Positions 1-64,000 of a DNA stretch of 64,000 bases are shown in pieces. The DNA lies in contig NZ_LGED01000231.1 in the NCBI RefSeq assembly GCF_001280085.1, positions 51,185-115,184 on the forward strand. Reading direction: 5' to 3'. How positions within the stretch are numbered: the stretch's first letter is position 1; each line of letters starts with the position of its first letter. The DNA comes from Saccharothrix sp. NRRL B-16348. Lineage in GTDB: Bacteria; Actinomycetota; Actinomycetes; Mycobacteriales; Pseudonocardiaceae. Both the position numbers and the translations under genes were made by a program. The notes under the pieces are model-generated. The model was given only the letters and a program-made list of their open reading frames with translations, was not told the origin of the DNA and did not search any database.

Positions 1-1
1 A

Positions 2-50
2 AAGCCGGCAGGCCCGGCGGGGTAAAGCGTCCCGCCAGGCCTGCCGGCTT
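2..50. terminator. bidirectional hairpin terminator
   Basis: Arms at 2-21 and 31-50 pair over 20 positions with one G-T type mismatch around a 9-base loop. There is no long T run, as is usual in high-GC actinomycetes. It probably ends transcription from a gene lying left of the window. Confidence 0.75.
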
Positions 51-100
51 CGACCAGCCTAAAGCACCCGAACCCATGTCAAATCGGGCCTCGGTGGGGT

Positions 101-168
101 GGTTGCGGGTCCGTTGTGAGGCTGTTGGGTGGGTGAGGGCCTCTGCGGGCGGTTGCGGGTCCGTTGTG
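101..168. repeat. 18-bp direct repeat, two copies
   Basis: The 18-mer GGTTGCGGGTCCGTTGTG occurs at 101-118 and again at 151-168, exactly 50 bp apart, upstream of the TPP enzyme gene. Its core GGGTCCGTTGTGG also occurs in reverse orientation at 10129-10141, so it may be a dispersed intergenic motif. Function unknown. Confidence 0.6.
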
Positions 169-211
169 GGCGGGTACCCGTTCCTTTCTAGGAAGAGCTA
201 GGGAGGACGCG

Positions 212-1996
212 ATGACCGACACCGTTGCCGACTTCGTGCTGCGCCGTCTGCGGGACTGGGGTGTCGAGCACGTCTTCGCCTATCCGGGTGATGGCATCAA
301 CGGGCTGGTTGCGGCTTTTGGGCGGAGTGGTGATCGGCCCAGGTTTGTGCAGGCGCGGCACGAGGAGATGTCCGCGTTGGAGGCCGTGGGGTATGCGAAG
401 TTCGGTGGGCGGGTCGGGGTGTGCATGGCGACGTCCGGGCCCGGGGCGATTCACCTGTTGAACGGGTTGTACGACGCGAAGTTGGACCACGTGCCGGTGG
501 TGGCGATCGTGGGGCAGACCGCTCGTACGGCGATGGGTGGGAGTTATCAGCAGGAGGTGGACCTGCACTCGTTGTTCAAGGATGTCGCGTCGGAGTACTT
601 GGTGGACGTGACGGTGCCCGAGCAGTTGCCCAACGCGTTGGACCGGGCCATTCGGACGGCGGAGGCGGAGCGGGCGCCCACGGCGTTGATCATTCCGGCG
701 GACGTGCAGGAGTTGGAGTACTCGCCGCCCGGGCACGCGTTCAAGCACGTGCCGTCCAGTGCGCCCAGCAGGGGGTGGGCGACGGCCGTGCCGGCGGCGG
801 AGGACGTGGAGCGGGCGGTGGAGGTGTTGAACGCGGGGGAGAAGGTGGCGATTCTCGTCGGGCAGGGTGCACGGGGGGCTGCGGACGAGGTGCGGCAGGT
901 GGCCGAGTTGTTGGGGGCGGGGGTGGCGAAGGCGTTGTTGGGCAAGGACGTGCTGCCTGATGACGAGCCTTGGGTGACCGGGTCGATCGGGTTGTTGGGT
1001 ACGCGGCCCAGTTATGAGTTGATGCGGGACTGCGACACGTTGTTGATCGTGGGTTCGAGCTTTCCGTACTCGCAGTTCCTGCCCGAGTTCGGCAAGGCGC
1101 GGGCGGTGCAGGTGGATGTCGACGGGCGGTTCATCGGGATGCGGTACCCGACCGAGGTGAACTTGGTCGGTGACGCGGGGGCGACGTTGCGGGCGATGGT
1201 CCCGTTGTTGCGGCGCAAGGAGGACCGGGGTTGGCGGGAGGCTGTCGAGGGTGGGGTGGCCGAGTGGTGGGAGGCGTTGCGTCGGCAGTCCTTTGTGGAC
1301 GCGGAGCCGGTGAACCCGATGCGGATCATGTGGGAGTTGTCGCCGCGGTTGCCCGAAGACGCGATCGTGACCGCTGATTCCGGTTCCGCGGCGAACTGGT
1401 ACGCGCGGTTGGTGAAGTTGCGGGGGCGGATGCGGGGGTCGTTGTCGGGCACGTTGGCGACGATGGGCGCCGGGGTGCCGTACGCGATCGGGGCGAAGTT
1501 CGTGCATCCGGAACGGCCGGTGGTGGCGTTGGTCGGTGACGGCGCGATGCAGATGAACGGGTTGGCCGAGTTGATCACGATCGCGCGCTACTACGAAGAG
1601 TGGTCGGATCCGAGGTGCGTGGTGTGCGTCCTGCACAACAACGACCTCAACCAGGTGACGTGGGAGTTGCGGGCGATGGGTGGCGCGCCCAAGTTCGAGC
1701 AGTCGCAGGTGCTGCCCGACGTGGGTTACGCGTCGTTCGCCCGGTCTGTCGGGTTGGGCGGGATCGACGTGTCCGACCCCGCCGACCTGGGCGCTGCGTG
1801 GGACGAGGCGCTGTCCGCTTCCCGGCCCGTGGTGCTGGACGTGCGGTGCGACCCGAACGTGCCGCCGATCCCGCCGCACACGACGTTCGAGCAGACCAAG
1901 GCCACCGCCGAGGCGATGCTGAGGGGCGACCCGGACGCGTGGGACGTGGTCCGGCGCGGGGTGGCGACCAAGGTTCAGGAGTTCCTGCGCGGGTAA
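212..1996 (+). CDS. thiamine pyrophosphate-dependent enzyme, pyruvate oxidase/acetolactate synthase-like
   Basis: A 594-residue protein of the three-domain TPP family (N-terminal PYR, central, C-terminal PP domain). The N-terminal YPGDGINGL and RHEE segments are typical of the pyruvate oxidase/acetohydroxyacid synthase group, with the conserved PYR-domain Glu in RHEE. The TPP/Mg-binding GDG motif is in VALVGDGAMQMN near residue 450, followed by HNND. It probably decarboxylates pyruvate or a related 2-oxo acid. The substrate is not determinable from the sequence; a PoxB-like quinone-linked or oxygen-linked role is possible. The ATG at 212 is chosen because AGGGAGGA lies 4-11 bases upstream. 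The stop is 9 bases before the next gene, so the two are probably co-transcribed. Confidence 0.85.
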   Translation: MTDTVADFVLRRLRDWGVEHVFAYPGDGINGLVAAFGRSGDRPRFVQARHEEMSALEAVGYAKFGGRVGVCMATSGPGAIHLLNGLYDAKLDHVPVVAIVGQTARTAMGGSYQQEVDLHSLFKDVASEYLVDVTVPEQLPNALDRAIRTAEAERAPTALIIPADVQELEYSPPGHAFKHVPSSAPSRGWATAVPAAEDVERAVEVLNAGEKVAILVGQGARGAADEVRQVAELLGAGVAKALLGKDVLPDDEPWVTGSIGLLGTRPSYELMRDCDTLLIVGSSFPYSQFLPEFGKARAVQVDVDGRFIGMRYPTEVNLVGDAGATLRAMVPLLRRKEDRGWREAVEGGVAEWWEALRRQSFVDAEPVNPMRIMWELSPRLPEDAIVTADSGSAANWYARLVKLRGRMRGSLSGTLATMGAGVPYAIGAKFVHPERPVVALVGDGAMQMNGLAELITIARYYEEWSDPRCVVCVLHNNDLNQVTWELRAMGGAPKFEQSQVLPDVGYASFARSVGLGGIDVSDPADLGAAWDEALSASRPVVLDVRCDPNVPPIPPHTTFEQTKATAEAMLRGDPDAWDVVRRGVATKVQEFLRG

Positions 1997-2005
1997 CCGG
2001 TGGCC

Positions 2006-2989
2006 ATGGTGAGCATCGGTTACTTCCTCTCCAGCGAGGAGCACGGGCCGCGCGAGCTGGTGAAGCAGGCGCGGTGGGCGGAGCGGGCCGGGTTCGAGCG
2101 CCTGTGGATCTCCGACCACTACCACCCGTGGAACCGCGAGCAGGGGAACAGCCCGTTCGTGTGGTCCGTCATCGGGGCGCTGTCGGAGGTCACGTCGTTG
2201 CCCATCACGACCGCTGTCACCTGTCCGACGTTACGAATTCACCCGGCCGTGGTGGCTCAGGCCGCGGCGACGGCCGCCGTCCAGTGCCGGGGCGGGTTCA
2301 CCCTCGGGGTGGGCACCGGCGAGGCGTTGAACGAGCACATCTTCGGCGACCCGTGGCCGTCCGCCCCGGAACGGCTGGAGATGCTGGAAGAGGCCGTCGA
2401 GGTGATGCGGGCGCTGTGGACCGGCGAGGAGGTCAGCCACCGCGGCGAGCACTACACGGTCGAGAACGCGCGGCTCTACACGGTGCCGCCGTCACCCGTT
2501 CCGGTGTACGTGTCGGCGTTCGGGCCGAAGGCGGCGGAGGTGGCCGGGCGGATCGGCGACGGCCTGTGCTCCACGATGCCGGACTCCGCGCTGCTCGCGA
2601 AGTTCCGGGCCGCCGGCGGCGCGGGCAAGCCGACGCAGGCCGGGTTCAAGGTGTGCCACGCGTCGTCCGCCGAAGCGGCCGTGAAGACGGCGCACCGGCT
2701 GTGGGCGAACGAGCAGCTGCCCGGCGAACTGGCCCAGGTGCTGCCGACGCCCCGGCACTTCGAGCAGGCGTCGGAGCTGGTCACCGAGGACATGGTGGCC
2801 TCGGCGCTGCCCGTCGGGCCCGACCCGGGGCCTTACCTGGACCGCGTCCGCGAGTTCGCCGACGCGGGCTACGACGAGGTGTACGTGAACCAGATCGGCC
2901 CGGACCAGGAGCGGTTCTTCTCGTTCTGGGCCGAGTCCGTCGCGCCCGAGCTGACGGGCGCCGTCGCCGCGCGGGGAGGAGTGCGATGA
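2006..2989 (+). CDS. F420-dependent LLM-class oxidoreductase (TIGR03557-like)
   Basis: A 327-residue luciferase-like TIM barrel. The start IGYFLSSEE, the WISDHYHPWN segment and GVGTGEALNEHIFG match the F420-dependent glucose-6-phosphate dehydrogenase-like subgroup of the LLM family. Most members use cofactor F420 as hydride carrier. The physiological substrate cannot be read from the sequence. It lies 9 bases after the TPP enzyme and its stop overlaps the next start (ATGA), so the three genes look like one transcript. GTG at 2000 is an in-frame alternative start; ATG 2006 gives the usual family N-terminus. No strong ribosome binding site is visible, which suggests translational coupling. Confidence 0.85.
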   Translation: MVSIGYFLSSEEHGPRELVKQARWAERAGFERLWISDHYHPWNREQGNSPFVWSVIGALSEVTSLPITTAVTCPTLRIHPAVVAQAAATAAVQCRGGFTLGVGTGEALNEHIFGDPWPSAPERLEMLEEAVEVMRALWTGEEVSHRGEHYTVENARLYTVPPSPVPVYVSAFGPKAAEVAGRIGDGLCSTMPDSALLAKFRAAGGAGKPTQAGFKVCHASSAEAAVKTAHRLWANEQLPGELAQVLPTPRHFEQASELVTEDMVASALPVGPDPGPYLDRVREFADAGYDEVYVNQIGPDQERFFSFWAESVAPELTGAVAARGGVR

Positions 2990-3180
2990 CCGATCCGAAC
3001 GAACGACCGCTGGACGAGATCGAGCAGTTCGACGAGGACGAGCTCGGCGTGGATCCGCTGGAGCGCGGTGTCGAGCCGCCTGAGCACTGGAGCGCCGCCG
3101 ACCGCCACGGCACCACGAAACGCGAGCTGCGCGAGGGCGAGACGCTCGACGAGCGGCTGGCGCAGGAGGAGCCGGAGTGA
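2986..3180 (+). CDS. small acidic conserved protein
   Basis: A 64-residue, strongly acidic protein rich in Glu and Asp, with no membrane segment, Cys or known motif. The ATG overlaps the stop of the LLM gene by 4 bases (ATGA) and is preceded by an excellent GGGGAGGAG ribosome binding site. Small acidic proteins like this commonly end actinobacterial operons and lack an assigned role. The coding call rests on the ribosome binding site, the overlap and the biased codon third positions. Function not recognised. Confidence 0.7.
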   Translation: MTDPNERPLDEIEQFDEDELGVDPLERGVEPPEHWSAADRHGTTKRELREGETLDERLAQEEPE

Positions 3181-3220
3181 ATCCCGCCGGCCCGGTAATC
3201 CATCCGATGAGGCGCACCAC

Positions 3221-3247
3221 GTTTGCCCCCCGGGGACCAGCGGGTAA
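3221..3247 (+). promoter_or_regulatory. candidate SigF/SigB-type promoter of the whiB gene
   Basis: GTTT at 3221-3224 and GGGTAA at 3242-3247 are separated by 17 bases. This resembles the actinobacterial stress-sigma consensus GTTT-N15 to N17-GGGTA. Transcription would start near 3254, about 36 bases before the whiB ATG at 3290. The sigF gene itself lies just downstream on the other strand. This is inference from motif match only. Confidence 0.45.
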
Positions 3248-3289
3248 GCCGTGATCAAGCACCTGTGACACCGCAAGGGGGTTCATCCG

Positions 3290-3580
3290 ATGACCAGCAC
3301 CGCGCGCTTGCCCAAGCCCGTGACCGACGTCTGGGACTGGCAGAAGGAAGGGTTGTGCCGAGGCCGTGACAGCGCGGTCTTCTTCCACCCGGACAACGAG
3401 CGCGGCTCCGCCCGCGCCGCCCGCGAGGACAAGGCCAAGCAGCTCTGCGCCCGCTGTCCCGTCGTGGACCCGTGCCGCGAGCACGCGCTCGCGGTGCAGG
3501 AGCCGTACGGCGTCTGGGGCGGCATGGGCGAGGACGAACGCCGCCGAATCATCGCCAACCGCCGCCGTTCCGCCGCCTGA
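3290..3580 (+). CDS. WhiB-family iron-sulfur transcriptional regulator (WhiB3/WhiD-like)
   Basis: A 96-residue WhiB protein. The four iron-sulfur ligands are Cys23, Cys53, Cys56 and Cys62 (CARCPVVDPC), followed by the GVWGG turn at about 74-78 and a basic C-terminal tail for DNA contact. The WDWQ...FFHP(D/E)...ERG pattern is that of M. tuberculosis WhiB3 and Streptomyces WhiD rather than WhiB1. Such proteins bind a [4Fe-4S] cluster and, for several members, sigma-factor region 4. In M. tuberculosis whiB3 lies near another sigma gene (sigD); here it faces sigF across a shared terminator. A SigF-like promoter lies upstream. Confidence 0.9.
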   Translation: MTSTARLPKPVTDVWDWQKEGLCRGRDSAVFFHPDNERGSARAAREDKAKQLCARCPVVDPCREHALAVQEPYGVWGGMGEDERRRIIANRRRSAA

Positions 3581-3630
3581 CGGCCGGTCGCCGCCGGTCG
3601 CCCGGGCCCGCCCCCGCCCCGGACCCCACG

Positions 3631-3674
3631 CGCGCGGAGGCCGCCTGACCCGATCGTCAGGCGGCCTCCGCGCG
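3631..3674. terminator. bidirectional terminator between whiB and sigF
   Basis: A perfect 18-bp inverted repeat, arms 3631-3648 and 3657-3674 with an 8-base loop, sits between two convergent genes and can terminate both. Confidence 0.85.
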
Positions 3675-3679
3675 TCGTC

Positions 3680-4471
3680 CTATTCGGTCAGTCCCTCGCG
3701 CAACTGCCGCAGCGTCTTGGCCAGCAGGCGCGACACGTGCATCTGCGAGATGCCGACCTTCTGCGCGATCTGCGTCTGCGTCATGTTCCCGAAGAACCGC
3801 ATCACCACGATCTTCCGCTCCCGCTCCGGCAGCTTCTCCAGCAACGGGTGCAGGGCCTCGCGCTGCTCGATCGCCTCCAGCTCCGGGTCCTCCTCGCCGA
3901 GCGTGCTGCCCAGCGAGATGGAGCTGTCGTCGGCCACGAGCAGGTCGTCCAACGACGCGCTGTGGTAGGCGTTGCCCGCCGCCAGGCCCTCGTGGATCTC
4001 CTCCCGGGTCAACCCCAGGTGCTGCGCCAGCTCGCTCGGCGTCGGCGCGCGGCCCAGCTCCTGCGACAGCCGCGCCGACCCCGCGTTGATCGCCAGGTGC
4101 AGCTCCTTGAGCCGCCGCGGCATGCGCACCGACCAGCTGGAGTCCCGGAAGTACTTCCGGACCTCGCCCATGATCGTCGGCACCGCGAACGACAGGAAGT
4201 CGCTGCCGCGCTCCGGGTCGAACCGGTCCACCGCGTTGATCAACCCGACCGTGGCCACCTGCACCAGGTCGTCGTGCGGCTCGCCCCGGTGGCCGAACCG
4301 CCGGGCGATGTGCTTGGCCACGGGCAGGTGCTCGGTCACCAGCTCGTCGCGCAGCCGCTCCCGCTCCGGGTCGTCCTTCGCGGTCGCGGCGAGCTGGACG
4401 AACAGCGGCGCCAGGTGGTCGTAGTCACCCTGGGTGCCGGACCGCGTCGTGCCCCCGTCCGACCCCGTCAC
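3680..4471 (-). CDS. sigF: RNA polymerase sigma factor, SigF/SigB stress family
   Basis: A 263-residue group 3 sigma factor. Region 2 is at about 40-110 (VTEHLPVAKHIARRFG, then DDLVQVATVGLINAVDRFDP). Region 3 follows at about 115-190, including MPRRLKELH, and region 4 at about 205-260 with the helix-turn-helix MTQTQIAQKVGISQMHVSR. It directs RNA polymerase to GTTT...GGGTA-type promoters. The GTG start at 4471 overlaps the stop of the upstream anti-sigma gene by 4 bases, the usfX-sigF arrangement of mycobacteria. A longer open frame to 4720 runs through that gene and was not used. Confidence 0.92.
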   Translation of the reverse strand: MTGSDGGTTRSGTQGDYDHLAPLFVQLAATAKDDPERERLRDELVTEHLPVAKHIARRFGHRGEPHDDLVQVATVGLINAVDRFDPERGSDFLSFAVPTIMGEVRKYFRDSSWSVRMPRRLKELHLAINAGSARLSQELGRAPTPSELAQHLGLTREEIHEGLAAGNAYHSASLDDLLVADDSSISLGSTLGEEDPELEAIEQREALHPLLEKLPERERKIVVMRFFGNMTQTQIAQKVGISQMHVSRLLAKTLRQLREGLTE

Positions 4472-4899
4472 GCATCCACCGTCCCCAGCGACCGCTTGAC
4501 CAGGTCGATGTGCACCTCGAACGCGTCCGACTGCGGCGCGACCCACGTCGTCACCGAATCGACCAGGGCGCTCAGCACGCGCCAGCCGAAGCTGTCCCGG
4601 TCCGGTGGCGCGGACCGCTCCGAGCCCACCTTGGTGAACACCTGCACCGAACCGTCCACCACGACGAACTGGGCGCTGAGCACGGCGCCACGCGCGGCCA
4701 GCGAGATCAGGGTCGAGCACGCCTCGTCGACCGCCAGCTTCAGGTCCTCGATGGAGTCAAGGTCGAAGTCCTGCCGCATGGCGATGTCCGCCGCCACGGC
4801 TCGGACGATCGACAGCTGCGTGGGGTCGGCCGCCATCCGCAACTCGACCCCGGCCAGGGCGTTATCCGACTCACCGCTTCGCGGCTCAGTGTGCGACAC
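4468..4899 (-). CDS. anti-sigma factor, RsbW/UsfX-type HATPase
   Basis: A 143-residue GHKL-ATPase-fold protein of the RsbW family. The N-box-like DLKLAVDEACSTLI lies in the middle. Such proteins bind and inhibit the cognate stress sigma factor and phosphorylate, or are titrated by, STAS antagonists. It is translationally coupled to sigF (GTGA overlap). I chose GTG 4899 because GAGGTGA lies 5 bases upstream; GTG 4905 is an alternative. The glycine-rich ATP lid is poorly conserved, as in mycobacterial UsfX. The nearby STAS protein (5798-6217) is a plausible antagonist. Confidence 0.85.
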   Translation of the reverse strand: MSHTEPRSGESDNALAGVELRMAADPTQLSIVRAVAADIAMRQDFDLDSIEDLKLAVDEACSTLISLAARGAVLSAQFVVVDGSVQVFTKVGSERSAPPDRDSFGWRVLSALVDSVTTWVAPQSDAFEVHIDLVKRSLGTVDA

Positions 4900-4946
4900 G
4901 CTCACCTCGTCGTCCGTTCTGTCTCGTTGTGCTGCTGAAGCTATCG

Positions 4947-4972
4947 GTACCCGAATTGATCGTCGCTCACAC
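4947..4972 (-). promoter_or_regulatory. candidate autoregulatory SigF-type promoter of the anti-sigma/sigF operon
   Basis: On the minus strand a GGGTAC -10-like element (plus coordinates 4947-4952) lies 16 bases after GTGT (4969-4972), about 50 bases upstream of the anti-sigma start. Autoregulation is usual for this sigma family. The -35 matches the GTTT consensus at only three of four bases. Confidence 0.35.
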
Positions 4973-5024
4973 GTGTAGCCGACGCGCGGGCCGGGAAGAC
5001 TGACTGGTGCGACGGGGAGGCCTT

Positions 5025-5780
5025 TTGACCGATCAACTCGCGGACCACCACTGGGGAGTGGAGTTCCCGGCACAGCCCGGGCAGCTCGCGGCGGTCCGCG
5101 CCCGGCTCGACGCCTGGCTGGCCGCCGAGGGCCTGCCCGAGGACGACCGGTACGACCTGCTCCTCGCGGTGAACGAAGCCGCCAGCAACGCCGTGGAGCA
5201 CGCGTACCGCCCTGACGAGGGCGGCGTGGTCCACATCGACGCCGACGCCAGACCCGACGGCAGCGTGCGCGTCGTCGTCGCCGACCACGGTGGCTGGCGC
5301 GTGCCGCCGCCGACCCTGACCGCCCGCGGCCGCGGGCTGCTGCTCATGCGCGAGAACGTCGACGAGGTGCTGGTCGACCGCGGCGCCGGCGGCACCACCG
5401 TCACCCTGCTCCTCGCGCCCCGCCACCCGCACCGCGGCACGTTCCTCGCCGCGCCGCCACCACCCGATCCGGTGGACGTGACCGCGCGGGACGGCTGGGT
5501 GGAGGTGCACGTGCGCGGTGACGTGCCGGCGCACGCCGCGCCCGCCGTCCGCCGCCGCATCCTGACCGCCGCACGCGGCGGCACCGTGCCGGTGGTCGTC
5601 GACCTGCGGTCTCTCGGCGAGCGCAACGAAGGTCTGGTCCGGAGCCTGCGCGCGGTCGCGGAGGCCGCCGCCGCGGCCGGCAACCGGGTCGTCGTGCGCG
5701 CACCCGAAGACGGCCACGCCCGCCGCGCGCTCGTCGCGGCGGGCGTCGACCAAGTCGTCGACCTGGTGCCGCACGTCTAG
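5025..5780 (+). CDS. HATPase (RsbW-like) protein with C-terminal STAS-like domain
   Basis: A 251-residue protein. The N-terminal ~130 residues are a serine-kinase-type GHKL ATPase domain: N-box LLLAVNEAASNAVEHAY, G1-like ADHGG, and RGRGLLLMRE as the lid/G2 region. The C-terminal ~110 residues (from DPVDVTARDGWVEVHVRGDV) resemble a STAS domain. It is divergent from the anti-sigma operon and convergent with the STAS gene, so a role in the same partner-switching network is likely. The start is TTG 5025 with GGGGAGG 5 bases upstream; GTG 5007 would lack that spacing. The ATPase-STAS order is less common than single-domain forms. Confidence 0.75.
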   Translation: MTDQLADHHWGVEFPAQPGQLAAVRARLDAWLAAEGLPEDDRYDLLLAVNEAASNAVEHAYRPDEGGVVHIDADARPDGSVRVVVADHGGWRVPPPTLTARGRGLLLMRENVDEVLVDRGAGGTTVTLLLAPRHPHRGTFLAAPPPPDPVDVTARDGWVEVHVRGDVPAHAAPAVRRRILTAARGGTVPVVVDLRSLGERNEGLVRSLRAVAEAAAAAGNRVVVRAPEDGHARRALVAAGVDQVVDLVPHV

Positions 5781-5797
5781 TCCCGTCGTCCGGCCGC

Positions 5798-6217
5798 TCA
5801 GCGCGGCTCGTCCGCCTCCAGCGCCTGCTCGACCGACTCGAACACGCTGAACACCTCACCCAGGCCGGTCGCGGCCAGCGGGCGGGTCACGGCGCGTTCC
5901 ACCGCCACGACGCGGAACGCCGCGTCACGGCGCTTGGCGTGCTGCGACGCCTCCACCAGCACGGCCAGACCGGCCGAGCCGAGGAAGCTCACGCCCGACA
6001 GGTCGAGCACCAGCGCGTTGCCCGCGTCGAGGTGCTTGAGCGCGTCCGCGCGCAGCTGCGGTGCGGTGAGCATGTCGACCTCACCGTTCACCGCGAGCAC
6101 GGTGACGCCATCGGCCGCGGTGCGCGCGGCGAGTCCGAGCTGCCCGGCCCGCGGGCTGTCGGCCGCGGCGGACTCGGCTCCGCTCGTCGCCACGACGTCC
6201 GGATCCTGAACCGTCAC
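5798..6217 (-). CDS. anti-sigma factor antagonist (STAS domain)
   Basis: A 139-residue STAS protein of the RsbV/SpoIIAA class. After an acidic, probably disordered 40-residue lead it shows VNGEVDMLTAPQLRADAL and LVLDLSGVSFLGSAGLAVLVEA. In the latter, Ser in FLGSAG is the position phosphorylated in this family. Dephosphorylated protein binds the anti-sigma factor and frees the sigma factor. GTG 6217 is preceded by AGAGGAGTGCC. The gene lies 1.3 kb from the RsbW-type gene, which makes it a candidate partner. Confidence 0.85.
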   Translation of the reverse strand: MTVQDPDVVATSGAESAAADSPRAGQLGLAARTAADGVTVLAVNGEVDMLTAPQLRADALKHLDAGNALVLDLSGVSFLGSAGLAVLVEASQHAKRRDAAFRVVAVERAVTRPLAATGLGEVFSVFESVEQALEADEPR

Positions 6218-6661
6218 GAGGCACTCCTCTTCAGCTGGAACCGCTGGGTGGGAAGCCCGGACGCACCAAGTGTGCGCGCAGCACTGAACAGCAGCGTGGC
6301 GGAAACGTTTCCCCGCTAGCCGGACTTCCCGGCGCGGCTGTTGGCTCAACCGCTGCGCCACCCACCGTACGTAGCCCGTGGCGACACCACAAGCGCACGG
6401 GCGGCGACCCGATAGGCGCAAGTGTAGTGCGCAGCTCGGTGTGCGGTGGGCGACGGACGGTGAGCGGTTTGGTACCTCCGGGGCCGGTTACACCTCGAGG
6501 GAAGCGTTCCCACCCGTCGTGCGCAACTTGGCGACGCAACGGCCCGCCGGCCGAGACCGGGCACGAATGAGGAGGTGGTCTCGACCACAGTCGCGCAGAA
6601 TCGGGTGACGGGGATAACGCCGCGAGAGCCGTGAGCGACAACCCTGGTGGAGGGATTTCAC
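6218..6661. other. 444-bp intergenic region with two LacI-like palindromes
   Basis: No convincing gene is visible. It contains the perfect 12-bp palindrome GGAAACGTTTCC at 6301-6312, about 85 bases upstream of the STAS gene, and GGGAAGCGTTCCC at 6499-6511. Both resemble LacI-family operators. A weak SigF-like pair, GTTT at 6467 and GGTTAC at 6486 with a 15-base spacer, points toward the small gene at 6662. Confidence 0.4.
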
Positions 6662-6904
6662 ATGAGCACCAGAACGGAAACCGAGACCGAGCCCGCGAAG
6701 CGCGGGGCGGCGCGTGCCGGCACCACAGGCGCGGCGGCGCTGCCCACAGCCCCCTGCAGCGTGGTCTGGAGCAAGGGCCACGCCTACGTGCTCGAAGGTT
6801 TCCGGGCCCGCTGGGTGGGCGTCGACGACCGCGGTCGTCCGCAGGCGCTCAGCGGTGACGAACTGCAACGCCGCGGCTGGAGCCGCACCCGTTCGAACAA
6901 CTGA
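6662..6904 (+). CDS. small basic protein of unknown function
   Basis: An 80-residue protein with a Thr/Glu-rich start (MSTRTETETEPAKRG), a hydrophobic-aromatic core (CSVVWSKGHAYVLEGFRARWVGVDDRGRP) and a basic tail. It has no signal peptide or membrane segment. ATG 6662 has GGTGGAGGG upstream at a spacing of about 7. Not assigned to a family by me. It sits alone between the STAS gene and the phosphatidyltransferase, with strong third-position GC supporting coding. Confidence 0.6.
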   Translation: MSTRTETETEPAKRGAARAGTTGAAALPTAPCSVVWSKGHAYVLEGFRARWVGVDDRGRPQALSGDELQRRGWSRTRSNN

Positions 6905-6974
6905 GCGAGGCGCGCGGGCCTCGCACCGCGAGTCGACCACCGGTGCACGCCGGGCGGCCATCTACAGTGCGGAC

Positions 6975-7562
6975 GTGTCGCACGATCCAGCCGACCGGCT
7001 GCTGACCATCCCGAACGCGCTGAGCGTGTTGCGGCTGCTCGGCGTGCCCCTGTTCCTGTACCTGCTGCTCGGACCGCACGCGGACGGCTGGGCGCTGGTC
7101 GTGCTGGTCGCGGCGGGCCTGTCCGACTGGCTCGACGGCAAGATCGCCCGGTGGCTCGACCAGGCCAGCAGGCTCGGCGCCCTGCTCGACCCGGCCGCCG
7201 ACCGCCTCTACATCCTCGCCACGCTGGTGGCGTTCGTCGTGCGCGGCATCGTGCCCTGGTGGGTGGCGGCGGTGCTGGTCGGCCGCGAACTCGTCGTCGG
7301 CGTCTGCCTGCCCGTGCTCCGGGCCCGCGGCTACGGCCCGTTCGAGGTCAACTACCTCGGCAAGGCGGCCACGTTCAACCTGCTCTACGCGTTCCCCATG
7401 CTCCTGCTCGCCCAGGGCACGTCGACCGCCGCGCAGATCGCCCGTCCGGTGGCCTACGCGTTCATGGTCTGGGGAGGAGCCTTGTACCTGTGGTCGGGCG
7501 TGCTGTACGTCTACCAGTTCACCCTCGCGATGCGGCGATCGCCGGGTGTCGCGTCGGCCTGA
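6975..7562 (+). CDS. CDP-alcohol phosphatidyltransferase (PgsA-like)
   Basis: A 195-residue integral membrane enzyme. The CDP-OH-P signature D-x2-D-G-x2-A-R-x8-G-x3-D-x3-D is complete in SDWLDGKIARWLDQASRLG followed by ALLDPAADR (about residues 46-73). Four or more hydrophobic helices follow. It transfers a phosphatidyl group from CDP-diacylglycerol to an alcohol acceptor, possibly glycerol-3-phosphate or cardiolipin synthesis; the acceptor is not certain. It occupies the place of Rv1822 (pgsA2) in the conserved order. Start GTG 6975 gives VSHDPADRLLTIPN. Confidence 0.85.
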   Translation: MSHDPADRLLTIPNALSVLRLLGVPLFLYLLLGPHADGWALVVLVAAGLSDWLDGKIARWLDQASRLGALLDPAADRLYILATLVAFVVRGIVPWWVAAVLVGRELVVGVCLPVLRARGYGPFEVNYLGKAATFNLLYAFPMLLLAQGTSTAAQIARPVAYAFMVWGGALYLWSGVLYVYQFTLAMRRSPGVASA

Positions 7563-7623
7563 ACGCCGACGTGGGAAGATCCGGCGGAGCGTTGATCCAC
7601 CGTCATTGAAGGAGCACACCGCG

Positions 7624-8007
7624 GTGATTCCCGAGGAGCTCAAGTACACCGAGGAACATGAGTGGGTGCTGCGCACTGGTGAGGACACCGTGCGCGTGGG
7701 CATCACCGACTACGCCCAGGAACAGCTCGGCGACGTCGTGTTCGTCCAGCTCCCGGAACTCGGCGAGCAGGTCGCGGCCGGCCAGACGCTGGGCGAGGTG
7801 GAGTCGACCAAGAGCGTGTCGGACATCTACGCGCCGCTCGCCGGTGAGGTCGTCGCCCGCAACGACTCGCTCGACCAACAGCCCGACCTGGTGAACTCCG
7901 ACCCGTACGGCGAGGGGTGGATGGTGGAATTGCGGCTGGAGGACCCGACCGCGGTCGACGACCTGCTCGACGCCGCCGCGTACCAGGAGCTGGCGGCATC
8001 GGAGTGA
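7624..8007 (+). CDS. gcvH: glycine cleavage system H protein
   Basis: A 127-residue lipoyl carrier of the glycine cleavage complex. The lipoylated Lys is Lys63 in GEVESTKSVSDIYAPLAG. The start YTEEHEWV and the C-terminal NSDPYGEGWM are family hallmarks and the length is normal. It shuttles the aminomethyl group between the P, T and L proteins. GTG 7624 follows GAAGGAGC at a spacing of about 8. It is separated from gcvP by garA, ftsR, a nuclease and a merR gene, as in M. tuberculosis. lipB at the end of the window supplies its octanoyl group. Confidence 0.96.
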   Translation: MIPEELKYTEEHEWVLRTGEDTVRVGITDYAQEQLGDVVFVQLPELGEQVAAGQTLGEVESTKSVSDIYAPLAGEVVARNDSLDQQPDLVNSDPYGEGWMVELRLEDPTAVDDLLDAAAYQELAASE

Positions 8008-8120
8008 CGTCGATCTTCCGGCGGCTCTTCGGTCGGTGGGGGAGCCGCTCCTCAGACAAGGGTTCGGGCACGATAGGTTCTAGCGGTCTTGACGGTTCCA
8101 GCAGCAGGAGGAGAGCTCAG

Positions 8121-8582
8121 GTGAGCACGAACGACGGGCCAGGCGTTCCGCCCGAGCAGTCCCCGGAGCGGACCTCCGTTTTCCGGGCCGACTTCCTCGC
8201 CGAGGTCGAGGGCGCCGAGGCGCCCGCCCAGGAGCCGGCCGTCGCGGGTGTCGACGCACTGCCCGCCGGTTCGGCGCTGCTCGTGGTCAAGCGCGGCCCC
8301 AACGCGGGGTCGAGGTTCCTGCTGGACCGCGACACGACGAGCGCGGGGCGGCACCCCGACAGCGACATCTTCCTCGACGACGTGACGGTCTCCCGCCGCC
8401 ACGCCGAGTTCCGCCGCGAGGGCGGCGAGTTCGTGGTCATCGACGTGGGCAGCCTCAACGGCACCTACGTCAACCGCGAGCCCGTCGACCAGGCGGTGCT
8501 GGCGAACGGCGACGAGGTGCAGATCGGCAAGTTCCGCCTGGTGTTCCTGACCGGTCCGGGCGCCGGGGGCCAGGGGGCCTGA
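8121..8582 (+). CDS. garA: FHA-domain regulator GarA/OdhI
   Basis: A 153-residue protein. A disordered N-terminus carries ERTSVFRADFL with Thr18; the C-terminal FHA domain shows SAGRHPDSDIFLDD, TVSRRHAEF and VGSLNGTYVN. GarA/OdhI inhibits 2-oxoglutarate dehydrogenase and glutamate metabolism enzymes until phosphorylated by PknB/PknG. The usual tandem Thr-Thr is Arg-Thr here, so only the second (PknB-type) site remains. GTG 8121 has AGGAGGAGAG upstream. An in-frame GTG at 8004 overlapping the gcvH stop would add 39 residues. The order gcvH-garA-ftsR is conserved. Confidence 0.93.
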   Translation: MSTNDGPGVPPEQSPERTSVFRADFLAEVEGAEAPAQEPAVAGVDALPAGSALLVVKRGPNAGSRFLLDRDTTSAGRHPDSDIFLDDVTVSRRHAEFRREGGEFVVIDVGSLNGTYVNREPVDQAVLANGDEVQIGKFRLVFLTGPGAGGQGA

Positions 8583-8596
8583 GCGATGGGGCTCCG

Positions 8597-9271
8597 GTGA
8601 CGGCGGCCGGGCGGCCACGCGGGGGGTTGAGCATCGGGGCGGTGCTGGCGCAGCTGCGACCCGACTTCCCCGACGTCACCATCTCCAAGATCCGGTTCCT
8701 GGAATCGGAGGGGCTGGTCCGCCCGGCGCGCACGGCCTCGGGCTACCGGCAGTTCACGTCCGCCGACGTGGACCGCCTGCGGTACATCCTGTCCGCGCAA
8801 CGCGACAGGTACCTGCCGCTGAAGGTCATCAAGGAGCAGCTGGACGCGGCCGACCAGGGCGCGTCGAAGGCGATGCGCGCGGTCGACCTCTCACCGGCCG
8901 CCGGGCACCGGGTCACCCGCGACGACCTGCTGGCGCGGGCGGGCATCGAGCCGGCCGTGCTGGTGGACCTGGAGCAGCACGGTCTGATCAGGCCTGGCGC
9001 GGGCGGTTTCTACGACCACGAGGCCGTGCAGATCGCCTCGACCGTGCGGGCCATGGCCGAGCACGGGTTGGAAGCACGCCACCTGCGCCCGTTCCGCGTC
9101 GCCGCCGACCGCGAGATCGGCTTGGTGGAACAGGTCGTCGGCGCCGCGCACCGGCAACGCGACCGTGAAGAGGTCGTGCGGGAATTGGCGGCGCTCTCCG
9201 TAACGTTGCACACACTCCTCGTGAAGGTGGGCCTGCGCGAAGTCGTCGCCCGCCCTGTTTCGCCGAGGTGA
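8597..9271 (+). CDS. ftsR: MerR-type transcriptional regulator FtsR
   Basis: A 224-residue MerR-family protein. The N-terminal helix-turn-helix and wing are at about 10-75 (LSIGAVLAQLRPDFPDVTIS, then KIRFLESEGLVRPARTASGYR), followed by a second winged-helix-like part and a C-terminal helix for dimerisation. It matches Corynebacterium FtsR and M. tuberculosis Rv1828, which lie directly after odhI/garA; FtsR activates ftsZ in Corynebacterium. The gene starts with GTG 14 bases after garA, so it is probably co-transcribed. Only an orthology-based role can be claimed. Confidence 0.88.
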   Translation: MTAAGRPRGGLSIGAVLAQLRPDFPDVTISKIRFLESEGLVRPARTASGYRQFTSADVDRLRYILSAQRDRYLPLKVIKEQLDAADQGASKAMRAVDLSPAAGHRVTRDDLLARAGIEPAVLVDLEQHGLIRPGAGGFYDHEAVQIASTVRAMAEHGLEARHLRPFRVAADREIGLVEQVVGAAHRQRDREEVVRELAALSVTLHTLLVKVGLREVVARPVSPR

Positions 9272-9414
9272 ACGCGTGTCCGCATCGTGATCCGAAGCGG
9301 CCGGGCGGTTGCGCACAGGGCCCGCTTGGCGGGTAGCGTCGAAAGAGTACGTGGGGGATCCTCGTTGGTAGCGGGGACGCCAGAATTTCAGCGCGCTGAG
9401 GGAGGCGAGACCCG

Positions 9415-9888
9415 ATGAGCGAAATGCGCGTCGTCGGCGTGCGGGTGGAACTGCCCGCCAACCAGCCGATCCTGCTGCTGCGCGAAACCGAGGGCGAACG
9501 GTACCTGCCGATCTGGATCGGATCGGTCGAGGCCACGGCGATCGCGTTGGAGCAGCAAGGTGTCCGTCCTGCCCGACCGTTGACGCACGACCTGCTCAAG
9601 GACGTCATCGGAGCCCTCGGCCGGCAGCTGGAACAAGTGCGGATCACGGACCTGCAGGAAGGCACGTACTTCGCGGAACTCGTCTTCGACGGCGACATCC
9701 GCGTCTCCGCGCGCCCGAGCGACTCGGTGGCCCTGGCCCTGCGGATCGGCGTGCCGATCCACGCGGAGGAGTCCGTGCTGGCCGAGGCAGGCCTGATCAT
9801 CCCGGACGAGCAGGAGGACGAGGTCGAGAAGTTCCGCGAGTTCCTCGACTCGGTCTCCCCGGAAGACTTCCGCGGCGCGGACACCTGA
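9415..9888 (+). CDS. bifunctional nuclease family protein (DUF151)
   Basis: A 157-residue protein of the bifunctional nuclease/DUF151 family, like Rv1829. Typical segments are LLLRETEGERYLPIWIGS, EATAIALEQQGV, RPLTHDLL and ARPSDSVALALR. Some family members have DNase/RNase activity, but the role in actinomycetes is unknown. ATG 9415 has GGGAGGCGAGA upstream. It lies between ftsR and the second merR gene in the conserved order. A probable terminator follows at 9954-9977. Confidence 0.88.
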   Translation: MSEMRVVGVRVELPANQPILLLRETEGERYLPIWIGSVEATAIALEQQGVRPARPLTHDLLKDVIGALGRQLEQVRITDLQEGTYFAELVFDGDIRVSARPSDSVALALRIGVPIHAEESVLAEAGLIIPDEQEDEVEKFREFLDSVSPEDFRGADT

Positions 9889-9953
9889 CCAACACCCCTG
9901 GCCCCTGACCGACCGGGCCCGGCCACAGCCCCACACACGAGGCTCCACACCAC

Positions 9954-9977
9954 GCCCTTCCTTCCCAAAGGGAGGGC
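9954..9977 (+). terminator. probable terminator after the nuclease gene
   Basis: GCCCTTCC (9954-9961) and GGGAGGGC (9970-9977) form an 8-bp stem with one mismatch, 65 bases after the stop codon. Confidence 0.5.
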
Positions 9978-9978
9978 T

Positions 9979-10120
9979 TCGTGTCATCCCGCCGACCTGG
10001 CTGTGCCCTACCGCGCGTGTCAAGGGGGCGCGGGTTCACCTCTGCCCGCGGCTTGCACTGATGTCGCGCGCCCCCTTGATACGTGTGGTAGCCCGTAGGG
10101 AGGTCGGTGGGATGACACGA
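9979..10120. repeat. long imperfect inverted repeat
   Basis: Arms of about 56 bases (9979-10034 and 10065-10120) pair with a few mismatches around a 30-base loop. The terminal TCGTGTCATCCC/GGGATGACACGA segments and the inner TCAAGGGGGCGCG/CGCGCCCCCTTGA segments are perfect. It fills part of a 675-base gene-free stretch. It could be a dispersed palindromic element or a structured RNA; no transposase or target duplication is visible. Confidence 0.6.
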
Positions 10121-10398
10121 AACCCGCACCACAACGGACCCGGCGCATAACCACCAAACCAGGCGTCATCCTGCTGATCTGCCCGTCCGGCGAGGACATG
10201 CTTTAAAGCTTGTACTCAAGCCCCGGCCCCATTCACGTTCTCCCACCGCGAACACCCCCACGCCGTGCGCGCAGCGTCATCGACCAACCCCACACCCCAC
10301 CTCCGGGTGTCACACCCCCGAGTTACACACCGTCAACCTCCCCCAGCTAAACGATCACTAAACGTCACCCGAATGGCTTACGCCAGCCGACTCTCTCA

Positions 10399-10419
10399 AC
10401 CTCAACCTCACGTTGAGGT
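10399..10419 (+). promoter_or_regulatory. candidate MerR-type operator upstream of the merR gene
   Basis: A perfect dyad ACCTCAAC (10399-10406), 5-base spacer, GTTGAGGT (10412-10419) lies 145 bases upstream of the MerR start. ACCTCAA...TTGAGGT is the usual dyad type for MerR-family proteins, so autoregulation is likely. Apart from this dyad, the upstream repeats and the terminator, I see nothing else in 9889-10563. Confidence 0.5.
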
Positions 10420-10563
10420 CAGACACGCCCCGCGCGTCGCGTTGACCTGCCCCCTAGGCGGTCTTACCGTCGAACTCAGGTGAATTGCCACGGTGTGATT
10501 CGGACACCGCGGCGGCTTCACGTTGGTCGCCGGTCGTCGTGACCGGACCGAGGGGAGGCAGGC

Positions 10564-11130
10564 GTGGTCGAGGAAGCGCCCATCCGGGCCGGATCCGGCG
10601 AACAGGGTGAGCTGTTCCCGGACTCCTCGCTGCCGGACGAACTGGTCGGGTACCGCGGCCCCGCCGCGTGCCAGATCGCGGGCATCACCTACCGCCAGCT
10701 GGACTACTGGGCGCGCACGGGGTTGGTCAACCCGACGATAAGGAGTGCCCACGGCTCCGGCAGTCAACGGCTCTACTCGTTCAAGGACATCCTGGTCCTC
10801 AAGGTCGTCAAGCGGCTGCTGGACACCGGTGTCTCGCTGCAGAACATCCGGGTCGCGGTCGACCACCTGCGTCGCCGCGGCGTGCAGGACCTGGCCCGGA
10901 TCACGTTGTTCAGCGACGGCACCACCGTCTACGAGTGCACGTCGCCCGAGGAGGTGGTCGACCTGCTCCAGGGCGGCCAAGGGGTGTTCGGCATCGCGGT
11001 CTCCGGCGCGATGCGGGAGATCAGCGGCACGATCCACGACTTCCCCGCCGAACGCGCGGACGGCGCCGAGATCGTGGAGGCGGCCGACGACGAACTGTCC
11101 CGCCGCCGCCGCACGAGGGCCATCGGCTGA
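10564..11130 (+). CDS. MerR-family transcriptional regulator (Rv1830-like)
   Basis: A 188-residue MerR protein. After an acidic lead (residues 1-28), the DNA-binding domain shows GYRGPAACQIAGITYRQLDY, WARTGLV and a flexible wing around GSGSQRLYSFKDILVLKVVK. The effector half, about 115-170, has no metal-binding Cys cluster. It is the counterpart of M. tuberculosis Rv1830, next to the glycine cleavage P gene. GTG 10564 has GAGGGGAGGC upstream. A dyad at 10399-10419 may be its own operator. Confidence 0.85.
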   Translation: MVEEAPIRAGSGEQGELFPDSSLPDELVGYRGPAACQIAGITYRQLDYWARTGLVNPTIRSAHGSGSQRLYSFKDILVLKVVKRLLDTGVSLQNIRVAVDHLRRRGVQDLARITLFSDGTTVYECTSPEEVVDLLQGGQGVFGIAVSGAMREISGTIHDFPAERADGAEIVEAADDELSRRRRTRAIG

Positions 11131-11146
11131 AGCTGAGCGGTGCCGA

Positions 11147-11274
11147 CCCGGCGCAACGCGGTGAGCTGCCCGACCGGCGCGACGCACCGGGATCCACCCG
11201 GCGCAACGCGGTGAAGCCGACCGACCGGCACGACCGGCGCAACGCACTGGGATCCACCCGGCGCAACCTGGTGA
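11147..11274. repeat. degenerate tandem repeats between merR and the riboswitch
   Basis: CCCGGCGCAACGCGGTGA occurs at 11147-11164 and 11197-11214, with a variant at 11257-11274. GGATCCACCCGGCGCAAC occurs twice, ending at 11207 and 11267. Spacing is 50 and 60 bases. All three forward frames read through without a convincing start, so this looks like an intergenic minisatellite rather than a gene. Confidence 0.55.
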
Positions 11275-11345
11275 GATCCACGTCGCGCCGGCGATACCGC
11301 TCACCCACCCGCCGGGTACGATTCCGCGCGTAGTCGCTTTATCCC

Positions 11346-11541
11346 GTGCGGGAGAGTCCGAGCCAGCCTCGGCGCCGAAGGAGCAAATCCTCCCCGGAAC
11401 CTCTCAGGCGCAAGGACCGTGCGGGTGAGACGCCTCTGGAAAGCGGGTCGGGCAGCACCGACCGACCCCGCCGACGGTGCAAGCCCGACAGCCGGGTGAA
11501 GCTCTCAGGCGCCCGACGACGGGCAGAAGACAGAGGGGGAG
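11346..11541 (+). promoter_or_regulatory. tandem glycine riboswitch
   Basis: The leader of gcvP has two glycine aptamers. Aptamer 1 carries CGCCGAAGGAGCAA, CCCCGGAA and CTCTCAGGCG (11401-11410), with CTCTGGAAAGC as linker. Aptamer 2 carries GCCGACGGTGCAAGCC, GGGTGAAG, CTCTCAGGCG (11502-11511) and the closing GACAGAGGGGGA. These are the diagnostic conserved blocks. Glycine binding switches on the degradation gene in this family. The gcvP start follows 44 bases later. Confidence 0.95.
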
Positions 11542-11584
11542 GGCAACGGCAGAAGTCTGTCCGGAGCCCTGGAGGCCAGCACCG

Positions 11585-14473
<2,889 letters not shown>

Positions 14474-14508
14474 TCCAACCGGCTGATCCACCAGCTGATC
14501 GAGGCGAC

Positions 14509-14545
14509 ACGGCGGGCCAACCCGGCTGATCGGGCGGCCCGCCGT
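14509..14545 (+). terminator. gcvP terminator
   Basis: Perfect 10-bp arms ACGGCGGGCC (14509-14518) and GGCCCGCCGT (14536-14545) lie 36 bases after the gcvP stop. Confidence 0.65.
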
Positions 14546-14589
14546 CACGGCACGACACCGGCGGACCGGCGTTGGCTAAAGTCCGCCGG

Positions 14590-15678
14590 ATGAGCTTCGT
14601 GACCGTTCGTCACCACCTCTACACCGTGAGCCGTCCGTCCCGCGGGGCGCCGGTGGTGGACGACATCGCCCGGCAGAACGGCGTCGGTCCCGTCGACGTC
14701 GACCTGTTGCGAGCTCTCGAGGTCAACGCCCTCGCTCCGGCTGCCCCGCACGCGGTCAAGCACGGCACTCGCCTGCACGAGTTGGCGCTGATCACCTCTT
14801 ACCTGCGGATCACGGCCGCGAACGCGTTCGTGCTGCGCGCCGACGACTACGGTTCGAGCTCCCGCCGCATCAAGTCGTTCGTGTCCGAGGCGGTGGGGCT
14901 GGGGATGCTGACGGAACTCGTCCGGCACCTGGCGGGCGGGGGCCGGATGGGACCGTTGTACGACTTCGACGCCCTGCCCGCCACGCTGGCGGGGCGGTTC
15001 CGCCGCCCCGGGGTGCGGCCCGACTTGTTGTTCGCCATGGAACGGCACTGGCTCGCAGGTGAATCGCGAGGGCGGACGGAACGCCGGCCGGTCCGGGTGA
15101 CGAAGGAACCCCGGAAGCGCCTGGACGCGCTGCTGCCGTGGGCGGCGGCCCACGGCGACCACCCCCTGGTGATGACCTGGTGCTACCTCGCCGGCACCGG
15201 CGTGACCGTCGACGTCTACCGCGAGGCCGGCCAGGGCGAGCGGCTCGCGCTCGACTTCACCGGCCGGCGAAACGGCCCGGCGAAAGCGGGGGACGGCGAG
15301 TGGCTGCGTGATCGGCAGTCGGACGACGTCGGGACCGAGTACCTCTTCGAACACGTGCTCGCCACCCGTGCGCGCGTCGAAGAGCAGCTGTACAGCAGCG
15401 CGCCGCCGACCGGCATCCGCATCGCCGAACGGCCGTTGCGCGGTGGTTGGACGCCCGCCGACCTCATCGCGGGGGAGCCCGGAGCGCTGTTCCTCGGCGT
15501 GTTGGAGCGCCCGGTCAGCCCGGAGGAAGGGCTGGAGTCCGCCGCCGTGCTCGCGGACCGCGGGATCGACGACGGGAGCGGTCTGTCCGTGTTGATCCGC
15601 GAGCGGCTGGTCCTGGCCCTGGCGACCGGGAGGACCGGGCAGCCCTGGGACGTGCTCGGCGGTCAGCTCAGCTCGTAG
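14590..15678 (+). CDS. hypothetical protein, 362 residues
   Basis: A soluble 362-residue protein with no signal peptide, membrane helix or motif I recognise. It starts MSFVTVRHHLYTVSRPSRG; the first ~130 residues are helical. A possible beta-rich part follows around residues 200-250 (HPLVMTWCYLAGTGVTVDVY), and the rest is mixed. Codon third positions are strongly GC-biased over the whole length and no competing frame is better. ATG 14590 is used; a start at 14572 adds six residues. Its stop overlaps the convergent DUF3224 gene by 16 bases. Confidence 0.65.
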   Translation: MSFVTVRHHLYTVSRPSRGAPVVDDIARQNGVGPVDVDLLRALEVNALAPAAPHAVKHGTRLHELALITSYLRITAANAFVLRADDYGSSSRRIKSFVSEAVGLGMLTELVRHLAGGGRMGPLYDFDALPATLAGRFRRPGVRPDLLFAMERHWLAGESRGRTERRPVRVTKEPRKRLDALLPWAAAHGDHPLVMTWCYLAGTGVTVDVYREAGQGERLALDFTGRRNGPAKAGDGEWLRDRQSDDVGTEYLFEHVLATRARVEEQLYSSAPPTGIRIAERPLRGGWTPADLIAGEPGALFLGVLERPVSPEEGLESAAVLADRGIDDGSGLSVLIRERLVLALATGRTGQPWDVLGGQLSS

Positions 15679-16088
15679 TCCAGCTCGAACCGGCCCGGTT
15701 CGCCCTGTGCCCACGTGATGCGGCCCGTGCCGGTCAAACCGGCCAGGTCGCCGGTCGCCGAGACGACGGTGAACGTCGCGTCCGCCACGCCGTCGCGGAA
15801 GCCGCCCGTGTGGTGCAGGACGAAGCTGCCCGTCCGACCCTTCAGGGTGCCGGTGACGACCTCGTAGCCCGTCGAGACGCACGAGTCGTCGTCCGGGTAC
15901 GACATGACGAAACGCAGGTCGCCCACCGCCTCCAGGTCACCGGTGTACGCGACGGTCATGCCGCCGGTCGTCTGCTTCGGGCCGGTGACTTCGTCGTAGC
16001 GCTTGCCGTCCCACGTGTGCTCGTCCCAGCTCTTCATGTCCGCACTGGCGGTGACGTGTGTGGTCATGCCGTGGAGCTTGCCGGGCAT
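15663..16088 (-). CDS. DUF3224 domain protein
   Basis: A 141-residue small beta-barrel protein. Features of DUF3224 are the W-(D/N)-E-x-T-W-D/G start, VAYTGDLEA, the SYPDDDSC segment and the FVLHHTGGF...TFTVVSATGDLAGLTGTG end, a fold resembling allene oxide cyclase barrels. The biochemical role is unknown. ATG 16088 is favoured because AGGAG lies 9 bases upstream; ATG 16067 is an alternative. It is divergent from a WYL regulator with a palindrome between the starts, so it is probably that regulator's target. Confidence 0.82.
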   Translation of the reverse strand: MPGKLHGMTTHVTASADMKSWDEHTWDGKRYDEVTGPKQTTGGMTVAYTGDLEAVGDLRFVMSYPDDDSCVSTGYEVVTGTLKGRTGSFVLHHTGGFRDGVADATFTVVSATGDLAGLTGTGRITWAQGEPGRFELDYELS

Positions 16089-16089
16089 A

Positions 16090-16108
16090 CCTGACAGCTC
16101 CTGTCAGG
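16090..16108. promoter_or_regulatory. candidate operator of the WYL regulator
   Basis: Perfect inverted repeat CCTGACAG-CTC-CTGTCAGG between the divergent DUF3224 and WYL genes, one base from the DUF3224 start. Binding here would block both genes. Confidence 0.65.
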
Positions 16109-16116
16109 ATGACGCC

Positions 16117-17076
16117 ATGCGTGCCAGCCGACTGCTGTCCCTGCTCCTCCTGCTCCAGTCGCGCGGCCGGATGACGGCGCAGGAGTTGGCGGACGAGTTG
16201 GAGGTCTCGGTCCGCACGGTCTACCGCGACGTGGAGGCGCTCGGCGCGTCCGGCGTCCCCGTGTACGCCGACCGGGGGCCGGCGGGGGGCTACCGGCTGG
16301 TCGACGGGTACCGCACCCGGCTCACCGGGCTGACCACCGAGGAGGCCGACTCGCTGTTCCTGGCGGGCCTGCCGGGACCGGCGGCCGAACTCGGGTTGGG
16401 CGCGGTGGTGGCGGCGGCGCAGCTCAAGGTGCTCGCGGCGCTGCCGCCGGAGCTCCGGTCGCGGGCCGCGCGGGTTCGGGAGAGGTTCCACCTGGACGCG
16501 CCCGGCTGGTTCCGCGGCAACGTGGGGACGCCGCACGTGGCGGAGATCGCGGAGGCGGTGTGGCAGCAGCGGCGGCTGCGGATCCGGTACGTGCGGTGGG
16601 CGCAGGTCGAGGTGGAGCGGACGGTGGAGCCGCTCGGGCTCGTGCTCAAGGCGGGCACCTGGTACCTCGTCGCCCGGACGGACGGCCTGCGCACGTACCG
16701 GGTCTCGCGGGTGCTGGAGCTGACCGCGCTGGACGAGTCGTTCGACCGACCTGAGGGGTTCGACCTCGCCGAGTACTGGGCCGGCTGGTCCGAGCGGTTC
16801 GAGGAGCGCATGTACCCGATGCGGGTCACGGTCCGGATGACGCCGAACGGGCTCCGAAGCGCCCGAGTCCTGCTCGGCCTCCCGGCCGCGCGCGAACTGG
16901 AGGACATCGAGCCCGAAGGCGAGTGGACGACGGTCCGCGTGCCGGTCGAGTCGCTGGACCACGCGGTGGTCGACCTGCTCCGCCTCGGCCCCGACGTCGA
17001 GGTGCTGGAGCCGGCGGAGCTGCGCGACCGCGTCATCGCCCGGATCGCCGCGATGGCCGCCGTCTACGAGCGGTGA
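16117..17076 (+). CDS. YafY/DeoR-type regulator with WYL domain
   Basis: A 319-residue regulator. The N-terminal winged helix has MTAQELADELEVSVRTVYRD, then VEALGASGVPVYADRGPAGG. The central WYL domain spans about 140-225 (LRIRYVRW...GTWYLVARTDGLRTYRVSRV) and a WCX-type C-terminal domain ends near VEVLEPAELRDRV. WYL proteins often sense nucleotides or other ligands; the ligand here is unknown. ATG 16117 is 8 bases after the palindrome at 16090-16108. It likely represses itself and the DUF3224 gene. Confidence 0.85.
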   Translation: MRASRLLSLLLLLQSRGRMTAQELADELEVSVRTVYRDVEALGASGVPVYADRGPAGGYRLVDGYRTRLTGLTTEEADSLFLAGLPGPAAELGLGAVVAAAQLKVLAALPPELRSRAARVRERFHLDAPGWFRGNVGTPHVAEIAEAVWQQRRLRIRYVRWAQVEVERTVEPLGLVLKAGTWYLVARTDGLRTYRVSRVLELTALDESFDRPEGFDLAEYWAGWSERFEERMYPMRVTVRMTPNGLRSARVLLGLPAARELEDIEPEGEWTTVRVPVESLDHAVVDLLRLGPDVEVLEPAELRDRVIARIAAMAAVYER

Positions 17077-17090
17077 ACGTGCTACGGTTA

Positions 17091-17116
17091 CACGTGTAAG
17101 AAAGTTCTTACACGTG
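17091..17116 (+). promoter_or_regulatory. operator of the ArsR-type operon
   Basis: Perfect 12-bp arms CACGTGTAAGAA (17091-17102) and TTCTTACACGTG (17105-17116) with a 2-base spacer, 10 bases before the ArsR gene start. A-T-rich dyads with internal CACGTG like this are typical of autoregulated winged-helix repressors. Confidence 0.75.
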
Positions 17117-17126
17117 AAGGAGTGCC

Positions 17127-17486
17127 ATGACAGGCCCCGGCACCTCACCGACCGGTGACCAGCTGGTCGAGGTGCTGGCCGCGCTGTCCAACCCGTTGCG
17201 GCTGCGCATCGTGGCCACCCTGGCGGGCGGTCGCGACTACGTGAGCAACCTCGCCCGGGTGATCGGGGTCAGCCGGCCGCTGCTGCACATGCACCTGCAA
17301 CGGCTGGAGGCGGCCGGGCTGGTCGTCGGCAGCCTCGAACTGTCCGAGGACGGCAAGGCCATGAAGTACTTCGAGGTCGCGGACTTCGACCTGCGGCTGA
17401 CCCCGGCGCTGCTCGCCGCGGCCGCCGCCACCCTGACCACCACGGACTCGCCACGCGGTCCGGCCCGAGAGGAGCCTTCGCGATGA
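17127..17486 (+). CDS. ArsR-type winged-helix repressor
   Basis: A 119-residue winged-helix protein: LVEVLAALSNPLRLRIVATL, then VSNLARVIGVSRPLLHMHLQ as recognition helix, RLEAAGLV and the wing ending MKYFEVADFDLRLTP. There is no Cys metal site, so it is not a metal sensor of the SmtB type. ATG 17127 has GAAGGAG upstream. Its stop overlaps the next start (ATGA), so it is co-translated with a small membrane protein and a quinone-oxidoreductase-like enzyme. It is likely autoregulated through 17091-17116. Confidence 0.85.
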   Translation: MTGPGTSPTGDQLVEVLAALSNPLRLRIVATLAGGRDYVSNLARVIGVSRPLLHMHLQRLEAAGLVVGSLELSEDGKAMKYFEVADFDLRLTPALLAAAAATLTTTDSPRGPAREEPSR

Positions 17487-17758
17487 CCCTCGACCAGATG
17501 ACCTGGCCCTCCGCCGTGTTCGCGGTCGGCGTGCTGTTCCTGACGCTCGTGTTCGTGATGTTCCTGATCAACAACTTCGTCGAGACCCGCAAGTCGAAGA
17601 TCGACGCCGCGCAGGCCGAAGGGCTGCGCCAACTCGTGCGCCGCTACGAGCAGCTGGCCGAGAACACCCTCGACGTGCAGCAGCGCACCGCGGCCGACCT
17701 GGCCGACCTGCGCACCCGCACCGCGTCCGTCGAGCACATCCTCAGAACGGTGGAGTGA
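17483..17758 (+). CDS. small single-pass membrane protein
   Basis: A 91-residue protein. A hydrophobic helix lies at about 10-29 (SAVFAVGVLFLTLVFVMFLI), followed by a basic stretch (ETRKSK) and a coiled-coil-like helix to the end (AEGLRQLVRRYEQLAENTLD). The positive-inside rule places the C-terminus in the cytosol. Family not known to me. It overlaps both neighbours by 4 bases, which points to a dedicated function with the ArsR regulator and the dehydrogenase. Confidence 0.75.
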   Translation: MTLDQMTWPSAVFAVGVLFLTLVFVMFLINNFVETRKSKIDAAQAEGLRQLVRRYEQLAENTLDVQQRTAADLADLRTRTASVEHILRTVE

Positions 17759-17760
17759 CC

Positions 17761-18738
17761 ATGAAGGCGATCGTGCAGGACAGGTACGGCGAGCCGGACG
17801 ACGTGCTGGAGTTCCGGGAGGTCGACCGGCCCGAGCCGGGCGAGCGGCAGGTGCTGGTGCGCGTGCACGCGGCGGGGGTGAACATCGCCGACTGGTTCAT
17901 CATGACCGGCATCCCGTACGTCATCCGGCTGGCGGGCTACGGGGTGCGCACGCCCAAGCGGAGCGTTCCCGGCACGGACGTCGCCGGCGTCGTGGAGGCC
18001 GTCGGCGCGGCCGTCACCCGGTTCAAGCCGGGCGACGAGGTGTTCGGCGAGGGCACGGGCACGTTCGCCGAGTACGCGTGCGCCGACGAGGACCGGCTCG
18101 CCGCGAAACCCGCGGGCATGACGTTCGAGGAGGCCGCGGGCGTGCCGCTGGCCGGGGTCACCGCGGTGATGATGCTGCGGGACGCCGGACGGCTCGCCGC
18201 GGGGCAGCGGCTGCTGGTCAACGGCTCGTCCGGCGGCATCGGCACGTACGCCGTGCAGATCGCGAAGGCGATGGGCGCGGAGGTGACCGCGGTGTGCGGC
18301 CCGAACAACGTCGACCTGGTGCGGGAACTGGGCGCGGACCACGTGGTGGACTACTCGCGCGAGGACTTCACCCGCACCGACGAGCGGTACGACGCGATCC
18401 TCGACCACGTGATGAACCACCCGTTCTCCGCGCTGCTGCGCCTGCTCACGCCCACCGGCGTGCTCATGCCGAACAGCGGGACGGGCGGCAAGTGGCTCGG
18501 CGGGGCCCGGCACCGGGTCAAGGCCGAGGTGATCCGGCCGTTCACCCGCCGTCGCCTGGCGCCGCTGCTCGCCCGGACCACGCGCGCCGACCTGGAAGTG
18601 CTGGCGGGCCTGGCGGAGTCCGGGCAGCTCAGGACCGTGGTCGGCCGCACCTGGCCGCTGAACGACGCCGCGCGGGCCGTCCGGCACGTCGGCGACGGCC
18701 ACGCCCGCGGCAAGGTCGTCGTGACCGTCCAGGCGTGA
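17761..18738 (+). CDS. zinc-independent MDR-family NAD(P)H oxidoreductase (quinone reductase-like)
   Basis: A 325-residue medium-chain dehydrogenase/reductase. The catalytic half starts MKAIVQDRYGEPDDVLEF and contains PGTDVAGVVEAVG; the nucleotide-binding fold has LLVNGSSGGIGTYAVQIAK. Zinc-binding Cys/His of alcohol dehydrogenases are absent, as in quinone oxidoreductases. It probably reduces a quinone or enone. ATG 17761 is used with GGTGGAG upstream; GTG 17755 overlaps the preceding stop and is an alternative. Last gene of the ArsR operon. Confidence 0.85.
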   Translation: MKAIVQDRYGEPDDVLEFREVDRPEPGERQVLVRVHAAGVNIADWFIMTGIPYVIRLAGYGVRTPKRSVPGTDVAGVVEAVGAAVTRFKPGDEVFGEGTGTFAEYACADEDRLAAKPAGMTFEEAAGVPLAGVTAVMMLRDAGRLAAGQRLLVNGSSGGIGTYAVQIAKAMGAEVTAVCGPNNVDLVRELGADHVVDYSREDFTRTDERYDAILDHVMNHPFSALLRLLTPTGVLMPNSGTGGKWLGGARHRVKAEVIRPFTRRRLAPLLARTTRADLEVLAGLAESGQLRTVVGRTWPLNDAARAVRHVGDGHARGKVVVTVQA

Positions 18739-18773
18739 CCGTCCACGCGTGACGGTTCAGGAGTGACGGGTTG

Positions 18774-20555
18774 CTAGTCCGCGGACAGCAGCTGGCCGAG
18801 GGCGGCGTCCACGCCGCGGCCGTCCTCGACCACCGACAGCGTGCCGCCGGTGGACCGGGCCAGCTCCGACAGCGGCGCGCGTTCCGGGTCGGGGCCGAGC
18901 GCGATGACGCTGATCGCGATGTCCTTGCCCGGCTGCTTGGCCGACGCGAGCCGCGACGTCAGCTCCTCGAACGTCAGCCCGCCGTCGTTCACGCCGTCCG
19001 TCAGCACCACGATCCGGTTGCGCTTGCCGTCCTGGTAGTCGGCCAGCATCCGCTCGTACAGCGCGAGCACGCTGCTGTAGAGCTGGGTCGCGCTCCGCGG
19101 CTCCAGCGCGGCCACGCCGTCCAGCAGCGCCTGCCGCTGGGTGGCGACCGGGCCGGTGGCCACGAGCTGCCGGTACGGCTTGTCGCCGTCGAGCTGCCGG
19201 GAGAACTCCCACAGCCCGAGCGACCCGGACACCGACCGGTTGACCTGCCCGGACAGCGCCTGCTTCACCCACTCCATCCGGCTGCGGCCCTCGCCGCCGG
19301 GCTCCTCCATCGACTTCGACGTGTCCACCAGCACGGTGACCACCTGGCCGCCGTCCGCGGTCGCCCACGCGGCCGAGATCTGCTGCGTGGTGTTGGCGTC
19401 GGCGGGCGTGAGCGTGTCCGTGACGGCGGCCCAGCGGATGCCGGGCGACGGCTTGGGCCGCTCGGTCGTCGCCTCGACCCGCAGTCCCGCGCCGGCCAGG
19501 ATCTTCTGCTGGTCCGGCTCGCGCAGGAACTCCCGGAACGCCTGCGCCGCGCGCACCTGGGCCTCGCCGACCCAGTCACCCGCCAGGGGCACGAACGGGA
19601 AGTCCGCGATCGGCGTCGGCCCGCCCGCCGCCACCCCGTACAGGGGCTGTGACGGCGGCGTGCCGCTGTCCTTGCCGGTGTTGTGCCGGTACAGGTCCAC
19701 CTCGAACACCGGCACCGCGCTGAACCCGGCCGCGTTCACCGCCGTGCCGTCGGACAGCAGCTTCAACGCCTCCCACGTGCTCGCGGGCGTCTGCTCGGGC
19801 TTGGACGACGACAGCCGGCTCATCGTGCTCTTCACCGGTTCCAGCGCCAGCATCTCGGTGGTGACCGGGCCCTTGCCCTCGGGGCTCGCCCCGGCCAGCG
19901 CCGACTGCACCGCCATCGCGGTGGCCGTGTTCGCCGTCGGGTCGGGCATGGCCACGGTGAACCGGCCCCACTCGGCGTGGCCGAACCGGCCCCAGCCCTC
20001 CGCCGCGCCCGTCAGGTCGGGCAGGTCGGTCCAGCGGAACCCGGCGCCCGACTGCACCGCCTGCGCCGCGTCCTGGTGCAGGGCGAGCAGCACCGGGCTG
20101 GCCGCGATCGACTCGGGCACGGCGCCGAGCAGGGCGGCGTTCTGCGCGCCGAGCCGGTTGGCCCACAGCATCGAGTCGGTGACCCACGCGTGCGGGCGCT
20201 CGCCGATCTTGGCGGTGTCCCAGCCCTGGGTGAGGCCCTGGAGCACGACCTCGGAGTCGATCGCCTGCACCTCGACCTGGATGCAGTGGTCGTAGACGAC
20301 GGGCCGCTGCCTGCTCCACGCCTCGGCGACCTGCTTGACCGCCTCGGCGACGCTCGGCGTCGAAGCGACCCTGAGCAGCGCCTCGCCCTCGTTGCAGTCG
20401 CCCGCCTGCGCCGCGGCACGGCGTTCCACGAGCCCGCCGACCCAGCTCCAGCCGAGCCACCCGAGCACGATGAGGACCACCAAGCCGACGATGGCCACGG
20501 GCCACGTCGCGATGCCGCGCCGCACCTTCGTCCGCAGCGCGCGGTGTCGAGACAT
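18774..20555 (-). CDS. membrane-anchored solute-binding/von Willebrand factor A protein
   Basis: A 593-residue protein. A signal anchor is at about 17-42 (WPVAIVGLVVLIVLGWLGWS). A long extracytoplasmic solute-binding-protein-like region follows, with LLRVASTPSVAEAVKQVAEA and AWVTDSMLWANRLG. A C-terminal VWA domain has the MIDAS motif DTSKS in VTVLVDTSKSME and TDGVNDGG. Similar substrate-binding/VWA proteins are widespread in actinobacteria; their ligand is unknown. The binding part would face the outside of the membrane. It stands alone and is convergent with the dehydrogenase gene. Confidence 0.85.
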   Translation of the reverse strand: MSRHRALRTKVRRGIATWPVAIVGLVVLIVLGWLGWSWVGGLVERRAAAQAGDCNEGEALLRVASTPSVAEAVKQVAEAWSRQRPVVYDHCIQVEVQAIDSEVVLQGLTQGWDTAKIGERPHAWVTDSMLWANRLGAQNAALLGAVPESIAASPVLLALHQDAAQAVQSGAGFRWTDLPDLTGAAEGWGRFGHAEWGRFTVAMPDPTANTATAMAVQSALAGASPEGKGPVTTEMLALEPVKSTMSRLSSSKPEQTPASTWEALKLLSDGTAVNAAGFSAVPVFEVDLYRHNTGKDSGTPPSQPLYGVAAGGPTPIADFPFVPLAGDWVGEAQVRAAQAFREFLREPDQQKILAGAGLRVEATTERPKPSPGIRWAAVTDTLTPADANTTQQISAAWATADGGQVVTVLVDTSKSMEEPGGEGRSRMEWVKQALSGQVNRSVSGSLGLWEFSRQLDGDKPYRQLVATGPVATQRQALLDGVAALEPRSATQLYSSVLALYERMLADYQDGKRNRIVVLTDGVNDGGLTFEELTSRLASAKQPGKDIAISVIALGPDPERAPLSELARSTGGTLSVVEDGRGVDAALGQLLSAD

Positions 20556-20653
20556 CGTCTTCCCTCTCAGCGTCCGACCGGATACGGCTGGCGAATCCCG
20601 ACCGGCGCCACGCTAACAGGTGGCGACGGCGGATCGGGTGAAGTCACTCCAGG

Positions 20654-21538
20654 TCATCGAGCGGCGACGGGCGCCGCGGCGAGCACCCGGCTCAGCTCGA
20701 TCAGCCTGGCTCTCAGCGGCGTGGCGGCCTCGGCGAACGCGCTCTGCCGCCGGACGTACTCGGCGCGGCCCTCGGCGGTCTCGATCGGCACCGGCTCGTA
20801 GCCGAGGTCGGCCAGGTCGTACGGGCTGGCCCGCATGTCCAGCTCGCGGATCGCCACGGCCAGCTCGAAGCAGTCCGCGACCAGCTCCGACGGTGTCGCC
20901 GGGTCCAGCTTGTAGGCCCACTTGAACAGGTCCATGTTCGCGTGCAGGCAGCCCGGCTGCTCCAGCTCGACCTGGGTCTCGCGGGTCGGCTGCACGGCGT
21001 TGCGCGGCCGTGCCTCGGGGGTGAAGAAGCGGAACGCGTCGAAGTGCCCGCACTGCACCCGCTGCGACTCCACCACCCGGTCGGTGCCCTCGCTGCCCAG
21101 CCGCAACGGCCACGCGTCGTGCCGCACCTGCTCCGGCCGCTGCCGGTAGACCATCGCCCACTCGTGCAGCCCGAAGCAGCCGAGCCGGGGCGCGCGGCCC
21201 GCGGTCGCGGTCAGCAGCCGTCCGGCGAACTCGATCGTGTTGGCCCGTTCCCGCGCGAACGCCTCGACGTCCAGCGTCACGCCGTCGGGGGTGCGCCGGT
21301 AGACGGGCCACTTCAGGTAGGCGAGCGCGGCGTCGCCTTCGAGGACCACGCCGGGGCCGGGGTGCCAGCGCTCCAGCCGTGACGGGCGGTGCGAGTAGTA
21401 GGAGAACATGAAGTCCAGCACCGGGTGCTTGCGGCCGGTGGCCTTGCGCTCGTGGTGCGGCGCCGTCCACCGTCGCATCCGGGCCGCGTGCGCGTCACGG
21501 CGCGCGGTCCACTCGGATTGCGACAAAACGACCCCCAC
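20654..21538 (-). CDS. conserved actinobacterial protein, often labelled 3-methyladenine DNA glycosylase
   Basis: A 294-residue soluble protein with HPVLDFMFSYYSHRPSRLER, WHPGPGV, AYLKWPVYRR and a middle FGLHEWAMVYR. This pattern is shared by an actinobacterial family that databases often call 3-methyladenine DNA glycosylase. I see no helix-hairpin-helix or other glycosylase motif, so I treat that name as unproven. GTG 21538 is used; TTG 21526 is possible. It follows the ArsR-type gene by 6 bases on the same strand, so the two are probably one transcript. Confidence 0.7.
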   Translation of the reverse strand: MGVVLSQSEWTARRDAHAARMRRWTAPHHERKATGRKHPVLDFMFSYYSHRPSRLERWHPGPGVVLEGDAALAYLKWPVYRRTPDGVTLDVEAFARERANTIEFAGRLLTATAGRAPRLGCFGLHEWAMVYRQRPEQVRHDAWPLRLGSEGTDRVVESQRVQCGHFDAFRFFTPEARPRNAVQPTRETQVELEQPGCLHANMDLFKWAYKLDPATPSELVADCFELAVAIRELDMRASPYDLADLGYEPVPIETAEGRAEYVRRQSAFAEAATPLRARLIELSRVLAAAPVAAR

Positions 21539-21544
21539 AAGACA

Positions 21545-22444
21545 TCAGGGTACTTCGCCCTGGACGAGGGCCAGTCCGAGCCCGGTGCGCAGCGACACCA
21601 CCTCACGCCCTTCACGGCGGCTGACCGCGAGACCGGCCGCCCGCAGCACGCCGAGGTGCTGCGACACCGCGCCCACCGTCACGCCGAGCCGGGTCGCCAG
21701 CTCGGTGACCGTGCTGGGGCGTTCCAGCTCGCACAGCAGTCGGGCACGGGTCTGGCCGACCAGGCGGGCCAGCGCGTCGTGCGTCGGCGCGTCCGACCGC
21801 TCCCACAGGGAGCCGAAGCCGTGCGCCGGGTAGCACAGCGCGAGGCGGACCGGGCTGTCGCGGAGGTAGGAGTGTGGCCAGGTGAACGCTGACGGCACCA
21901 GCACGAGGTCCCGCTCGCCGATGTCGACGGTCCGGTCGGCCACGGTGAGGTGCGGGTTCCGGTACGACACGTCCGGGTGCAGTTCGGCCAGCACCGTCGG
22001 CCCGCCCGCTTCGACCATCCGCCGTCCGCGCCGCTCCACGTCGCCCTGGAGGACGCCCTCCAGCCGTGGCCAGATCGGCGCGATGATCGCGTCGTGCACG
22101 GCGTGCAGCCGTTCCTGCATGGCGGCGATGGCCCGGGGCGGGTCGGCGAGCAGGCGGGGGTCGTCGACGGCCGCCGCGATCCGCTCCGGGCCCGCCTTGG
22201 CCACGGCGTCGATCTCGACCCCGACGCGCTCGGACCGCACGCCCGGCGTCGGGATCAGGAACTCCGGCACCACCGGTCTGGTCACCAGGACGTGCAGCAG
22301 GGACCGGTCCTCGCCCAGGCCGAGCAGGCGTCGTTCGGCCCACGCGATCCAGCGCTGGTGCACCGGGGAGAGGCTGGGGGCGGCCAGCACGCGCAGGCCG
22401 GCGATCGTCTCCCAGAGCGGTGAGACGGCGAAGCGGAGAGCCAT
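21545..22444 (-). CDS. ArsR/SmtB-type regulator with N-terminal DUF5937-like domain
   Basis: A 299-residue protein. The N-terminal ~200 residues (MALRFAVSPLWETIAGLRVL) match the effector part of a long ArsR subgroup. The C-terminal winged helix has ALARLVGQTRARLLCELERP and TVTELATRLGVTVGAVSQHL, then GVLRAAGLAVSRREGREV. Metal-binding Cys are absent. It is divergent from an MFS transporter with 59 bases between the starts, and probably controls it. Start ATG 22444. Confidence 0.83.
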   Translation of the reverse strand: MALRFAVSPLWETIAGLRVLAAPSLSPVHQRWIAWAERRLLGLGEDRSLLHVLVTRPVVPEFLIPTPGVRSERVGVEIDAVAKAGPERIAAAVDDPRLLADPPRAIAAMQERLHAVHDAIIAPIWPRLEGVLQGDVERRGRRMVEAGGPTVLAELHPDVSYRNPHLTVADRTVDIGERDLVLVPSAFTWPHSYLRDSPVRLALCYPAHGFGSLWERSDAPTHDALARLVGQTRARLLCELERPSTVTELATRLGVTVGAVSQHLGVLRAAGLAVSRREGREVVSLRTGLGLALVQGEVP

Positions 22445-22503
22445 GAGTTCAGTCCACGCTAAAACGTCCAGGGGCGCCGGCCCTAGTTGGCAGGGTGTGG
22501 ACC

Positions 22504-23709
22504 ATGTCCAGGGGGTGGGTGCGGCTGCAGGCCGTCGTGGTGTCCGGTTCGGTGGCCGAAGGCCTGATGTTGTCGGTGCTGCCGTGGATCGCGGCGACGA
22601 TCACCTCCGACCCGCGGCAGCTGTCGCTGGTCAACGTGGTCGGCCAGTCGCCGTGGCTGGTGTTCTCGCTGTTCGCGGGCGTGTTGATCGACCGGGTGCG
22701 GCGGCGGGTGGTGCTGGCGTCGGCGTACGCGGTGCAGGGGTGCGCGGCGTTGGCGCTCGCCGTGGCGGGTGTGACCGACGCGTTGAGCCTGCCGCTGCTG
22801 GTGGTCCTGGCGTTCGTGGTGACGTCGGCGCAGGTGCTCGGCGACGGCACGACGGGCGCGCTGGTGCCGGAGGTGGTGGAGCCGGGCCGGCTGCCGGCGG
22901 CGAACACGCGGCTGATGGTGCTCGACCGGGGCGTGGTGCAGTTCGTGGTGCCGCCGGTGGCGGGCTTCCTCGTGGCGTTCGGCCTCGGCACGCCCGCATG
23001 GGTGGCCTTCGTGGCCGCGCTGGTGGCGTTGGCGCTGGTCCGGGGGCTGACGTCGGCTCCGGTGACGCCGTCGACCAAGCACCCGTTGCGCGACATCGGG
23101 GACGGGCTGAGGTTCCTGGTCGCCACGCGGCTGCTGCTGTCGATCACGGTGGCGGTGGGGCTCGGGTCGTTCGCGGCGGCCGCGACGATGGCGATGTTCG
23201 TGCTGTACGTGAAGGAGCTGCTGGGGCTGGGCGCGGTCGGCTACGGCGTGATGCAGGCGGTGCTGGCGGCCGGGTGGGTGGTGTCGTCGTTCGTGGTCGG
23301 CCGGGTGGTCGACCGGCTCGGGTACGCGTGGTCGATGCGGCTGGCCCAGGTCGGGATGGTGGTGACCATCGCGTTGTTCGCCGTGCTGCCGCCGTGGGCG
23401 TGGGCGGTCGGGGTGGTGATGTTCGCCCAGTCGGCGACCGTGATGGTGTGGAACGTCTGCTCGCAGTCCAGCCGGCAGCGCTTCACACCGCCCGCGCTGC
23501 TCGGCCGGGTGCTCACCAGCCACCGTGCGCTGGCTTGGGGGCTGACGCCGCTGGGCGCTCTGGCGGGCGGGTTCGTGGCGGCGGGGTTCGGGCTGCGCGC
23601 GGTGTGGGTGATGGCCGCGCTGATCCAGCTCGGCGCCCTGACCACCGCGTGGCTCGGCCTCTCACCGCGGGCGTTCCGGGAGGCGGAACTGGCGGCGGCC
23701 ACCCGGTGA
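22504..23709 (+). CDS. major facilitator superfamily transporter
   Basis: A 401-residue membrane protein with about 12 hydrophobic segments. The MFS loop 2-3 motif appears as FAGVLIDRVRRRVVL and its second-half counterpart as FVVGRVVDRLGYAWSMR. The profile fits drug/metabolite exporters of the MFS_3 type. It probably exports a small toxic molecule sensed by the divergent ArsR-type regulator. ATG 22504 is preferred; GTG 22495 adds three residues. Confidence 0.85.
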   Translation: MSRGWVRLQAVVVSGSVAEGLMLSVLPWIAATITSDPRQLSLVNVVGQSPWLVFSLFAGVLIDRVRRRVVLASAYAVQGCAALALAVAGVTDALSLPLLVVLAFVVTSAQVLGDGTTGALVPEVVEPGRLPAANTRLMVLDRGVVQFVVPPVAGFLVAFGLGTPAWVAFVAALVALALVRGLTSAPVTPSTKHPLRDIGDGLRFLVATRLLLSITVAVGLGSFAAAATMAMFVLYVKELLGLGAVGYGVMQAVLAAGWVVSSFVVGRVVDRLGYAWSMRLAQVGMVVTIALFAVLPPWAWAVGVVMFAQSATVMVWNVCSQSSRQRFTPPALLGRVLTSHRALAWGLTPLGALAGGFVAAGFGLRAVWVMAALIQLGALTTAWLGLSPRAFREAELAAATR

Positions 23710-23739
23710 CGCCCACGGGCCGCGCCGCGCGGGGTGGTG

Positions 23740-24012
23740 TCAGAGTGGGGGGATCAGGCCCGGGAACTTGCGCGCGCCGACGCAGTGCGGGCACTCGCGG
23801 CCGTTGTCGACGGTTCGCGGAGCGCCCCCGATCACCGCGGACGTCGGGTTGGCGATGAACCCCGCCCCGCCGCACAGGTGGCAGATGGTGCGGGGTTCGG
23901 AGGTCACGCCGAACAGGTCGTCCTCGTCCTCGACGTCATCGTCGTCGAACCCGTCCTCGTCCTCTTCCGGGTCGAAGTCGTCCTCGTCGTCGTCATCCTC
24001 ACGCGGATCCAC
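23740..24012 (-). CDS. acidic zinc-ribbon-like protein
   Basis: A 90-residue protein. The first ~35 residues are almost only Asp and Glu, followed by ICHLCGGAGF and ECPHCVGARKFPG. The two CxxC pairs suggest a single zinc ribbon or DnaJ-type CxxCxGxG knuckle. It starts with GTG 24012. The gene is convergent with the MFS gene. Role unknown; acidic-tail zinc proteins of this size recur in actinobacteria. Confidence 0.7.
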   Translation of the reverse strand: MDPREDDDDEDDFDPEEDEDGFDDDDVEDEDDLFGVTSEPRTICHLCGGAGFIANPTSAVIGGAPRTVDNGRECPHCVGARKFPGLIPPL

Positions 24013-24072
24013 GTGACCAACCGTAGTCGGGTGGGACCGGCCGCGCGCCGGCGGACCGGTCCCACCCCGCGG

Positions 24073-25230
24073 TCACGGCCGCTGCCTCGGCTGGTCCACG
24101 AAGCTCTGCGCGGTAATCGCGTACGAGCCGAAACCGAGCAGTTCGAAGGTGTCCGGGTCGAACACGAGCGCCCTGTCCCGTAGATCATCGCTCCCCGACC
24201 TGGGCGTGGAGAGGGTGATGCCGAGCCCTCGACGTCCGGCGCCGTCCCGGGCGTCCGGCACCACCTGGAGCCGAGGCTCCCGGGCGAGTGCCTCGTACAG
24301 CGCGGCCCTGGAGAGCGGCGGTACGTACATGCCGTGGCTCCACACGAGCATCCTGGGCGAGTAGCTGATCGGCGTGCCTTCCTCGGCCGCGTTCATGTAG
24401 GCGACCATGGCATCCACGTCGGTCGGCAGGCGGGACAGGTACGCCGGGTTCGGCATGCACGGCTGCGTGGCGCCGGACACGATCTTGAAGTCCTCGAGCA
24501 CCGCCGCCTGCCCGTCCCGGCACCCCGGGACGTCCCGCTCGCGGCCGTCGTGGTCGACGTACACCCCGTCGCGGGTGCCGTCGACCGACAGCCAGGACTC
24601 CCTCCAGTTCCCGTCCGCCTGCTCGATCCGCTGGTACACGAACTGGTCGGGCCGGGGCGGGGAGGTGGGGTCGGCGCGGGCGATCCGGGCGGCGTGGTTG
24701 AGCAGCCGCACCGCGTCGGTCACCGGCTGTGCCGAAGCCGGCGGCGTGGCCGCGGCCCGCCCGTCGGACGGCACCTGGCCGAACGCGATCAGGCTGATCG
24801 TCACGGCGACGGCCGCCACGAGCAGCAGCACGTCGCGGTCCTCGGCGGACAGCCCGTCGAGCGCGCCCGCCAGCCGCGACCGCACGGCCCACGCGGTCAC
24901 CTCGGCGGCGACGCGGTCCGCGTGGTCGTGCTCGTCGGTGTCCGCCGCGCGGTCCCGGTAGCGGTGTGCCTCGTGCCTGCGGTGCTGTCCGACGAGGTTC
25001 GTCGCGATGCCGTACAGCCACGGCCGGGCGTCCGGTCTGGCCCGGTCGTAGCGCTGCCGCTTGTCGAACGCGGCGAGGAACGTCTCGGCCACGAGGTCGT
25101 CCGCGACCTGGGCGCCGAGCCTGCGCTCGAGGTACCGCCGGATGTGCGGCGCGTGCCGGTCGAAGATCGCCGCGAAGGCGTCCGGCTCGTGCCGCGACCG
25201 GTCGATGATCTCGGCGTCGGTGGGTGTCAT
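24073..25230 (-). CDS. ECF sigma region 2 fused to a CU044_5270-type membrane protein
   Basis: A 385-residue hybrid. Residues 1-120 are ECF sigma region 2: AFAAIFDRHAPHIRRYLERR, DDLVAETFLAAF and DARPWLYGIATNLV. At DGLSAEDRDVLLLVA, where region 4 should begin, the chain runs instead into a membrane helix (AVAVTISLIAFGQV). The rest is a CU044_5270-family extracytoplasmic part (RPDQFVYQRIEQADG, WLSVDGTRDG). In relatives these are two adjacent genes: a complete sigma factor and the membrane protein. Region 4 and the partner's N-terminus are missing, so an in-frame deletion is inferred near 24813-24820. ATG 25230 has GGAAAGG upstream. Confidence 0.8.
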   Translation of the reverse strand: MTPTDAEIIDRSRHEPDAFAAIFDRHAPHIRRYLERRLGAQVADDLVAETFLAAFDKRQRYDRARPDARPWLYGIATNLVGQHRRHEAHRYRDRAADTDEHDHADRVAAEVTAWAVRSRLAGALDGLSAEDRDVLLLVAAVAVTISLIAFGQVPSDGRAAATPPASAQPVTDAVRLLNHAARIARADPTSPPRPDQFVYQRIEQADGNWRESWLSVDGTRDGVYVDHDGRERDVPGCRDGQAAVLEDFKIVSGATQPCMPNPAYLSRLPTDVDAMVAYMNAAEEGTPISYSPRMLVWSHGMYVPPLSRAALYEALAREPRLQVVPDARDGAGRRGLGITLSTPRSGSDDLRDRALVFDPDTFELLGFGSYAITAQSFVDQPRQRP

Positions 25231-25378
25231 GGTGGCCTTTCCGGCTGGTTCCCGGTGAAGGGCGGTCACCTGTTATCCGCCGTCGGGCCGGATCGGGTTC
25301 GCGGGTGTGAGCGGAAGTTGACCGGTGTGTGAGGCCCCCTGGAGTAGCAAGGACCCACAAGCGGATCAGGGGGAGCAA

Positions 25379-26053
25379 GTGGACAAGGTGAACGCAGTGC
25401 CGCGCCATCGTCCCGGCGGCGCGGTCGAAGGCCGGATCCTCACCACGCCGGTGGGGCTGGCGTTCCCGCGGGACGTCACGTTCGAGTCGTGGGAGCAGGC
25501 GGGGCAGCGGATCTCCCGCATCGCCAGCTCGTCGGCGTGGTACTTGGGCGACTGGCTGGTCTTCGGGCAGGACAGGTACACCGACAGGTACCGTCGGGCG
25601 GTCGAAGCTGTGGGGCTCGACTACCAGACGTTGCGCAACTACGCGTGGATCGCGCGCAAGTTCGAGGCGTCGCGCCGCCGCCAGGGGCTGCCGTTCCAGC
25701 ACCACGCGGAGGTGGCCGCGCTGCCGCCCGCCGAGCAGGACGAGTGGCTCGACCGGGCGCAGCGGGAGGGCTGGTCGCGCACGGCGCTGCGGCGGGCGTT
25801 GCGGGAGAGCCGCGACCCCGGCTCGCGGTCGTCGGCGCGGGTGGTGATGCCGCGGGTCAACGCGGACGGCGACGCGGTGGACCGGTGGCGGCGGGCCGCG
25901 ATGGCCGCCAACGCCGACTTCGAGGCGTGGATCGTGGCGGCCCTCGACCGCGCCGCCGACCGGGACCTCGAGCTGGTCAGCGTGCCGCCGCTGGCGGAAC
26001 TGCCCGCCGAGCGGGAGTTCCTCAGCCTGCCCGCTGTGCGGCCGGCGTCATGA
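25379..26053 (+). CDS. LmbU-family transcriptional regulator
   Basis: A 224-residue protein. The LmbU core is clear: GLAFPRDVTFESWEQAGQRI, ASSSAWYLGDWLVFGQDRY, DYQTLRNYAWIARKFE and FQHHAEVAALPPAEQDEWLD. LmbU is the DNA-binding activator of lincomycin genes in Streptomyces, and relatives regulate antibiotic clusters. No biosynthetic cluster surrounds this copy. GTG 25379 follows AGGGGGA at a spacing of 4. Its end overlaps the convergent SnoaL-like gene by 32 bases. Confidence 0.85.
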   Translation: MDKVNAVPRHRPGGAVEGRILTTPVGLAFPRDVTFESWEQAGQRISRIASSSAWYLGDWLVFGQDRYTDRYRRAVEAVGLDYQTLRNYAWIARKFEASRRRQGLPFQHHAEVAALPPAEQDEWLDRAQREGWSRTALRRALRESRDPGSRSSARVVMPRVNADGDAVDRWRRAAMAANADFEAWIVAALDRAADRDLELVSVPPLAELPAEREFLSLPAVRPAS

Positions 26054-26474
26054 TGTGCTGGTTGCCGGCGGCCCACGTCGTGGTCATGGTGACCGCGTCG
26101 ATGAGCCAGCCGCCCTCGGCGCGCACGAGGCCGAAGCGGTAGTGGCCGCCCAGGGTCCAGGTCGGCTCGCCGTGCGGGTTCGCCAGCACGTGCACGGCCT
26201 GGAACTGGGCGGTGGCCACGGCCCGGTCGCCGTCGACGTCGACCAGGTGGTTGGACACGAGGTGCTGCGTCGCGTCGAGGCCGCCGAGCCCGGCGCGCCA
26301 CCCGGCGACGATGTCGGTGGCCTTGAGCCGGGCGGGCTCGCCGCCGGTGAGGCTGGTGTAGTCGAGGTCCACCTCGTCGGCGAACACGGTGAGCAGGGCG
26401 TCCCAGTCCCGGCGGTCGGCGAACCACGCCATGCGGGTGGTCGCCTCGACGATCTCGAAGCGGTCGTTGATCAC
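26022..26474 (-). CDS. SnoaL-like/NTF2-fold protein
   Basis: A 150-residue protein of the nuclear transport factor 2-like fold, SnoaL_4 type: an N-terminal helix EATTRMAWFADRRDWDALL, then FADEVDLDYTSL and HYRFGLVRAEGGWLIDAVTM. Members are cyclases, isomerases or dehydratases. The reaction is not determinable here. The start is GTG 26474. It is convergent with the LmbU-like gene with overlapping ends. Confidence 0.8.
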   Translation of the reverse strand: MINDRFEIVEATTRMAWFADRRDWDALLTVFADEVDLDYTSLTGGEPARLKATDIVAGWRAGLGGLDATQHLVSNHLVDVDGDRAVATAQFQAVHVLANPHGEPTWTLGGHYRFGLVRAEGGWLIDAVTMTTTWAAGNQHIMTPAAQRAG

Positions 26475-26539
26475 GACGAAGACCCTAGGCGGACGACGGT
26501 GGCGCGGGTGCCGGAATTACGACACCCGCGCCACCCCGT

Positions 26540-27574
26540 TCACAGCTCGCGGCGGACGTGCGTGCCGTCGCGGACGGTGCCGACGTACTCCTCGACCAGG
26601 TCCTCCAACGCCACCAGACCGCGCACGACGCCGTCGGCCGACACGGCCTGCGCCAGGTGGCTCTGCGAGCGCCGCAGCGACGCCACCGCGTCGTCCAGGC
26701 TCGCGTCCACCGGCACCCGCGGCAGGCCGCGCACCCGGCTCGGCGGCACCCGCGTCGACGGGTCGGCGCCCGCCAGGTCCAGCACGTCCTTCACGTGCAG
26801 GTAGCCGATCAGCCGGTCGTCCTCGCGCACCGGGAACCGGGAGAAGCCGGTGGCCGACACGGCGGCCTCCACCTCCTCCATGGTCGGCCGCGACGGCACC
26901 GACGTGATCCGGTCCAACGGCACCAGCACGTCGGCGACGGTCCGCTCGGCCGACGACAGGGTCTGCGTCAGCCGCCGGTGCTCGGAGTCCTCCAGCAGGC
27001 CCTCCTGCCGCGACTGCCCGATCAGCAGGGCCAGCTCGTCGCGGGTGTAGGCGGACTCCATCTCGTCCCTCGGCGTCACGCCGACGAGCTTCAGCACCGC
27101 CGTCGACACCACGGTGAACCCGCGCAGCAGCGGCGCGACCAGCCGGCAGAACCAGTAGTGCGCGGGCACCAGCAGCAGCGCGGTGCGCTCCGGACCGGCG
27201 ATGGCCAGGTTCTTCGGCACCATCTCGCCCAGCACGGTGTGCAGCGCCACCACGATGATCAGCGCCAGCGCGAACGCCACGCCGTGCCGCACCGCGTCCG
27301 GGATGCCGACGCCGTGGAACGGCGCCTCCAGCATCGCCGCCACCGCGGGCTCGCCCAGCGCGCCGAGGCCGAGCGAGCACAGCGTGATGCCGAGCTGCGC
27401 GCCCGCGATGAGCAGCGGCAGCTCGCGGCCCGCCTTGATCACCGTGCGGGCCCGGCTGCTGCCCTGCTCGGCCAACGCCTCCAGCCGGTCGCGGCGGGCG
27501 GTGATGATGGCGAACTCGGCGCCCACGAAGAACGCGTTGCCGGCCAGCAGCAGCACGATCACCAGCACGATCAT
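26540..27574 (-). CDS. CNNM/HlyC-CorC family transporter, second gene
   Basis: A 344-residue protein. The N-terminal CNNM membrane domain has four hydrophobic segments ([40 protein letters not shown]), followed by a CBS pair (VPLDRITSVPSRPTMEEVEA; ALEDLVEEYVG). The C-terminal transporter-associated domain is absent, so it is shorter than its partner. CNNM/CorC proteins are implicated in magnesium or cobalt efflux. The ATG overlaps the stop of the preceding gene by 4 bases; the two probably form a hetero-oligomer or pair. Confidence 0.87.
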   Translation of the reverse strand: MIVLVIVLLLAGNAFFVGAEFAIITARRDRLEALAEQGSSRARTVIKAGRELPLLIAGAQLGITLCSLGLGALGEPAVAAMLEAPFHGVGIPDAVRHGVAFALALIIVVALHTVLGEMVPKNLAIAGPERTALLLVPAHYWFCRLVAPLLRGFTVVSTAVLKLVGVTPRDEMESAYTRDELALLIGQSRQEGLLEDSEHRRLTQTLSSAERTVADVLVPLDRITSVPSRPTMEEVEAAVSATGFSRFPVREDDRLIGYLHVKDVLDLAGADPSTRVPPSRVRGLPRVPVDASLDDAVASLRRSQSHLAQAVSADGVVRGLVALEDLVEEYVGTVRDGTHVRREL

Positions 27575-28923
27575 CGCGACATCCCCAAGTGGTCGGAAGG
27601 CGCCGGGTCCGCCGCGGGGTCGACCCGGGCGACCCGCAGCTCGGCCACCCGGTGCCGGTCCATCTGCACCACGGTGATCCGCCAGTCGTCCACCCGGATC
27701 TCGTCACCCGCGTCGGGGATGCGGCCCAGCCGGGACAGCACCAGGCCCGCCACGGTCTCGTAGTCGCCCTCGGGCATCCGGAACCCGGTGGCCTCGGCGA
27801 TCTCGTCGTCGCGCAGCAGCCCCGACACCAGCCACGCTTCACCGCCGAGCTGCCGCACCGGGGAGGTCTCCCGACGGTCGTGCTCGTCGCGCACGTCGCC
27901 GACGATCTCCTCGACCAGGTCCTCCAGCGTGACGAGGCCCGCCGTGCCGCCGTACTCGTCGACGACCAGCGCCGTCTGCAGGCCCGAGGCGCGCAGCCGG
28001 TCGAGCAGCGCGTCGCCCTCCAACGTGCCGGGCACCGTCTGCACCGGCCTGGTCAGCGCCGACACCGGCGTGGTCGCCCGCTGCGACCGGGGCACCCCGA
28101 ACGCCTGCTTGACGTGCACGATGCCGCGCACCTCGTCCAGGTCGCCGGTGTAGACCGGGAACCGGGAGAACCCGGTCTCCCGCGCCTTCGCCACCAGGTC
28201 GAGCACGGTCGCGTCCGCGCGCAGCGACTCGACCCGCACGCGCGGCGTCATCAGCTCCTCCGCCGTGCGGTCGCCGAACCGCAGCGAGCGGTCCAGCAGG
28301 GTCGCCGTGCTCGGGTCGAGGGTGCCCTGCTCGGCACTGGAGCGGATCAGCGCGCCCAGCTCCTGCGGCGAGCGGGCCGACGCCAGCTCCTCCGCGGGCT
28401 CCACGCCGAGCCTGCGCACCAGCCAGTTCGCGGTGCCGTTGAGCAGGGTGATCAGCCACTTGAACACCGCGGAGAACCCGGCCTGCACGCCCGCGACGGC
28501 ACGTGCCGTCTCCAGCGGCTTGGCGATGGCCAGGTTCTTCGGCACCAGCTCGCCGAACACCATCGACAGCGACGTGGCCACGGCCAGCGCCAGCGTCAGC
28601 GCGATCGGACCGGCCGCCGACGCGGGCACGCCGACACCGGTCAACGCGGGGGAGATGAGCTGGGCGATGGTGGGCTCGGCGATGTAACCGGTGATCAGCG
28701 TGGTGATGGTGATCGCCAGCTGCGAGCCGGAGAGCTGGAACGACAGGGACCGGTGCGCCTTCTCCACGGTGTGCGCCTTGGCGTCGCCCACCTGGGCGAC
28801 GTGCGCCTCGATGGTGCTGCGTTCCAGCGCGGTGAGGGAGAACTCGGCGGCGACCGCGATGAACGTGCCGATGGTGAGGACCACCACGGCGGCGAGGCCG
28901 AGCACGCTGAACAGGATGGTCAT
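27571..28923 (-). CDS. CNNM/HlyC-CorC family transporter, first gene
   Basis: A 450-residue protein with the full architecture. The CNNM membrane domain comes first ([40 protein letters not shown]). The CBS pair follows ([40 protein letters not shown]), then the CorC_HlyC domain ([20 protein letters not shown]). A role in divalent cation handling is inferred from the family. ATG 28923 was preferred because GGTGGG precedes it; GTG 28932 is also possible. It is the first gene of a two-gene operon with a GC-rich structured leader. Confidence 0.87.
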
Positions 28924-29056
28924 CGGGCCCACCGGGGGTGGGCCGGGCGGGGCTGGCAGCCGGGTATCGGACCCGGCTCGGTACTGCAGCCCGGGGACTG
29001 CGCGTCGCGCACGGAAGGGATCACTCCTCGTGAGGGGTGGTCGAACGGTGTCCAGA
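28924..29056 (-). other. GC-rich leader with several hairpins upstream of the CNNM operon
   Basis: Read on the minus strand, the leader contains AGCCGGGT-CCGAT-ACCCGGCT (8-bp stem), GCGCGACGCGC and other short inverted repeats, then the CNNM start. It does not match the magnesium M-box core that I know. It may be a cation-responsive leader or simply GC-rich spacer. Confidence 0.3.
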
Positions 29057-29074
29057 ATAGAGCGTAATCACCGG

Positions 29075-30115
29075 TCAGCGCAGTCCGATACCGCTGGGAG
29101 GTGACGTGGACGCCCGCAGCACGACCTCGCCCGCCACCCGGACCGTGCGGGGTGAGGCCACCACGTCGTCCAGCACGAGCCGTGCCGCGCGCTCGCCCAT
29201 CTCCTCCAACGGCAGCCGCACGGTGCTCAGCGCGGGCACCAGGTCGCGCAGGGTGGGGATGTCGTCGAACCCGGCGACCGAGACGTCCTCCGGCACCCGC
29301 AGGCCGTGGTCGCGCAAGCCCGCCATCGCGCCGAGCGCCATCACGTCGTTCGCGGCGAACACGCAGGTCGCGCCGGTGCGGGCGGCGATCAGGTCGGCCA
29401 CGGCCGCGTGCCCGCCGTCGCGGGTGAAGCCGCTGGCGATGACGTTCGAGTCGGGCAGCTCCAGCCCCTCGTCGGCGAGGCCCGCCTTGAACCCGGCCAG
29501 CCGGTCACGGGCCACCAGCAGGTCCGGCGGACCGGCCAGCACGGCGAACTTGCGGTGGCCGAGCCCGGCGAGCCTGCGGGCCAGCGCCCGCGCGCCGGAG
29601 CGGTTCGCGGGCACGACGGTGTCCGTGCCGAGCTTGGCCTGGGAGACGCACGCCACCCGGCCGCCCTGCGCGGTGAACGCGGTGATCTCCTCGGCCAGCA
29701 GCCGTGACGCCGACCGGTCGGTGGTGCGGCTGCCCGCGATCACCAGGGCACGGGCCCGGTGCGCGCGCAGCGTGTTCACCAGCTCGACCTCGCGGCGCGG
29801 GTCGCGGCCCGTGGTGCCGAGCACCACGACCAGCCCGGCGTCCTCCGCGATCCGCGTCACGCCGGCGGCGATGCTGGAGAAGTAGGGGTCGGCGATGTCG
29901 TGCACCACCAGGCCCACCAGCACGCTGGAGTTGCGCGCCAGCGCCTGCGCCGAGGCGTTGGGCAGGTAGCCGAGCTTGCGCGCGGTGCCGAGGACCCGTT
30001 CGCGCAGCTCCTCGCTGACCTGCCGGGTGCTGCCGTTGAGGACGCGTGACGCGGTCGCGAGCGACACACCCGCGTGCTTCGCCACTTCCGCCAGCGTGAC
30101 CTGCCGCGACGTCAA
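29075..30115 (-). CDS. LacI-family transcriptional regulator
   Basis: A 346-residue LacI repressor. The headpiece has VTLAEVAKHAGVSLATASRV, then the hinge LPNASAQALARNSS. The periplasmic-binding-protein-like sensor domain follows, with FAANDVMALGAMAGLRDHGL and VSVAGFDDIP. The ligand is probably a sugar. The start is TTG 30115 with GAAGGAGG upstream. A typical LacI palindrome lies at 31740-31755 ahead of the sugar operon, so this protein is a candidate regulator of it despite the intervening TetR/SDR pair. Confidence 0.88.
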   Translation of the reverse strand: MTSRQVTLAEVAKHAGVSLATASRVLNGSTRQVSEELRERVLGTARKLGYLPNASAQALARNSSVLVGLVVHDIADPYFSSIAAGVTRIAEDAGLVVVLGTTGRDPRREVELVNTLRAHRARALVIAGSRTTDRSASRLLAEEITAFTAQGGRVACVSQAKLGTDTVVPANRSGARALARRLAGLGHRKFAVLAGPPDLLVARDRLAGFKAGLADEGLELPDSNVIASGFTRDGGHAAVADLIAARTGATCVFAANDVMALGAMAGLRDHGLRVPEDVSVAGFDDIPTLRDLVPALSTVRLPLEEMGERAARLVLDDVVASPRTVRVAGEVVLRASTSPPSGIGLR

Positions 30116-30204
30116 CGCCGCCTCCTTCGCGTTCCTGGTCGGGCGAGACTAGCCGTTGCGCCCCGCCCGGTGGACGCGAGTTCACCAGGCCGGGCGGCCG
30201 GCGG

Positions 30205-30816
30205 TCAGCCGAAGTCGTCGTCGAAGGCGGCGCCGAGCGCGGCGGCGACCAGGCCGGGCAGGTCCGGACGCCCGTCCTCCCTGGCCCAGCGCACCAGGGC
30301 GACGTGCATCGCGGCCAGGCAGGCGCCCGCCGCGACCTGGGCGCGGAACTCCGCCTCCGGGTCCGGCGCGTCGCCGAGCAGCGCGTCGACCACGGCCTTC
30401 CGGGTGGCGTACTGGCTGTCCAGGTGGCGTGCGCGCAGGGCGGGCGTGTCGACCATCAGCCGCAGGCGGGCGAGGAGCAGGTCCCGTTCCGGCGACGTGC
30501 CGTCCCCGGCGGTGCCGACGAGGGCGCGGGTCGTGTCGACCAGCGTCCGCCCGATCCTGAGCACCACGGGCTCGTCGGCGGGCCGGGCCGCGACCCGTTC
30601 GGCGAGGAGGTCGTCGTACCGGTCGTGCAGGACGAGGTCTTCCTTGGTCGGGAAGTGCCGGTAGACGGTCATCGGCGAGACCTCGGACGCACGCGCGACG
30701 TCGTTGACGGTGGTCGCGTCGTAGCCGTGCTCGACGAAGAGCCGCAGCGCCCGCGACTGGATCAGGCGCCGGGTCTCCGCGCGCCGGCGTTCGCGCAGGT
30801 TCGGCGCTCCACTCAT
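30205..30816 (-). CDS. TetR-family transcriptional repressor
   Basis: A 203-residue TetR protein: N-terminal RALRLFVEHGYDATTVNDVA, then SEVSPMTVYRHFPTKEDLV, and a helical ligand-binding part. It is divergent from an SDR gene across an 88-base region with a perfect 7-1-7 palindrome. It probably represses itself and the SDR. The ligand is unknown. ATG 30816. Confidence 0.87.
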   Translation of the reverse strand: MSGAPNLRERRRAETRRLIQSRALRLFVEHGYDATTVNDVARASEVSPMTVYRHFPTKEDLVLHDRYDDLLAERVAARPADEPVVLRIGRTLVDTTRALVGTAGDGTSPERDLLLARLRLMVDTPALRARHLDSQYATRKAVVDALLGDAPDPEAEFRAQVAAGACLAAMHVALVRWAREDGRPDLPGLVAAALGAAFDDDFG

Positions 30817-30889
30817 GCGTTAGACGATACCGTGGTGGTAGTGACTACCATTCAGCTACTCTCTAACAAGTTGAGAGTGTCTAACGCAT
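30815..30889. promoter_or_regulatory. TetR operator region between tetR and the SDR gene
   Basis: TGGTAGT-G-ACTACCA (30836-30850) is a perfect palindrome in the middle. It is framed by 11-bp perfect arms ATGCGTTAGAC (30815-30825, overlapping the TetR start) and GTCTAACGCAT (30879-30889). The central palindrome is the best repressor site. Confidence 0.6.
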
Positions 30890-30904
30890 CCGGGGAGAGT
30901 CGAG

Positions 30905-31663
30905 ATGGGCAAGCTGACGGGCAAGGCGGCCGTGGTGACCGGGGCTTCGCGTGGCATCGGGCGGACCATCGCCCAACGCCTCGCCGCCGACGGCGCGGAG
31001 GTCGCCGTGCACTACAGCACCGGCGAGGCGGCGGCGGACGAGACGGTCGCCGCGATCCGGGCGGCCGGCGGCCGTGCCTTCGCGGTCCGGGCCGAACTGG
31101 GCGTGGCCGGTGACGTCGACACCCTGATGGCCGGCCTGGAGCACGGGTCGGCTGGGCTGGACATCCTGGTCAACAACGCCGCCGCGCCGCCGGCCGGTCC
31201 GATCGGGACGGACACCCCGGAGCGGTTCGACCACCTCTTCGCGGTCAACGTCAAGGCGCCGTACTTCCTCATTCAGCGGGTGCTGCCGCTGATGCGCGAA
31301 GGCGGCCGGATCATCAACGTGTCGTCGGTCGCCACGAGGGTGGCCAACCCCGGCCAGACGTCCTTCGCCATGGGCAAAGCCGCGCTGGAGACGATGACGT
31401 TCACCCTGGCCAGTGCCCTCGGCCGCCGCGGCATCACGGTCAACGCGGTCGCTCCCGGCGCCACCAGGACCACCGACAACGCGGCCGTCTTCGAGGCGCC
31501 GGGCCTGGCCGAGTTCATCACCGGCCAGACCGCCCTCGACCGCCTCGGCCGGGCCGACGACGTGGCCGACGTCGTCGCGTTCCTCGCCTCCGACGACGCG
31601 CGGTGGATCACCGGCCAGGTCCTCGACGCCAGCGGCGGCCTCCACCTCGGCCTCCGGGCCTGA
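30905..31663 (+). CDS. short-chain dehydrogenase/reductase with Phe in place of catalytic Tyr
   Basis: A 252-residue SDR. The NAD(P) motif is TGASRGIG at about 12-19, NNAA near 90 and Ser140/141 in NVSSVATR. The usual YxxxK is FAMGK: Phe154 with Lys158 retained. The C-terminal PG and DASGG parts are normal. Either a subgroup with another proton donor or a low-activity enzyme; substrate unknown. ATG 30905 follows GGGGAGAGTCGAG. It is the probable target of the divergent TetR. Confidence 0.85.
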   Translation: MGKLTGKAAVVTGASRGIGRTIAQRLAADGAEVAVHYSTGEAAADETVAAIRAAGGRAFAVRAELGVAGDVDTLMAGLEHGSAGLDILVNNAAAPPAGPIGTDTPERFDHLFAVNVKAPYFLIQRVLPLMREGGRIINVSSVATRVANPGQTSFAMGKAALETMTFTLASALGRRGITVNAVAPGATRTTDNAAVFEAPGLAEFITGQTALDRLGRADDVADVVAFLASDDARWITGQVLDASGGLHLGLRA

Positions 31664-31707
31664 GGTCGGGAGGCTCCTCGCGGACTGTCGCCGACCCCAC
31701 ACGGAGG

Positions 31708-31755
31708 TTGACGTCCGCGAGGAGCCGACCGTAGCGTGTTGGAAAGCGCTTTCCA
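31708..31755 (+). promoter_or_regulatory. promoter with LacI-type operator of the sugar operon
   Basis: A -35-like TTGACG (31708-31713), an 18-base spacer and TAGCGT (31732-31737) precede the perfect 16-bp palindrome TGGAAAGCGCTTTCCA (31740-31755). This matches the LacI/CcpA-type operator consensus and overlaps the expected transcription start. Confidence 0.75.
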
Positions 31756-31777
31756 CGAACTTGAGCGGGGTGTACGC

Positions 31778-32917
31778 ATGGCGGTGCGCACGATCGGCGT
31801 CGCGTTGAACGGGGTCACGGGGCGGATGGGGTACCGACAGCACCTCGTCCGGTCGATCCTGGCCCTCCGCGAGCGCGGCGGGATCCGGATCGGTGACGAC
31901 GTGCTGGTCCCCGAGCCGCTGCTGGTCGGCCGCAACCCCGCCAAGCTGAAGGAGATCGCCGAGCGGCACGACCTGCCGCGCTGGACCACCGACCTCGACG
32001 CGGCCCTCGGCGACCCGGACGTGTCGGTCTACTTCGACGCGCAGGTGACGTCGGCGCACGTGTCCGCGCTGACCGCGGCGATCGACGCGGGCAAGCACGT
32101 CTACAGCGAGAAGCCGGTCGCGGCCACGCCCGACGAGGTGCTGGAGCTGGCCCGGCACGCCGACGCCGCGGGCGTGAAGCACGGCGTGGTGGCCGACAAG
32201 CTCTACCTGCCGGGCATCCGCAAGCTCAAGCGCCTGCTGGACGGCGGCTTCTTCGGCCGCGTGCTGTCCGTGCGCGGCGAGTTCGGCTACTGGGTGTTCG
32301 AGGGCGACTGGCAGGCCGCGCAGCGCCCGTCGTGGAACTACCGCGCCGAGGACGGCGGCGGGATCGTGGTGGACATGTTCTGCCACTGGAGCTACCTGCT
32401 GGAGGGGCTGCTCGGCCCGGTCGAGGCGGTGACCGCGCGGGCCGTCACGCACGTGCCGACGAGGTGGGACGAGAACGGCGAGCCGTACGCGGCGACGGCC
32501 GACGACGCGGCGTACGCGATCTTCGAGATGGCCGGCGGCGTGGTGGCGCAGGTGAACTCGTCGTGGACGACGCGGGTGAACCGCGACGAGCTGGTCGAGT
32601 TCCACGTGGACGGCACGCACGGCAGCGCGGTGGCCGGGCTGCGCAACTGCAAGGTGCAGCCGCGGGCGATCACGCCGAAGCCGGTGTGGGACCCGGACGT
32701 GCCGCAGTCCATCGACTTCCGCTCGCTGTGGCAGGAGGTCCCGGACAACGAGGTGTTCGAGAACGGCTTCATGGTGCAGTGGGAGGAGTTCCTGAAGCAC
32801 GTCGCCGTCGACGCGCCGTTCGCGCACGACTTCCACTCCGGGGTGCGCACGGTGCGGCTGGCCGCGCTGGGCCTGGAGTCCTCCGCCACCGGTCGTCGGA
32901 TCGAGGTGCCGGCGTGA
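31778..32917 (+). CDS. Gfo/Idh/MocA-family oxidoreductase
   Basis: A 379-residue sugar dehydrogenase-like enzyme: N-terminal Rossmann fold (VALNGVTGRMGYRQ), then the EKPVA motif (VYSEKPVAATPDEVL) with the conserved Lys, and the C-terminal beta-sheet substrate domain. It probably oxidises a sugar or inositol-type compound with NAD(P). ATG 31778 is 23 bases after the LacI palindrome. Its stop overlaps the DUF993 start (GTGA), and a sugar isomerase-like gene follows, so the three encode one catabolic pathway. Confidence 0.87.
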   Translation: MAVRTIGVALNGVTGRMGYRQHLVRSILALRERGGIRIGDDVLVPEPLLVGRNPAKLKEIAERHDLPRWTTDLDAALGDPDVSVYFDAQVTSAHVSALTAAIDAGKHVYSEKPVAATPDEVLELARHADAAGVKHGVVADKLYLPGIRKLKRLLDGGFFGRVLSVRGEFGYWVFEGDWQAAQRPSWNYRAEDGGGIVVDMFCHWSYLLEGLLGPVEAVTARAVTHVPTRWDENGEPYAATADDAAYAIFEMAGGVVAQVNSSWTTRVNRDELVEFHVDGTHGSAVAGLRNCKVQPRAITPKPVWDPDVPQSIDFRSLWQEVPDNEVFENGFMVQWEEFLKHVAVDAPFAHDFHSGVRTVRLAALGLESSATGRRIEVPA

Positions 32918-34032
32918 CGTCCGTTCAGCTGCCCGGCCGGGACGGCACGTTCCGCGAGCACCGGCTGAGCCCTCCGCGGACCTGGGAGACCGGGCCGTTC
33001 GAGTCGCGGGTCGCGTTCGCGGCGGCGCACGTGGTGGCGGACCCGTTCGGCGGCAACGGCCCCGGCGCGCCCGCCGTGCTCGACTGGGACGCCACGCTGG
33101 CGTACCGGGTGCGCTTGTGGGAGCACGGTTTCGGCGTCGCCGAGGCCATGGACACCGCGCAGCGCGGCATGGGCCTCGACTGGGACACGGCGCTGGAGCT
33201 GATCCGGCGCAGCGCGTCGATCGCGTCCGGGAGGCTCGCGGCGGGCGTCGGCACCGACCACGACACCGCGGACCCGTTGACGGCGTACCAAGAGCAGTTG
33301 GCCGCCGTCGTGGAGGCGGGCGCGCAGCCGATCCTGATGTGCAGCCGCAAGCTGGCCGCCGCCGCGCGCGGGCCCGAGGACTACCAGAAGGTCTACGGGA
33401 CGCTGCTGGAGGAAGTCGACCAGCCGGTGATCCTGCACTGGCTCGGCACGGCGTTCGACCCGGCGCTGGAGGGCTACTGGGGCTCGGCGGACGTCCCGAC
33501 GGCCACCGGGCACTTCCTGGACCTGGTCCACACCTACCGGGACAAGGTCGACGGGGTGAAGGTGTCGCTGCTGGACGCCTCGCACGAGGTCGGGTTGCGG
33601 CGGGCGCTGCCCGAAGGCGTGCGGTGCTACACCGGCGACGACTTCAACTACCCGGAGCTGATCGCGGGCGACACGCACGGGCACAGCGAGGCGTTGCTGG
33701 GCATCTTCGACGCCATCGCGCCGGCCGCGTCCACCGCGTTGCGGGCGTTGGACGCGGGCGATCGCGCCCGGTACGACGAGGTGCTGGCGCCGACGGTCGC
33801 GCTGTCGCGGCACATCTTCGGCGCGCCGACGTACTACTACAAGACCGGTGTGGTGTTCCTGGCCTGGCTCGGCGGGTTCCAGGACGCGTTCGGCATGGTC
33901 GGCGGGCTCCAGTCGGCCCGGGACGTGGTGCACCTCGGTGAGGCGCTGCGGTTGGCGGACCTGGCCGGGCTGCTGCCCGACCCGGACCTGGCCGCCCGGC
34001 GGTGGGGACGACTCCTGGACGTGCTGACGTGA
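32914..34032 (+). CDS. DUF993 protein (dihydrodipicolinate-synthase-like aldolase)
   Basis: A 372-residue protein of DUF993, a TIM-barrel family in the class I aldolase/DapA superfamily. The likely Schiff-base lysine is Lys216 in VDGVKVSLLDASHE, by analogy with DapA. Other conserved parts are VADPFGGNGPGAPAVLDWDA and HGHSEALLGIFDAI. An aldolase or related lyase step on a keto-sugar is inferred from the operon. It overlaps its upstream neighbour by 4 bases and its downstream neighbour by 4. Confidence 0.8.
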   Translation: MTSVQLPGRDGTFREHRLSPPRTWETGPFESRVAFAAAHVVADPFGGNGPGAPAVLDWDATLAYRVRLWEHGFGVAEAMDTAQRGMGLDWDTALELIRRSASIASGRLAAGVGTDHDTADPLTAYQEQLAAVVEAGAQPILMCSRKLAAAARGPEDYQKVYGTLLEEVDQPVILHWLGTAFDPALEGYWGSADVPTATGHFLDLVHTYRDKVDGVKVSLLDASHEVGLRRALPEGVRCYTGDDFNYPELIAGDTHGHSEALLGIFDAIAPAASTALRALDAGDRARYDEVLAPTVALSRHIFGAPTYYYKTGVVFLAWLGGFQDAFGMVGGLQSARDVVHLGEALRLADLAGLLPDPDLAARRWGRLLDVLT

Positions 34033-34862
34033 GGCTTTCGCTGAACCAGGCCACGGTGAAGCGGGCGTCCGTGCCCGAGGTGGTCGACGTGTGCGTGCGC
34101 AACGGGATCCCGGCGGTCGGGCTGTGGCGCGACCCGGTGGCCGAGTACGGGCTGGAGCGGACGGCCGCGCTGGTCGCGTCGGCCGGGCTGGAGGTGTCGT
34201 CGCTGTGCCGCGGCGGGTTCTTCACCGGGCTCGACCAGCGGCTGGACGACAACCGGCGGGCCATCGACGAGACCGCCGCGCTGGGCGCGCAGTGCCTGGT
34301 GCTGGTGCCCGGCGGCGTGCCGGACCGGGACCTCGTCGCGGCACGGGGACGCGTCGCGTCGGCGCTGGAGGTGCTGGCGCCGTACGCGGAAGCGGCCGGT
34401 GTGCGGCTGGCCGTGGAGGCGATGCACCCGATGTTCTGCGCCGACCGCGGCGTGGTGTCGACGTTGGGCCAGGCGCTGGACCTGGCCGCGCCGTACCCGT
34501 CGTCGGTGGTCGGCGTGGTCGTGGACGCCCTGCACGTGTGGTGGGACCCGGCGTTGGCGGCCGACGTGCGGCGGGCCGGCCCGCGCATCCACTCCTACCA
34601 GGTGTGCGACTGGGTGACGCCGCTGCCCGCCGACGTGCTGCTGGGCCGCGGCCTGCCCGGTGACGGGCACATCGACCTGGTCGGGCTGACCGCGCTCGTC
34701 GCCGAGGCCGGGTACGACGGGTTCGTGGAGGTCGAGGTGTTCAACGAGGAGGTGTGGGCGCGGCCGTTCGACGCGGTCGCGGCGGACCTGGTGCGGCGGC
34801 ACGGATCGGGCTGGGAGCCGGTCGTGGACGGCGGCCACGACCGACTCCCCGTCACCCCTTAA
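34029..34862 (+). CDS. sugar phosphate isomerase/epimerase (AP endonuclease 2-like TIM barrel)
   Basis: A 277-residue TIM barrel of the xylose-isomerase-like/AP_endonuc_2 superfamily. It starts LSLNQATVKRASVPEVVDVC; metal-ligand candidates are Glu in VRLAVEAMHPMF, Asp in VVVDALHVWWDP, His in RIHSYQVCDWV and Glu in FVEVEVFNEE. It probably isomerises or epimerises the oxidised sugar. The GTG start overlaps the DUF993 stop. The end touches the convergent DyP gene (4-base overlap). Third gene of the LacI-type operon. Confidence 0.85.
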   Translation: MRLSLNQATVKRASVPEVVDVCVRNGIPAVGLWRDPVAEYGLERTAALVASAGLEVSSLCRGGFFTGLDQRLDDNRRAIDETAALGAQCLVLVPGGVPDRDLVAARGRVASALEVLAPYAEAAGVRLAVEAMHPMFCADRGVVSTLGQALDLAAPYPSSVVGVVVDALHVWWDPALAADVRRAGPRIHSYQVCDWVTPLPADVLLGRGLPGDGHIDLVGLTALVAEAGYDGFVEVEVFNEEVWARPFDAVAADLVRRHGSGWEPVVDGGHDRLPVTP

Positions 34863-36190
34863 CGGGGCAGCTCGCGACCCGCGGCGAGCAGTCTGAGGGT
34901 GCTGACCGACGGCGTCAGCGCGTACAGCGCGCCGGTGGTCCGCACGAAGTGGCCGCCGATCACGGCGTCCACCCCGGTGGGCGCGCCGCGCTCGCCCGGC
35001 GCGAAGTCCGGGTTGCGCGCCCACGTTCGCTGGATGTGCTCGAACTGCTCCGCCAACGACGTGCAGTGGGCCACGAACATCAGGCCGCGCTCGCCGTCGT
35101 CGGTCGGACCGGATTCGGCAGGACCGGTTCCGGCGGGGCCGAACGGGATGCCCCGGCGCAGGATCCGGTGCTCCCGGGGCGTCCGGTGGGTGAACGACCT
35201 CGGGTTCGTCTTGCGGATGTGGGCCGGGCACGGCGTCGCCGTGCCCGCCGGGTCGTCGGAGTAGTCGAAGTCGTTGTGGCCGAGGCTCGTGGCCAGCGGG
35301 CGGCCGTCCGGGTGCCTGCCGATCAGCTCCGGCCCCCGGCCATGCCGCTCCACGGCGTCCTGCCAGCCGTCGACGTCCTGGGTGAGGCGGCGGACCACCT
35401 GGATGGAGCCGTCCGTCAGCCACGCCGCGGCGTGCGGGCGGGCGGACTCGGCCGGGTGGCCGAAGACGAACTCGCCCGCGTTGACCAGCAGCGTGCCCGC
35501 CCGGCCCGAGCGGTGACCCGGCCGTTCGGCGTCCTCGTGGTGGAAGCCGCGCACGCCGGGCTGCGAGATGCCGTCCTTGTAGCCGAAGTGCTCGCGCCCG
35601 CGCCGGTCACCCGGGAGCGTGGCGGCGCGCTGCTCGTGGACCATCGCCACGCCGAGCAGGGTGTCGAGCACGTCCAGGTCGCGCGCGGTCCCGGCCAGGC
35701 GGGTCGGGTCGTCGGACGCGACCGTGACCACGGCGTGGACCCGTTGGTCCGCACGGCCGAAGAGCCAGTGCGCGGGCGCCGAGTCGCCGGTGTCGCCGTT
35801 GGCCCGCGCCGCTTCTTCGGCGGTGTGCGGGAAGTGCTCCCGGAGGTCTTCCCGCGTCGCGTCGGGGTTGATGCTCAGCTCGACCAGGCCCTCGGGCGTG
35901 AGGGACACGTTCGCCCAGGTGGCGTTGAGCCCCGCCGGGTCGCTGCCGAACATCGTGCGGCCGAGGGAGAAGACCTCGTTGAAGTCCTCCACGTCGGCGG
36001 TGGTGCTCAGGTGCCCGAGCATGGCGGCGAGCCAGGTGCGCCCCAGCTGGTCGTCGGTGAACCGGACGAACCGGAACAACTGGTGGTCTTTGTTGAACGC
36101 GGCCAGCACGTTCCCTTGTACCTCGTGGGACCGGCGCAACGGAGGACGCGCTTCCCGCCGGTCCGCACGCGGGTGCAGCAGGTCGGTCAT
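34859..36190 (-). CDS. DyP-type heme peroxidase
   Basis: A 443-residue peroxidase. The GxxDG motif with catalytic Asp is in HFGYKDGISQPGVRGF; the proximal heme His is expected in CPAHIRKTNPRSF. The C-terminal LMFVAHCTSLAEQFEHIQRT is typical. No Tat signal and no encapsulin-targeting tail are visible, so it is probably cytosolic. It oxidises dyes and aromatic compounds with hydrogen peroxide. ATG 36190. Its end overlaps the sugar operon end by 4 bases. Confidence 0.9.
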   Translation of the reverse strand: MTDLLHPRADRREARPPLRRSHEVQGNVLAAFNKDHQLFRFVRFTDDQLGRTWLAAMLGHLSTTADVEDFNEVFSLGRTMFGSDPAGLNATWANVSLTPEGLVELSINPDATREDLREHFPHTAEEAARANGDTGDSAPAHWLFGRADQRVHAVVTVASDDPTRLAGTARDLDVLDTLLGVAMVHEQRAATLPGDRRGREHFGYKDGISQPGVRGFHHEDAERPGHRSGRAGTLLVNAGEFVFGHPAESARPHAAAWLTDGSIQVVRRLTQDVDGWQDAVERHGRGPELIGRHPDGRPLATSLGHNDFDYSDDPAGTATPCPAHIRKTNPRSFTHRTPREHRILRRGIPFGPAGTGPAESGPTDDGERGLMFVAHCTSLAEQFEHIQRTWARNPDFAPGERGAPTGVDAVIGGHFVRTTGALYALTPSVSTLRLLAAGRELPR

Positions 36191-36275
36191 CGTTCACCCC
36201 CTGACTTACAGGAGGCTCGCGTCGCCCTCCGGATACACCCGGGAACGGATCGTCAGCGGTTCGGCCGCCGGCGGG

Positions 36276-36788
36276 TCAGGAGCGCGCCGCTCCGCGCGTG
36301 CCGAGGACGGACTTCACCGGCGCCTGGTTCAGGTCGGCGTCCGCCGTCCTGATGTTGGGGCGTCCCTTGCCGGTGGTGATCAGCTCGCGCAGGCTGACCG
36401 CGACGTAGAAGCCCCACGACTTCGTGCAGAGGTCGAAGCACTCGTACTCGGGCACCAGGCCGACGTGCGTGAACCGGAGCCGCGACCCTTCGGGCGTCTC
36501 CGAGATGTCGAAGACGATGTCCGTGCCGGTCCACTCGGTGCGGTCCGCGGTGAAGCTGAAGAAGTTGTCCAGCACCCGCCAGACGACCCGCCTGCCCGGC
36601 ACGACCTCGGTCAGCTCGACCGTGCAGCGGTGGTCGTTCATGTAGTAGTAGGTGAACTGGTCGCCGACCTCGGCCGTGGCGCCGTCGATGTGCTCCGACC
36701 ACCAGCCGCGGGGGTCGACGACGGCGGCGAACGCCTCCTGCGGCGTCCGGTCCGTCGAGATGGTGGTGCTGAAGTCCTGGCCGGCCAT
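36276..36788 (-). CDS. SRPBCC/START-like (AHSA1) protein
   Basis: A 170-residue helix-grip protein: FSTTISTDRTPQEAFAAVVD, then PRGWWSEHIDGATAEVGDQF, WRVLDNFFSF and FTHVGLVPEYECFDLC. This is the SRPBCC domain pattern for binding hydrophobic ligands. The ligand is unknown. ATG 36788 has GGGAGAG upstream. It is divergent from the PP2C gene across a 302-base region with nested dyads. Confidence 0.82.
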   Translation of the reverse strand: MAGQDFSTTISTDRTPQEAFAAVVDPRGWWSEHIDGATAEVGDQFTYYYMNDHRCTVELTEVVPGRRVVWRVLDNFFSFTADRTEWTGTDIVFDISETPEGSRLRFTHVGLVPEYECFDLCTKSWGFYVAVSLRELITTGKGRPNIRTADADLNQAPVKSVLGTRGAARS

Positions 36789-37090
36789 GATCTCTCCCGG
36801 GTGCGCGGTGGTCGACGGGCGCGAAGAGGGCTTCCTCGGCGGCGGAGCCGGGACCGGTCGCCGTCGACCGCGAGGAACCCCGCCGTGCACCCAATGGTCG
36901 CACCGCCCCGAGTTGAGGTGCAACTCGGAAGTTGCGTTTGTTGGACCGGCGGGGCCGATGGGTGCTCGCGCCCGGTTCGATCACCCGGCCGTGTGGTGCG
37001 GATGGCCCTGACAGGTGGTTCCGGCGCGGTGGCGGGGGTTTCCGCTCTACGGTCACGCCCGAGCGGTCGTCGCCGCGAGAGGATCCGCCC
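36789..37090. promoter_or_regulatory. divergent intergenic region with overlapping dyads
   Basis: This 302-base gap holds CCGAGTTG-aggtg-CAACTCGG (36908-36928) and the overlapping GCAACT-cgga-AGTTGC (36920-36935). They could bind an unlinked HTH regulator of the SRPBCC gene. No additional gene is evident. Confidence 0.4.
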
Positions 37091-37939
37091 ATGACCACCT
37101 CAGCCGGCCTCCCGGTGGTGCACGTCCAGGTGGGCGTGGCGACCTCCCGGGGACCGAACCGCCCGCTCAACGCCGATGCCCACGCCCAGCACTGGTACCG
37201 CGGCACGTTCGCGGCGGCGGTGGTGGACGGCACCGGCTCGACCCCGGAGGTCGCCGACTTCGCCCGCGTCGCCGCCTCCGTCGCCGCCCGCACGGCCGCC
37301 CGCGAGACCCCCGTGCTCGGCGTCGTCGCGGCCGCGATCCCCTATGCCGACCACGAGGCCGACCACGTCCAGCCCAACGGCGCGATCGTCGTGGCCTCGG
37401 TGCGGGCGGGCGGGTACTGGCGCGTCGCCCACGCCGGCGACAGCTCCGCGTACGGCCTCAAGGACGACGGCACCCTGCACCGCTTCACGACACCGCACAC
37501 CCTTGGCGAGGAGTTGCGGCAACAAGGCGTGCCCGACGCCGAAGCCTCGGCCCACGACCACAAACTGCGCCACAACCTGGGCCGCGTCCCGCTCTACGGC
37601 GTCGAGGGCTTCGAGGCGACGGCCCGACTGCTGGTCCTCGCGTCCGACGGCCTCAAACTGCCCCACGAGGAGCTGCGAGACCTGCTCCTCGACCACGGCG
37701 ACGACCCGCAGCGGTGCGCCGAGGAGCTGCACGCCGCGGCACGCGCGCGCGGCAGCCGTGACGACGTCACGGTCCTGGTCATCCCCCACCCCGACCGCCC
37801 TGCGACCACTCATGTCACCGACGAGAGGAACAGCCATGGCGAACGCGGACCAGAAGAACCCCCAGGACCCGCGGAACCCGCCGCCGGACGAGAGCCCGAC
37901 GCAGGAAATACCGAAGGTCCCGTCGAAGTAGTCGCCTGA
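37091..37939 (+). CDS. PP2C-family serine/threonine phosphatase
   Basis: A 282-residue protein. Metal-binding motifs are NADA in GPNRPLNADAHAQHW, DGTGS in AAVVDGTGS, GDS in VAHAGDSSAYG and DD in GSRDDVTVLVI. They are the motifs of the PPM/PP2C fold, although the first is divergent from RxNEDA. It would dephosphorylate Ser/Thr proteins and might oppose a PknB-type kinase. ATG 37091. The last ~35 residues are Pro/Glu-rich and coincide with an alternative-frame small ORF at 37836. Confidence 0.82.
   Translation: MTTSAGLPVVHVQVGVATSRGPNRPLNADAHAQHWYRGTFAAAVVDGTGSTPEVADFARVAASVAARTAARETPVLGVVAAAIPYADHEADHVQPNGAIVVASVRAGGYWRVAHAGDSSAYGLKDDGTLHRFTTPHTLGEELRQQGVPDAEASAHDHKLRHNLGRVPLYGVEGFEATARLLVLASDGLKLPHEELRDLLLDHGDDPQRCAEELHAAARARGSRDDVTVLVIPHPDRPATTHVTDERNSHGERGPEEPPGPAEPAAGREPDAGNTEGPVEVVA
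37836..37931 (+). CDS. possible overlapping 31-residue Pro-rich protein
   Basis: A small frame inside the PP2C 3' end: ATG 37836 follows AGAGGAACAGCC, a fair ribosome binding site, and encodes MANADQKNPQDPRNPPPDES plus 11 residues. Its composition is unlike the surrounding shadows. Either this short gene is real and the phosphatase normally ends earlier, or it is a chance frame. Confidence 0.3.
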   Translation: MANADQKNPQDPRNPPPDESPTQEIPKVPSK

Positions 37940-37975
37940 CCGGGCGGATGGCGTGTCGCACCACGCCATCCGACG

Positions 37976-38266
37976 TCACCCGGCGACACCCGACCCCGCC
38001 CCGTCCAGCCACACGACGTGGGCGCGGCGCGTGCCGGCCGAGCGTGAGCTGAGTTCGAACAGGGTGCGTGCGTTCTCCGCGCTCTGCGAGCTGAGGTGGA
38101 AGCCGCCTTCCACCGAGCTGACCTCGGCCCGATCCTCGAAGGCGACGCCGTAGCCCGCCACGCGGACGCTTTCCTGCTCGCCGTACTCCTCCACGATGGC
38201 GAACAGCCGCGGCGCTTCCTCGTGCGCCACTTCGTGCACCAGCATGGCGAACTCCTGCTCGGTCAT
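37976..38266 (-). CDS. hypothetical small protein
   Basis: A 96-residue acidic protein beginning MTEQEFAMLVHEVAHEEAPR with a short predicted beta part (VSSVEGGFHLSSQSAENA, HVVWLDG). There is no signal, Cys or known motif. ATG 38266 has GAGAGGAGCG upstream. It is divergent from the XRE regulator and may share its control region. Confidence 0.65.
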   Translation of the reverse strand: MTEQEFAMLVHEVAHEEAPRLFAIVEEYGEQESVRVAGYGVAFEDRAEVSSVEGGFHLSSQSAENARTLFELSSRSAGTRRAHVVWLDGAGSGVAG

Positions 38267-38391
38267 GTCGCTCCTCTCGCCCCACCGGTCCAGGCGGTGG
38301 TGATTACGCTCCGTCGCCGATACCGTGACTGCCCGCAAGGCTGCCCACATCCGACGTGGAACGCAAAAAACGCAAAGAGGGCCTTGCATTC

Positions 38392-38417
38392 GCCGTGCAG
38401 CATTGCCGTGCAGCATT
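38392..38417 (+). repeat. 13-bp tandem repeat before the Scr1-type gene
   Basis: GCCGTGCAGCATT occurs twice head to tail (38392-38404, 38405-38417), 17 bases before the XRE start. A candidate binding site for the XRE protein itself. Confidence 0.5.
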
Positions 38418-38434
38418 GAGGAGGACTGGACATC

Positions 38435-39289
38435 GTGGCCGCGAAGAAGAGCACGCCGACCATCCGGTTGCGCAGGTTGGCCGGTCAGCTCAGAAGACTT
38501 CGCGAGAGCACCGGCCTGCGCCGGGAGGACGTGGAGGAGCGGACCGGACTCCACGCCACCACCCTCTACCGCATCGAGACGGCCCGGTCCCGACCCCAGT
38601 ACCGGACGTTCGACATGCTGCTCAAGCTGTACGGAGTCCCGGCGGACGAACAGCTTCGCTTCAAGGCGCTCTACAAGCAGTCGGCGGGCGAGGGGTGGAT
38701 GCGCCCGTGGCACGAGACGCTCCGCGAGGGCTACACCGCCTACATCAGCTTCGAAGCCGAGGCGCAGCGCGTCCGCAACTTCGCGGGGATGTTCGTCCCG
38801 GGCCTGCTCCAGACCGAGGACTACGCCCGTGCGGTGATCCGCGGGATCGTCCACGAGATGACCGAGGAGTGGGTCGAGGACCGCGTTCGCACTCGGCTGG
38901 AGCGACAGGCGCTCCTCACCAAGGACCAGCCGCTCGAGTTCTGGGCGGTCATCGACGAGGCCGCGCTGCGCCGCGCGGTCGGCGGTCCCGCCGTCATGCG
39001 CGGCCAGCTCGAGCACCTGCTCGACGCGGCCAAAGCCCGGAACATCACGATCCAGGTGATCCCGTTCGGCTCGGGTGCCCACCCCGGGATGGCGGGCGAG
39101 ATGCTCGTCATGGACTTCGGAGATCCCATGGACACCGACCTGATCTACATCGACAGCCAGGCAGGTGAGACATTCTTGGAGTCGGACGCCGACATCAAGC
39201 GCTTCCGGGACCGGTTCGATCACCTGGTGGCGGTGGCCAAGAGTCCTGACGACTCGGTGGCGCTGATCGCCGAGATCGCCGCCGGCTAG
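38435..39289 (+). CDS. XRE-family regulator with Scr1 effector domain
   Basis: A 284-residue protein. The N-terminal HTH_31-type domain has LAGQLRRLRESTGLRREDVE and HATTLYRIETARSRPQYRTF. The C-terminal Scr1/DUF5753 domain shows FVPGLLQTEDYARAVIRGI and FWAVIDEAALRRAVGG. In Streptomyces such Scr1 proteins pair with small DUF397 partners (scr1/scr2 type) and affect development and antibiotics. GTG 38435 has GAGGAGGAC upstream. The DUF397 gene is 23 bases downstream. Confidence 0.9.
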   Translation: MAAKKSTPTIRLRRLAGQLRRLRESTGLRREDVEERTGLHATTLYRIETARSRPQYRTFDMLLKLYGVPADEQLRFKALYKQSAGEGWMRPWHETLREGYTAYISFEAEAQRVRNFAGMFVPGLLQTEDYARAVIRGIVHEMTEEWVEDRVRTRLERQALLTKDQPLEFWAVIDEAALRRAVGGPAVMRGQLEHLLDAAKARNITIQVIPFGSGAHPGMAGEMLVMDFGDPMDTDLIYIDSQAGETFLESDADIKRFRDRFDHLVAVAKSPDDSVALIAEIAAG

Positions 39290-39312
39290 GAACCAAGGAG
39301 GTTCGGGCAACC

Positions 39313-39504
39313 ATGCAGCAAGGGGATCTGTCGGGCGCGGCTTGGCGTACGAGCAGCTTCAGCGACGAGGGGCAATCCTGCGTCGAAGTGGCGCCGGTGG
39401 GTGAGGGCTTCGCCGCGCGCGACTCCAAGAACCCGGCCGGGCCGACGCTGTCGTTCGAGCTCGGGCCGTGGCGGAGGTTCCTCGCCGGGCTCGAGAACGG
39501 CTGA
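39313..39504 (+). CDS. DUF397 protein (Scr1 partner)
   Basis: A 63-residue DUF397 protein: WRTSSFSDEGQSCVEVAPV, then ARDSKNPAGPTLSF. It lies after the Scr1 gene with a good AAGGAGG site before ATG 39313. Whether the pair acts as a toxin-antitoxin-like or a simple regulator-partner unit is not established for this organism. Confidence 0.9.
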   Translation: MQQGDLSGAAWRTSSFSDEGQSCVEVAPVGEGFAARDSKNPAGPTLSFELGPWRRFLAGLENG

Positions 39505-39513
39505 CCGCCCGAC

Positions 39514-40218
39514 TCACGGGAGCGCCGGGGTGCGGTCGACGAGGTCGCACGTCCGGAGCGCGAAGTCCTCGTGGCGGTGCGCGGGCGAGGGTTCGCCGGT
39601 CGTTCCGGCGTTCACGATCCGGTCGACGCGGAACGCCCGCTCGGCCTGGCGCAGCCGGCACCAGCCGACGAGGTACCAGTACCGCCCGCGCACGGTGGCG
39701 AACCGCACCGGCTCGACCTCGCGCTCCGTGCGGCCGCCGTCGCGGTCGAGGTAGGTGAGCCGCAGCACGCGGCGGTCGACGACGGCGTCCTGGATCACCG
39801 AGGGGACCGACGACGGCTCGGCCGCCGGCCGGTCGAGCAGCTGGACCCGGTCGGCCAGGGCGCGGGCGCCGGCGGCGTCACGCGACGACATCGCGGTGAC
39901 GATCTTGTGGATCGCGCTGCGCGCCGCGTGGGCGAACGGCGTGCCCTCGGCGCGGTCGAGGGCCACGGCGACGGCGGTCGCCTCGGCGGGCGTGAAGTTC
40001 AGCGGCGGCAGGGTCATGGCCTTGTCGACCGCGTAGCCGCCGCGCCGCCCGGTGTCGGCGTAGATCGGCACGCCTGCCTGGGTCAGCGCGCCGATGTCCC
40101 GGGCGATGGTGCGCACGCTCACCTCGTAGCGGGCGGCCAGCTCGCGGGCGGTGCGCCGGCGCGGCGAGACCGCGCGCAGGTCCTCCACGATGGCGTACAG
40201 CCGATCCGTGCGGTTCAT
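39514..40218 (-). CDS. YafY-type WYL regulator
   Basis: A 234-residue protein. The winged helix has TARELAARYEVSVRTIARDI, then GALTQAGVPIYADTGRRGGY. The WYL region is VLRLTYLDRDGGRTEREVEP and RYWYLVGWCRLRQAERAF. A shorter C-terminal tail than in the 16117 homologue. It is divergent from a tautomerase gene across a dyad at 40275-40296. ATG 40218. Ligand unknown. Confidence 0.83.
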   Translation of the reverse strand: MNRTDRLYAIVEDLRAVSPRRRTARELAARYEVSVRTIARDIGALTQAGVPIYADTGRRGGYAVDKAMTLPPLNFTPAEATAVAVALDRAEGTPFAHAARSAIHKIVTAMSSRDAAGARALADRVQLLDRPAAEPSSVPSVIQDAVVDRRVLRLTYLDRDGGRTEREVEPVRFATVRGRYWYLVGWCRLRQAERAFRVDRIVNAGTTGEPSPAHRHEDFALRTCDLVDRTPALP

Positions 40219-40274
40219 GCTCCCGGACGCTAGCCGGGCCCACCGACAGAACCCGTGTGAAGGACTCCGGAAAC

Positions 40275-40296
40275 GGTGACATAAGGGTGTCTCACC
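40275..40296. promoter_or_regulatory. candidate operator of the WYL regulator
   Basis: GGTGACA, a TAAGGG spacer and TGTCTCACC form an imperfect dyad between the divergent WYL and tautomerase genes. It resembles the TGACA...TGTCA boxes of YafY-type regulators. Confidence 0.5.
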
Positions 40297-40338
40297 GGCC
40301 GTCGATCGTGGTGTTCACCCAACCGAACGGAGTACGAC

Positions 40339-40761
40339 ATGCCTGTCGGATACCTCGACGTGCCCACCGGCGCCGACCTGGACCGGAAGAGCGCCATGGT
40401 GCGTGCCATCTACGAAGCCGTGCACGAGGTCTACCCGTTTCCCGACGACACGCGGATCTTCGTGCGGGAGTGGTTGCCCGACGCGGTGAGCCGGAACGGT
40501 CTCCTCGGGTCGGAGCCGGCCAGGCCGGTGTTCGTGGTGCACGTCCCGCCGGGCGCGGAGATCGACGCCAAGCGGACGATGCTGCGGAAGGTCAGTGCGG
40601 CGGTCGGCGACGCGTACGACCTGCCGGACTTCATGACGTTCCTCCACGAGCACCCGCTCGACCTCGTGGCGCTCGACGGCGGTCTGCTCGCCGATGACCG
40701 GCAGCGGGTCGGTGATCGGACGGAGGCGTCCGTCGGCTCGGCGCGGGGCAACGGCGGCTGA
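40339..40761 (+). CDS. tautomerase-superfamily protein
   Basis: A 140-residue protein. Pro2 follows the initiator Met (MPVGYLDVPTGADLDRKSAM), as required for the N-terminal catalytic proline of 4-oxalocrotonate tautomerase relatives. The second half (VFVVHVPPGAEIDAKRTMLR) looks like an internal repeat of the fold, so it may be a fused dimer. Substrate unknown. It is probably controlled by the divergent WYL regulator. Confidence 0.75.
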   Translation: MPVGYLDVPTGADLDRKSAMVRAIYEAVHEVYPFPDDTRIFVREWLPDAVSRNGLLGSEPARPVFVVHVPPGAEIDAKRTMLRKVSAAVGDAYDLPDFMTFLHEHPLDLVALDGGLLADDRQRVGDRTEASVGSARGNGG

Positions 40762-40772
40762 CCCGTGCACGA

Positions 40773-40810
40773 CGAAGCCCGCCCCCGGCAGCACGTGGGG
40801 GCGGGCTTCG
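40773..40810. terminator. bidirectional terminator
   Basis: Perfect 14-bp arms CGAAGCCCGCCCCC (40773-40786) and GGGGGCGGGCTTCG (40797-40810) between two convergent genes. Confidence 0.85.
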
Positions 40811-40818
40811 GTGCGTGA

Positions 40819-41859
40819 TCAGCCGCCGTTGCTCGGGCGGTACGGCTGGGCGCGGTAGGTGCGCGGGGTGTTCGCGGTGATGCGGAGGACCGAGTCGTAC
40901 AGCGTGCGGCCCAGGGCGGCGCGGGCCCGCAGCGCCGGGTGGGTCGCGCTGTAGTTGTCGGCGTTCGCGGCCTGGTTACCGGCGAACTGGCCGGACGCGA
41001 ACAGCGCGAACGTGATGATCGGCTTGCCCGCCGCGTCGAACACGATGCCCGCCTCGTTGCGGCCGTCCTCGAACCAGCCCGCCTTCGTCGCCACGTTCAG
41101 CCGCTCGGCCGACGACAGGTCGAGCCGGATCCCGTCGGTGAACGACGTCAACGACCGCAGCACCTTCAGCAGGTGCTCGGTCGACGCCGCCGACAGCAGC
41201 TCACCGGCCGCGAGCCTGCGCAGCAGGGTGTACGTCTCCCGGGGCGTGGTGGTGCCCAGGAAGAACCGGTTCGGGTTGGCGACCGGCACGACCTGCGTGT
41301 GCACGAAACCCTTCGAGCGCAGGATCTCGTTCAGCTCCAACGCGGGCACGACCAGGCCGCACAGCCGCACCGCCGTGTTGTCCGACACCGTCAGCAACGC
41401 CGCCAGCGCGTGCCCGACCGTCACCGAGCTCGGGTACGCGCCGTCCAGCCCGAAGATCCCGTCGGTGTCCTGGATGACGATGGCCTGCGTGACGTCGACC
41501 CGCTGGTCCAGCGTGATCAGGCCGCGGTCGACCTTGTCCAGCACGGCCACCGCGACGGCGATCTTGTTCACGCTGTACGCCTCGACCACGCGGTCGGCCT
41601 CGGCCTCGACGGCGGGCTTCACCGTGCCGTCCGGGTCGGCCACGCCGATGTAGGACGACCACGTGCCACGCGCGCGCGACACCAGCGCCGAGTACTTCCA
41701 CGCGATCTTGCGCCGCGCCTGGTCGGCCGTCGTCGGGATCAACGCGTCCCACTCCGCCTCGGTGGTCTGCGCCTGTGCCGTGCCGGCGGTCGAGCCGATC
41801 ACGGCGCTCGCCGCCGCGACCGAGCCCAGCCCCAGCGCGAACCTGCGGTTGATGTTCAT
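40819..41859 (-). CDS. secreted class A beta-lactamase-like serine hydrolase
   Basis: A 346-residue exported protein. The leader MNINRRFALGLGSVAAASAV has a twin Arg and an AQA cleavage region near residue 30. The active-site elements are Ser96-x-x-Lys99 (YSVNK), Ser159-Asp-Asn (SDN) and Lys258-Ala-Gly in place of KTG. The fold is that of class A penicillin-recognising enzymes. The KAG variant makes classical beta-lactamase activity uncertain; an esterase or peptidase role is possible. A perfect terminator lies behind it. Confidence 0.83.
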   Translation of the reverse strand: MNINRRFALGLGSVAAASAVIGSTAGTAQAQTTEAEWDALIPTTADQARRKIAWKYSALVSRARGTWSSYIGVADPDGTVKPAVEAEADRVVEAYSVNKIAVAVAVLDKVDRGLITLDQRVDVTQAIVIQDTDGIFGLDGAYPSSVTVGHALAALLTVSDNTAVRLCGLVVPALELNEILRSKGFVHTQVVPVANPNRFFLGTTTPRETYTLLRRLAAGELLSAASTEHLLKVLRSLTSFTDGIRLDLSSAERLNVATKAGWFEDGRNEAGIVFDAAGKPIITFALFASGQFAGNQAANADNYSATHPALRARAALGRTLYDSVLRITANTPRTYRAQPYRPSNGG

Positions 41860-41958
41860 GTGCCCCCAATCAGTGGATACGCCTCTTACGACGCCCCGAG
41901 TGGCTCAAATGTTGCTCCGAACCGGTGAATCTGATCTAACCAGCGGTAACCTCCGGTC

Positions 41959-42666
41959 ATGGGACAAGGGGTATTCCTGGTCACGGGGGCCGGCCGGGGC
42001 ATCGGCGCGGCCACCGCGCGGCTGGCCGCCGAGGCGGGGTACCGGCTGGTGCTGACGGCCCGCGACACGGCGAGCCTGGCCGAACTGGCGGCCCGGCTCG
42101 GGGGGCCCGACCGGGTGTGGGTGGCCTCGTGCGACGTGCGGGTGTACGAGCAGCTCGCGGCCCTGATGGGGCAGGTCGAGGAGGAGTGGGGGAGCCTCGA
42201 CGTGGTGTTCGCCAACGCGGGCGCGAGCGTGACCACCTCGTTCACCTCGACCGACGGCGCGCCGCCCGCCGAGTGGAGCGACATGGTGCTGACCAACGTG
42301 TGCGGACCCGCGTTCACGGCACGGGCGGCGATGCCCGCGTTGATGCGCCACGCCGGCCACCTGGTGCTGACCGGGTCGGCGGCCGGGCGCGGGGTGCGGC
42401 CCGGGAACCTCTACTCGGCCACCAAGTGGGCGGTGACGGGGCTCGCGCAGGCGATCCGCGCCGAGTGCGTCGGCACGGGCGTCCGCGTCACGCTGGTGCA
42501 GCCCGGCCTGACCGACACCGGCGGCATCCCGCCGTCGCGCGCCGGCGACCCGAAGCTCGCGCCGGAGGACGTGGCCCGCGCCGTGCTGTACGCGGTGAGC
42601 CAGCCGCCGAACGTGGACGTCAACGAGATCCTGGTGCGCCCGGTCGGCCAGGACGCCTACCGGTGA
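41959..42666 (+). CDS. short-chain dehydrogenase/reductase
   Basis: A 235-residue classical SDR: TGAGRGIG at 9-16, NAGAS, Ser in VLTGSAAGRG and the YSATK motif, then VQPGLTDTG. Substrate unknown. ATG 41959 lacks a strong ribosome binding site, so it may be leaderless or weakly translated. Its end overlaps the convergent YafY gene by 47 bases. Confidence 0.87.
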   Translation: MGQGVFLVTGAGRGIGAATARLAAEAGYRLVLTARDTASLAELAARLGGPDRVWVASCDVRVYEQLAALMGQVEEEWGSLDVVFANAGASVTTSFTSTDGAPPAEWSDMVLTNVCGPAFTARAAMPALMRHAGHLVLTGSAAGRGVRPGNLYSATKWAVTGLAQAIRAECVGTGVRVTLVQPGLTDTGGIPPSRAGDPKLAPEDVARAVLYAVSQPPNVDVNEILVRPVGQDAYR

Positions 42667-43576
42667 GCCCCGCGCCGACCGCGCGCAACGCGTCCAGCAC
42701 CTCGGGCGTCGCGTCGAGCGCGTAGGGAGCGCCGAGCAGCAGCAGGTCCGCGGCCACGTGCTCGATCTCGTTCGCGCCCAAGCGCACCCGGCACGTCTGG
42801 TCGTCGACCGGCTCCACCCGGCCCGGCAACGCCACCACCAGCCGTGATCGCACCGCGGCCGCCGGCGCGTCGACCACCGCCGTGCAGGTGTACCGGTACG
42901 GGGCGGTGGTCAGCGAACGCGCCACGTACGCGGCCGGGTCCTCCGGCAGCTCACGGGGCGTGAAGCGACGGCCTGTGGCGCGCGGCGCGTCCATCCGGTC
43001 CACCCGGAACGTCCGCCAGTCCTCCCGCGCCGGGTCGTACGCCAGCAGGTACCAGCGCCGGTAGGCGGTCACCAGGCTGCGCGGCTCCACCCGCCGCTCC
43101 TGCCCGCGGTGCGTGAACGCGACCACCTCGTGGTCACGGCACGCCGACGCCAGCACGCCGAGCGCCGCCGGGTCGGACACCGGGCCGTTCACCGCCATCA
43201 CCGCGATCGCGTCCCGCACCGCCCCGATCCGCTGCCGCAGCCGGGCGGGCAGCACCTGTTCCAGCTTCGCCAACGCCCTGGTGGACGACTCCTCGATGCC
43301 GTGCACGCCCGCCGCCGTGCGCAGGCCGACGGCCACCGCCACCGCCTCGTCGTCGTCCAGCAGCAACGGCGGCAGGTTGCGGCCCGACGCGAGCCGGTAG
43401 CCGCCCGCGGTGCCCGTCGTGCCGTCCACCGGGTAGCCCAGCTCGCGCAGCCGCCCGATGTCGCGGCGCACCGTCCGGTCCGTCACGCCGAGCCGCTCGG
43501 CCAGTTCCGGCCCCGTCCAGTCACGCCTGCCCTGCATCAGCGACAGCAGGCGCAGCATCCTCCCCGGCATCGTCAT
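42620..43576 (-). CDS. YafY-type WYL regulator
   Basis: A 318-residue regulator: MPGRMLRLLSLMQGRRDWTG, then LAERLGVTDRTVRRDIGRLR, GTAGGYRL; the WYL region is VVAFTHRGQERRVEPRSLV and RRWYLLAYDPAREDWRTFRV. I use ATG 43576; ATG 43585 overlaps the palindrome and ATG 43570 is also in frame. Divergent from an alpha/beta hydrolase gene. The C-terminal ~40 residues are Arg/Gly-rich. Confidence 0.85.
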   Translation of the reverse strand: MTMPGRMLRLLSLMQGRRDWTGPELAERLGVTDRTVRRDIGRLRELGYPVDGTTGTAGGYRLASGRNLPPLLLDDDEAVAVAVGLRTAAGVHGIEESSTRALAKLEQVLPARLRQRIGAVRDAIAVMAVNGPVSDPAALGVLASACRDHEVVAFTHRGQERRVEPRSLVTAYRRWYLLAYDPAREDWRTFRVDRMDAPRATGRRFTPRELPEDPAAYVARSLTTAPYRYTCTAVVDAPAAAVRSRLVVALPGRVEPVDDQTCRVRLGANEIEHVAADLLLLGAPYALDATPEVLDALRAVGAGLTGRRPGRPGAPGSR

Positions 43577-43579
43577 CAC

Positions 43580-43594
43580 GGACATCCTATGTCC
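43580..43594. promoter_or_regulatory. operator between the YafY regulator and the hydrolase
   Basis: Perfect palindrome GGACAT-CCT-ATGTCC lies between the divergent genes, 4-24 bases from their starts. This box is typical for YafY proteins paired with hydrolases. Confidence 0.7.
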
Positions 43595-43618
43595 TAAAGG
43601 GCTTCTAGCGTGGTGTCC

Positions 43619-44287
43619 ATGACGACTTACGTGCTCATCCCCGGCGCCTGCCACGGCGGCTGGTACTACGACCCGATCTCCGAACGGCTGCGTGCCGAGG
43701 GCCACGAGGTGCACGCCGTCACGTTGAGCACCGGGCGGGTCAACCTGGACGACCACGTGGCCGAGGTGCTGGACCTGTTCGAGCGGCACGACCTGCGCGA
43801 CGTCGTGCTCGTCGGGCACAGCTACGGCGGCATGGTGATCACCGGCGTGGCGGACCGCGTGCCCGAGCGGGTCGGGACCCTCTTGTACGTGGACGCGTTC
43901 GTGCCGCGGGACGGCGAGTCCGCGTACGACATCGTGCACGGCGACTGGCGCAAGTGGTACGTCGAAGGCGCGGCGGGCGACGGGTTCGCCATGGCGCCGC
44001 TGCCGATCTTCGACGAACGCGCCACGCCCCACCCGCTGGCCACGCTGCTGCAACGGGCGTCGATCACCGGCGCCGTCGACCGGGTGACCGACCGCCGGTA
44101 CCTGTTCATGGCGGACTTCCCGGACAGCCCGCTGGCCACCACCTACGAACGCCTGCGCGACGACCCCGGCTGGCAGGTCGAGGCGTGGGCCTCCGGGCAC
44201 AACGTGCTGCGTGACGCGCCGGAACGCTTGCTGGCGGCGTTGAAGTCCGCAAGTCCGGATAAGAGGGTGCTCGACCGCACCCCCTAG
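43619..44287 (+). CDS. alpha/beta hydrolase
   Basis: A 222-residue hydrolase: oxyanion-hole region LIPGACHGGWYYD, nucleophile Ser in VLVGHSYGGMVITG and the catalytic His near WASGHNVLRDAP. It resembles salicylate-esterase-like hydrolases. ATG 43619 is preferred over GTG 43610. Likely controlled by the divergent YafY regulator. Confidence 0.85.
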   Translation: MTTYVLIPGACHGGWYYDPISERLRAEGHEVHAVTLSTGRVNLDDHVAEVLDLFERHDLRDVVLVGHSYGGMVITGVADRVPERVGTLLYVDAFVPRDGESAYDIVHGDWRKWYVEGAAGDGFAMAPLPIFDERATPHPLATLLQRASITGAVDRVTDRRYLFMADFPDSPLATTYERLRDDPGWQVEAWASGHNVLRDAPERLLAALKSASPDKRVLDRTP

Positions 44288-44296
44288 CGTGGACGG

Positions 44297-45028
44297 ATGA
44301 AGGTCCACGACATGCTCGTTGAAGAGCGTCGGCGGATGGCGGACCTCCTCGACGGGTTGGACCCGGGCCAACTGGCCACGCCCAGCCTGTCCACGGGGTG
44401 GACCGTGCACGACGTCGGCGCGCACCTGATCACCTACCTCAGGTTCGGCCAGCTCAAGATCTACTACGGCATCGTCACGATGGCCGCCGACTTCGACCGG
44501 CTCAACCGTGAGCTCACCGCCCGGGCGGCCCGGATGCCCACCTCGGAGATCGCCGCCAGGCTGCGCCGGTGGGCGACGTCGAAGACCACCATCCCGCGCT
44601 CGGGCTACGACCCCGTGCTGGCCGACATCCTGCTGCACGACTACGACATCCGCGTGCCGCTCGGCATCGGGCGGGACATGCCGGAGGACCGGCTGTGGGT
44701 GGCGTTCCAGCACCTGGCGGCCAAACCGTCACCGGGTTACGCGGTGGGCTCCCGGTTGGCGGGGCTGCGGCTGGAAGCGGAGGACACCGGCTGGGTGTCC
44801 GGCAGCGGGGCGGTGGTGCGCGGCGACGCCGAGTCGCTCGTGCTGGCGATGAGCGGCCGTGCGGTCGGGCTCGACGCGCTGGAGGGCGAAGGCCTGCCGC
44901 TGCTGCGGGAACGTGTCGCCGCGCCGCCGCCGCGCGGACCGCTGGAACGGCTGAAGACCGTGGTCAAGGTCGTGGTCGACCCGCCGCCGGTGGAGCGCCG
45001 TTCCCGGGACGCCATCGGCGGTTCGTGA
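44297..45028 (+). CDS. mycothiol-dependent maleylpyruvate isomerase-family protein (DinB-like)
   Basis: A 243-residue protein: an N-terminal DinB-like four-helix bundle (VEERRRMADLLDGLDPGQLA, then STGWTVHDVGAHLI). His in DVGAHL and His in LLHDYDIR are candidate metal ligands. The C-terminal region corresponds to the MDMPI C domain. Actinobacterial members use mycothiol. The reaction is unknown. It follows the hydrolase by 9 bases and is probably co-transcribed. Confidence 0.83.
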   Translation: MKVHDMLVEERRRMADLLDGLDPGQLATPSLSTGWTVHDVGAHLITYLRFGQLKIYYGIVTMAADFDRLNRELTARAARMPTSEIAARLRRWATSKTTIPRSGYDPVLADILLHDYDIRVPLGIGRDMPEDRLWVAFQHLAAKPSPGYAVGSRLAGLRLEAEDTGWVSGSGAVVRGDAESLVLAMSGRAVGLDALEGEGLPLLRERVAAPPPRGPLERLKTVVKVVVDPPPVERRSRDAIGGS

Positions 45029-45034
45029 ACCACT

Positions 45035-45175
45035 CGCGTGTCGAACCTTCAGCGCCCGCGTGTCGAACGCTCACGTCCTCTGAATTCAACATTCAAGTTG
45101 GGCGTCGGTCGTTCCGAGTGTTGAACTCGGGGGTCCTGAAGGTTCGACACGCGGGACCTGAGCGTTCGACACGCG
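45035..45175. repeat. four-copy palindromic repeat element
   Basis: Four copies of CGCGTGTCGAAC: two forward (45035-45052 and 45057-45073) and two reverse (45136-45153 and 45159-45175). The first and third copies are perfect reverse complements over 18 bases, the second and fourth over 17. The arms can form two alternative pairings around a central AT-richer core. It occupies most of the gap between two genes; the gap holds no gene. Confidence 0.7.
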
Positions 45176-45190
45176 AGGTTGTGGAAACGA

Positions 45191-45226
45191 ACCGGTGGCG
45201 GGCTCCGTGGGGAGCCCGCCACCGGT
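45191..45226. terminator. perfect 16-bp hairpin terminator
   Basis: ACCGGTGGCGGGCTCC and its reverse complement, with a 4-base loop, lie 44 bases beyond the end of the GH9 gene and also serve the plus-strand gene. Confidence 0.85.
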
Positions 45227-45269
45227 CATGCGGTCGGTCCGTGGTGCCGGACCGTCCGTTCTTGTGGGA

Positions 45270-48177
45270 CTACCCCACGGTGCAGGGGTTCCCGTTCACC
45301 CGGAAGTCGGTCGGCTTGGTCGTCGTCGAACCCGACCCCCAGGAGTTGAAGCCGATGCCCGCCGAAGCGCCGGGCGCCAGCGTGCGGTTCCACGACAGGT
45401 TCGTCGCGGACGCCGCCTGACCCGACTGGGACCACTCCGCCGACCAGCCCTGCGAGATCTTCTGCTGGCCCGGCATGGTGAACTCCAGCTTCCAGCCGTT
45501 CCAGGTCTGGGCGCTGGTGTTGGTCACCGTGATGTTGACCGACATGCCGGTGGGCCAGGTCGAGGCCTGCCAGACCACCTTGCAGTAGCCCGCCACCACG
45601 TCCGGCTTGGTCCGCACGTTCACCTGGGGCGACATGGCCGAACGCAGGTTCGCGCCGTTCTTCGCCACCACGGTGAACTTGTAGGCCGTGTCCGGCCGCA
45701 GCCCCGTCACCGTGGCTGTCGGCGAGGTGACCGTGGCGACGACGCGCAGCGCGTCACCCTCGATCGAGATGACGTCGTACTCCTTGACGCCGCTCTCCGG
45801 GTCGGTCGACGCGGTCCACGTCAGCTTCGTGCCCGTCGTGGTGATGTCCGAGGCCACCGGGGTGCCCGGGGTCGACGGCGCGGTGGTGTCGACCGGCGGC
45901 GCGGACGTGACCTTCTCCGCCGCCCAGCTGGCGATCCACGCGAACGCGGAGTTCCAGTTGACCGTGACCTCGTTCACCGAGTACGCCTCGATGTGGTCCA
46001 CGAAGCACTTCTGCGCCTTGCAGCCGGCGAGCAGGCGCGCGGCGATCGGGTCCTGCAGCGCGCTGTTCGGACCACCCGAGAGCGCGCCGGGCGGCGCGGT
46101 CGGGAGGGTCGGGTCGAGCTGGTTCGCCCAGTGCCGGTGGTGGACGTTCTTCACCGGCTGGTCGCCGTAGCCCGAGACGTACGAGTACGACATCGGGTTG
46201 CGGCCCAGCAGGTAGTTCAGGCCCTGGAACACGCCCTCGCGGTACTTGGCCGCGCCGGTGAAGTCGTGCGCCAGCGCGAGCACCGAGATGTTGTTCGCGA
46301 CCAGGCCGTTGGAACCCCAGTCGTAGCCCTCCAGCGGGCGGTACGGCGCGGGGTAGCCCTGGGTCGACATCTGCGACAGGTGGGCGTCCGCCACGGTGGT
46401 GAACGCCGACTTGATCGCGGTGACGTCGGCGGCCGGCAGGCCGTTCGGCACGAGGGCGAGCGTGATGTCGCCCAGCGGGCCGGTGGAGCCCCAGTCGAAG
46501 CCGCGGGCGGTCAGGCTCTTGCCCTTGAAGTGCGTCGACGCCGTGAGGTCGCTGCGGTAGGAGGCCTCACCGGTGGTGGTGAACATCTCCGCCGCGGCCC
46601 AGTAGAACTCGTCGGTCAGCGTGGCGTCGCTGTAGGAGCCGCCGCCGGTGCCGTCGTTCGGGTCGGCGATCTTGTTCGGGTTGGCCTTCGCCGCCGCGTA
46701 CGCCTTGGTGGCCGCCGCGAGCGCCTTCGCCGAGAACGCCGGGTCGATCGTCTTCCAGATGCGCGCCGCCTGCGCGGCCACGGCGGCCGTGTTCAGCGTC
46801 GCGGCCGTGCTGGTCGCGGACAGCCTGCGGGCCTGCGGGTCCAGGTGGGGCAGCAGCGGCAGGCCGGTCCAGTTCTGGTCGTGGATCTTGTGGTGGACCA
46901 TGCCGTCGGGCGCCTGCATCTTCAGCAGGAACTCGACCTCCCAGCGCGCCTCGTCCAGGATGTCCGGGACGCCGTTGGCCTTCTCCGGGATGTTCAGCTT
47001 GCCGTCGCCCAGCGCCGCGGCGTCGCCGATCAGCTTCGCGCGCTCGTAGGTGTTGAGCACCTGCCACGCCGAGATGCCGCCGTTGACGACGTACTTGCCG
47101 TGGTCGCCCGCGTCGTACCACGCCCGCGTCGTACCAGCCGCCGCGCACGTCCAGCGTGTAGCCGCACGTGATGGTCGCGAGGCAGGGGACGTTGTTGTCA
47201 CCCTGGTTGGGCGCGACGTTGAGGTGGCCGGCGGGGCGCGCGTACTCCGCGCCCACGTACTGCGCGTCGATCTCGATGCCGCTGCGGTTGTGGTAGAAGT
47301 ACGCCAGCGAGTCGTACCGCAGCTTCTTGATCTGGTCCGTGGCGATGTCGAACGGGAAGCTCGTCTCCGTGCCGACGGTCAGCGTGTAGCCGGTGCCCGC
47401 GGTGTCGAACGACGAGAAGTCGATCAGGTGCGTGGAGTCGCCCGATTCGGCGTCCGCGCCCTTCGGCGCCGTCTGGCCCGAGGCCACCGTGGCGCCCGCG
47501 GAGTTCTTCAACGCCCACGGCTGCGGCGTGGTCGCGTCCGAGGTCAGGGTCGCGTGCTTGGGCAGGCCCGGCACGTAGGAGACCTGGTTGACGTTGATCT
47601 TCTTCGGCGGGTTGGCCGGGTCGCCGCCCGGCGGCTTCACGCCACCGATCAGCGAGACGTTGTCGACGCAGACCGTCGTGTCGGCCGCCTGCGCGCCCAG
47701 GTGGAAGGTGACCTGGCCGGGGCCCGCGTCCGGGAAGTCCAGCTCCGAGGTGAACGTGAAGGTGAACCGCTGCTTCGTCGTGGTCAGCGCGACGTCGTGC
47801 TTGGCGATCTGCCGGTACGGGCTGACGCCCTCACCGGCCACCGCCGCCGCCGGCCGGGCGACCGAGGCGTACGCGTCGAACGACATCGTGTAGGACTGGC
47901 CCGCCTCGAACGGCACGCCGTTCTGGCCGATCAGGGAGTCCCACGGGTTGACCGTGCCGCCGGTGACCGTGGCGCACAGCTCGCCGTTCACGACTCGGTT
48001 CGACACGCCCGCGCTGGCCCACCACGGGTCGGCCGAGCCGCTGCTGAACGCGCCGTTGACCAGCCGTTCGTAGTCGGCCGCGTAGGCCGTTCCGGACGCT
48101 AGCGCGCCGCTCACCGCCACTAGTGCGAGGGCTGCGGTGGCCTGGCGGCGCCACCGGGGAGAAGGAAGCGATCTCAT
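45270..48177 (-). pseudogene. GH9 endoglucanase broken by a 16-bp tandem duplication
   Basis: Parts 47105-48177 and 45270-47200 read in different frames and together give one secreted cellulase of about 964 residues. In order: signal peptide (MRSLPSPRWRRQATAALALV), CBM4/9-like module, CelD N-terminal Ig domain, GH9 catalytic domain, fibronectin III and CBM2 (GYCKVVWQAST...TDFRVNGNPCTVG). The break is inside the active-site motif GGWYDAGDHGKY, where TGGTACGACGCGGGCG is repeated (plus coordinates 47105-47120 and 47121-47136). Removing one copy restores the frame. The general acid region YSVNEVTVNWNS is intact. Two CebR-type boxes lie upstream. Confidence 0.85.
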
Positions 48178-48224
48178 GGACTTGGGTCTCCTCCGTCTGC
48201 TCTGACGGTTGACGACGACGCTTC

Positions 48225-48251
48225 TGGGAGCGCTCCCTGGGAGCGCTCCCA
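48225..48251 (-). promoter_or_regulatory. double CebR-type operator of the cellulase gene
   Basis: TGGGAGCGCTCCC occurs at 48225-48237, followed immediately by a perfect TGGGAGCGCTCCCA (48238-48251), upstream of the GH9 start at 48177. This matches the CebR operator of Streptomyces, through which cellobiose relieves repression. Confidence 0.85.
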
Positions 48252-48292
48252 GGGACTCTAGAGTGACTCGCCGCACATTCACAACCCTGGAT

Positions 48293-48323
48293 TTGACCTC
48301 CAGTTAACTTGAGGTCACAGGCT
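48293..48323 (+). promoter_or_regulatory. MerR-type promoter with dyad
   Basis: TTGACC (48293-48298) and CAGGCT (48318-48323) are 19 bases apart. Between and overlapping them is the dyad TGACCTC-N10-GAGGTCA (48294-48317), containing CCTCCAGTTAACTTGAGG with one mismatch to a SoxR-like box. The 19-base spacer is diagnostic of MerR-activated promoters. No MerR gene is adjacent. Confidence 0.6.
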
Positions 48324-48329
48324 GTGAGC

Positions 48330-48422
48330 ATGAACTCGGGTGGATCACCAGGGGATGCGGCGCCGCCAGTGCGTTCGACAGGGTTCGACGAGTTGGGCGC
48401 CGCCTTCGGGGAGGTGCGGTGA
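48330..48422 (+). CDS. possible 30-residue leader ORF
   Basis: ATG 48330 to TGA 48420-48422 encodes MNSGGSPGDAAPPVRSTGFD plus ten residues. The stop overlaps the LLM start (TGATG). It starts immediately behind the MerR-type promoter. It could be a short leader peptide or the remnant of a deleted gene. Confidence 0.3.
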   Translation: MNSGGSPGDAAPPVRSTGFDELGAAFGEVR

Positions 48423-49287
48423 TGGACGTCGGGATCACGTTGCCGGGCTTCGGTTCCGACGCGGTGGAGCACGCGCAGCACGCCGAGGGGCTGGGGCTGG
48501 AGTCGGTGTGGCACGGCGACCACCTGATTCCGGTGAACCCGTTCCTGGACGCCGCGCTGGTGCTCGCGACGGTCGCCGCGTCCACCAATCGGATCAAGCT
48601 CGGGTTCGGCGTGATGGTCCTGCCGCTGCGGCCGGTCGCGTGGGCCGCCAAGCAGGTCGCCACCTTGCAGCACCTGTCCGGGGAACGGGTGCTGCTCGGC
48701 GTCGGCAGCGGGGGCGACGCGCACGGTGAGGCGGCGTGGCGCGCGGTCGACGTGCCGTTCGCGGAACGGGGGCGGCGGACGGACGCGTCGCTGGCCGTGC
48801 TGCCCGACCTGGTGCGGGGCGAGGCGGCGTCGGTGCACGGGCAGGACGTCGTGCTGTCGCCGGGTGCGGCGATGCCGCGGTGCTCGTCGGCGGTGGCGGC
48901 GGGGTCGCGTTGCGGCGGGCGGCGAGGTTCGGTGACCACTGGTACCCGGCGTTCGTGCCGTTCCGGGCGGTGTCGTCGGGGCTGGCGCGGTTGCGGGAGT
49001 TGGCGCAGGAGCACGGGCGGCCGGTGTGCGGGGTGACGGTCGGGGTGAGCGTGGCGCTGGGCGACGTGCCCGAGTCCGTGGTGGAGCACCGGGTCCGGTC
49101 GATGACCGACTACGGGCTGACCGAGGAGCAGGCGCGGGAGGTGCTCGTGACCGGGTCGGTAGAGCGGGCGCGGGACCACTTCGGACGGCTGGCCGAGGCG
49201 GGCGCGGACCGGGTGGTCGCGATGCCGTTCACCGAGGACCGGTTCCGCCAGGCCGAACTCGTCGCCCGCGCTACGGTGGCGGGATGA
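48422..49287 (+). pseudogene. LLM-class flavin oxidoreductase with a one-base frameshift
   Basis: The first ~155 codons (MDVGITLPGFGSDAVEHAQH ... VVLSPGAAMP) and the remainder (VLVGGGGGVALRRAARFGDH, then WYPAFVP and the C-terminus) lie in different frames, joined near 48875-48880. Inserting one base there restores a normal ~288-residue luciferase-like protein. Either a real mutation or a sequencing error in a GC-rich stretch. Start ATG 48422 has GGGGAGG upstream. The end overlaps the next gene by 4 bases (ATGA). Confidence 0.8.
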
Positions 49288-50783
49288 CCGAGCGGACCTT
49301 GACGGCCAACGGCGTCGACCTGTGCGTGGAAACGTTTGGCACGCCTGCCGATCCGGCGGTGCTGCTCATCGCCGGCGCGACCGGGTCGATGCTGTCGTGG
49401 GCCGACGGGTTCTGCGCGCGGCTGGCGGACGGCGGGCGTTACGTCATCCGGTACGACCACCGCGACACCGGCCGGTCGGTGACCTACCCGCCGGGCGAGC
49501 CGGGCTACGGGTTCACGGACCTCGCGGCGGACGCGGTGGGCGTGCTGGACGCCTTGGCGGTGGAGCGGGCGAACGTCGTCGGCATCTCCATGGGCGGCGG
49601 CCTCGCGCAGCTCCTCGCGCTCGACTTCGCCGACCGGGTGGCGTCGCTGACGCTGATCGCCACCAGCCCGGCCGGCCCGAACGCGCCGGACCTGCCGCCC
49701 ATGTCGCCCGCGCTGCTGGCGCACTTCGCCGCCGGCGCGCCGGCCGCGCCCGACTGGACCGACCGCGACGCCGTGGTCGAGCACCTGGCGGCGGCGCAAC
49801 GGCCCTACGCCGGGCCGCGGCCGGTGGACGAGGAAGCGGCGCGCGCGGAGGCGGGGCGGGTGTTCGACCGGGCGCGGAACATCGCGTCCAGCGCCAACCA
49901 CTTCGAGGTCGGTCGCATCGAGTCGTGGCGGCCCCGGTTGGGCACGATCGCGGCGCCGACGCTGGTCCTGCACGGCGACGTGGACCCGCTGACCCCGCCG
50001 GGGCACGGCGAGGCGATGGCGCGGGAGGTGCCCGGCGCGCGGTTGCTGCTGCTGGAGGACTGCGGTCACGAGCTGCCGCCGGGCGTCTGGGACGTGGTGG
50101 TCCCGGCGATCGTGGCGCACACCGACCTGGCCAAGCCGGGGCGCGACGAGACGATGGCGCGGATCCGGCGGCTCGGCTCGGTGGACGCGGGCACGGCGTT
50201 CGAACGGCTCTACGCCGCCGCTGCCCGCGGCGAGGTGGACGTGCCGTGGCAGCGGGAGGAACCGCACCAGCTGATCCTCGACCGCTTCAAGGGCGTGGAC
50301 GGCACGGGAAAGCGCGCGCTCGTCGTCGGCTCGGGCTACGGGCAGGACGCCGGGTTCCTCGCCGGGTTGGGCTTCGACACCGTCGGGTTCGACATCTCGC
50401 CCACCGCCGTGGGCGTGGCGGCGGAGCGGTTCCCGGCCGCGCGGTTCGTGGTGGCAGACCTGCTCGACCCGCCCGTCGAGTGGTCGGGCGCGTTCGACGT
50501 GGTGGTGGAGGTGCTGATCGCCCAGGCGCTGCCGGCCGACGTGCGGCCGGCGGCCATCGCGAACATGCGCCGGTTCGTCGCGCCCGGCGGCACGTTCGTC
50601 CTGCTCTCCCACGCCCGTGACGACGACGAGCCGTCACCCGCCGGCCCGCCGTGGCCGTTGGTGCGCGCGGAGGTCGAGTCGTATGCCGACGACGACCTCC
50701 GCGCGGTGCTGGTCGACCGCACTGGCAACCGGTGGTGGGCGGAGTTCCGCCGCGATCAGCTGATGCCGATGATGGAGATGTAG
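49284..50783 (+). CDS. alpha/beta hydrolase fused to a SAM-dependent methyltransferase
   Basis: A 499-residue two-domain protein. Residues 1-~285 are an alpha/beta hydrolase: LLIAGATGSMLSWADGF, nucleophile Ser in VVGISMGGGLAQLL, Asp in LVLHGDVDPLTPP and His in LLEDCGHELPPG. Residues ~300-499 are a class I methyltransferase: ALVVGSGYGQDAGFLAGLGF as motif I, DISPTAVGVAAERFP and a WWAEFRRDQ end. The linker is DETMARIRRLGSVDAGTAFE. The two domains are usually separate proteins. ATG 49284 overlaps the LLM stop. Confidence 0.82.
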   Translation: MTERTLTANGVDLCVETFGTPADPAVLLIAGATGSMLSWADGFCARLADGGRYVIRYDHRDTGRSVTYPPGEPGYGFTDLAADAVGVLDALAVERANVVGISMGGGLAQLLALDFADRVASLTLIATSPAGPNAPDLPPMSPALLAHFAAGAPAAPDWTDRDAVVEHLAAAQRPYAGPRPVDEEAARAEAGRVFDRARNIASSANHFEVGRIESWRPRLGTIAAPTLVLHGDVDPLTPPGHGEAMAREVPGARLLLLEDCGHELPPGVWDVVVPAIVAHTDLAKPGRDETMARIRRLGSVDAGTAFERLYAAAARGEVDVPWQREEPHQLILDRFKGVDGTGKRALVVGSGYGQDAGFLAGLGFDTVGFDISPTAVGVAAERFPAARFVVADLLDPPVEWSGAFDVVVEVLIAQALPADVRPAAIANMRRFVAPGGTFVLLSHARDDDEPSPAGPPWPLVRAEVESYADDDLRAVLVDRTGNRWWAEFRRDQLMPMMEM

Positions 50784-51265
50784 CCGTTGGGCACGATCTT
50801 GTCGGCCATCCGCTGGTAGGCCTCGGGCTCGTCGGGTGCCCACGTGGCCAGCCCGTCGACGTAGCGGTTGGCCGCGCAGAACATCGCGGCGATCAGCACG
50901 GTGTCGTGCACCTCGATGTCCGTCGCGCCGTTCTCCTTCGCCTTCGCGATCAGCTCGGACGTCACCGCGCGCCCGCTGTCGGTGACCGCCGTGGCGATGT
51001 CGAGCAACGCGATCATCTTGGGCGTGTGCTCGTAGTCCTCGGGCAGCTGCGCGGCGGCGAAGGCGGCGTGGGAGCCCGCGCAGAACTTGCACTTGTTCAA
51101 CTCGGAGACGTGCGTGGCGATCAGCTCGCGCTCGCCGCGGGTCAGGTCGCTCGGGCCCCGCAACAGCACCTCGGTGAGCTCGGTGAGCGGTCGGCCCGTC
51201 TCGGGGCGGTAGTTCATCAGGCCCGCTATCCCGGGCAGGGTGTTGTCCAACTCGATGTGCGGCAT
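50756..51265 (-). CDS. carboxymuconolactone decarboxylase/AhpD-like protein
   Basis: A 169-residue helical protein. The CxxC-x3-H site is in NKCKFCAGSHAAFA, as in the AhpD-like peroxidase family. Its start is ATG 51265 (MPHIELDNTLPGIAGLMNYR). It probably functions as an alkylhydroperoxidase-like thiol peroxidase. It is convergent with the fusion gene, overlapping its last 28 bases. Confidence 0.85.
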   Translation of the reverse strand: MPHIELDNTLPGIAGLMNYRPETGRPLTELTEVLLRGPSDLTRGERELIATHVSELNKCKFCAGSHAAFAAAQLPEDYEHTPKMIALLDIATAVTDSGRAVTSELIAKAKENGATDIEVHDTVLIAAMFCAANRYVDGLATWAPDEPEAYQRMADKIVPNGYISIIGIS

Positions 51266-51411
51266 GTGATCAGTGTCCCGAGCGGGAAAGGCCTGGTCGA
51301 GCGGCGAACGGGCGAACCACAACACAGTTATGCAACGCGGTCGCCCAGGTCGCCGCACCCGTTCGCCCGCACGGCGGGCGCGCGCTGCGTCCGGCCGCGC
51401 GTCCACGGTCG

Positions 51412-51425
51412 TGTGAGCGCTCCCA
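51412..51425 (+). promoter_or_regulatory. CebR-like box upstream of the chitinase gene
   Basis: TGTGAGCGCTCCCA differs from the cellulase operator at one base. It lies 118 bases before the chitinase start, between it and the AhpD-like gene. Confidence 0.5.
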
Positions 51426-51467
51426 TGGAATCCGGCCAAATGTGGACATGATTCGCCTTCGGCCTTG

Positions 51468-51483
51468 ACTGGTGTAGACCATT
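51468..51483 (+). promoter_or_regulatory. DasR-type dre box of the chitinase gene
   Basis: ACTGGTGTAGACCATT matches the DasR responsive element ACTGGTCTAGACCACT at 14 of 16 positions, 59 bases before the GTG. DasR links GlcNAc-6P to chitin genes in Streptomyces. Confidence 0.75.
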
Positions 51484-51542
51484 TCCGGTTGAGTGGCCCC
51501 CGTCACACGTCCGAGGGCGCTCGAACGGAAAAGAGTGATCTT

Positions 51543-52610
51543 GTGTCGAGATTCCGCGCACTGGCGGCGATAGCCGCTTTCGTGGTCGGGGCGGCGCTGA
51601 CCGTCGCGGTGGCCAACACCGCCGCCGCGGCCGCCTGTGCGTCCGCGTGGACACCGTCGGCCGTCTACACCGGCGGCACGACGGCGTCGCACGCCGGGCA
51701 CAACTGGCAGGCCAAGTGGTGGACCCAGAACGAGACCCCCGGCTCGGCCGCGGTCTGGGCCGACCAGGGCGCGTGCGGCGGCACGACGCCTCCGCCGTCC
51801 GCCTGCGACTACCCGGCGTGGGTGCAGGGCCAGTGGTACACCGCCGGCAGCATCGTGCGCTACACCGACGGCAAGTACTACATCGCCGAGCACGACAACC
51901 CGGGCTACGACCCGATCATCAGCACCTGGTACTGGAACCCCCACGACTGCGGCTCGACTCCGACCACCACGACGAGCACGCCTGCGCCGGGCGGCTTCGT
52001 GGTGAGCCAGGCGCAGTTCCAGCAGATGTTCCCGAACCGGAACCCCTTCTACACCTACGCCGGGCTCACGGCGGCGCTCGGCGCGTACCCCGGTTTCGCC
52101 AAGACCGGCACGGACACCGTCCGCAAGCAGGAGGCGGCGGCGTTCCTGGCCAACGCCAACCACGAGACCGGCGGCCTGGTGCACGTCGTCGAGCAGAACC
52201 AGGCGAACTACCCGCACTACTGCGACGCGGGGCAGCCCTACGGGTGCCCGGCCGGTCAGGCGGCCTACTACGGCCGCGGTCCCATCCAGCTCAGCTGGAA
52301 CTTCAACTACAAGGCGGCGGGCGACGCGCTCGGCCTGCCGCTGCTGACCAACCCGTGGCTGGTGCAGAACGACGCCTCGGTGGCCTGGAAGACCGCCCTC
52401 TGGTACTGGAACACCCAGTCCGGTCCGGGCACGATGACCCCGCACAACGCGATGGTCAACGGGCACGGCTTCGGCGAGACGATCCGCAGCATCAACGGGT
52501 CGCTGGAGTGCGGCGGGCGCAATCCGGCGCAGGTCCAGAGCCGGGTCGACGCCTACCAGCGGTTCGTCGGCATCCTCGGCGTGCCCGCGGGCGCCAACCT
52601 GTACTGCTGA
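51543..52610 (+). CDS. secreted GH19 chitinase with two carbohydrate-binding modules
   Basis: A 355-residue protein: signal peptide ending near residue 28 (FVVGAALTVAVANTAAAAA), two CBM5/12-type modules (CASAWTPSAVYTGG...; CDYPAWVQGQWYTAGS...), a Thr/Pro linker, then the GH19 domain. The acid Glu is in NANHETGGLVHVVE; GPIQLSWNFNY and the C-terminal NGSLECGGRNP are conserved. It hydrolyses chitin outside the cell. GTG 51543 has a weak ribosome binding site. A dre box and a CebR-like box lie upstream. A terminator follows at 52616. Confidence 0.93.
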   Translation: MSRFRALAAIAAFVVGAALTVAVANTAAAAACASAWTPSAVYTGGTTASHAGHNWQAKWWTQNETPGSAAVWADQGACGGTTPPPSACDYPAWVQGQWYTAGSIVRYTDGKYYIAEHDNPGYDPIISTWYWNPHDCGSTPTTTTSTPAPGGFVVSQAQFQQMFPNRNPFYTYAGLTAALGAYPGFAKTGTDTVRKQEAAAFLANANHETGGLVHVVEQNQANYPHYCDAGQPYGCPAGQAAYYGRGPIQLSWNFNYKAAGDALGLPLLTNPWLVQNDASVAWKTALWYWNTQSGPGTMTPHNAMVNGHGFGETIRSINGSLECGGRNPAQVQSRVDAYQRFVGILGVPAGANLYC

Positions 52611-52615
52611 CATGG

Positions 52616-52648
52616 GGTGACGGGGGTCGCGCGCCGGCCCCCGTCACC
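52616..52648 (+). terminator. chitinase terminator
   Basis: GGTGACGGGGG (52616-52626) and CCCCCGTCACC (52638-52648) form a perfect 11-bp stem directly after the chitinase stop. Confidence 0.8.
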
Positions 52649-52799
52649 GCCCCGGGTGCGCGAGCACGGCCCACCCGAACGACCCCGGCGACTCGACCCG
52701 CGGCACGTCACCCGCACCGGGCAGCACGACCCGCGCCACTTCCGCGCCCCGGGAACGGCCCAGCAGCGCCATCTCCGCCAGTCCGAAGTGGACTCTCAC
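52644..52799 (-). other. 51-codon open frame, possible gene remnant
   Basis: GTG 52799 to TGA at 52644-52646 on the minus strand has coding-like composition (VRVHFGLAEMALLGRSRGAE ... FGWAVLAHPGR). It has no ribosome binding site and ends in the terminator hairpin. It may be the 3' remnant of a lost gene. The rest of the 290-base gap shows nothing. Confidence 0.25.
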
Positions 52800-52900
52800 G
52801 GCGCCGAGGTCGGCGAGTGCGCGGACCGTCGCGCTCGGGCCGGTCCCGGCGGATCACCCGCGCCCCGTCCAGACTGTCGAACACGTCCTCCGGCCCAGTG

Positions 52901-53917
52901 TCAGCCGACCAGCCGCCGGATGGCGCTGATCGGGCCGATCGAGTCGATGTCGGCGATCTTCACCGGAACGCCCTCGGTCGACGCGTGCACCGCGCGCACG
53001 CCGTCCACGGCCATGGCCACGTGCGACTGGCCGGCGTAGTAGATGATCAGGTCACCGGCCTGGACCTGCGCCCTCGTCACCGCCCGACCCGCCGTGGCCT
53101 GCACGTACGTGGTCCGCCCGATCGTCACGCCCGCCTCGCGGTAGGCGGCCTGGGTGAGGCTGGAGCAGTCCCACGTGTCCGGGCCGTTGGCGCCGAACAC
53201 GTACTGCTCGCCGCGCTGGGCGAGGGCGAAGTTCAACGCCACGCCGGCTGCCCCCGGCGGCACGGCGACGTTCGACGTGTCGCCGGGAGCCGCGAGCACC
53301 GCCTTGTCGGCCGCGCTGAGCGACCGGTACTGCGCCCGCGCGTCCGCGACCTGCTCGTCCATCGCGGTCTTGCGGCCGGCGAGGTCGGTGACGATCCGGG
53401 CTGCCTCGCCGGCGGCGGTGGCCGCGCGCTGTTGCGCGTCCTGTGCGCCGACCGTGGCCCGTTCGGCGTCGTCGACGGCGGCCGACAGCCGGCCCAACGC
53501 CTCCTCGTTGTCCGCGGCGAGCACGCCGAGCGCGCTCATCCGGTTCAGGAAGTCCTGCTGCGAATCGCTGACCAGCAGCGCCGACAACCGGGTGAACCGC
53601 GCGCCCTCGAACGACGCCTCGGTGAGCAGGTCGACCTGCCCGCGGAACGCCTCCTGGTCGGCTCTCGCCCGTTCACCGAGCCGGGTCGAGTCGGCGAGGT
53701 CGGCGTTGGCGCGGTCAAGCTCGCCCTGCTTGGCCTTGAGGTCGTCCTGCGCCTTGAGGTGTTCCTCGTGCAGCCGTTCGGCTTCGCGCGACAGCTCTTC
53801 GTACGTCGCCAACGCGTCCGACGCGTTCGGCTGCGCGACGGCGGGCGCCGGCACGGTCAGCGCCGCGACGACGGCCGCGGCCAACGCGGTGGCGCGCCTA
53901 CCGGGATGTGCGTTCAC
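52901..53917 (-). CDS. secreted C40 (NlpC/P60) peptidase with coiled-coil N-terminus
   Basis: A 338-residue protein: signal peptide (VNAHPGRRATALAAAVVAAL, cut near VAQ), a coiled coil at about 35-170 (YEELSREAERLHEEHLKAQD ... DDAERATVGAQDAQQ) and the NlpC/P60 domain (YVFGANGPDTWDCSSLTQAA, SHVAMAVDG). The catalytic Cys and His are present. RipA-like enzymes cut peptidoglycan peptides. The GTG start at 53917 gives a regular signal peptide; GTG 53977 would add 20 residues and is an alternative. Divergent from the LPMO gene with a dre box between. Confidence 0.87.
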   Translation of the reverse strand: MNAHPGRRATALAAAVVAALTVPAPAVAQPNASDALATYEELSREAERLHEEHLKAQDDLKAKQGELDRANADLADSTRLGERARADQEAFRGQVDLLTEASFEGARFTRLSALLVSDSQQDFLNRMSALGVLAADNEEALGRLSAAVDDAERATVGAQDAQQRAATAAGEAARIVTDLAGRKTAMDEQVADARAQYRSLSAADKAVLAAPGDTSNVAVPPGAAGVALNFALAQRGEQYVFGANGPDTWDCSSLTQAAYREAGVTIGRTTYVQATAGRAVTRAQVQAGDLIIYYAGQSHVAMAVDGVRAVHASTEGVPVKIADIDSIGPISAIRRLVG

Positions 53918-53980
53918 GGTGAGGGCTACGGGCGGCTGGACCGGTCGGTTCAGATCCTTGACCCGGATGACGTTCACGAT

Positions 53981-53996
53981 TATGGTCTAGACCACA
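53981..53996. promoter_or_regulatory. DasR-type dre box between the C40 peptidase and the LPMO gene
   Basis: A perfect TGGTCTAGACCA (53983-53994) core of the dre element, 115 bases before the LPMO start and upstream of the peptidase. It predicts shared control with the chitinase. Confidence 0.85.
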
Positions 53997-54111
53997 TCGC
54001 GTGGTGTGACGCACCGTCCCCGGTTCGTCACGCGTCGCGTGTTCCGGCCGCCGCGGAAATGGACCCTGCCTTGGAGACCCCTCCCGGGTTTCCTCCGAAG
54101 GAGCTGGACAC

Positions 54112-54852
54112 ATGAGCCTGAAACGCAAGCTCGCGGTGGCACTGGCGGCCGTGGGCATCACCCCGTTCTTCGTCGTGATGTCGGCGGGAACGGCGAGCGC
54201 GCACGGCTACATCTCGTCGCCGCCCAGCAGGCAAGCGATGTGCGCGCAGGGCCGGATCTCCAACTGCGGCCCCATCGTCTACGAGCCGCAGAGCGTGGAA
54301 GGCCCGAAGGGCCAGCGCAACTGCCACGCGGGGCTGAGCCAGTTCGCCCAGCTCAACGACGACAGCCGGGCGTGGCCCACCACCCAGGTGGGCAACAGCG
54401 TGACGTTCAACTGGACGCTCACCGCGCGGCACGCCACCAGCACGTGGGAGTACTACGTCGGCGGCACGCGGATCGCCGAGTTCAACGACGGCGGCAGGCA
54501 GCCCGCGGCCACCGTGACGCACAACGTGGGCCTGGGCGGTCGCACCGGCCGGATCAAGCTGCTGGCGATCTGGAACATCGCCGACACGCCCATGGCGTTC
54601 TACTCGTGCGTCGACCTCCAGGTCGGCTCCGGTGGCGGCACGCCGACCACCACGACCACGCCGACGACGACCACGCGGCCGACGACGACCACGACGCAAC
54701 CCCCGGTGGGCGGCACGTGGGCGGCGAACACCGCGTACTCGGTCGGCTCGCAGGTGACGTACGGCGGCGTCAGCTACCGCTGCATCCAGGCCCACACGTC
54801 CCTCGTGGGCTGGGAGCCGCCGAACACCGCGTCCCTGTGGCAGCGGCTCTGA
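54112..54852 (+). CDS. AA10 lytic polysaccharide monooxygenase with CBM5-type module
   Basis: A 246-residue secreted protein. The signal peptide ends at TASA, leaving His as first residue (HGYISSPPSR), the copper histidine brace. The second brace His is probably in NCHAGLSQF. The AA10 domain ends near residue 175; a Thr-rich linker (TPTTTTTPTTTTRPTTTTT) and a CBM5/12 module (WAANTAYSVGSQVTYGGVSY) follow. It cleaves chitin or cellulose oxidatively; the module and neighbouring genes suggest chitin. GAAGGAGC lies before ATG 54112. Confidence 0.93.
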   Translation: MSLKRKLAVALAAVGITPFFVVMSAGTASAHGYISSPPSRQAMCAQGRISNCGPIVYEPQSVEGPKGQRNCHAGLSQFAQLNDDSRAWPTTQVGNSVTFNWTLTARHATSTWEYYVGGTRIAEFNDGGRQPAATVTHNVGLGGRTGRIKLLAIWNIADTPMAFYSCVDLQVGSGGGTPTTTTTPTTTTRPTTTTTQPPVGGTWAANTAYSVGSQVTYGGVSYRCIQAHTSLVGWEPPNTASLWQRL

Positions 54853-54940
54853 CTCCCTGACGCGGAGCCGATGTGACCGCAGCCCGCCCGCGCCGACCCT
54901 GTGACGGCGCGGGCGGGCCGTCCGGCGAAGGAGGACGACC

Positions 54941-55507
54941 TTGCGACGTCTCGCAGCCCTGGTGGCCGGTGTGCTCGTGCTGGCCGGTTGCGGCTCCACC
55001 CCCACGGCGGCCCCGCCGCCGGTGACGACCGTGGTGGAGAGCGACGAGTTCAACGAAACCGACGTGATGTTCCTCCAGATGTCCGTGCCGCACCACAAGG
55101 CCGGGCTGGAGATCGTGCGCCTGGCCAAGGACCGCCCCGTGCGCGCGGAGGTGAAGACCCTGGCCGCGGCCATCGAGGTCACCCAGCTGTCCGAAGTGGA
55201 CTCGATGACGAAGTGGCTGGCGGACTGGGAGCGGCCGGAGACGGCGGGCGACAACCCGCAGCTGCACGCCGGCCACGGCGGCGACCACTCGACCAGCCCG
55301 GAGGCCATCGCGGAAGTGGCCGCGACCGGCGCCGGCGAGTTCGAGAAGGCGTTCCTGAACCTGCTCATCGGCCACCAGCACAACGCGGTGGCGATGGCGA
55401 AGCTGGAGAAGGAGGGCGGCGTCAACCCGCAGGCGAAGGACCTGGCGGAGCGGATCTTCCAGTCCCGCACCGCGCAGATCGCGCAGATGCTCGGCTACCT
55501 CGGTTAG
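54941..55507 (+). CDS. DUF305 lipoprotein
   Basis: A 188-residue lipoprotein: signal with lipobox LAGC at about 17-20 (VLVLAGCGS), then two copies of the DUF305 ferritin-like motif, MSVPHHKAGLEIVRLAK and LIGHQHNAVAMAKLEK. DUF305 proteins often bind or respond to copper. The TTG start at 54941 has GAAGGAGGA upstream. Its location next to the copper enzyme gene could be coincidental. The last 4 bases overlap the convergent RluA gene. Confidence 0.87.
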   Translation: MRRLAALVAGVLVLAGCGSTPTAAPPPVTTVVESDEFNETDVMFLQMSVPHHKAGLEIVRLAKDRPVRAEVKTLAAAIEVTQLSEVDSMTKWLADWERPETAGDNPQLHAGHGGDHSTSPEAIAEVAATGAGEFEKAFLNLLIGHQHNAVAMAKLEKEGGVNPQAKDLAERIFQSRTAQIAQMLGYLG

Positions 55508-56406
55508 AGGTCGAGCCGGAGCCCGCTGGTGAAGCGGCGGTGCTCGCCCGTCACCGGATCGGTGAACTCGAGCACCTTCGCCAGCAGCTGGAGCGGGTCG
55601 GTGAAGTCGTCCAACGGCTTCTCGCGCAGCACGGGGTAGAAGTCGTCGTGGCGGATGGGCACGCCCAGCGACGCCATGTGCAGGCGGAGCTGGTGCGTGC
55701 GGCCGGTGAGCGGCACGAGCCGGTACCGGCCCCAGCCGTCGCGGTGCTCGACCAGCTCGACGAACGTCTCGGCGTTCGGCGGGCCGGGCACCTCCTGCGC
55801 GGTGATGACGCCCTTGACCTTGACGATCCGGCTGCTCACCCGGGTCGGCAGGGTCAACGCGGGGTCGTGCGGCGCGATCGCCTCGTACTCCTTGTGCACC
55901 GCGCGGTCGGCGAACAGCGTCTGGTACTTGCCGCGCAGGGTCGGTTCGGCCACGAACATGACCAGCCCGGCGGTCACCCGGTCCAGCCGGTGCGCCGGGC
56001 TCAGGTGCGGCAGGCCGAGGTCGCGGCGCAGCCGGACGAGCGCCGTCTCGACCACGTGCTTGCCGCGCGGGATGGTGGCCAGGAAGTGCGGCTTGTCGAC
56101 CACGACGATGGCGTCGTCCCGGTGCACGACCCGGATCTCGAACGGCACCGCCACCTCGTCGGGCAGGTCGCGGTGGAACCACACCGAGCCGCCGGGCGTG
56201 AACGCGGCGTCCGGGGCGATGGGCCCGGCGAGGTCGTACACGCGGCCCTCGGCGAGCATCAGGTCGATCCGCTCGGGCGCGACCCGGTGCAGCCGTTCGA
56301 CCAGGTGGTCGCGAACGGTCGCCCACGGCCCTTCGTCGGGCAACCGCAGACGTGCCGGGTCGAGGCCGTGGCGCTGGTCGAGCGGCGGCCGGAGCTTGCG
56401 CCTCAT
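55504..56406 (-). CDS. RluA-family pseudouridine synthase
   Basis: A 300-residue enzyme. The catalytic Asp is in HRLDRVTAG; VVDKPHFLATIPRG, GRTHQLRLHMASLGVPI and the conserved start KLRPPLDQRHGLDP are seen. It isomerises uridine in rRNA or tRNA; the site is unknown. Start ATG 56406; GTG 56412 is possible. Ends in a 4-base overlap with the DUF305 gene. Confidence 0.88.
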   Translation of the reverse strand: MRRKLRPPLDQRHGLDPARLRLPDEGPWATVRDHLVERLHRVAPERIDLMLAEGRVYDLAGPIAPDAAFTPGGSVWFHRDLPDEVAVPFEIRVVHRDDAIVVVDKPHFLATIPRGKHVVETALVRLRRDLGLPHLSPAHRLDRVTAGLVMFVAEPTLRGKYQTLFADRAVHKEYEAIAPHDPALTLPTRVSSRIVKVKGVITAQEVPGPPNAETFVELVEHRDGWGRYRLVPLTGRTHQLRLHMASLGVPIRHDDFYPVLREKPLDDFTDPLQLLAKVLEFTDPVTGEHRRFTSGLRLDL

Positions 56407-56408
56407 CG

Positions 56409-56987
56409 TCACGCAGCGTACGCCGGGACCTTCGGCGTCGAGGCCGCGGGCGCGGCGAAGCCCTTGGCGATCAACAGGACTCCGAGCGCGAGCTCGAACA
56501 GGCCGCCCGGGACCGACAGCGCCACGCCGACGCCGTAGCCGAGGACTTCCAGGGCCGCGCCCAGCAGGAAGACGGCGTAGCCGACGACGCCCCACGCCGC
56601 GATGGCGCGGGGGACCAGGCGGGCGCGGAACAGGACCCGGCAGAACAGGATTCCCACGGCTCCCACGGACATCATCGCCAACTGGTAGCTGTAGTGGTTG
56701 CCCGCGGGCACCGGCTCCGGCAGGAGCACGAAGACGACGCCGACCGCCAGCAGCGCCGCCTCCACACCCCGGCCGACCAGGTACGCGTGCGCGGTGAGCT
56801 CGCTGTGCGGGCGCAGCACCGGGAACGCCAGCACGCCGATGGCGGCCACGACGGCGCAGTTCACCAGCATGAGCAGGCCTCCGACCGCGCTCGACCCCGC
56901 GTCGACCAGGGCGCTGCCGCCGCCGTACACGACGAACGCCACGAGGAACAGCGTCCCCACGGCCCGGCCGGTGGCTCTCGATGACAT
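56409..56987 (-). CDS. DUF4386 membrane protein
   Basis: A 192-residue protein with about six hydrophobic helices (AVGTLFLVAFVVYGGGSALV, MLVNCAVVAAIGVLAF, then the YLVGRGVEAALLAVGVVFVL segment). The short spacing is typical of DUF4386. Function unknown. ATG 56987. It is divergent from a TetR gene over a strong palindromic operator, so it is probably repressed by that TetR. It ends 2 bases before the RluA gene. Confidence 0.85.
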   Translation of the reverse strand: MSSRATGRAVGTLFLVAFVVYGGGSALVDAGSSAVGGLLMLVNCAVVAAIGVLAFPVLRPHSELTAHAYLVGRGVEAALLAVGVVFVLLPEPVPAGNHYSYQLAMMSVGAVGILFCRVLFRARLVPRAIAAWGVVGYAVFLLGAALEVLGYGVGVALSVPGGLFELALGVLLIAKGFAAPAASTPKVPAYAA

Positions 56988-57015
56988 GGGGTTTCCCTTC
57001 CGCGGCACTGCCCGG

Positions 57016-57054
57016 CCTTACTTAGTAAGGCGGACGGTACCGTACTAAGTAAGG
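57016..57054. promoter_or_regulatory. TetR operator
   Basis: CCTTACTTAGTA (57016-57027) and TACTAAGTAAGG (57043-57054) are perfect 12-bp arms, and the left half is itself palindromic (CTTACT-T-AGTAAG). It lies between the divergent DUF4386 and TetR genes. Confidence 0.8.
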
Positions 57055-57076
57055 AACTGTCACCACCGGAGGTCGG

Positions 57077-57742
57077 ATGTCGAAGTCGGGCGCACCACTG
57101 AGCCGGGAACGCGTCCTGCGCGCCGCCGTCGCCATCGCCGACGCGGGCGGGATCGCGGGGTTGACCATGCGGTCGCTCGCCGACGCGCTCGGGGTCAAGC
57201 CGATGTCCGTCTACCACCACGTCGCGAACAAGGACGAGATCCTCGACGGCATCGTGGACCTGGTCTTCAGCCGGATCGCACTGCCGACGCCCGGCGCCGA
57301 CTGGCGGCCCGAGATGGTGAAGCGGGCGAACTCCGCGCGGGACGTGCTCCGGCGCCACCCGTGGGCGCTCGGCCTGCTGGAGTCGAGGACGGCGCCCGGC
57401 CCGGCGACGCTGCGCCACCACGACGCGACCATCGGCACGTTGCGCCGCGCGGGCTTCTCCGTCGCGATGACCGCCCACGCCTACGCCCTGCTGGACAGCT
57501 ACGTGTACGGGTTCGCGCTCCAAGAGGCCGCGCTCCCGTTCAACAGCCCCGAGTCCGCCGCCGCGGTGACCGAGGACATCCTGGAGCACCTGTCGAAGGA
57601 CGACTACCCGCACCTCGTGGAGCTGGCGACCGAGCACGTCCTGCGACCGGGCAACGACTTCGCCGGCGAGTTCGCGTTCGGGCTCGACGTGATCCTCGAC
57701 GCCCTGGCGGCCTGGTTGCCCGACGTCAGTCCAGGTTCGTGA
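57077..57742 (+). CDS. TetR-family repressor with TetR_C-type domain
   Basis: A 221-residue repressor: RVLRAAVAIADAGGIAGLTM, SLADALGVKPMSVYHHVANK, then a C-terminal domain ending SSPGS-like VSPGS. The YHHV(A/K)NK recognition helix is typical of the TetR/AcrR C2-type subgroup. ATG 57077 has GGAGG upstream. Target: itself and the DUF4386 gene. Overlaps the DUF4230 gene end by 17 bases. Confidence 0.88.
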   Translation: MSKSGAPLSRERVLRAAVAIADAGGIAGLTMRSLADALGVKPMSVYHHVANKDEILDGIVDLVFSRIALPTPGADWRPEMVKRANSARDVLRRHPWALGLLESRTAPGPATLRHHDATIGTLRRAGFSVAMTAHAYALLDSYVYGFALQEAALPFNSPESAAAVTEDILEHLSKDDYPHLVELATEHVLRPGNDFAGEFAFGLDVILDALAAWLPDVSPGS

Positions 57743-58349
57743 ACTCGACCTCGTACCCGAGCGCGCCGAACATGCCGGTCAGCATCTTGCGCGTGTTGTC
57801 GTCGGCCCGCCGCACCAGCCCCGACTCGCGCGCCGCGTCCGCGATCTTCCGCTCCGCCGCCACGTAGAACGGCTGCTGGTCCTGCGTCTCCACCAGCGAC
57901 GCCAGCCGGTCGAACAGCCCGCGCTCCTGCGCGAACACGTAACACCGCTCCTGGTCCAGGTTCGGCTTGTCCAGCACCGCGCCGGGCAGCGCGAGCCGCA
58001 CCTTCCGCGCCTCGCCGGACGCGGTCGTCGGCGCCACCCGCAACGCGTCCTCGGCCAACCCGCCGAAGTCGACGTAGGCGTTCACCGTCCCGGCCGCCAC
58101 GAACAGCGTCCGCTGCCCGGCCAACGCCGACGGCACGTACCGGACGTCGCGCTCGATGTCGAGCACCACCTGGAACTCGCCCGCCGAAGCGTGGTACTGG
58201 CTCAAGTCCCGCAACGACTGGAGCAACGCCGGCTGGCTGCGGTCGATCGTGTCCGTGCCCGTCAGGAACCGGGGCACCACCAACACCGCCGCCACGAGCA
58301 CCCCGACCGCCACCAGCACCGCCGCCGCCACACCGATGCGCCACTTCAT
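57726..58349 (-). CDS. DUF4230 membrane-anchored protein
   Basis: A 207-residue protein with one N-terminal helix (VAAAVLVAVGVLVAAVLVVP) and an extracytoplasmic DUF4230 domain (GEFQVVLDIERDVRYVPSAL, TVNAYVDFGGLA, VRLALPGAVLDKPNLDQERC). Role unknown. ATG 58349. Stands alone, 22 bases after the SDR gene end on the same strand, so possibly co-transcribed with it. Confidence 0.83.
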   Translation of the reverse strand: MKWRIGVAAAVLVAVGVLVAAVLVVPRFLTGTDTIDRSQPALLQSLRDLSQYHASAGEFQVVLDIERDVRYVPSALAGQRTLFVAAGTVNAYVDFGGLAEDALRVAPTTASGEARKVRLALPGAVLDKPNLDQERCYVFAQERGLFDRLASLVETQDQQPFYVAAERKIADAARESGLVRRADDNTRKMLTGMFGALGYEVEFTNLD

Positions 58350-58371
58350 GCCGGCGGGATACCCAGGCGCA

Positions 58372-59052
58372 CTACCAGGGAACCCGCTTCCCGTCGCGGA
58401 AGAACCCGCCCGTCGGCCCGTCGTCGGGCAACGTCGCCGCCCACACCACGCTCGCCGCGCCCTGCGCCACCGGCCGCCCGCCCGCGCCGCCCATGTCCGT
58501 GGCGACCCAGCCGGGGCACACCGCGTTGACCTTCATGCCGGGCAGTTCGGCCGCCAACATCAAGGTCAGCGCGTTCAACGCCGCCTTCGACGTGCCGTAA
58601 GCGGGCGTGCCGCCGCCCATCGACGCCAACGACGCGGCCTCGCTCGACACGTTCACCACGCGTGCCCGCCGTGCCGCCCGCAGCAGCGGCAGCAGGCCGA
58701 GCACCATCCGCCACGGCCCGTAGAAGTTGGTCTCCATGGCCTCCCGGACGACCCCCAGGTCGGCCGACGACGCCCGCTGCCAAGTGTCGTAGTGGATGGC
58801 CGCGTTGTTCACCAGCACGTCCAGCCGCCCGTGCCGCGCGGTCAGGTGCTCCACCAGCGCGGCCACCGACGCGTCGTCGGTCACGTCCAGCCGGTGGTGG
58901 TCGACGCCCAGCCGTTCGGCCGCCGCCCTGGCCTTGTCCGCGTCACGCGCGGTCAGCACCACGACGTGGCCGAGCGCGGCCAGCTGACGGCACACCTCCA
59001 GCCCGATGCCCCGGTTCCCACCCGTCACGACCGCCACCGGCGCGTCCGCCAT
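58372..59052 (-). CDS. short-chain dehydrogenase (carbonyl-reductase-like)
   Basis: A 226-residue SDR: TGGNRGIG, NNAAIHYD, Ser in NVSSEAASLASM and YGTSK, ending PTGGFFRDGKRVPW, which is the pattern of CBR1-like carbonyl reductases. It is probably NADPH-dependent. ATG 59052 with GGGGGGTG upstream. It is divergent from the fatty-acid-like operon; it could supply reducing power there, but its type is not FabG-like. Confidence 0.85.
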   Translation of the reverse strand: MADAPVAVVTGGNRGIGLEVCRQLAALGHVVVLTARDADKARAAAERLGVDHHRLDVTDDASVAALVEHLTARHGRLDVLVNNAAIHYDTWQRASSADLGVVREAMETNFYGPWRMVLGLLPLLRAARRARVVNVSSEAASLASMGGGTPAYGTSKAALNALTLMLAAELPGMKVNAVCPGWVATDMGGAGGRPVAQGAASVVWAATLPDDGPTGGFFRDGKRVPW

Positions 59053-59162
59053 GCCCGTGCACCCCCCGAGTCCGCTCCCCGGAGATTCTCCCTGGTTGGC
59101 CACTGGTCCGGGCGATGAGGTTCGATGGCGGGGAGGAGCCTGGTGAACGAGGAGAGATCGCC

Positions 59163-59396
59163 GTGTACGAGACGCTGAAGAACATCCTCGTCGACACGTT
59201 GAAGGTCGCGCCGGAGCAGGTCACCCCGGAGGCGACCAAGGACGACCTCGACCTGGACTCGCTCGCGTTCGTCGAGCTGTCGATGGTGCTCGGCAAGGAG
59301 CACGGCCTGCACATCAGCGACGACGAGCTGTTCGACATGGAGACCGTCGGCGACATCGTGGCGCTGATGGAGGAGCGCGCCGGTGAGCGGTCTTGA
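59163..59396 (+). CDS. acyl carrier protein
   Basis: A 77-residue ACP with Ser33 in DLDLDSLAFVELSM as phosphopantetheine site (DSL). It is acidic and has the normal helical pattern. GTG 59163 follows GAGGAGAG. It overlaps the ketosynthase start by 14 bases. A dedicated carrier for the following enzymes rather than the housekeeping ACP. Confidence 0.92.
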   Translation: MYETLKNILVDTLKVAPEQVTPEATKDDLDLDSLAFVELSMVLGKEHGLHISDDELFDMETVGDIVALMEERAGERS

Positions 59397-60594
59397 CATC
59401 GCGGTGACCGGGCTCGGCCTGGTCACGCCGGGCGGTGTGGGCGTGGCGGCGGGCTGGGCGGCGGTGCTCGCGGGCCGGTCGACCGCCGCGCACGACCCGG
59501 TGCTCGCGAGCCACGAGGTGACGATCTCCTGCCGCGTGCCCGACTTCGACGCCGACGCGCTGCTCGGCGCGCGGCGGGCCGTCCGGCTCGACCGGTTCAC
59601 CAGGTTGGCGCTGGTCGCGGCACGGGAGGCGGTCGCCGGGGAAGACGTCGACGCCTGGGACGCGGCACGGGTCGGCGTGGTGATCGGCACGTCCGCGGGC
59701 GGCGGTGAGACGTTCGAACGGCAGCACGGCGTGCTGCTCGCCGACGGCCCGACCGGGGTGTCGCCACTGGTGCTGCCGATGCACCTGCCGAACATGGTCG
59801 CCGGCCAGGTCGCGATCGAGTTCGGCTTCCGCGGGCCGAACCTGGTCGTGTCGACCGCGTGCGCGTCCGGCGCGACCGCGATCGGCGTCGCGTGCGACCT
59901 GCTCGCCGCGCGGCGGTGCGACGTGGTGCTCGCGGGCGGGGTCGACGCGCTGCTCAACCCGTTGACCATGGCGGGTTTCGCCCGGATGGGAGCGCTGTCG
60001 CGGCGGGACGACCCGGCGACGGCGTCGCGGCCGTTCGACGTCGACCGGGACGGGTTCGTGGCGGGCGAGGGCGCGGCGGTGCTGGTGCTGCGGCGCGCGG
60101 AGGACGCGCGGGCCGACGGGCGGCGGGTCCGGGCGCGGGTCGTCGGGTACGGCGCGACCGCCGACGCGCACCACATCACCAACCCCGACCCCGAGGGGCG
60201 GGGCGTGATCGCGGCGGCGAAGGCGGCGTTGGCGGACGCGGGCGCGTCGGCTTCCGACGTCGGGCACGTCAACGCGCACGGCACGTCCACGCAGCTCAAC
60301 GACCTGGTGGAGGGCCGGGTGCTGGCGGAGCTGCTGCCGTCGGGGCCGCTGGTGACGTCGACCAAGGGCGTGACCGGGCACATGCTGGGCGCGGCCGGCG
60401 CGGCGGAGGCGGTGTTCACCGTGCTGGCGGTCGAGCAGGGCCTCGTGCCGCCGACGGCGAACCTCGCGACCCTCGACCCCCGGCTGGACCTCGACGTGGC
60501 GACCACCGCCGTGCCGCGGGAGGTGGACCTGGCGTTGAGCAACTCGTTCGGGTTCGGCGGGCAGAACGCGGTGCTGGCCATCGCGAAGGCGTGA
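59383..60594 (+). CDS. beta-ketoacyl-ACP synthase, KASII/FabF type
   Basis: A 403-residue ketosynthase with the complete triad: Cys160 in STACASG, His299 in NAHGTST and His333 in GHMLGAAGA. It elongates an acyl-ACP with malonyl-ACP. GTG 59383 follows GGAGGAGCGCG, overlapping the ACP gene. It resembles the active KS rather than a chain-length factor. No partner CLF is present. Confidence 0.92.
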   Translation: MSGLDIAVTGLGLVTPGGVGVAAGWAAVLAGRSTAAHDPVLASHEVTISCRVPDFDADALLGARRAVRLDRFTRLALVAAREAVAGEDVDAWDAARVGVVIGTSAGGGETFERQHGVLLADGPTGVSPLVLPMHLPNMVAGQVAIEFGFRGPNLVVSTACASGATAIGVACDLLAARRCDVVLAGGVDALLNPLTMAGFARMGALSRRDDPATASRPFDVDRDGFVAGEGAAVLVLRRAEDARADGRRVRARVVGYGATADAHHITNPDPEGRGVIAAAKAALADAGASASDVGHVNAHGTSTQLNDLVEGRVLAELLPSGPLVTSTKGVTGHMLGAAGAAEAVFTVLAVEQGLVPPTANLATLDPRLDLDVATTAVPREVDLALSNSFGFGGQNAVLAIAKA

Positions 60595-60607
60595 GCGGGG
60601 AGGGACG

Positions 60608-61579
60608 ATGACCTACCGCGGCGCGGTGATCCTCGGGGTCGGCGCGAGCCTGCCGGCACGGGTCGTCACCAACGACGACCTGGCCACCCGCCTGGACACC
60701 TCGGACGAGTGGATCCGGTCGCGCACCGGCATCGGCGCCCGGAGGTGGGCGGAGCCGGGCACGTCCACGTCGGACCTGGCCGTCGACGCGGGCGCGCGGG
60801 CACTGCGCTCCGCCGGTGCGTCCACTGTGGACGCGGTGATCGTCGCCACCACCACGCCGGACCGGTCGTGCCCGGCCATCGCGCCGGACGTGGCGGCCCG
60901 GCTCGGCATGGTCGGCGTGCCCGCGCACGACGTGGCCGCCGTGTGCACCGGCTTCCTGTACGGCCTGGCGAACGCGGTCGGCCTGATCGCGAGCGGCGCG
61001 GCGCGGACCGTGCTGCTGATCGCCGCCGAGACGTTCTCCACCATCCTCGACCCGGACGACCGCGGCACGGCGGTGATCTTCGGCGACGGCGCGGGCGCGG
61101 TCGTCGTCGGAGAGGGGGAGCCCATGATCGGTCCGTGCGTGCTCGGCAGCGACGGCACCGGCGCCGACCTCATCCAGGTGCCGGCGGGGGAGCGCTACTT
61201 CCGGATGAGCGGCAAGGAGGTGTTCCGGCACGCGGTCGAGCGCATGTCGGACGTCGCGCTGGACGCGCTGGCCCGCACCGGCCTCGGCCCGGACGACGTC
61301 GACCACCTCGCGCCGCACCAGGCGAACCGGCGCATCTGCGACGCCGTCGCGCGCCGCCTCGGCCTCGACGGGTCGAAGGTGCTGGCGGACCTCGACGAGG
61401 TCGGCAACACGGCCGCCGCCTCGATCCCCGTGCTGCTGGCCGACGCCGCCGCGGCCGGTCGGCTCAAGGCGGGCGACCGGGTGCTCACCGTGGCCTTCGG
61501 CGGCGGCCTGACCTGGGGCGCGGCCACGCTGGTGTGGCCGGACGTGACAGCGGACTTCGGCGTGCTGGGTGATCGGTGA
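60608..61579 (+). CDS. beta-ketoacyl-ACP synthase III (FabH-type)
   Basis: A 323-residue FabH-like starter condensing enzyme: Cys113 in AAVCTGFLYGL, His237 in HQAN and Asn267 in GNTAAAS. These are the Cys-His-Asn triad. It would load an acyl-CoA starter onto malonyl-ACP. ATG 60608 is 13 bases after the KS stop. Its stop overlaps the following gene by 4 bases. Confidence 0.92.
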   Translation: MTYRGAVILGVGASLPARVVTNDDLATRLDTSDEWIRSRTGIGARRWAEPGTSTSDLAVDAGARALRSAGASTVDAVIVATTTPDRSCPAIAPDVAARLGMVGVPAHDVAAVCTGFLYGLANAVGLIASGAARTVLLIAAETFSTILDPDDRGTAVIFGDGAGAVVVGEGEPMIGPCVLGSDGTGADLIQVPAGERYFRMSGKEVFRHAVERMSDVALDALARTGLGPDDVDHLAPHQANRRICDAVARRLGLDGSKVLADLDEVGNTAAASIPVLLADAAAAGRLKAGDRVLTVAFGGGLTWGAATLVWPDVTADFGVLGDR

Positions 61580-61923
61580 GCGGCTACCTCGCGTCGCCGG
61601 TGGAGGTGCTGGAGCAGTCCGATACGACCGCCGTCGCGCGGATGGTCGTCGCGGCGGACGACCCGGTGTTCGCGGGCCACTTCCCGGACTTCCCGATCTT
61701 CCCCGGCGTGGCCGTCGTGGAGTTCGCGCACCGTGCCGCGACCGCGACGGGCGGGTTGCGGCTGGCCGCGATCGAGTCGACCCGGTTCGTGCGGCCGACG
61801 TTGCCCGGCACGACGTTGACCGTCCACGTGACCTGGGACGACGCGGGGCGGCGGTGTGCCGCGGCGGTGAGCGACGCCGACGGCGTGGTCGCCCGGGTCA
61901 AGCTGCGGTACGAGCCGTGCTGA
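61576..61923 (+). CDS. hotdog dehydratase, FabZ-like with complete catalytic motif
   Basis: A 115-residue hotdog protein. The FabZ-type catalytic motif is intact in FAGHFPDFPIFPGVAVVEFA with His35 and Glu49. The short length suggests a single hotdog domain that dimerises. It would dehydrate a 3-hydroxyacyl-ACP. GTG start overlaps FabH (GTGA). The next gene overlaps it by 7 bases. Confidence 0.85.
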   Translation: MSGYLASPVEVLEQSDTTAVARMVVAADDPVFAGHFPDFPIFPGVAVVEFAHRAATATGGLRLAAIESTRFVRPTLPGTTLTVHVTWDDAGRRCAAAVSDADGVVARVKLRYEPC

Positions 61924-62348
61924 CCTCCGCCGACATCCTCCGACGGCTGCCGCACCGCTACCCGGTGCTGCTGGTCGACCGGGTGGCGGAGGTCGTGCCG
62001 GGCGAGTCGCTGACCGCGCTCAAGGCGGTCAGCGCCAACGAACCGTGGCACACCGCCGGCGACTTCCCGTCGACGTTGCTGCTGGAGTCGTGGTGCCAGG
62101 CCGCCGTGCTGCTGTCGTCGTGGGACCACCCGCTGCCCACCGGCCGGGTGGTGCTGATCGGCTCGCTGACGGACGTCGAGTTCCACCGGCCGGTCACACC
62201 GGGCTGCGTGGTCCGGCACTCGGTGCGGATCCTCTCCACCCGCGGCGACACGGTGGCGTTCACCGGCGAGTCGACCGTCGACGACCAGGCCGTGATGACC
62301 GTCGGCCGCGCCGTCACCACCACCCGTGCCGCCGCCGACCTCGGCTGA
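61917..62348 (+). CDS. FabZ-like hotdog protein lacking the catalytic His motif
   Basis: A 143-residue protein that starts like FabZ (LPHRYPVLLVDRVAEVVPGE) but has AGDFPSTLLLESWCQAA where FabZ has GHFPxxPIFPGVLxxEA. Asp49 replaces the His, the PIFPG segment is shortened, and Glu57 is kept. It is probably the non-catalytic or altered partner of the preceding dehydratase. GTG 61917 overlaps the upstream stop. Last gene of the operon. Confidence 0.83.
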   Translation: MLTSADILRRLPHRYPVLLVDRVAEVVPGESLTALKAVSANEPWHTAGDFPSTLLLESWCQAAVLLSSWDHPLPTGRVVLIGSLTDVEFHRPVTPGCVVRHSVRILSTRGDTVAFTGESTVDDQAVMTVGRAVTTTRAAADLG

Positions 62349-62616
62349 CGAAGTGCGTTGACCGGCTGCGCCGCTTCGACCGGCATTCGGCGGCACCGCG
62401 CCGGCGAGCCGGTAGTCCAGCGGCAGGACCCGTCGGTGTTCCGCACTAATGCGGTCCGTTCGCGCGGGGCGCCGCGCCTCTGGATTATCTGCGACAGGCT
62501 GCGGTATCGTGCCCGCCCGGCAGAGTTCGCCGCTCGGTCTGCTGTGGTCACCGGTCGTCAAGGGCAATGGGCAGTTTCGAACAAGATGAGTCCTGATCAC
62601 GTGAAGGTGGGTGGTA

Positions 62617-63387
62617 ATGGCGCCGACTCCTTCTCCGGAGCCTCCTCGCAGACTTGTCAACTGGTCTGCGGCAACAGCACTGCTGACCGCTGTCGCGGCG
62701 GTCATCGCGGCGGTCTTCACCTGGGTCTCGGTCCAGGCCATCCAGAAGCAAGTCGATATCGCGCAGGCGCAGAACAGGATCGCCGAGCAGGGGCAGTTCA
62801 CCGATCGGTACACCAAATCCGTCGAGCAGCTCGACCAGATGGGCGGAGACCACCTGCAGGTCCGCCTGGGCGGGATCTACGGCCTGGAACGCCTGGCCCA
62901 CGACTCGCCCCGCGACCAGCCGACGATCGTCGAAGTGCTCTCCGCGTTCGTGCGGACCACCACCCCCGTGCCGAGCGCCGTCGACCCGTATTCCCCGATC
63001 ACGTGCCCGTACGAGTCGGTCAAGCCTGACATCCAGGCCGCGATCCGGGTCATGGGTCGTCGAAACGCGAATCACGACAACGGCACGCGCATCGATCTGC
63101 GCCGTACCTGCCTGCGGACCGCGGAATTCGTCGACGCGCAGCTCGCCAAGGCGATTTTCGAACGCGTCGACCTGAGTTCGAGCAACTTCACCGGAGCCAA
63201 CCTCGTCAAGGCCTACCTCTTCGGCGCGGATCTGACCACGGCCAATCTCGAAGGGGCCGACCTGCGGGGTGCGGATCTCAGCGGCGCGGACCTGAGCGGG
63301 GCGAACCTGGCCAAAGCCCTCCACGACGAGCACACCAAAGTGGAAGGCGTGAAAACGGACGGGCAAACGACCGGAAAATGGTGGTGA
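62617..63387 (+). CDS. pentapeptide-repeat membrane protein
   Basis: A 256-residue protein. An N-terminal helix (about residues 20-41, ALLTAVAAVIAAVFTWVSVQ) is followed by a conserved segment (RLGGIYGLERLAHDSPRDQP) and a C-terminal run of about a dozen A(D/N)LxG pentapeptides (LEGADLRGADLSGADLSGAN). The membrane-linked form is common in actinobacteria. Function unknown. ATG 62617 with GAAGGTGGG upstream; GTG 62611 is possible. The preceding 268 bases (62349-62616) carry only a small CCGCACTAATGCGG hairpin. Confidence 0.85.
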   Translation: MAPTPSPEPPRRLVNWSAATALLTAVAAVIAAVFTWVSVQAIQKQVDIAQAQNRIAEQGQFTDRYTKSVEQLDQMGGDHLQVRLGGIYGLERLAHDSPRDQPTIVEVLSAFVRTTTPVPSAVDPYSPITCPYESVKPDIQAAIRVMGRRNANHDNGTRIDLRRTCLRTAEFVDAQLAKAIFERVDLSSSNFTGANLVKAYLFGADLTTANLEGADLRGADLSGADLSGANLAKALHDEHTKVEGVKTDGQTTGKWW

Positions 63388-63464
63388 TCCGTTCGCGCGT
63401 GCCGGCCGTCCTCGATTCTCGTCCACCCGAAACGCGTCCGCCGCCGAGCCGAGACCTGGGAACC

Positions 63465-63470
63465 TAGACT
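63465..63470 (+). promoter_or_regulatory. -10 element of lipB
   Basis: TAGACT ends 7 bases before the GTG at 63478, so transcription would begin at or next to the start codon: a leaderless mRNA, common in this group. Confidence 0.45.
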
Positions 63471-63477
63471 CGGGACC

Positions 63478-64000
63478 GTGGGTGCGATGCGGTTCGTGCA
63501 CGGTGGGTTCGGGCGGGACGCGGTGCCGTACGAGCAGGCGTACGCCGAGCAACGGCGGCTGCACGCGTTGCGCGTCGCGGACGAGATCGGCGACGTCTGC
63601 GTGCTCCAGGAGCACCTGCCCGTCTACACGGCGGGCAAGCGCACCAAGGCCACCGCGTTCCCGACCGACGACGTCCCGGTGCTGACCGTGGACCGTGGCG
63701 GCGAGATCACCTGGCACGGTCCCGGTCAGCTCGTCGGCTACCCCGTGGTGAAGCTGCCCGTGCCGCTCGACTCCGTCGGCCACGTCCGCAGGCTGGAGGA
63801 CGCGCTGATCGGCACGTGCGCCGAGTTCGGCGTGGCGACGGCCCGGCTCGCCGGGCGCAGCGGCGTGTGGGTCCTCGGCGCCGACGAGCCCGCGCCGGAC
63901 GTGCCGCCGTCGGCCGCCCGCGCGCACGGGCAGCACCGCAAGATCGCCGCGATCGGCGTGCGCATCGAGCGGTGCACCAGCCTGCACGGGTTCGGCCTCA
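63478..64000 (+). CDS. lipB: octanoyltransferase LipB, 3' end outside the window
   Basis: 174 codons are visible. Family segments include DVCVLQEHLPVYTAGKRT, DRGGEITWHGPGQLVGYPVV and RSGVWV; the HRKIAAIGVRI part with the catalytic Lys is present, and the Cys region starts at the cut end (CTSLHGFG). It transfers octanoate from ACP to the H protein and E2 subunits. GTG 63478 is the likely leaderless start; ATG 63487 is an alternative. The stop lies beyond 64000. Confidence 0.93.
   Translation, partial: MGAMRFVHGGFGRDAVPYEQAYAEQRRLHALRVADEIGDVCVLQEHLPVYTAGKRTKATAFPTDDVPVLTVDRGGEITWHGPGQLVGYPVVKLPVPLDSVGHVRRLEDALIGTCAEFGVATARLAGRSGVWVLGADEPAPDVPPSAARAHGQHRKIAAIGVRIERCTSLHGFGL

Follow-up and report, generated by a model that had tools for sequence, protein, structure and literature searches.

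A fused ECF σ/CU044_5270 gene without region 4 in Saccharothrix: a probable loss-of-σ allele of putatively mosaic ancestry

According to PMC8103513, ECF σ factors are defined by two domains, σ2 and σ4, which contact promoter and RNA polymerase. The locus described here raises the question of what remains of such a factor, and of the membrane protein encoded next to it, when both stand in a single reading frame from which σ4 is missing. The window, i.e. the whole stretch of 64,000 nucleotides from Saccharothrix sp. NRRL B-16348 that we analysed, contains such a gene, with the following features, all on the minus strand:

24073..25230 (−): fused gene for a 385-aa protein, ECF σ region 2 followed by a membrane helix of mixed origin and the CU044_5270 ectodomain (ORF, Pfam, NCBIfam)
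24814..25230 (−): σ half (codons 1-139), resembling S. luteola, with a complete region 2, ends after RDVLLLV
24076..24813 (−): partner half, a divergent block spanning codons 140-385
24076..24714 (−): residues 173-385, predicted to be extracytoplasmic, perhaps with a weak LolA/RseB likeness
24772..24831 (−): hydrophobic helix of mixed origin (residues 134-153), VLLLV of σ + part of the partner's membrane helix
24814..24817 (−): junction, 4-bp microhomology GGCG, 325 nt absent relative to S. luteola (operon alignment)
25272..25300 (−): GAACCC-N17-GATAAC, a candidate promoter of putative function that lies 41 nt ahead of the ATG

The fused gene and its joint

The reading frame is open for 385 codons, from the ATG at 25230 to the stop codon at 24073; the longest ORF call starts at a GTG (25269), and the ATG is the start common to the orthologues. 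The first-pass annotation had described a complete region 2 whose frame runs past DVLLLVA into a membrane helix and a CU044_5270 ectodomain, with region 4 gone, and this description holds. Sigma70_r2 (PF04542) matches residues 23-88 with an E value of 1.2e-11 (44.6 bits vs a cut-off of 24; Pfam), accompanied by a PhyR_sigma2 match below its cut-off, and CU044_5270_fam (NF038083) matches from residue 134 onwards with 125.3 bits (curated cut-off 100; NCBIfam), both in one and the same ORF. No Pfam model for region 4 matches the fused protein up to E 1. The NF038083 match begins at profile position 32 of 284, i.e. positions 1-31, the cytoplasmic N-terminal segment, are absent. Seen as an ECF (group IV) σ factor the protein has σ2 but no σ4, and seen as a member of the CU044_5270 family it reaches the curated score but lacks the cytoplasmic segment.

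In S. luteola the word GGCG stands at both ends of the stretch that is missing here (CTCGT[GGCG]TGG in the σ gene and CTGGC[GGCG]GCC in the partner gene), and the fused protein reads RDVLLLV-A-AVAVTISL at the joint, the peptide spanning it being RDVLLLVAAVAVTISL. The missing length is 325 nt relative to S. luteola and 307-325 nt relative to nine relatives, in each case 1 mod 3; as this is the offset between the σ and partner frames, the two frames are joined. Lost are region 4 from WEQL on, the end of the σ gene and about 60 partner residues comprising the cytoplasmic N-terminus and half of the membrane helix, the other half of which is now supplied by VLLLV, the hydrophobic residues with which region 4 begins. 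The maximum 19-residue Kyte-Doolittle value of the chimeric helix is 2.40; measurements on five intact partners gave 1.88-2.13. AlphaFold predicts one helix (129-149), with low confidence, and the σ half as a whole at block means of 50-76; its ectodomain model is confident, but largely mirrors the alignment and carries little weight.

That relatives carry two neighbouring genes was confirmed in a genus sample of 25 genomes, the window's own included, 24 of which match at E 1e-15. Twelve genomes besides the window's own contain an orthologous σ (70-92% identity) and 12 are without it; the four named relatives are Saccharothrix, with S. luteola as genome G010. At each of these 12 loci the σ gene (540-588 nt) still encodes region 4, and the partner gene (879-969 nt) is an ORF of its own in frame +1 that shares 8 nt with it; none of the 12 is fused, i.e. 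the fusion is not the normal form in close relatives, although one metagenomic protein, P0002, shares it. The fused gene resembles these two-gene operons in locus, σ region 2, partner family and a similar upstream block, but differs from them in having one ORF, in lacking region 4 as well as the cytoplasmic N-terminus of the partner, and in its highly divergent partner half. In a wider sample 32 of 200 family genomes match at E 1e-38, and a single match extends over both halves only in the window's genome, the longest others covering residues 1-194 (through a stop) and 92-385; nine candidates were scored per genome here, so that distant fusions could escape.

The window's genome is a draft of 278 contigs, which might suggest an assembly or sequencing artefact, but we consider this explanation hardly credible. 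P0002, found in a search of 5.8 billion proteins, also has 385 aa and an identical joint, and it differs from the window's protein at nine residues, four in the σ half and five in the partner half, three of the latter within residues 288-299. The same fusion in a second, distinct sequence makes an assembly error very unlikely; moreover, the word common to both sides of the joint is only 4 nt long, and the divergent partner half cannot derive from a collapsed luteola-like operon. Our main reading is that the fusion allele is real and inherited, a two-gene operon having been turned into one gene, and we assign it, jointly with loss of σ function and mosaic origin, a probability of roughly 0.62.

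Two halves, two histories

The fusion had been ascribed to an in-frame deletion producing a membrane-tethered σ fragment. Joint and fragment are borne out, but a simple local deletion is not enough, since the two halves relate differently to S. luteola and their trees conflict. The σ half is 95% identical to S. luteola in DNA and 93% in protein (dN 0.042, dS 0.095; NG86), whereas the partner half is 65% and 53% identical, respectively (dN 0.45, dS 0.57; NG86), and lies between flanks of 89-95% DNA identity. In protein the partner half is 51-58% identical to nine main-clade orthologues and 40-45% to three others. The alignment to S. luteola upstream of and including the σ half runs at 94.6% over 3.2 kb, and that downstream of 23712 at 89.3% over 2.25 kb. 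In 60-base bins (the gapped end bin 22881-22940 excluded), 32/40 outside the partner half reach at least 0.90 and all at least 0.80, whereas the 12 bins of the partner half range from 0.55 to 0.72. The divergent block stops near the stop codon, and codon divergence from S. luteola has a single change point, two codons beyond the place where the two concatenated parts meet. Silent differences, counted at codons whose residues are identical, follow the same pattern, with 9/124 in the σ half vs 44/128 in the partner half (Fisher p 7e-8), as compared to 14/115 and 37/189 in the control pair G010-G022 (p 0.11).

The σ DNA tree gives the window's gene a branch of 0.02 and groups it with S. luteola and G022 (90/94); a grouping with S. 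luteola is not rejected (p 0.34). The partner-half DNA tree, built without own-genome paralogues, places it near G005 and G016 with modest support (82/85) on a branch of 0.63; here the AU test rejects the grouping with S. luteola (p 0.00025) and that with S. luteola and G022 (p 0.003), results that long-branch effects could sway and for which the test group should have been named beforehand. A codon-model tree gives the same placements for both halves. The protein tree puts both fusion proteins within the orthologue clade of Saccharothrix and Actinosynnema (27 rows); their stem measures 0.99, the median end branch 0.095. A donor of the partner half was not found, the best match after P0002 being 53% identical over 98%.

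Judged by these comparisons, the fused gene would be a mosaic, or else its partner half would have evolved extraordinarily fast. We read this as a partner half that stems from another Saccharothrix lineage and is probably also fast-changing, fast change alone being the rival. The latter would require that the segment was simply deleted in place and that the partner half then evolved very fast, under positive selection and without recombination. The position of the fusion partner within the orthologue clade, on its very long stem, fits such a course, as do the polarised amino acid changes of the partner half, 74 of which fall on the window's side and seven on the luteola side (35 ambiguous). 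Silent sites, however, have diverged as well (polarised 25:13 in the partner half vs 1:5 in the σ half, Fisher p 0.03), the partner-half topology with S. luteola is rejected, and the two bins that cover the stop codon and the bases directly after it are 95-97% identical, which together leave fast evolution in place as an unlikely, albeit serious, explanation. According to the mosaic reading, illegitimate recombination would have brought a divergent partner segment of a Saccharothrix lineage onto the local S. luteola-type σ gene, probably not by deletion alone. In the resulting gene region 2 is joined in frame, with GGCG as the microhomology, to the ectodomain and the outer half of the membrane helix of the partner.

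What remains of the switch

The fused protein has lost both region 4 and the cytoplasmic N-terminus of the partner, two domains that presumably contact each other in the intact pair. It would be anchored in the membrane, region 2 facing the cytosol and the ectodomain, possibly LolA/RseB-like, facing outwards. Without region 4 it should neither read a -35 element nor make the region-4 contact with RNA polymerase, and thus the switch should stop activating its promoters, perhaps its own included. Autoregulation is common among ECF σ factors according to PMC8103513, and, if present at this locus, it would mean that the fused gene has lost its own activator. Most likely, therefore, we are looking at a natural loss-of-σ allele that leaves a membrane-anchored ectodomain. 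Having lost region 4 and the partner's cytoplasmic segment, the fusion shows what remains once the switch is cut out, and it invites the question whether the extracytoplasmic domain is useful by itself.

GAACCC is kept in all 13 aligned upstream regions, but GATAAC in only five of the 13, and the CGT usual for an ECF -10 element is not evident in the GAACCC-N17-GATAAC block, which makes this a weak candidate promoter. A second such site lies at G000:C210:31840-31868 (L079:1501-1529), roughly 80 nt upstream of an ORF that, judged by eye, looks like a response regulator, with similar sites in G004, G010, G014, G017 and G022, and is possibly a conserved target of an ECF σ factor. The upstream region of the fused gene is shared with a divergent gene for an LmbU-family transcriptional regulator (25325-26053, +; NF038070, 224.5 bits vs a cut-off of 125). 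The gene that follows the fused one (23740-24012, −) encodes a short and strongly acidic protein with a CxxC...CxxC pattern; this protein is highly conserved among the relatives compared and has no Pfam or NCBIfam match. Three further CU044_5270 genes are present in G000 (contigs C24, C231 and C13), each with an ECF σ match close upstream on its own contig. In Saccharothrix hoggarensis a partner protein of 223 aa (P0022), encoded on a 7.6-Mb contig, begins after the membrane helix, reflecting either a mis-called start or another broken operon.

The system had also been suspected to be dominant-negative or decayed. Signs of advanced decay are absent: there are no internal stops, GC3 is 0.971 in the σ half and 0.935 in the partner half, and 69/71 and 56/62 conserved columns are kept, respectively (columns conserved at 90% among 105 σ rows and at 85% among 118 partner rows). 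A raised dN/dS of the partner half may nevertheless mean relaxed constraint. Relative to S. luteola, dN/dS is 0.79 for the partner half, as compared to 0.24-0.65 between S. luteola and its nine nearest orthologues, and 0.44 for the σ half, which lies in the range spanned by other pairs, e.g. 0.21 (G010-G022) and 0.57 (G010-G004). The partner half deviates at 6/62 conserved columns (~10%, family median 4%) and the residues it has lost include N and K in the SVNARGKDV block and W in GITWP; the site of the former is residues 288-299, where the three differences from P0002 cluster. These values fit an ectodomain core that is still constrained, though constraint may also be relaxed. The σ half is young relative to S. 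luteola, and hence its intactness says little about selection.

Beyond P0002, fusions of this kind recur. A profile search scored 7997 candidate proteins, 7079 of them at E 1e-20, and among the first 18 of the 120 matches listed at least ten are fused (P0002, P0146, P0119, P0172, P0159, P0241, P0242, P0243, P0174 and P0251), P0241, P0242 and P0174 having been called CU044_5270 fusions by eye. Region-4 matches are found in P0172, P0241, P0243 and P0251, but not in the other six; of the seven compared with the CU044_5270 model, five are over the cut-off and two, P0172 (96.8 bits) and P0159 (56.9 bits), below it. P0119 and P0251 come from named genomes. P0119 (Amycolatopsis sp. NPDC051061, 354 aa) is joined at the same RDVLLLV and lacks region 4, just as the window's protein, but it has lost the membrane helix as well, and its partner half clusters among Amycolatopsis proteins. 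In P0251, a single protein of 437 aa from Paractinoplanes maris, regions 2 and 4 are both present, along with a hydrophobic helix and CU044_5270. Our literature search found no paper naming the CU044_5270 family, for which these recurrent fusions provide a set of natural experiments.

These data bear on whether the fused gene might be a pseudogene in transit, i.e. a deletion broke the operon, no useful protein is made, and the frame is open only because little time has elapsed. A σ factor without region 4 should indeed be inactive, in the partner half dN/dS is raised and family residues have disappeared, the other nine fusions are joined at different places, as expected of random breakage, and P0146, P0159 and P0242 look frameshifted by eye. 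On the other hand, 385 codons are open in two sequences that differ at nine residues, GC3 shows no erosion, and amino acid changes of the σ half are about equally frequent on the window's side (four) and the luteola side (three; three more are ambiguous), so that we regard a pseudogene in transit as improbable, if a genuine contender.

The fused protein might conversely be a working regulator, its membrane-tethered region 2 being held at the membrane or released by proteolysis and competing for core polymerase or pairing with region 4 of another σ factor. The conservation of region 2, a rebuilt helix more hydrophobic than the native ones measured and the one-chain architecture of P0251 would suit this idea, as would precedents from the literature, namely fused σ-transmembrane-regulator proteins (IutY) and σ2 and σ4 acting as separate proteins (SigO-RsoA), as the sources cited below describe them. 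Arguing against it, the missing stretch (306 nt as query) has no close copy elsewhere in the window's genome, the best match being 83% identical over 65 nt beside a paralogous ECF σ match, i.e. a second copy of the lost region 4 was not found; the nearest analogue, P0119, has no membrane helix (maximum hydropathy 1.04), making the architecture inconsistent between fusions; and IutY, as described, retains both σ domains. Taken together, a working regulator appears distinctly improbable. More speculative, and to be given very little credence, is a selected repressor in which the ectodomain sensor would control the tethered σ2 fragment, directly or via proteolysis, in an inverted version of the ancestral activating switch.

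Comparison with known fused and split σ factors

The loss-of-σ allele has partial counterparts among known σ factors. RsoA of the Bacillus subtilis RsoA/SigO system consists, like the window's σ half, of a σ2 part only, but it pairs with a separate σ4 protein (PMC8103513), whereas a copy of the lost region 4 was not found in the window's genome; other ECF σ factors are present there, though the deleted segment has no close copy. ECF48, ECF52 and ECF53 of Actinobacteria are, according to PMC8999054, σ factors with C-terminal transmembrane portions expected to act as anti-σ, in which they resemble the fused protein, but they are described there as having a zinc-finger domain, and no such family is found in the fused protein (Pfam, NCBIfam). 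IutY of Pseudomonas putida (ECF243; PMC9249621, PMC8999054) likewise combines an N-terminal σ part, one membrane helix and an extracytoplasmic regulator in one chain. In these accounts it comprises σ2 and σ4 and a FecR-like periplasmic part and is released by Prc and RseP; in the window's protein helix and ectodomain are predicted, but σ4 is absent, which sets it apart from the IutY type. The best-described membrane-fused σ factor, as portrayed in these sources, hence keeps both promoter-reading domains, unlike the fusion in the window.
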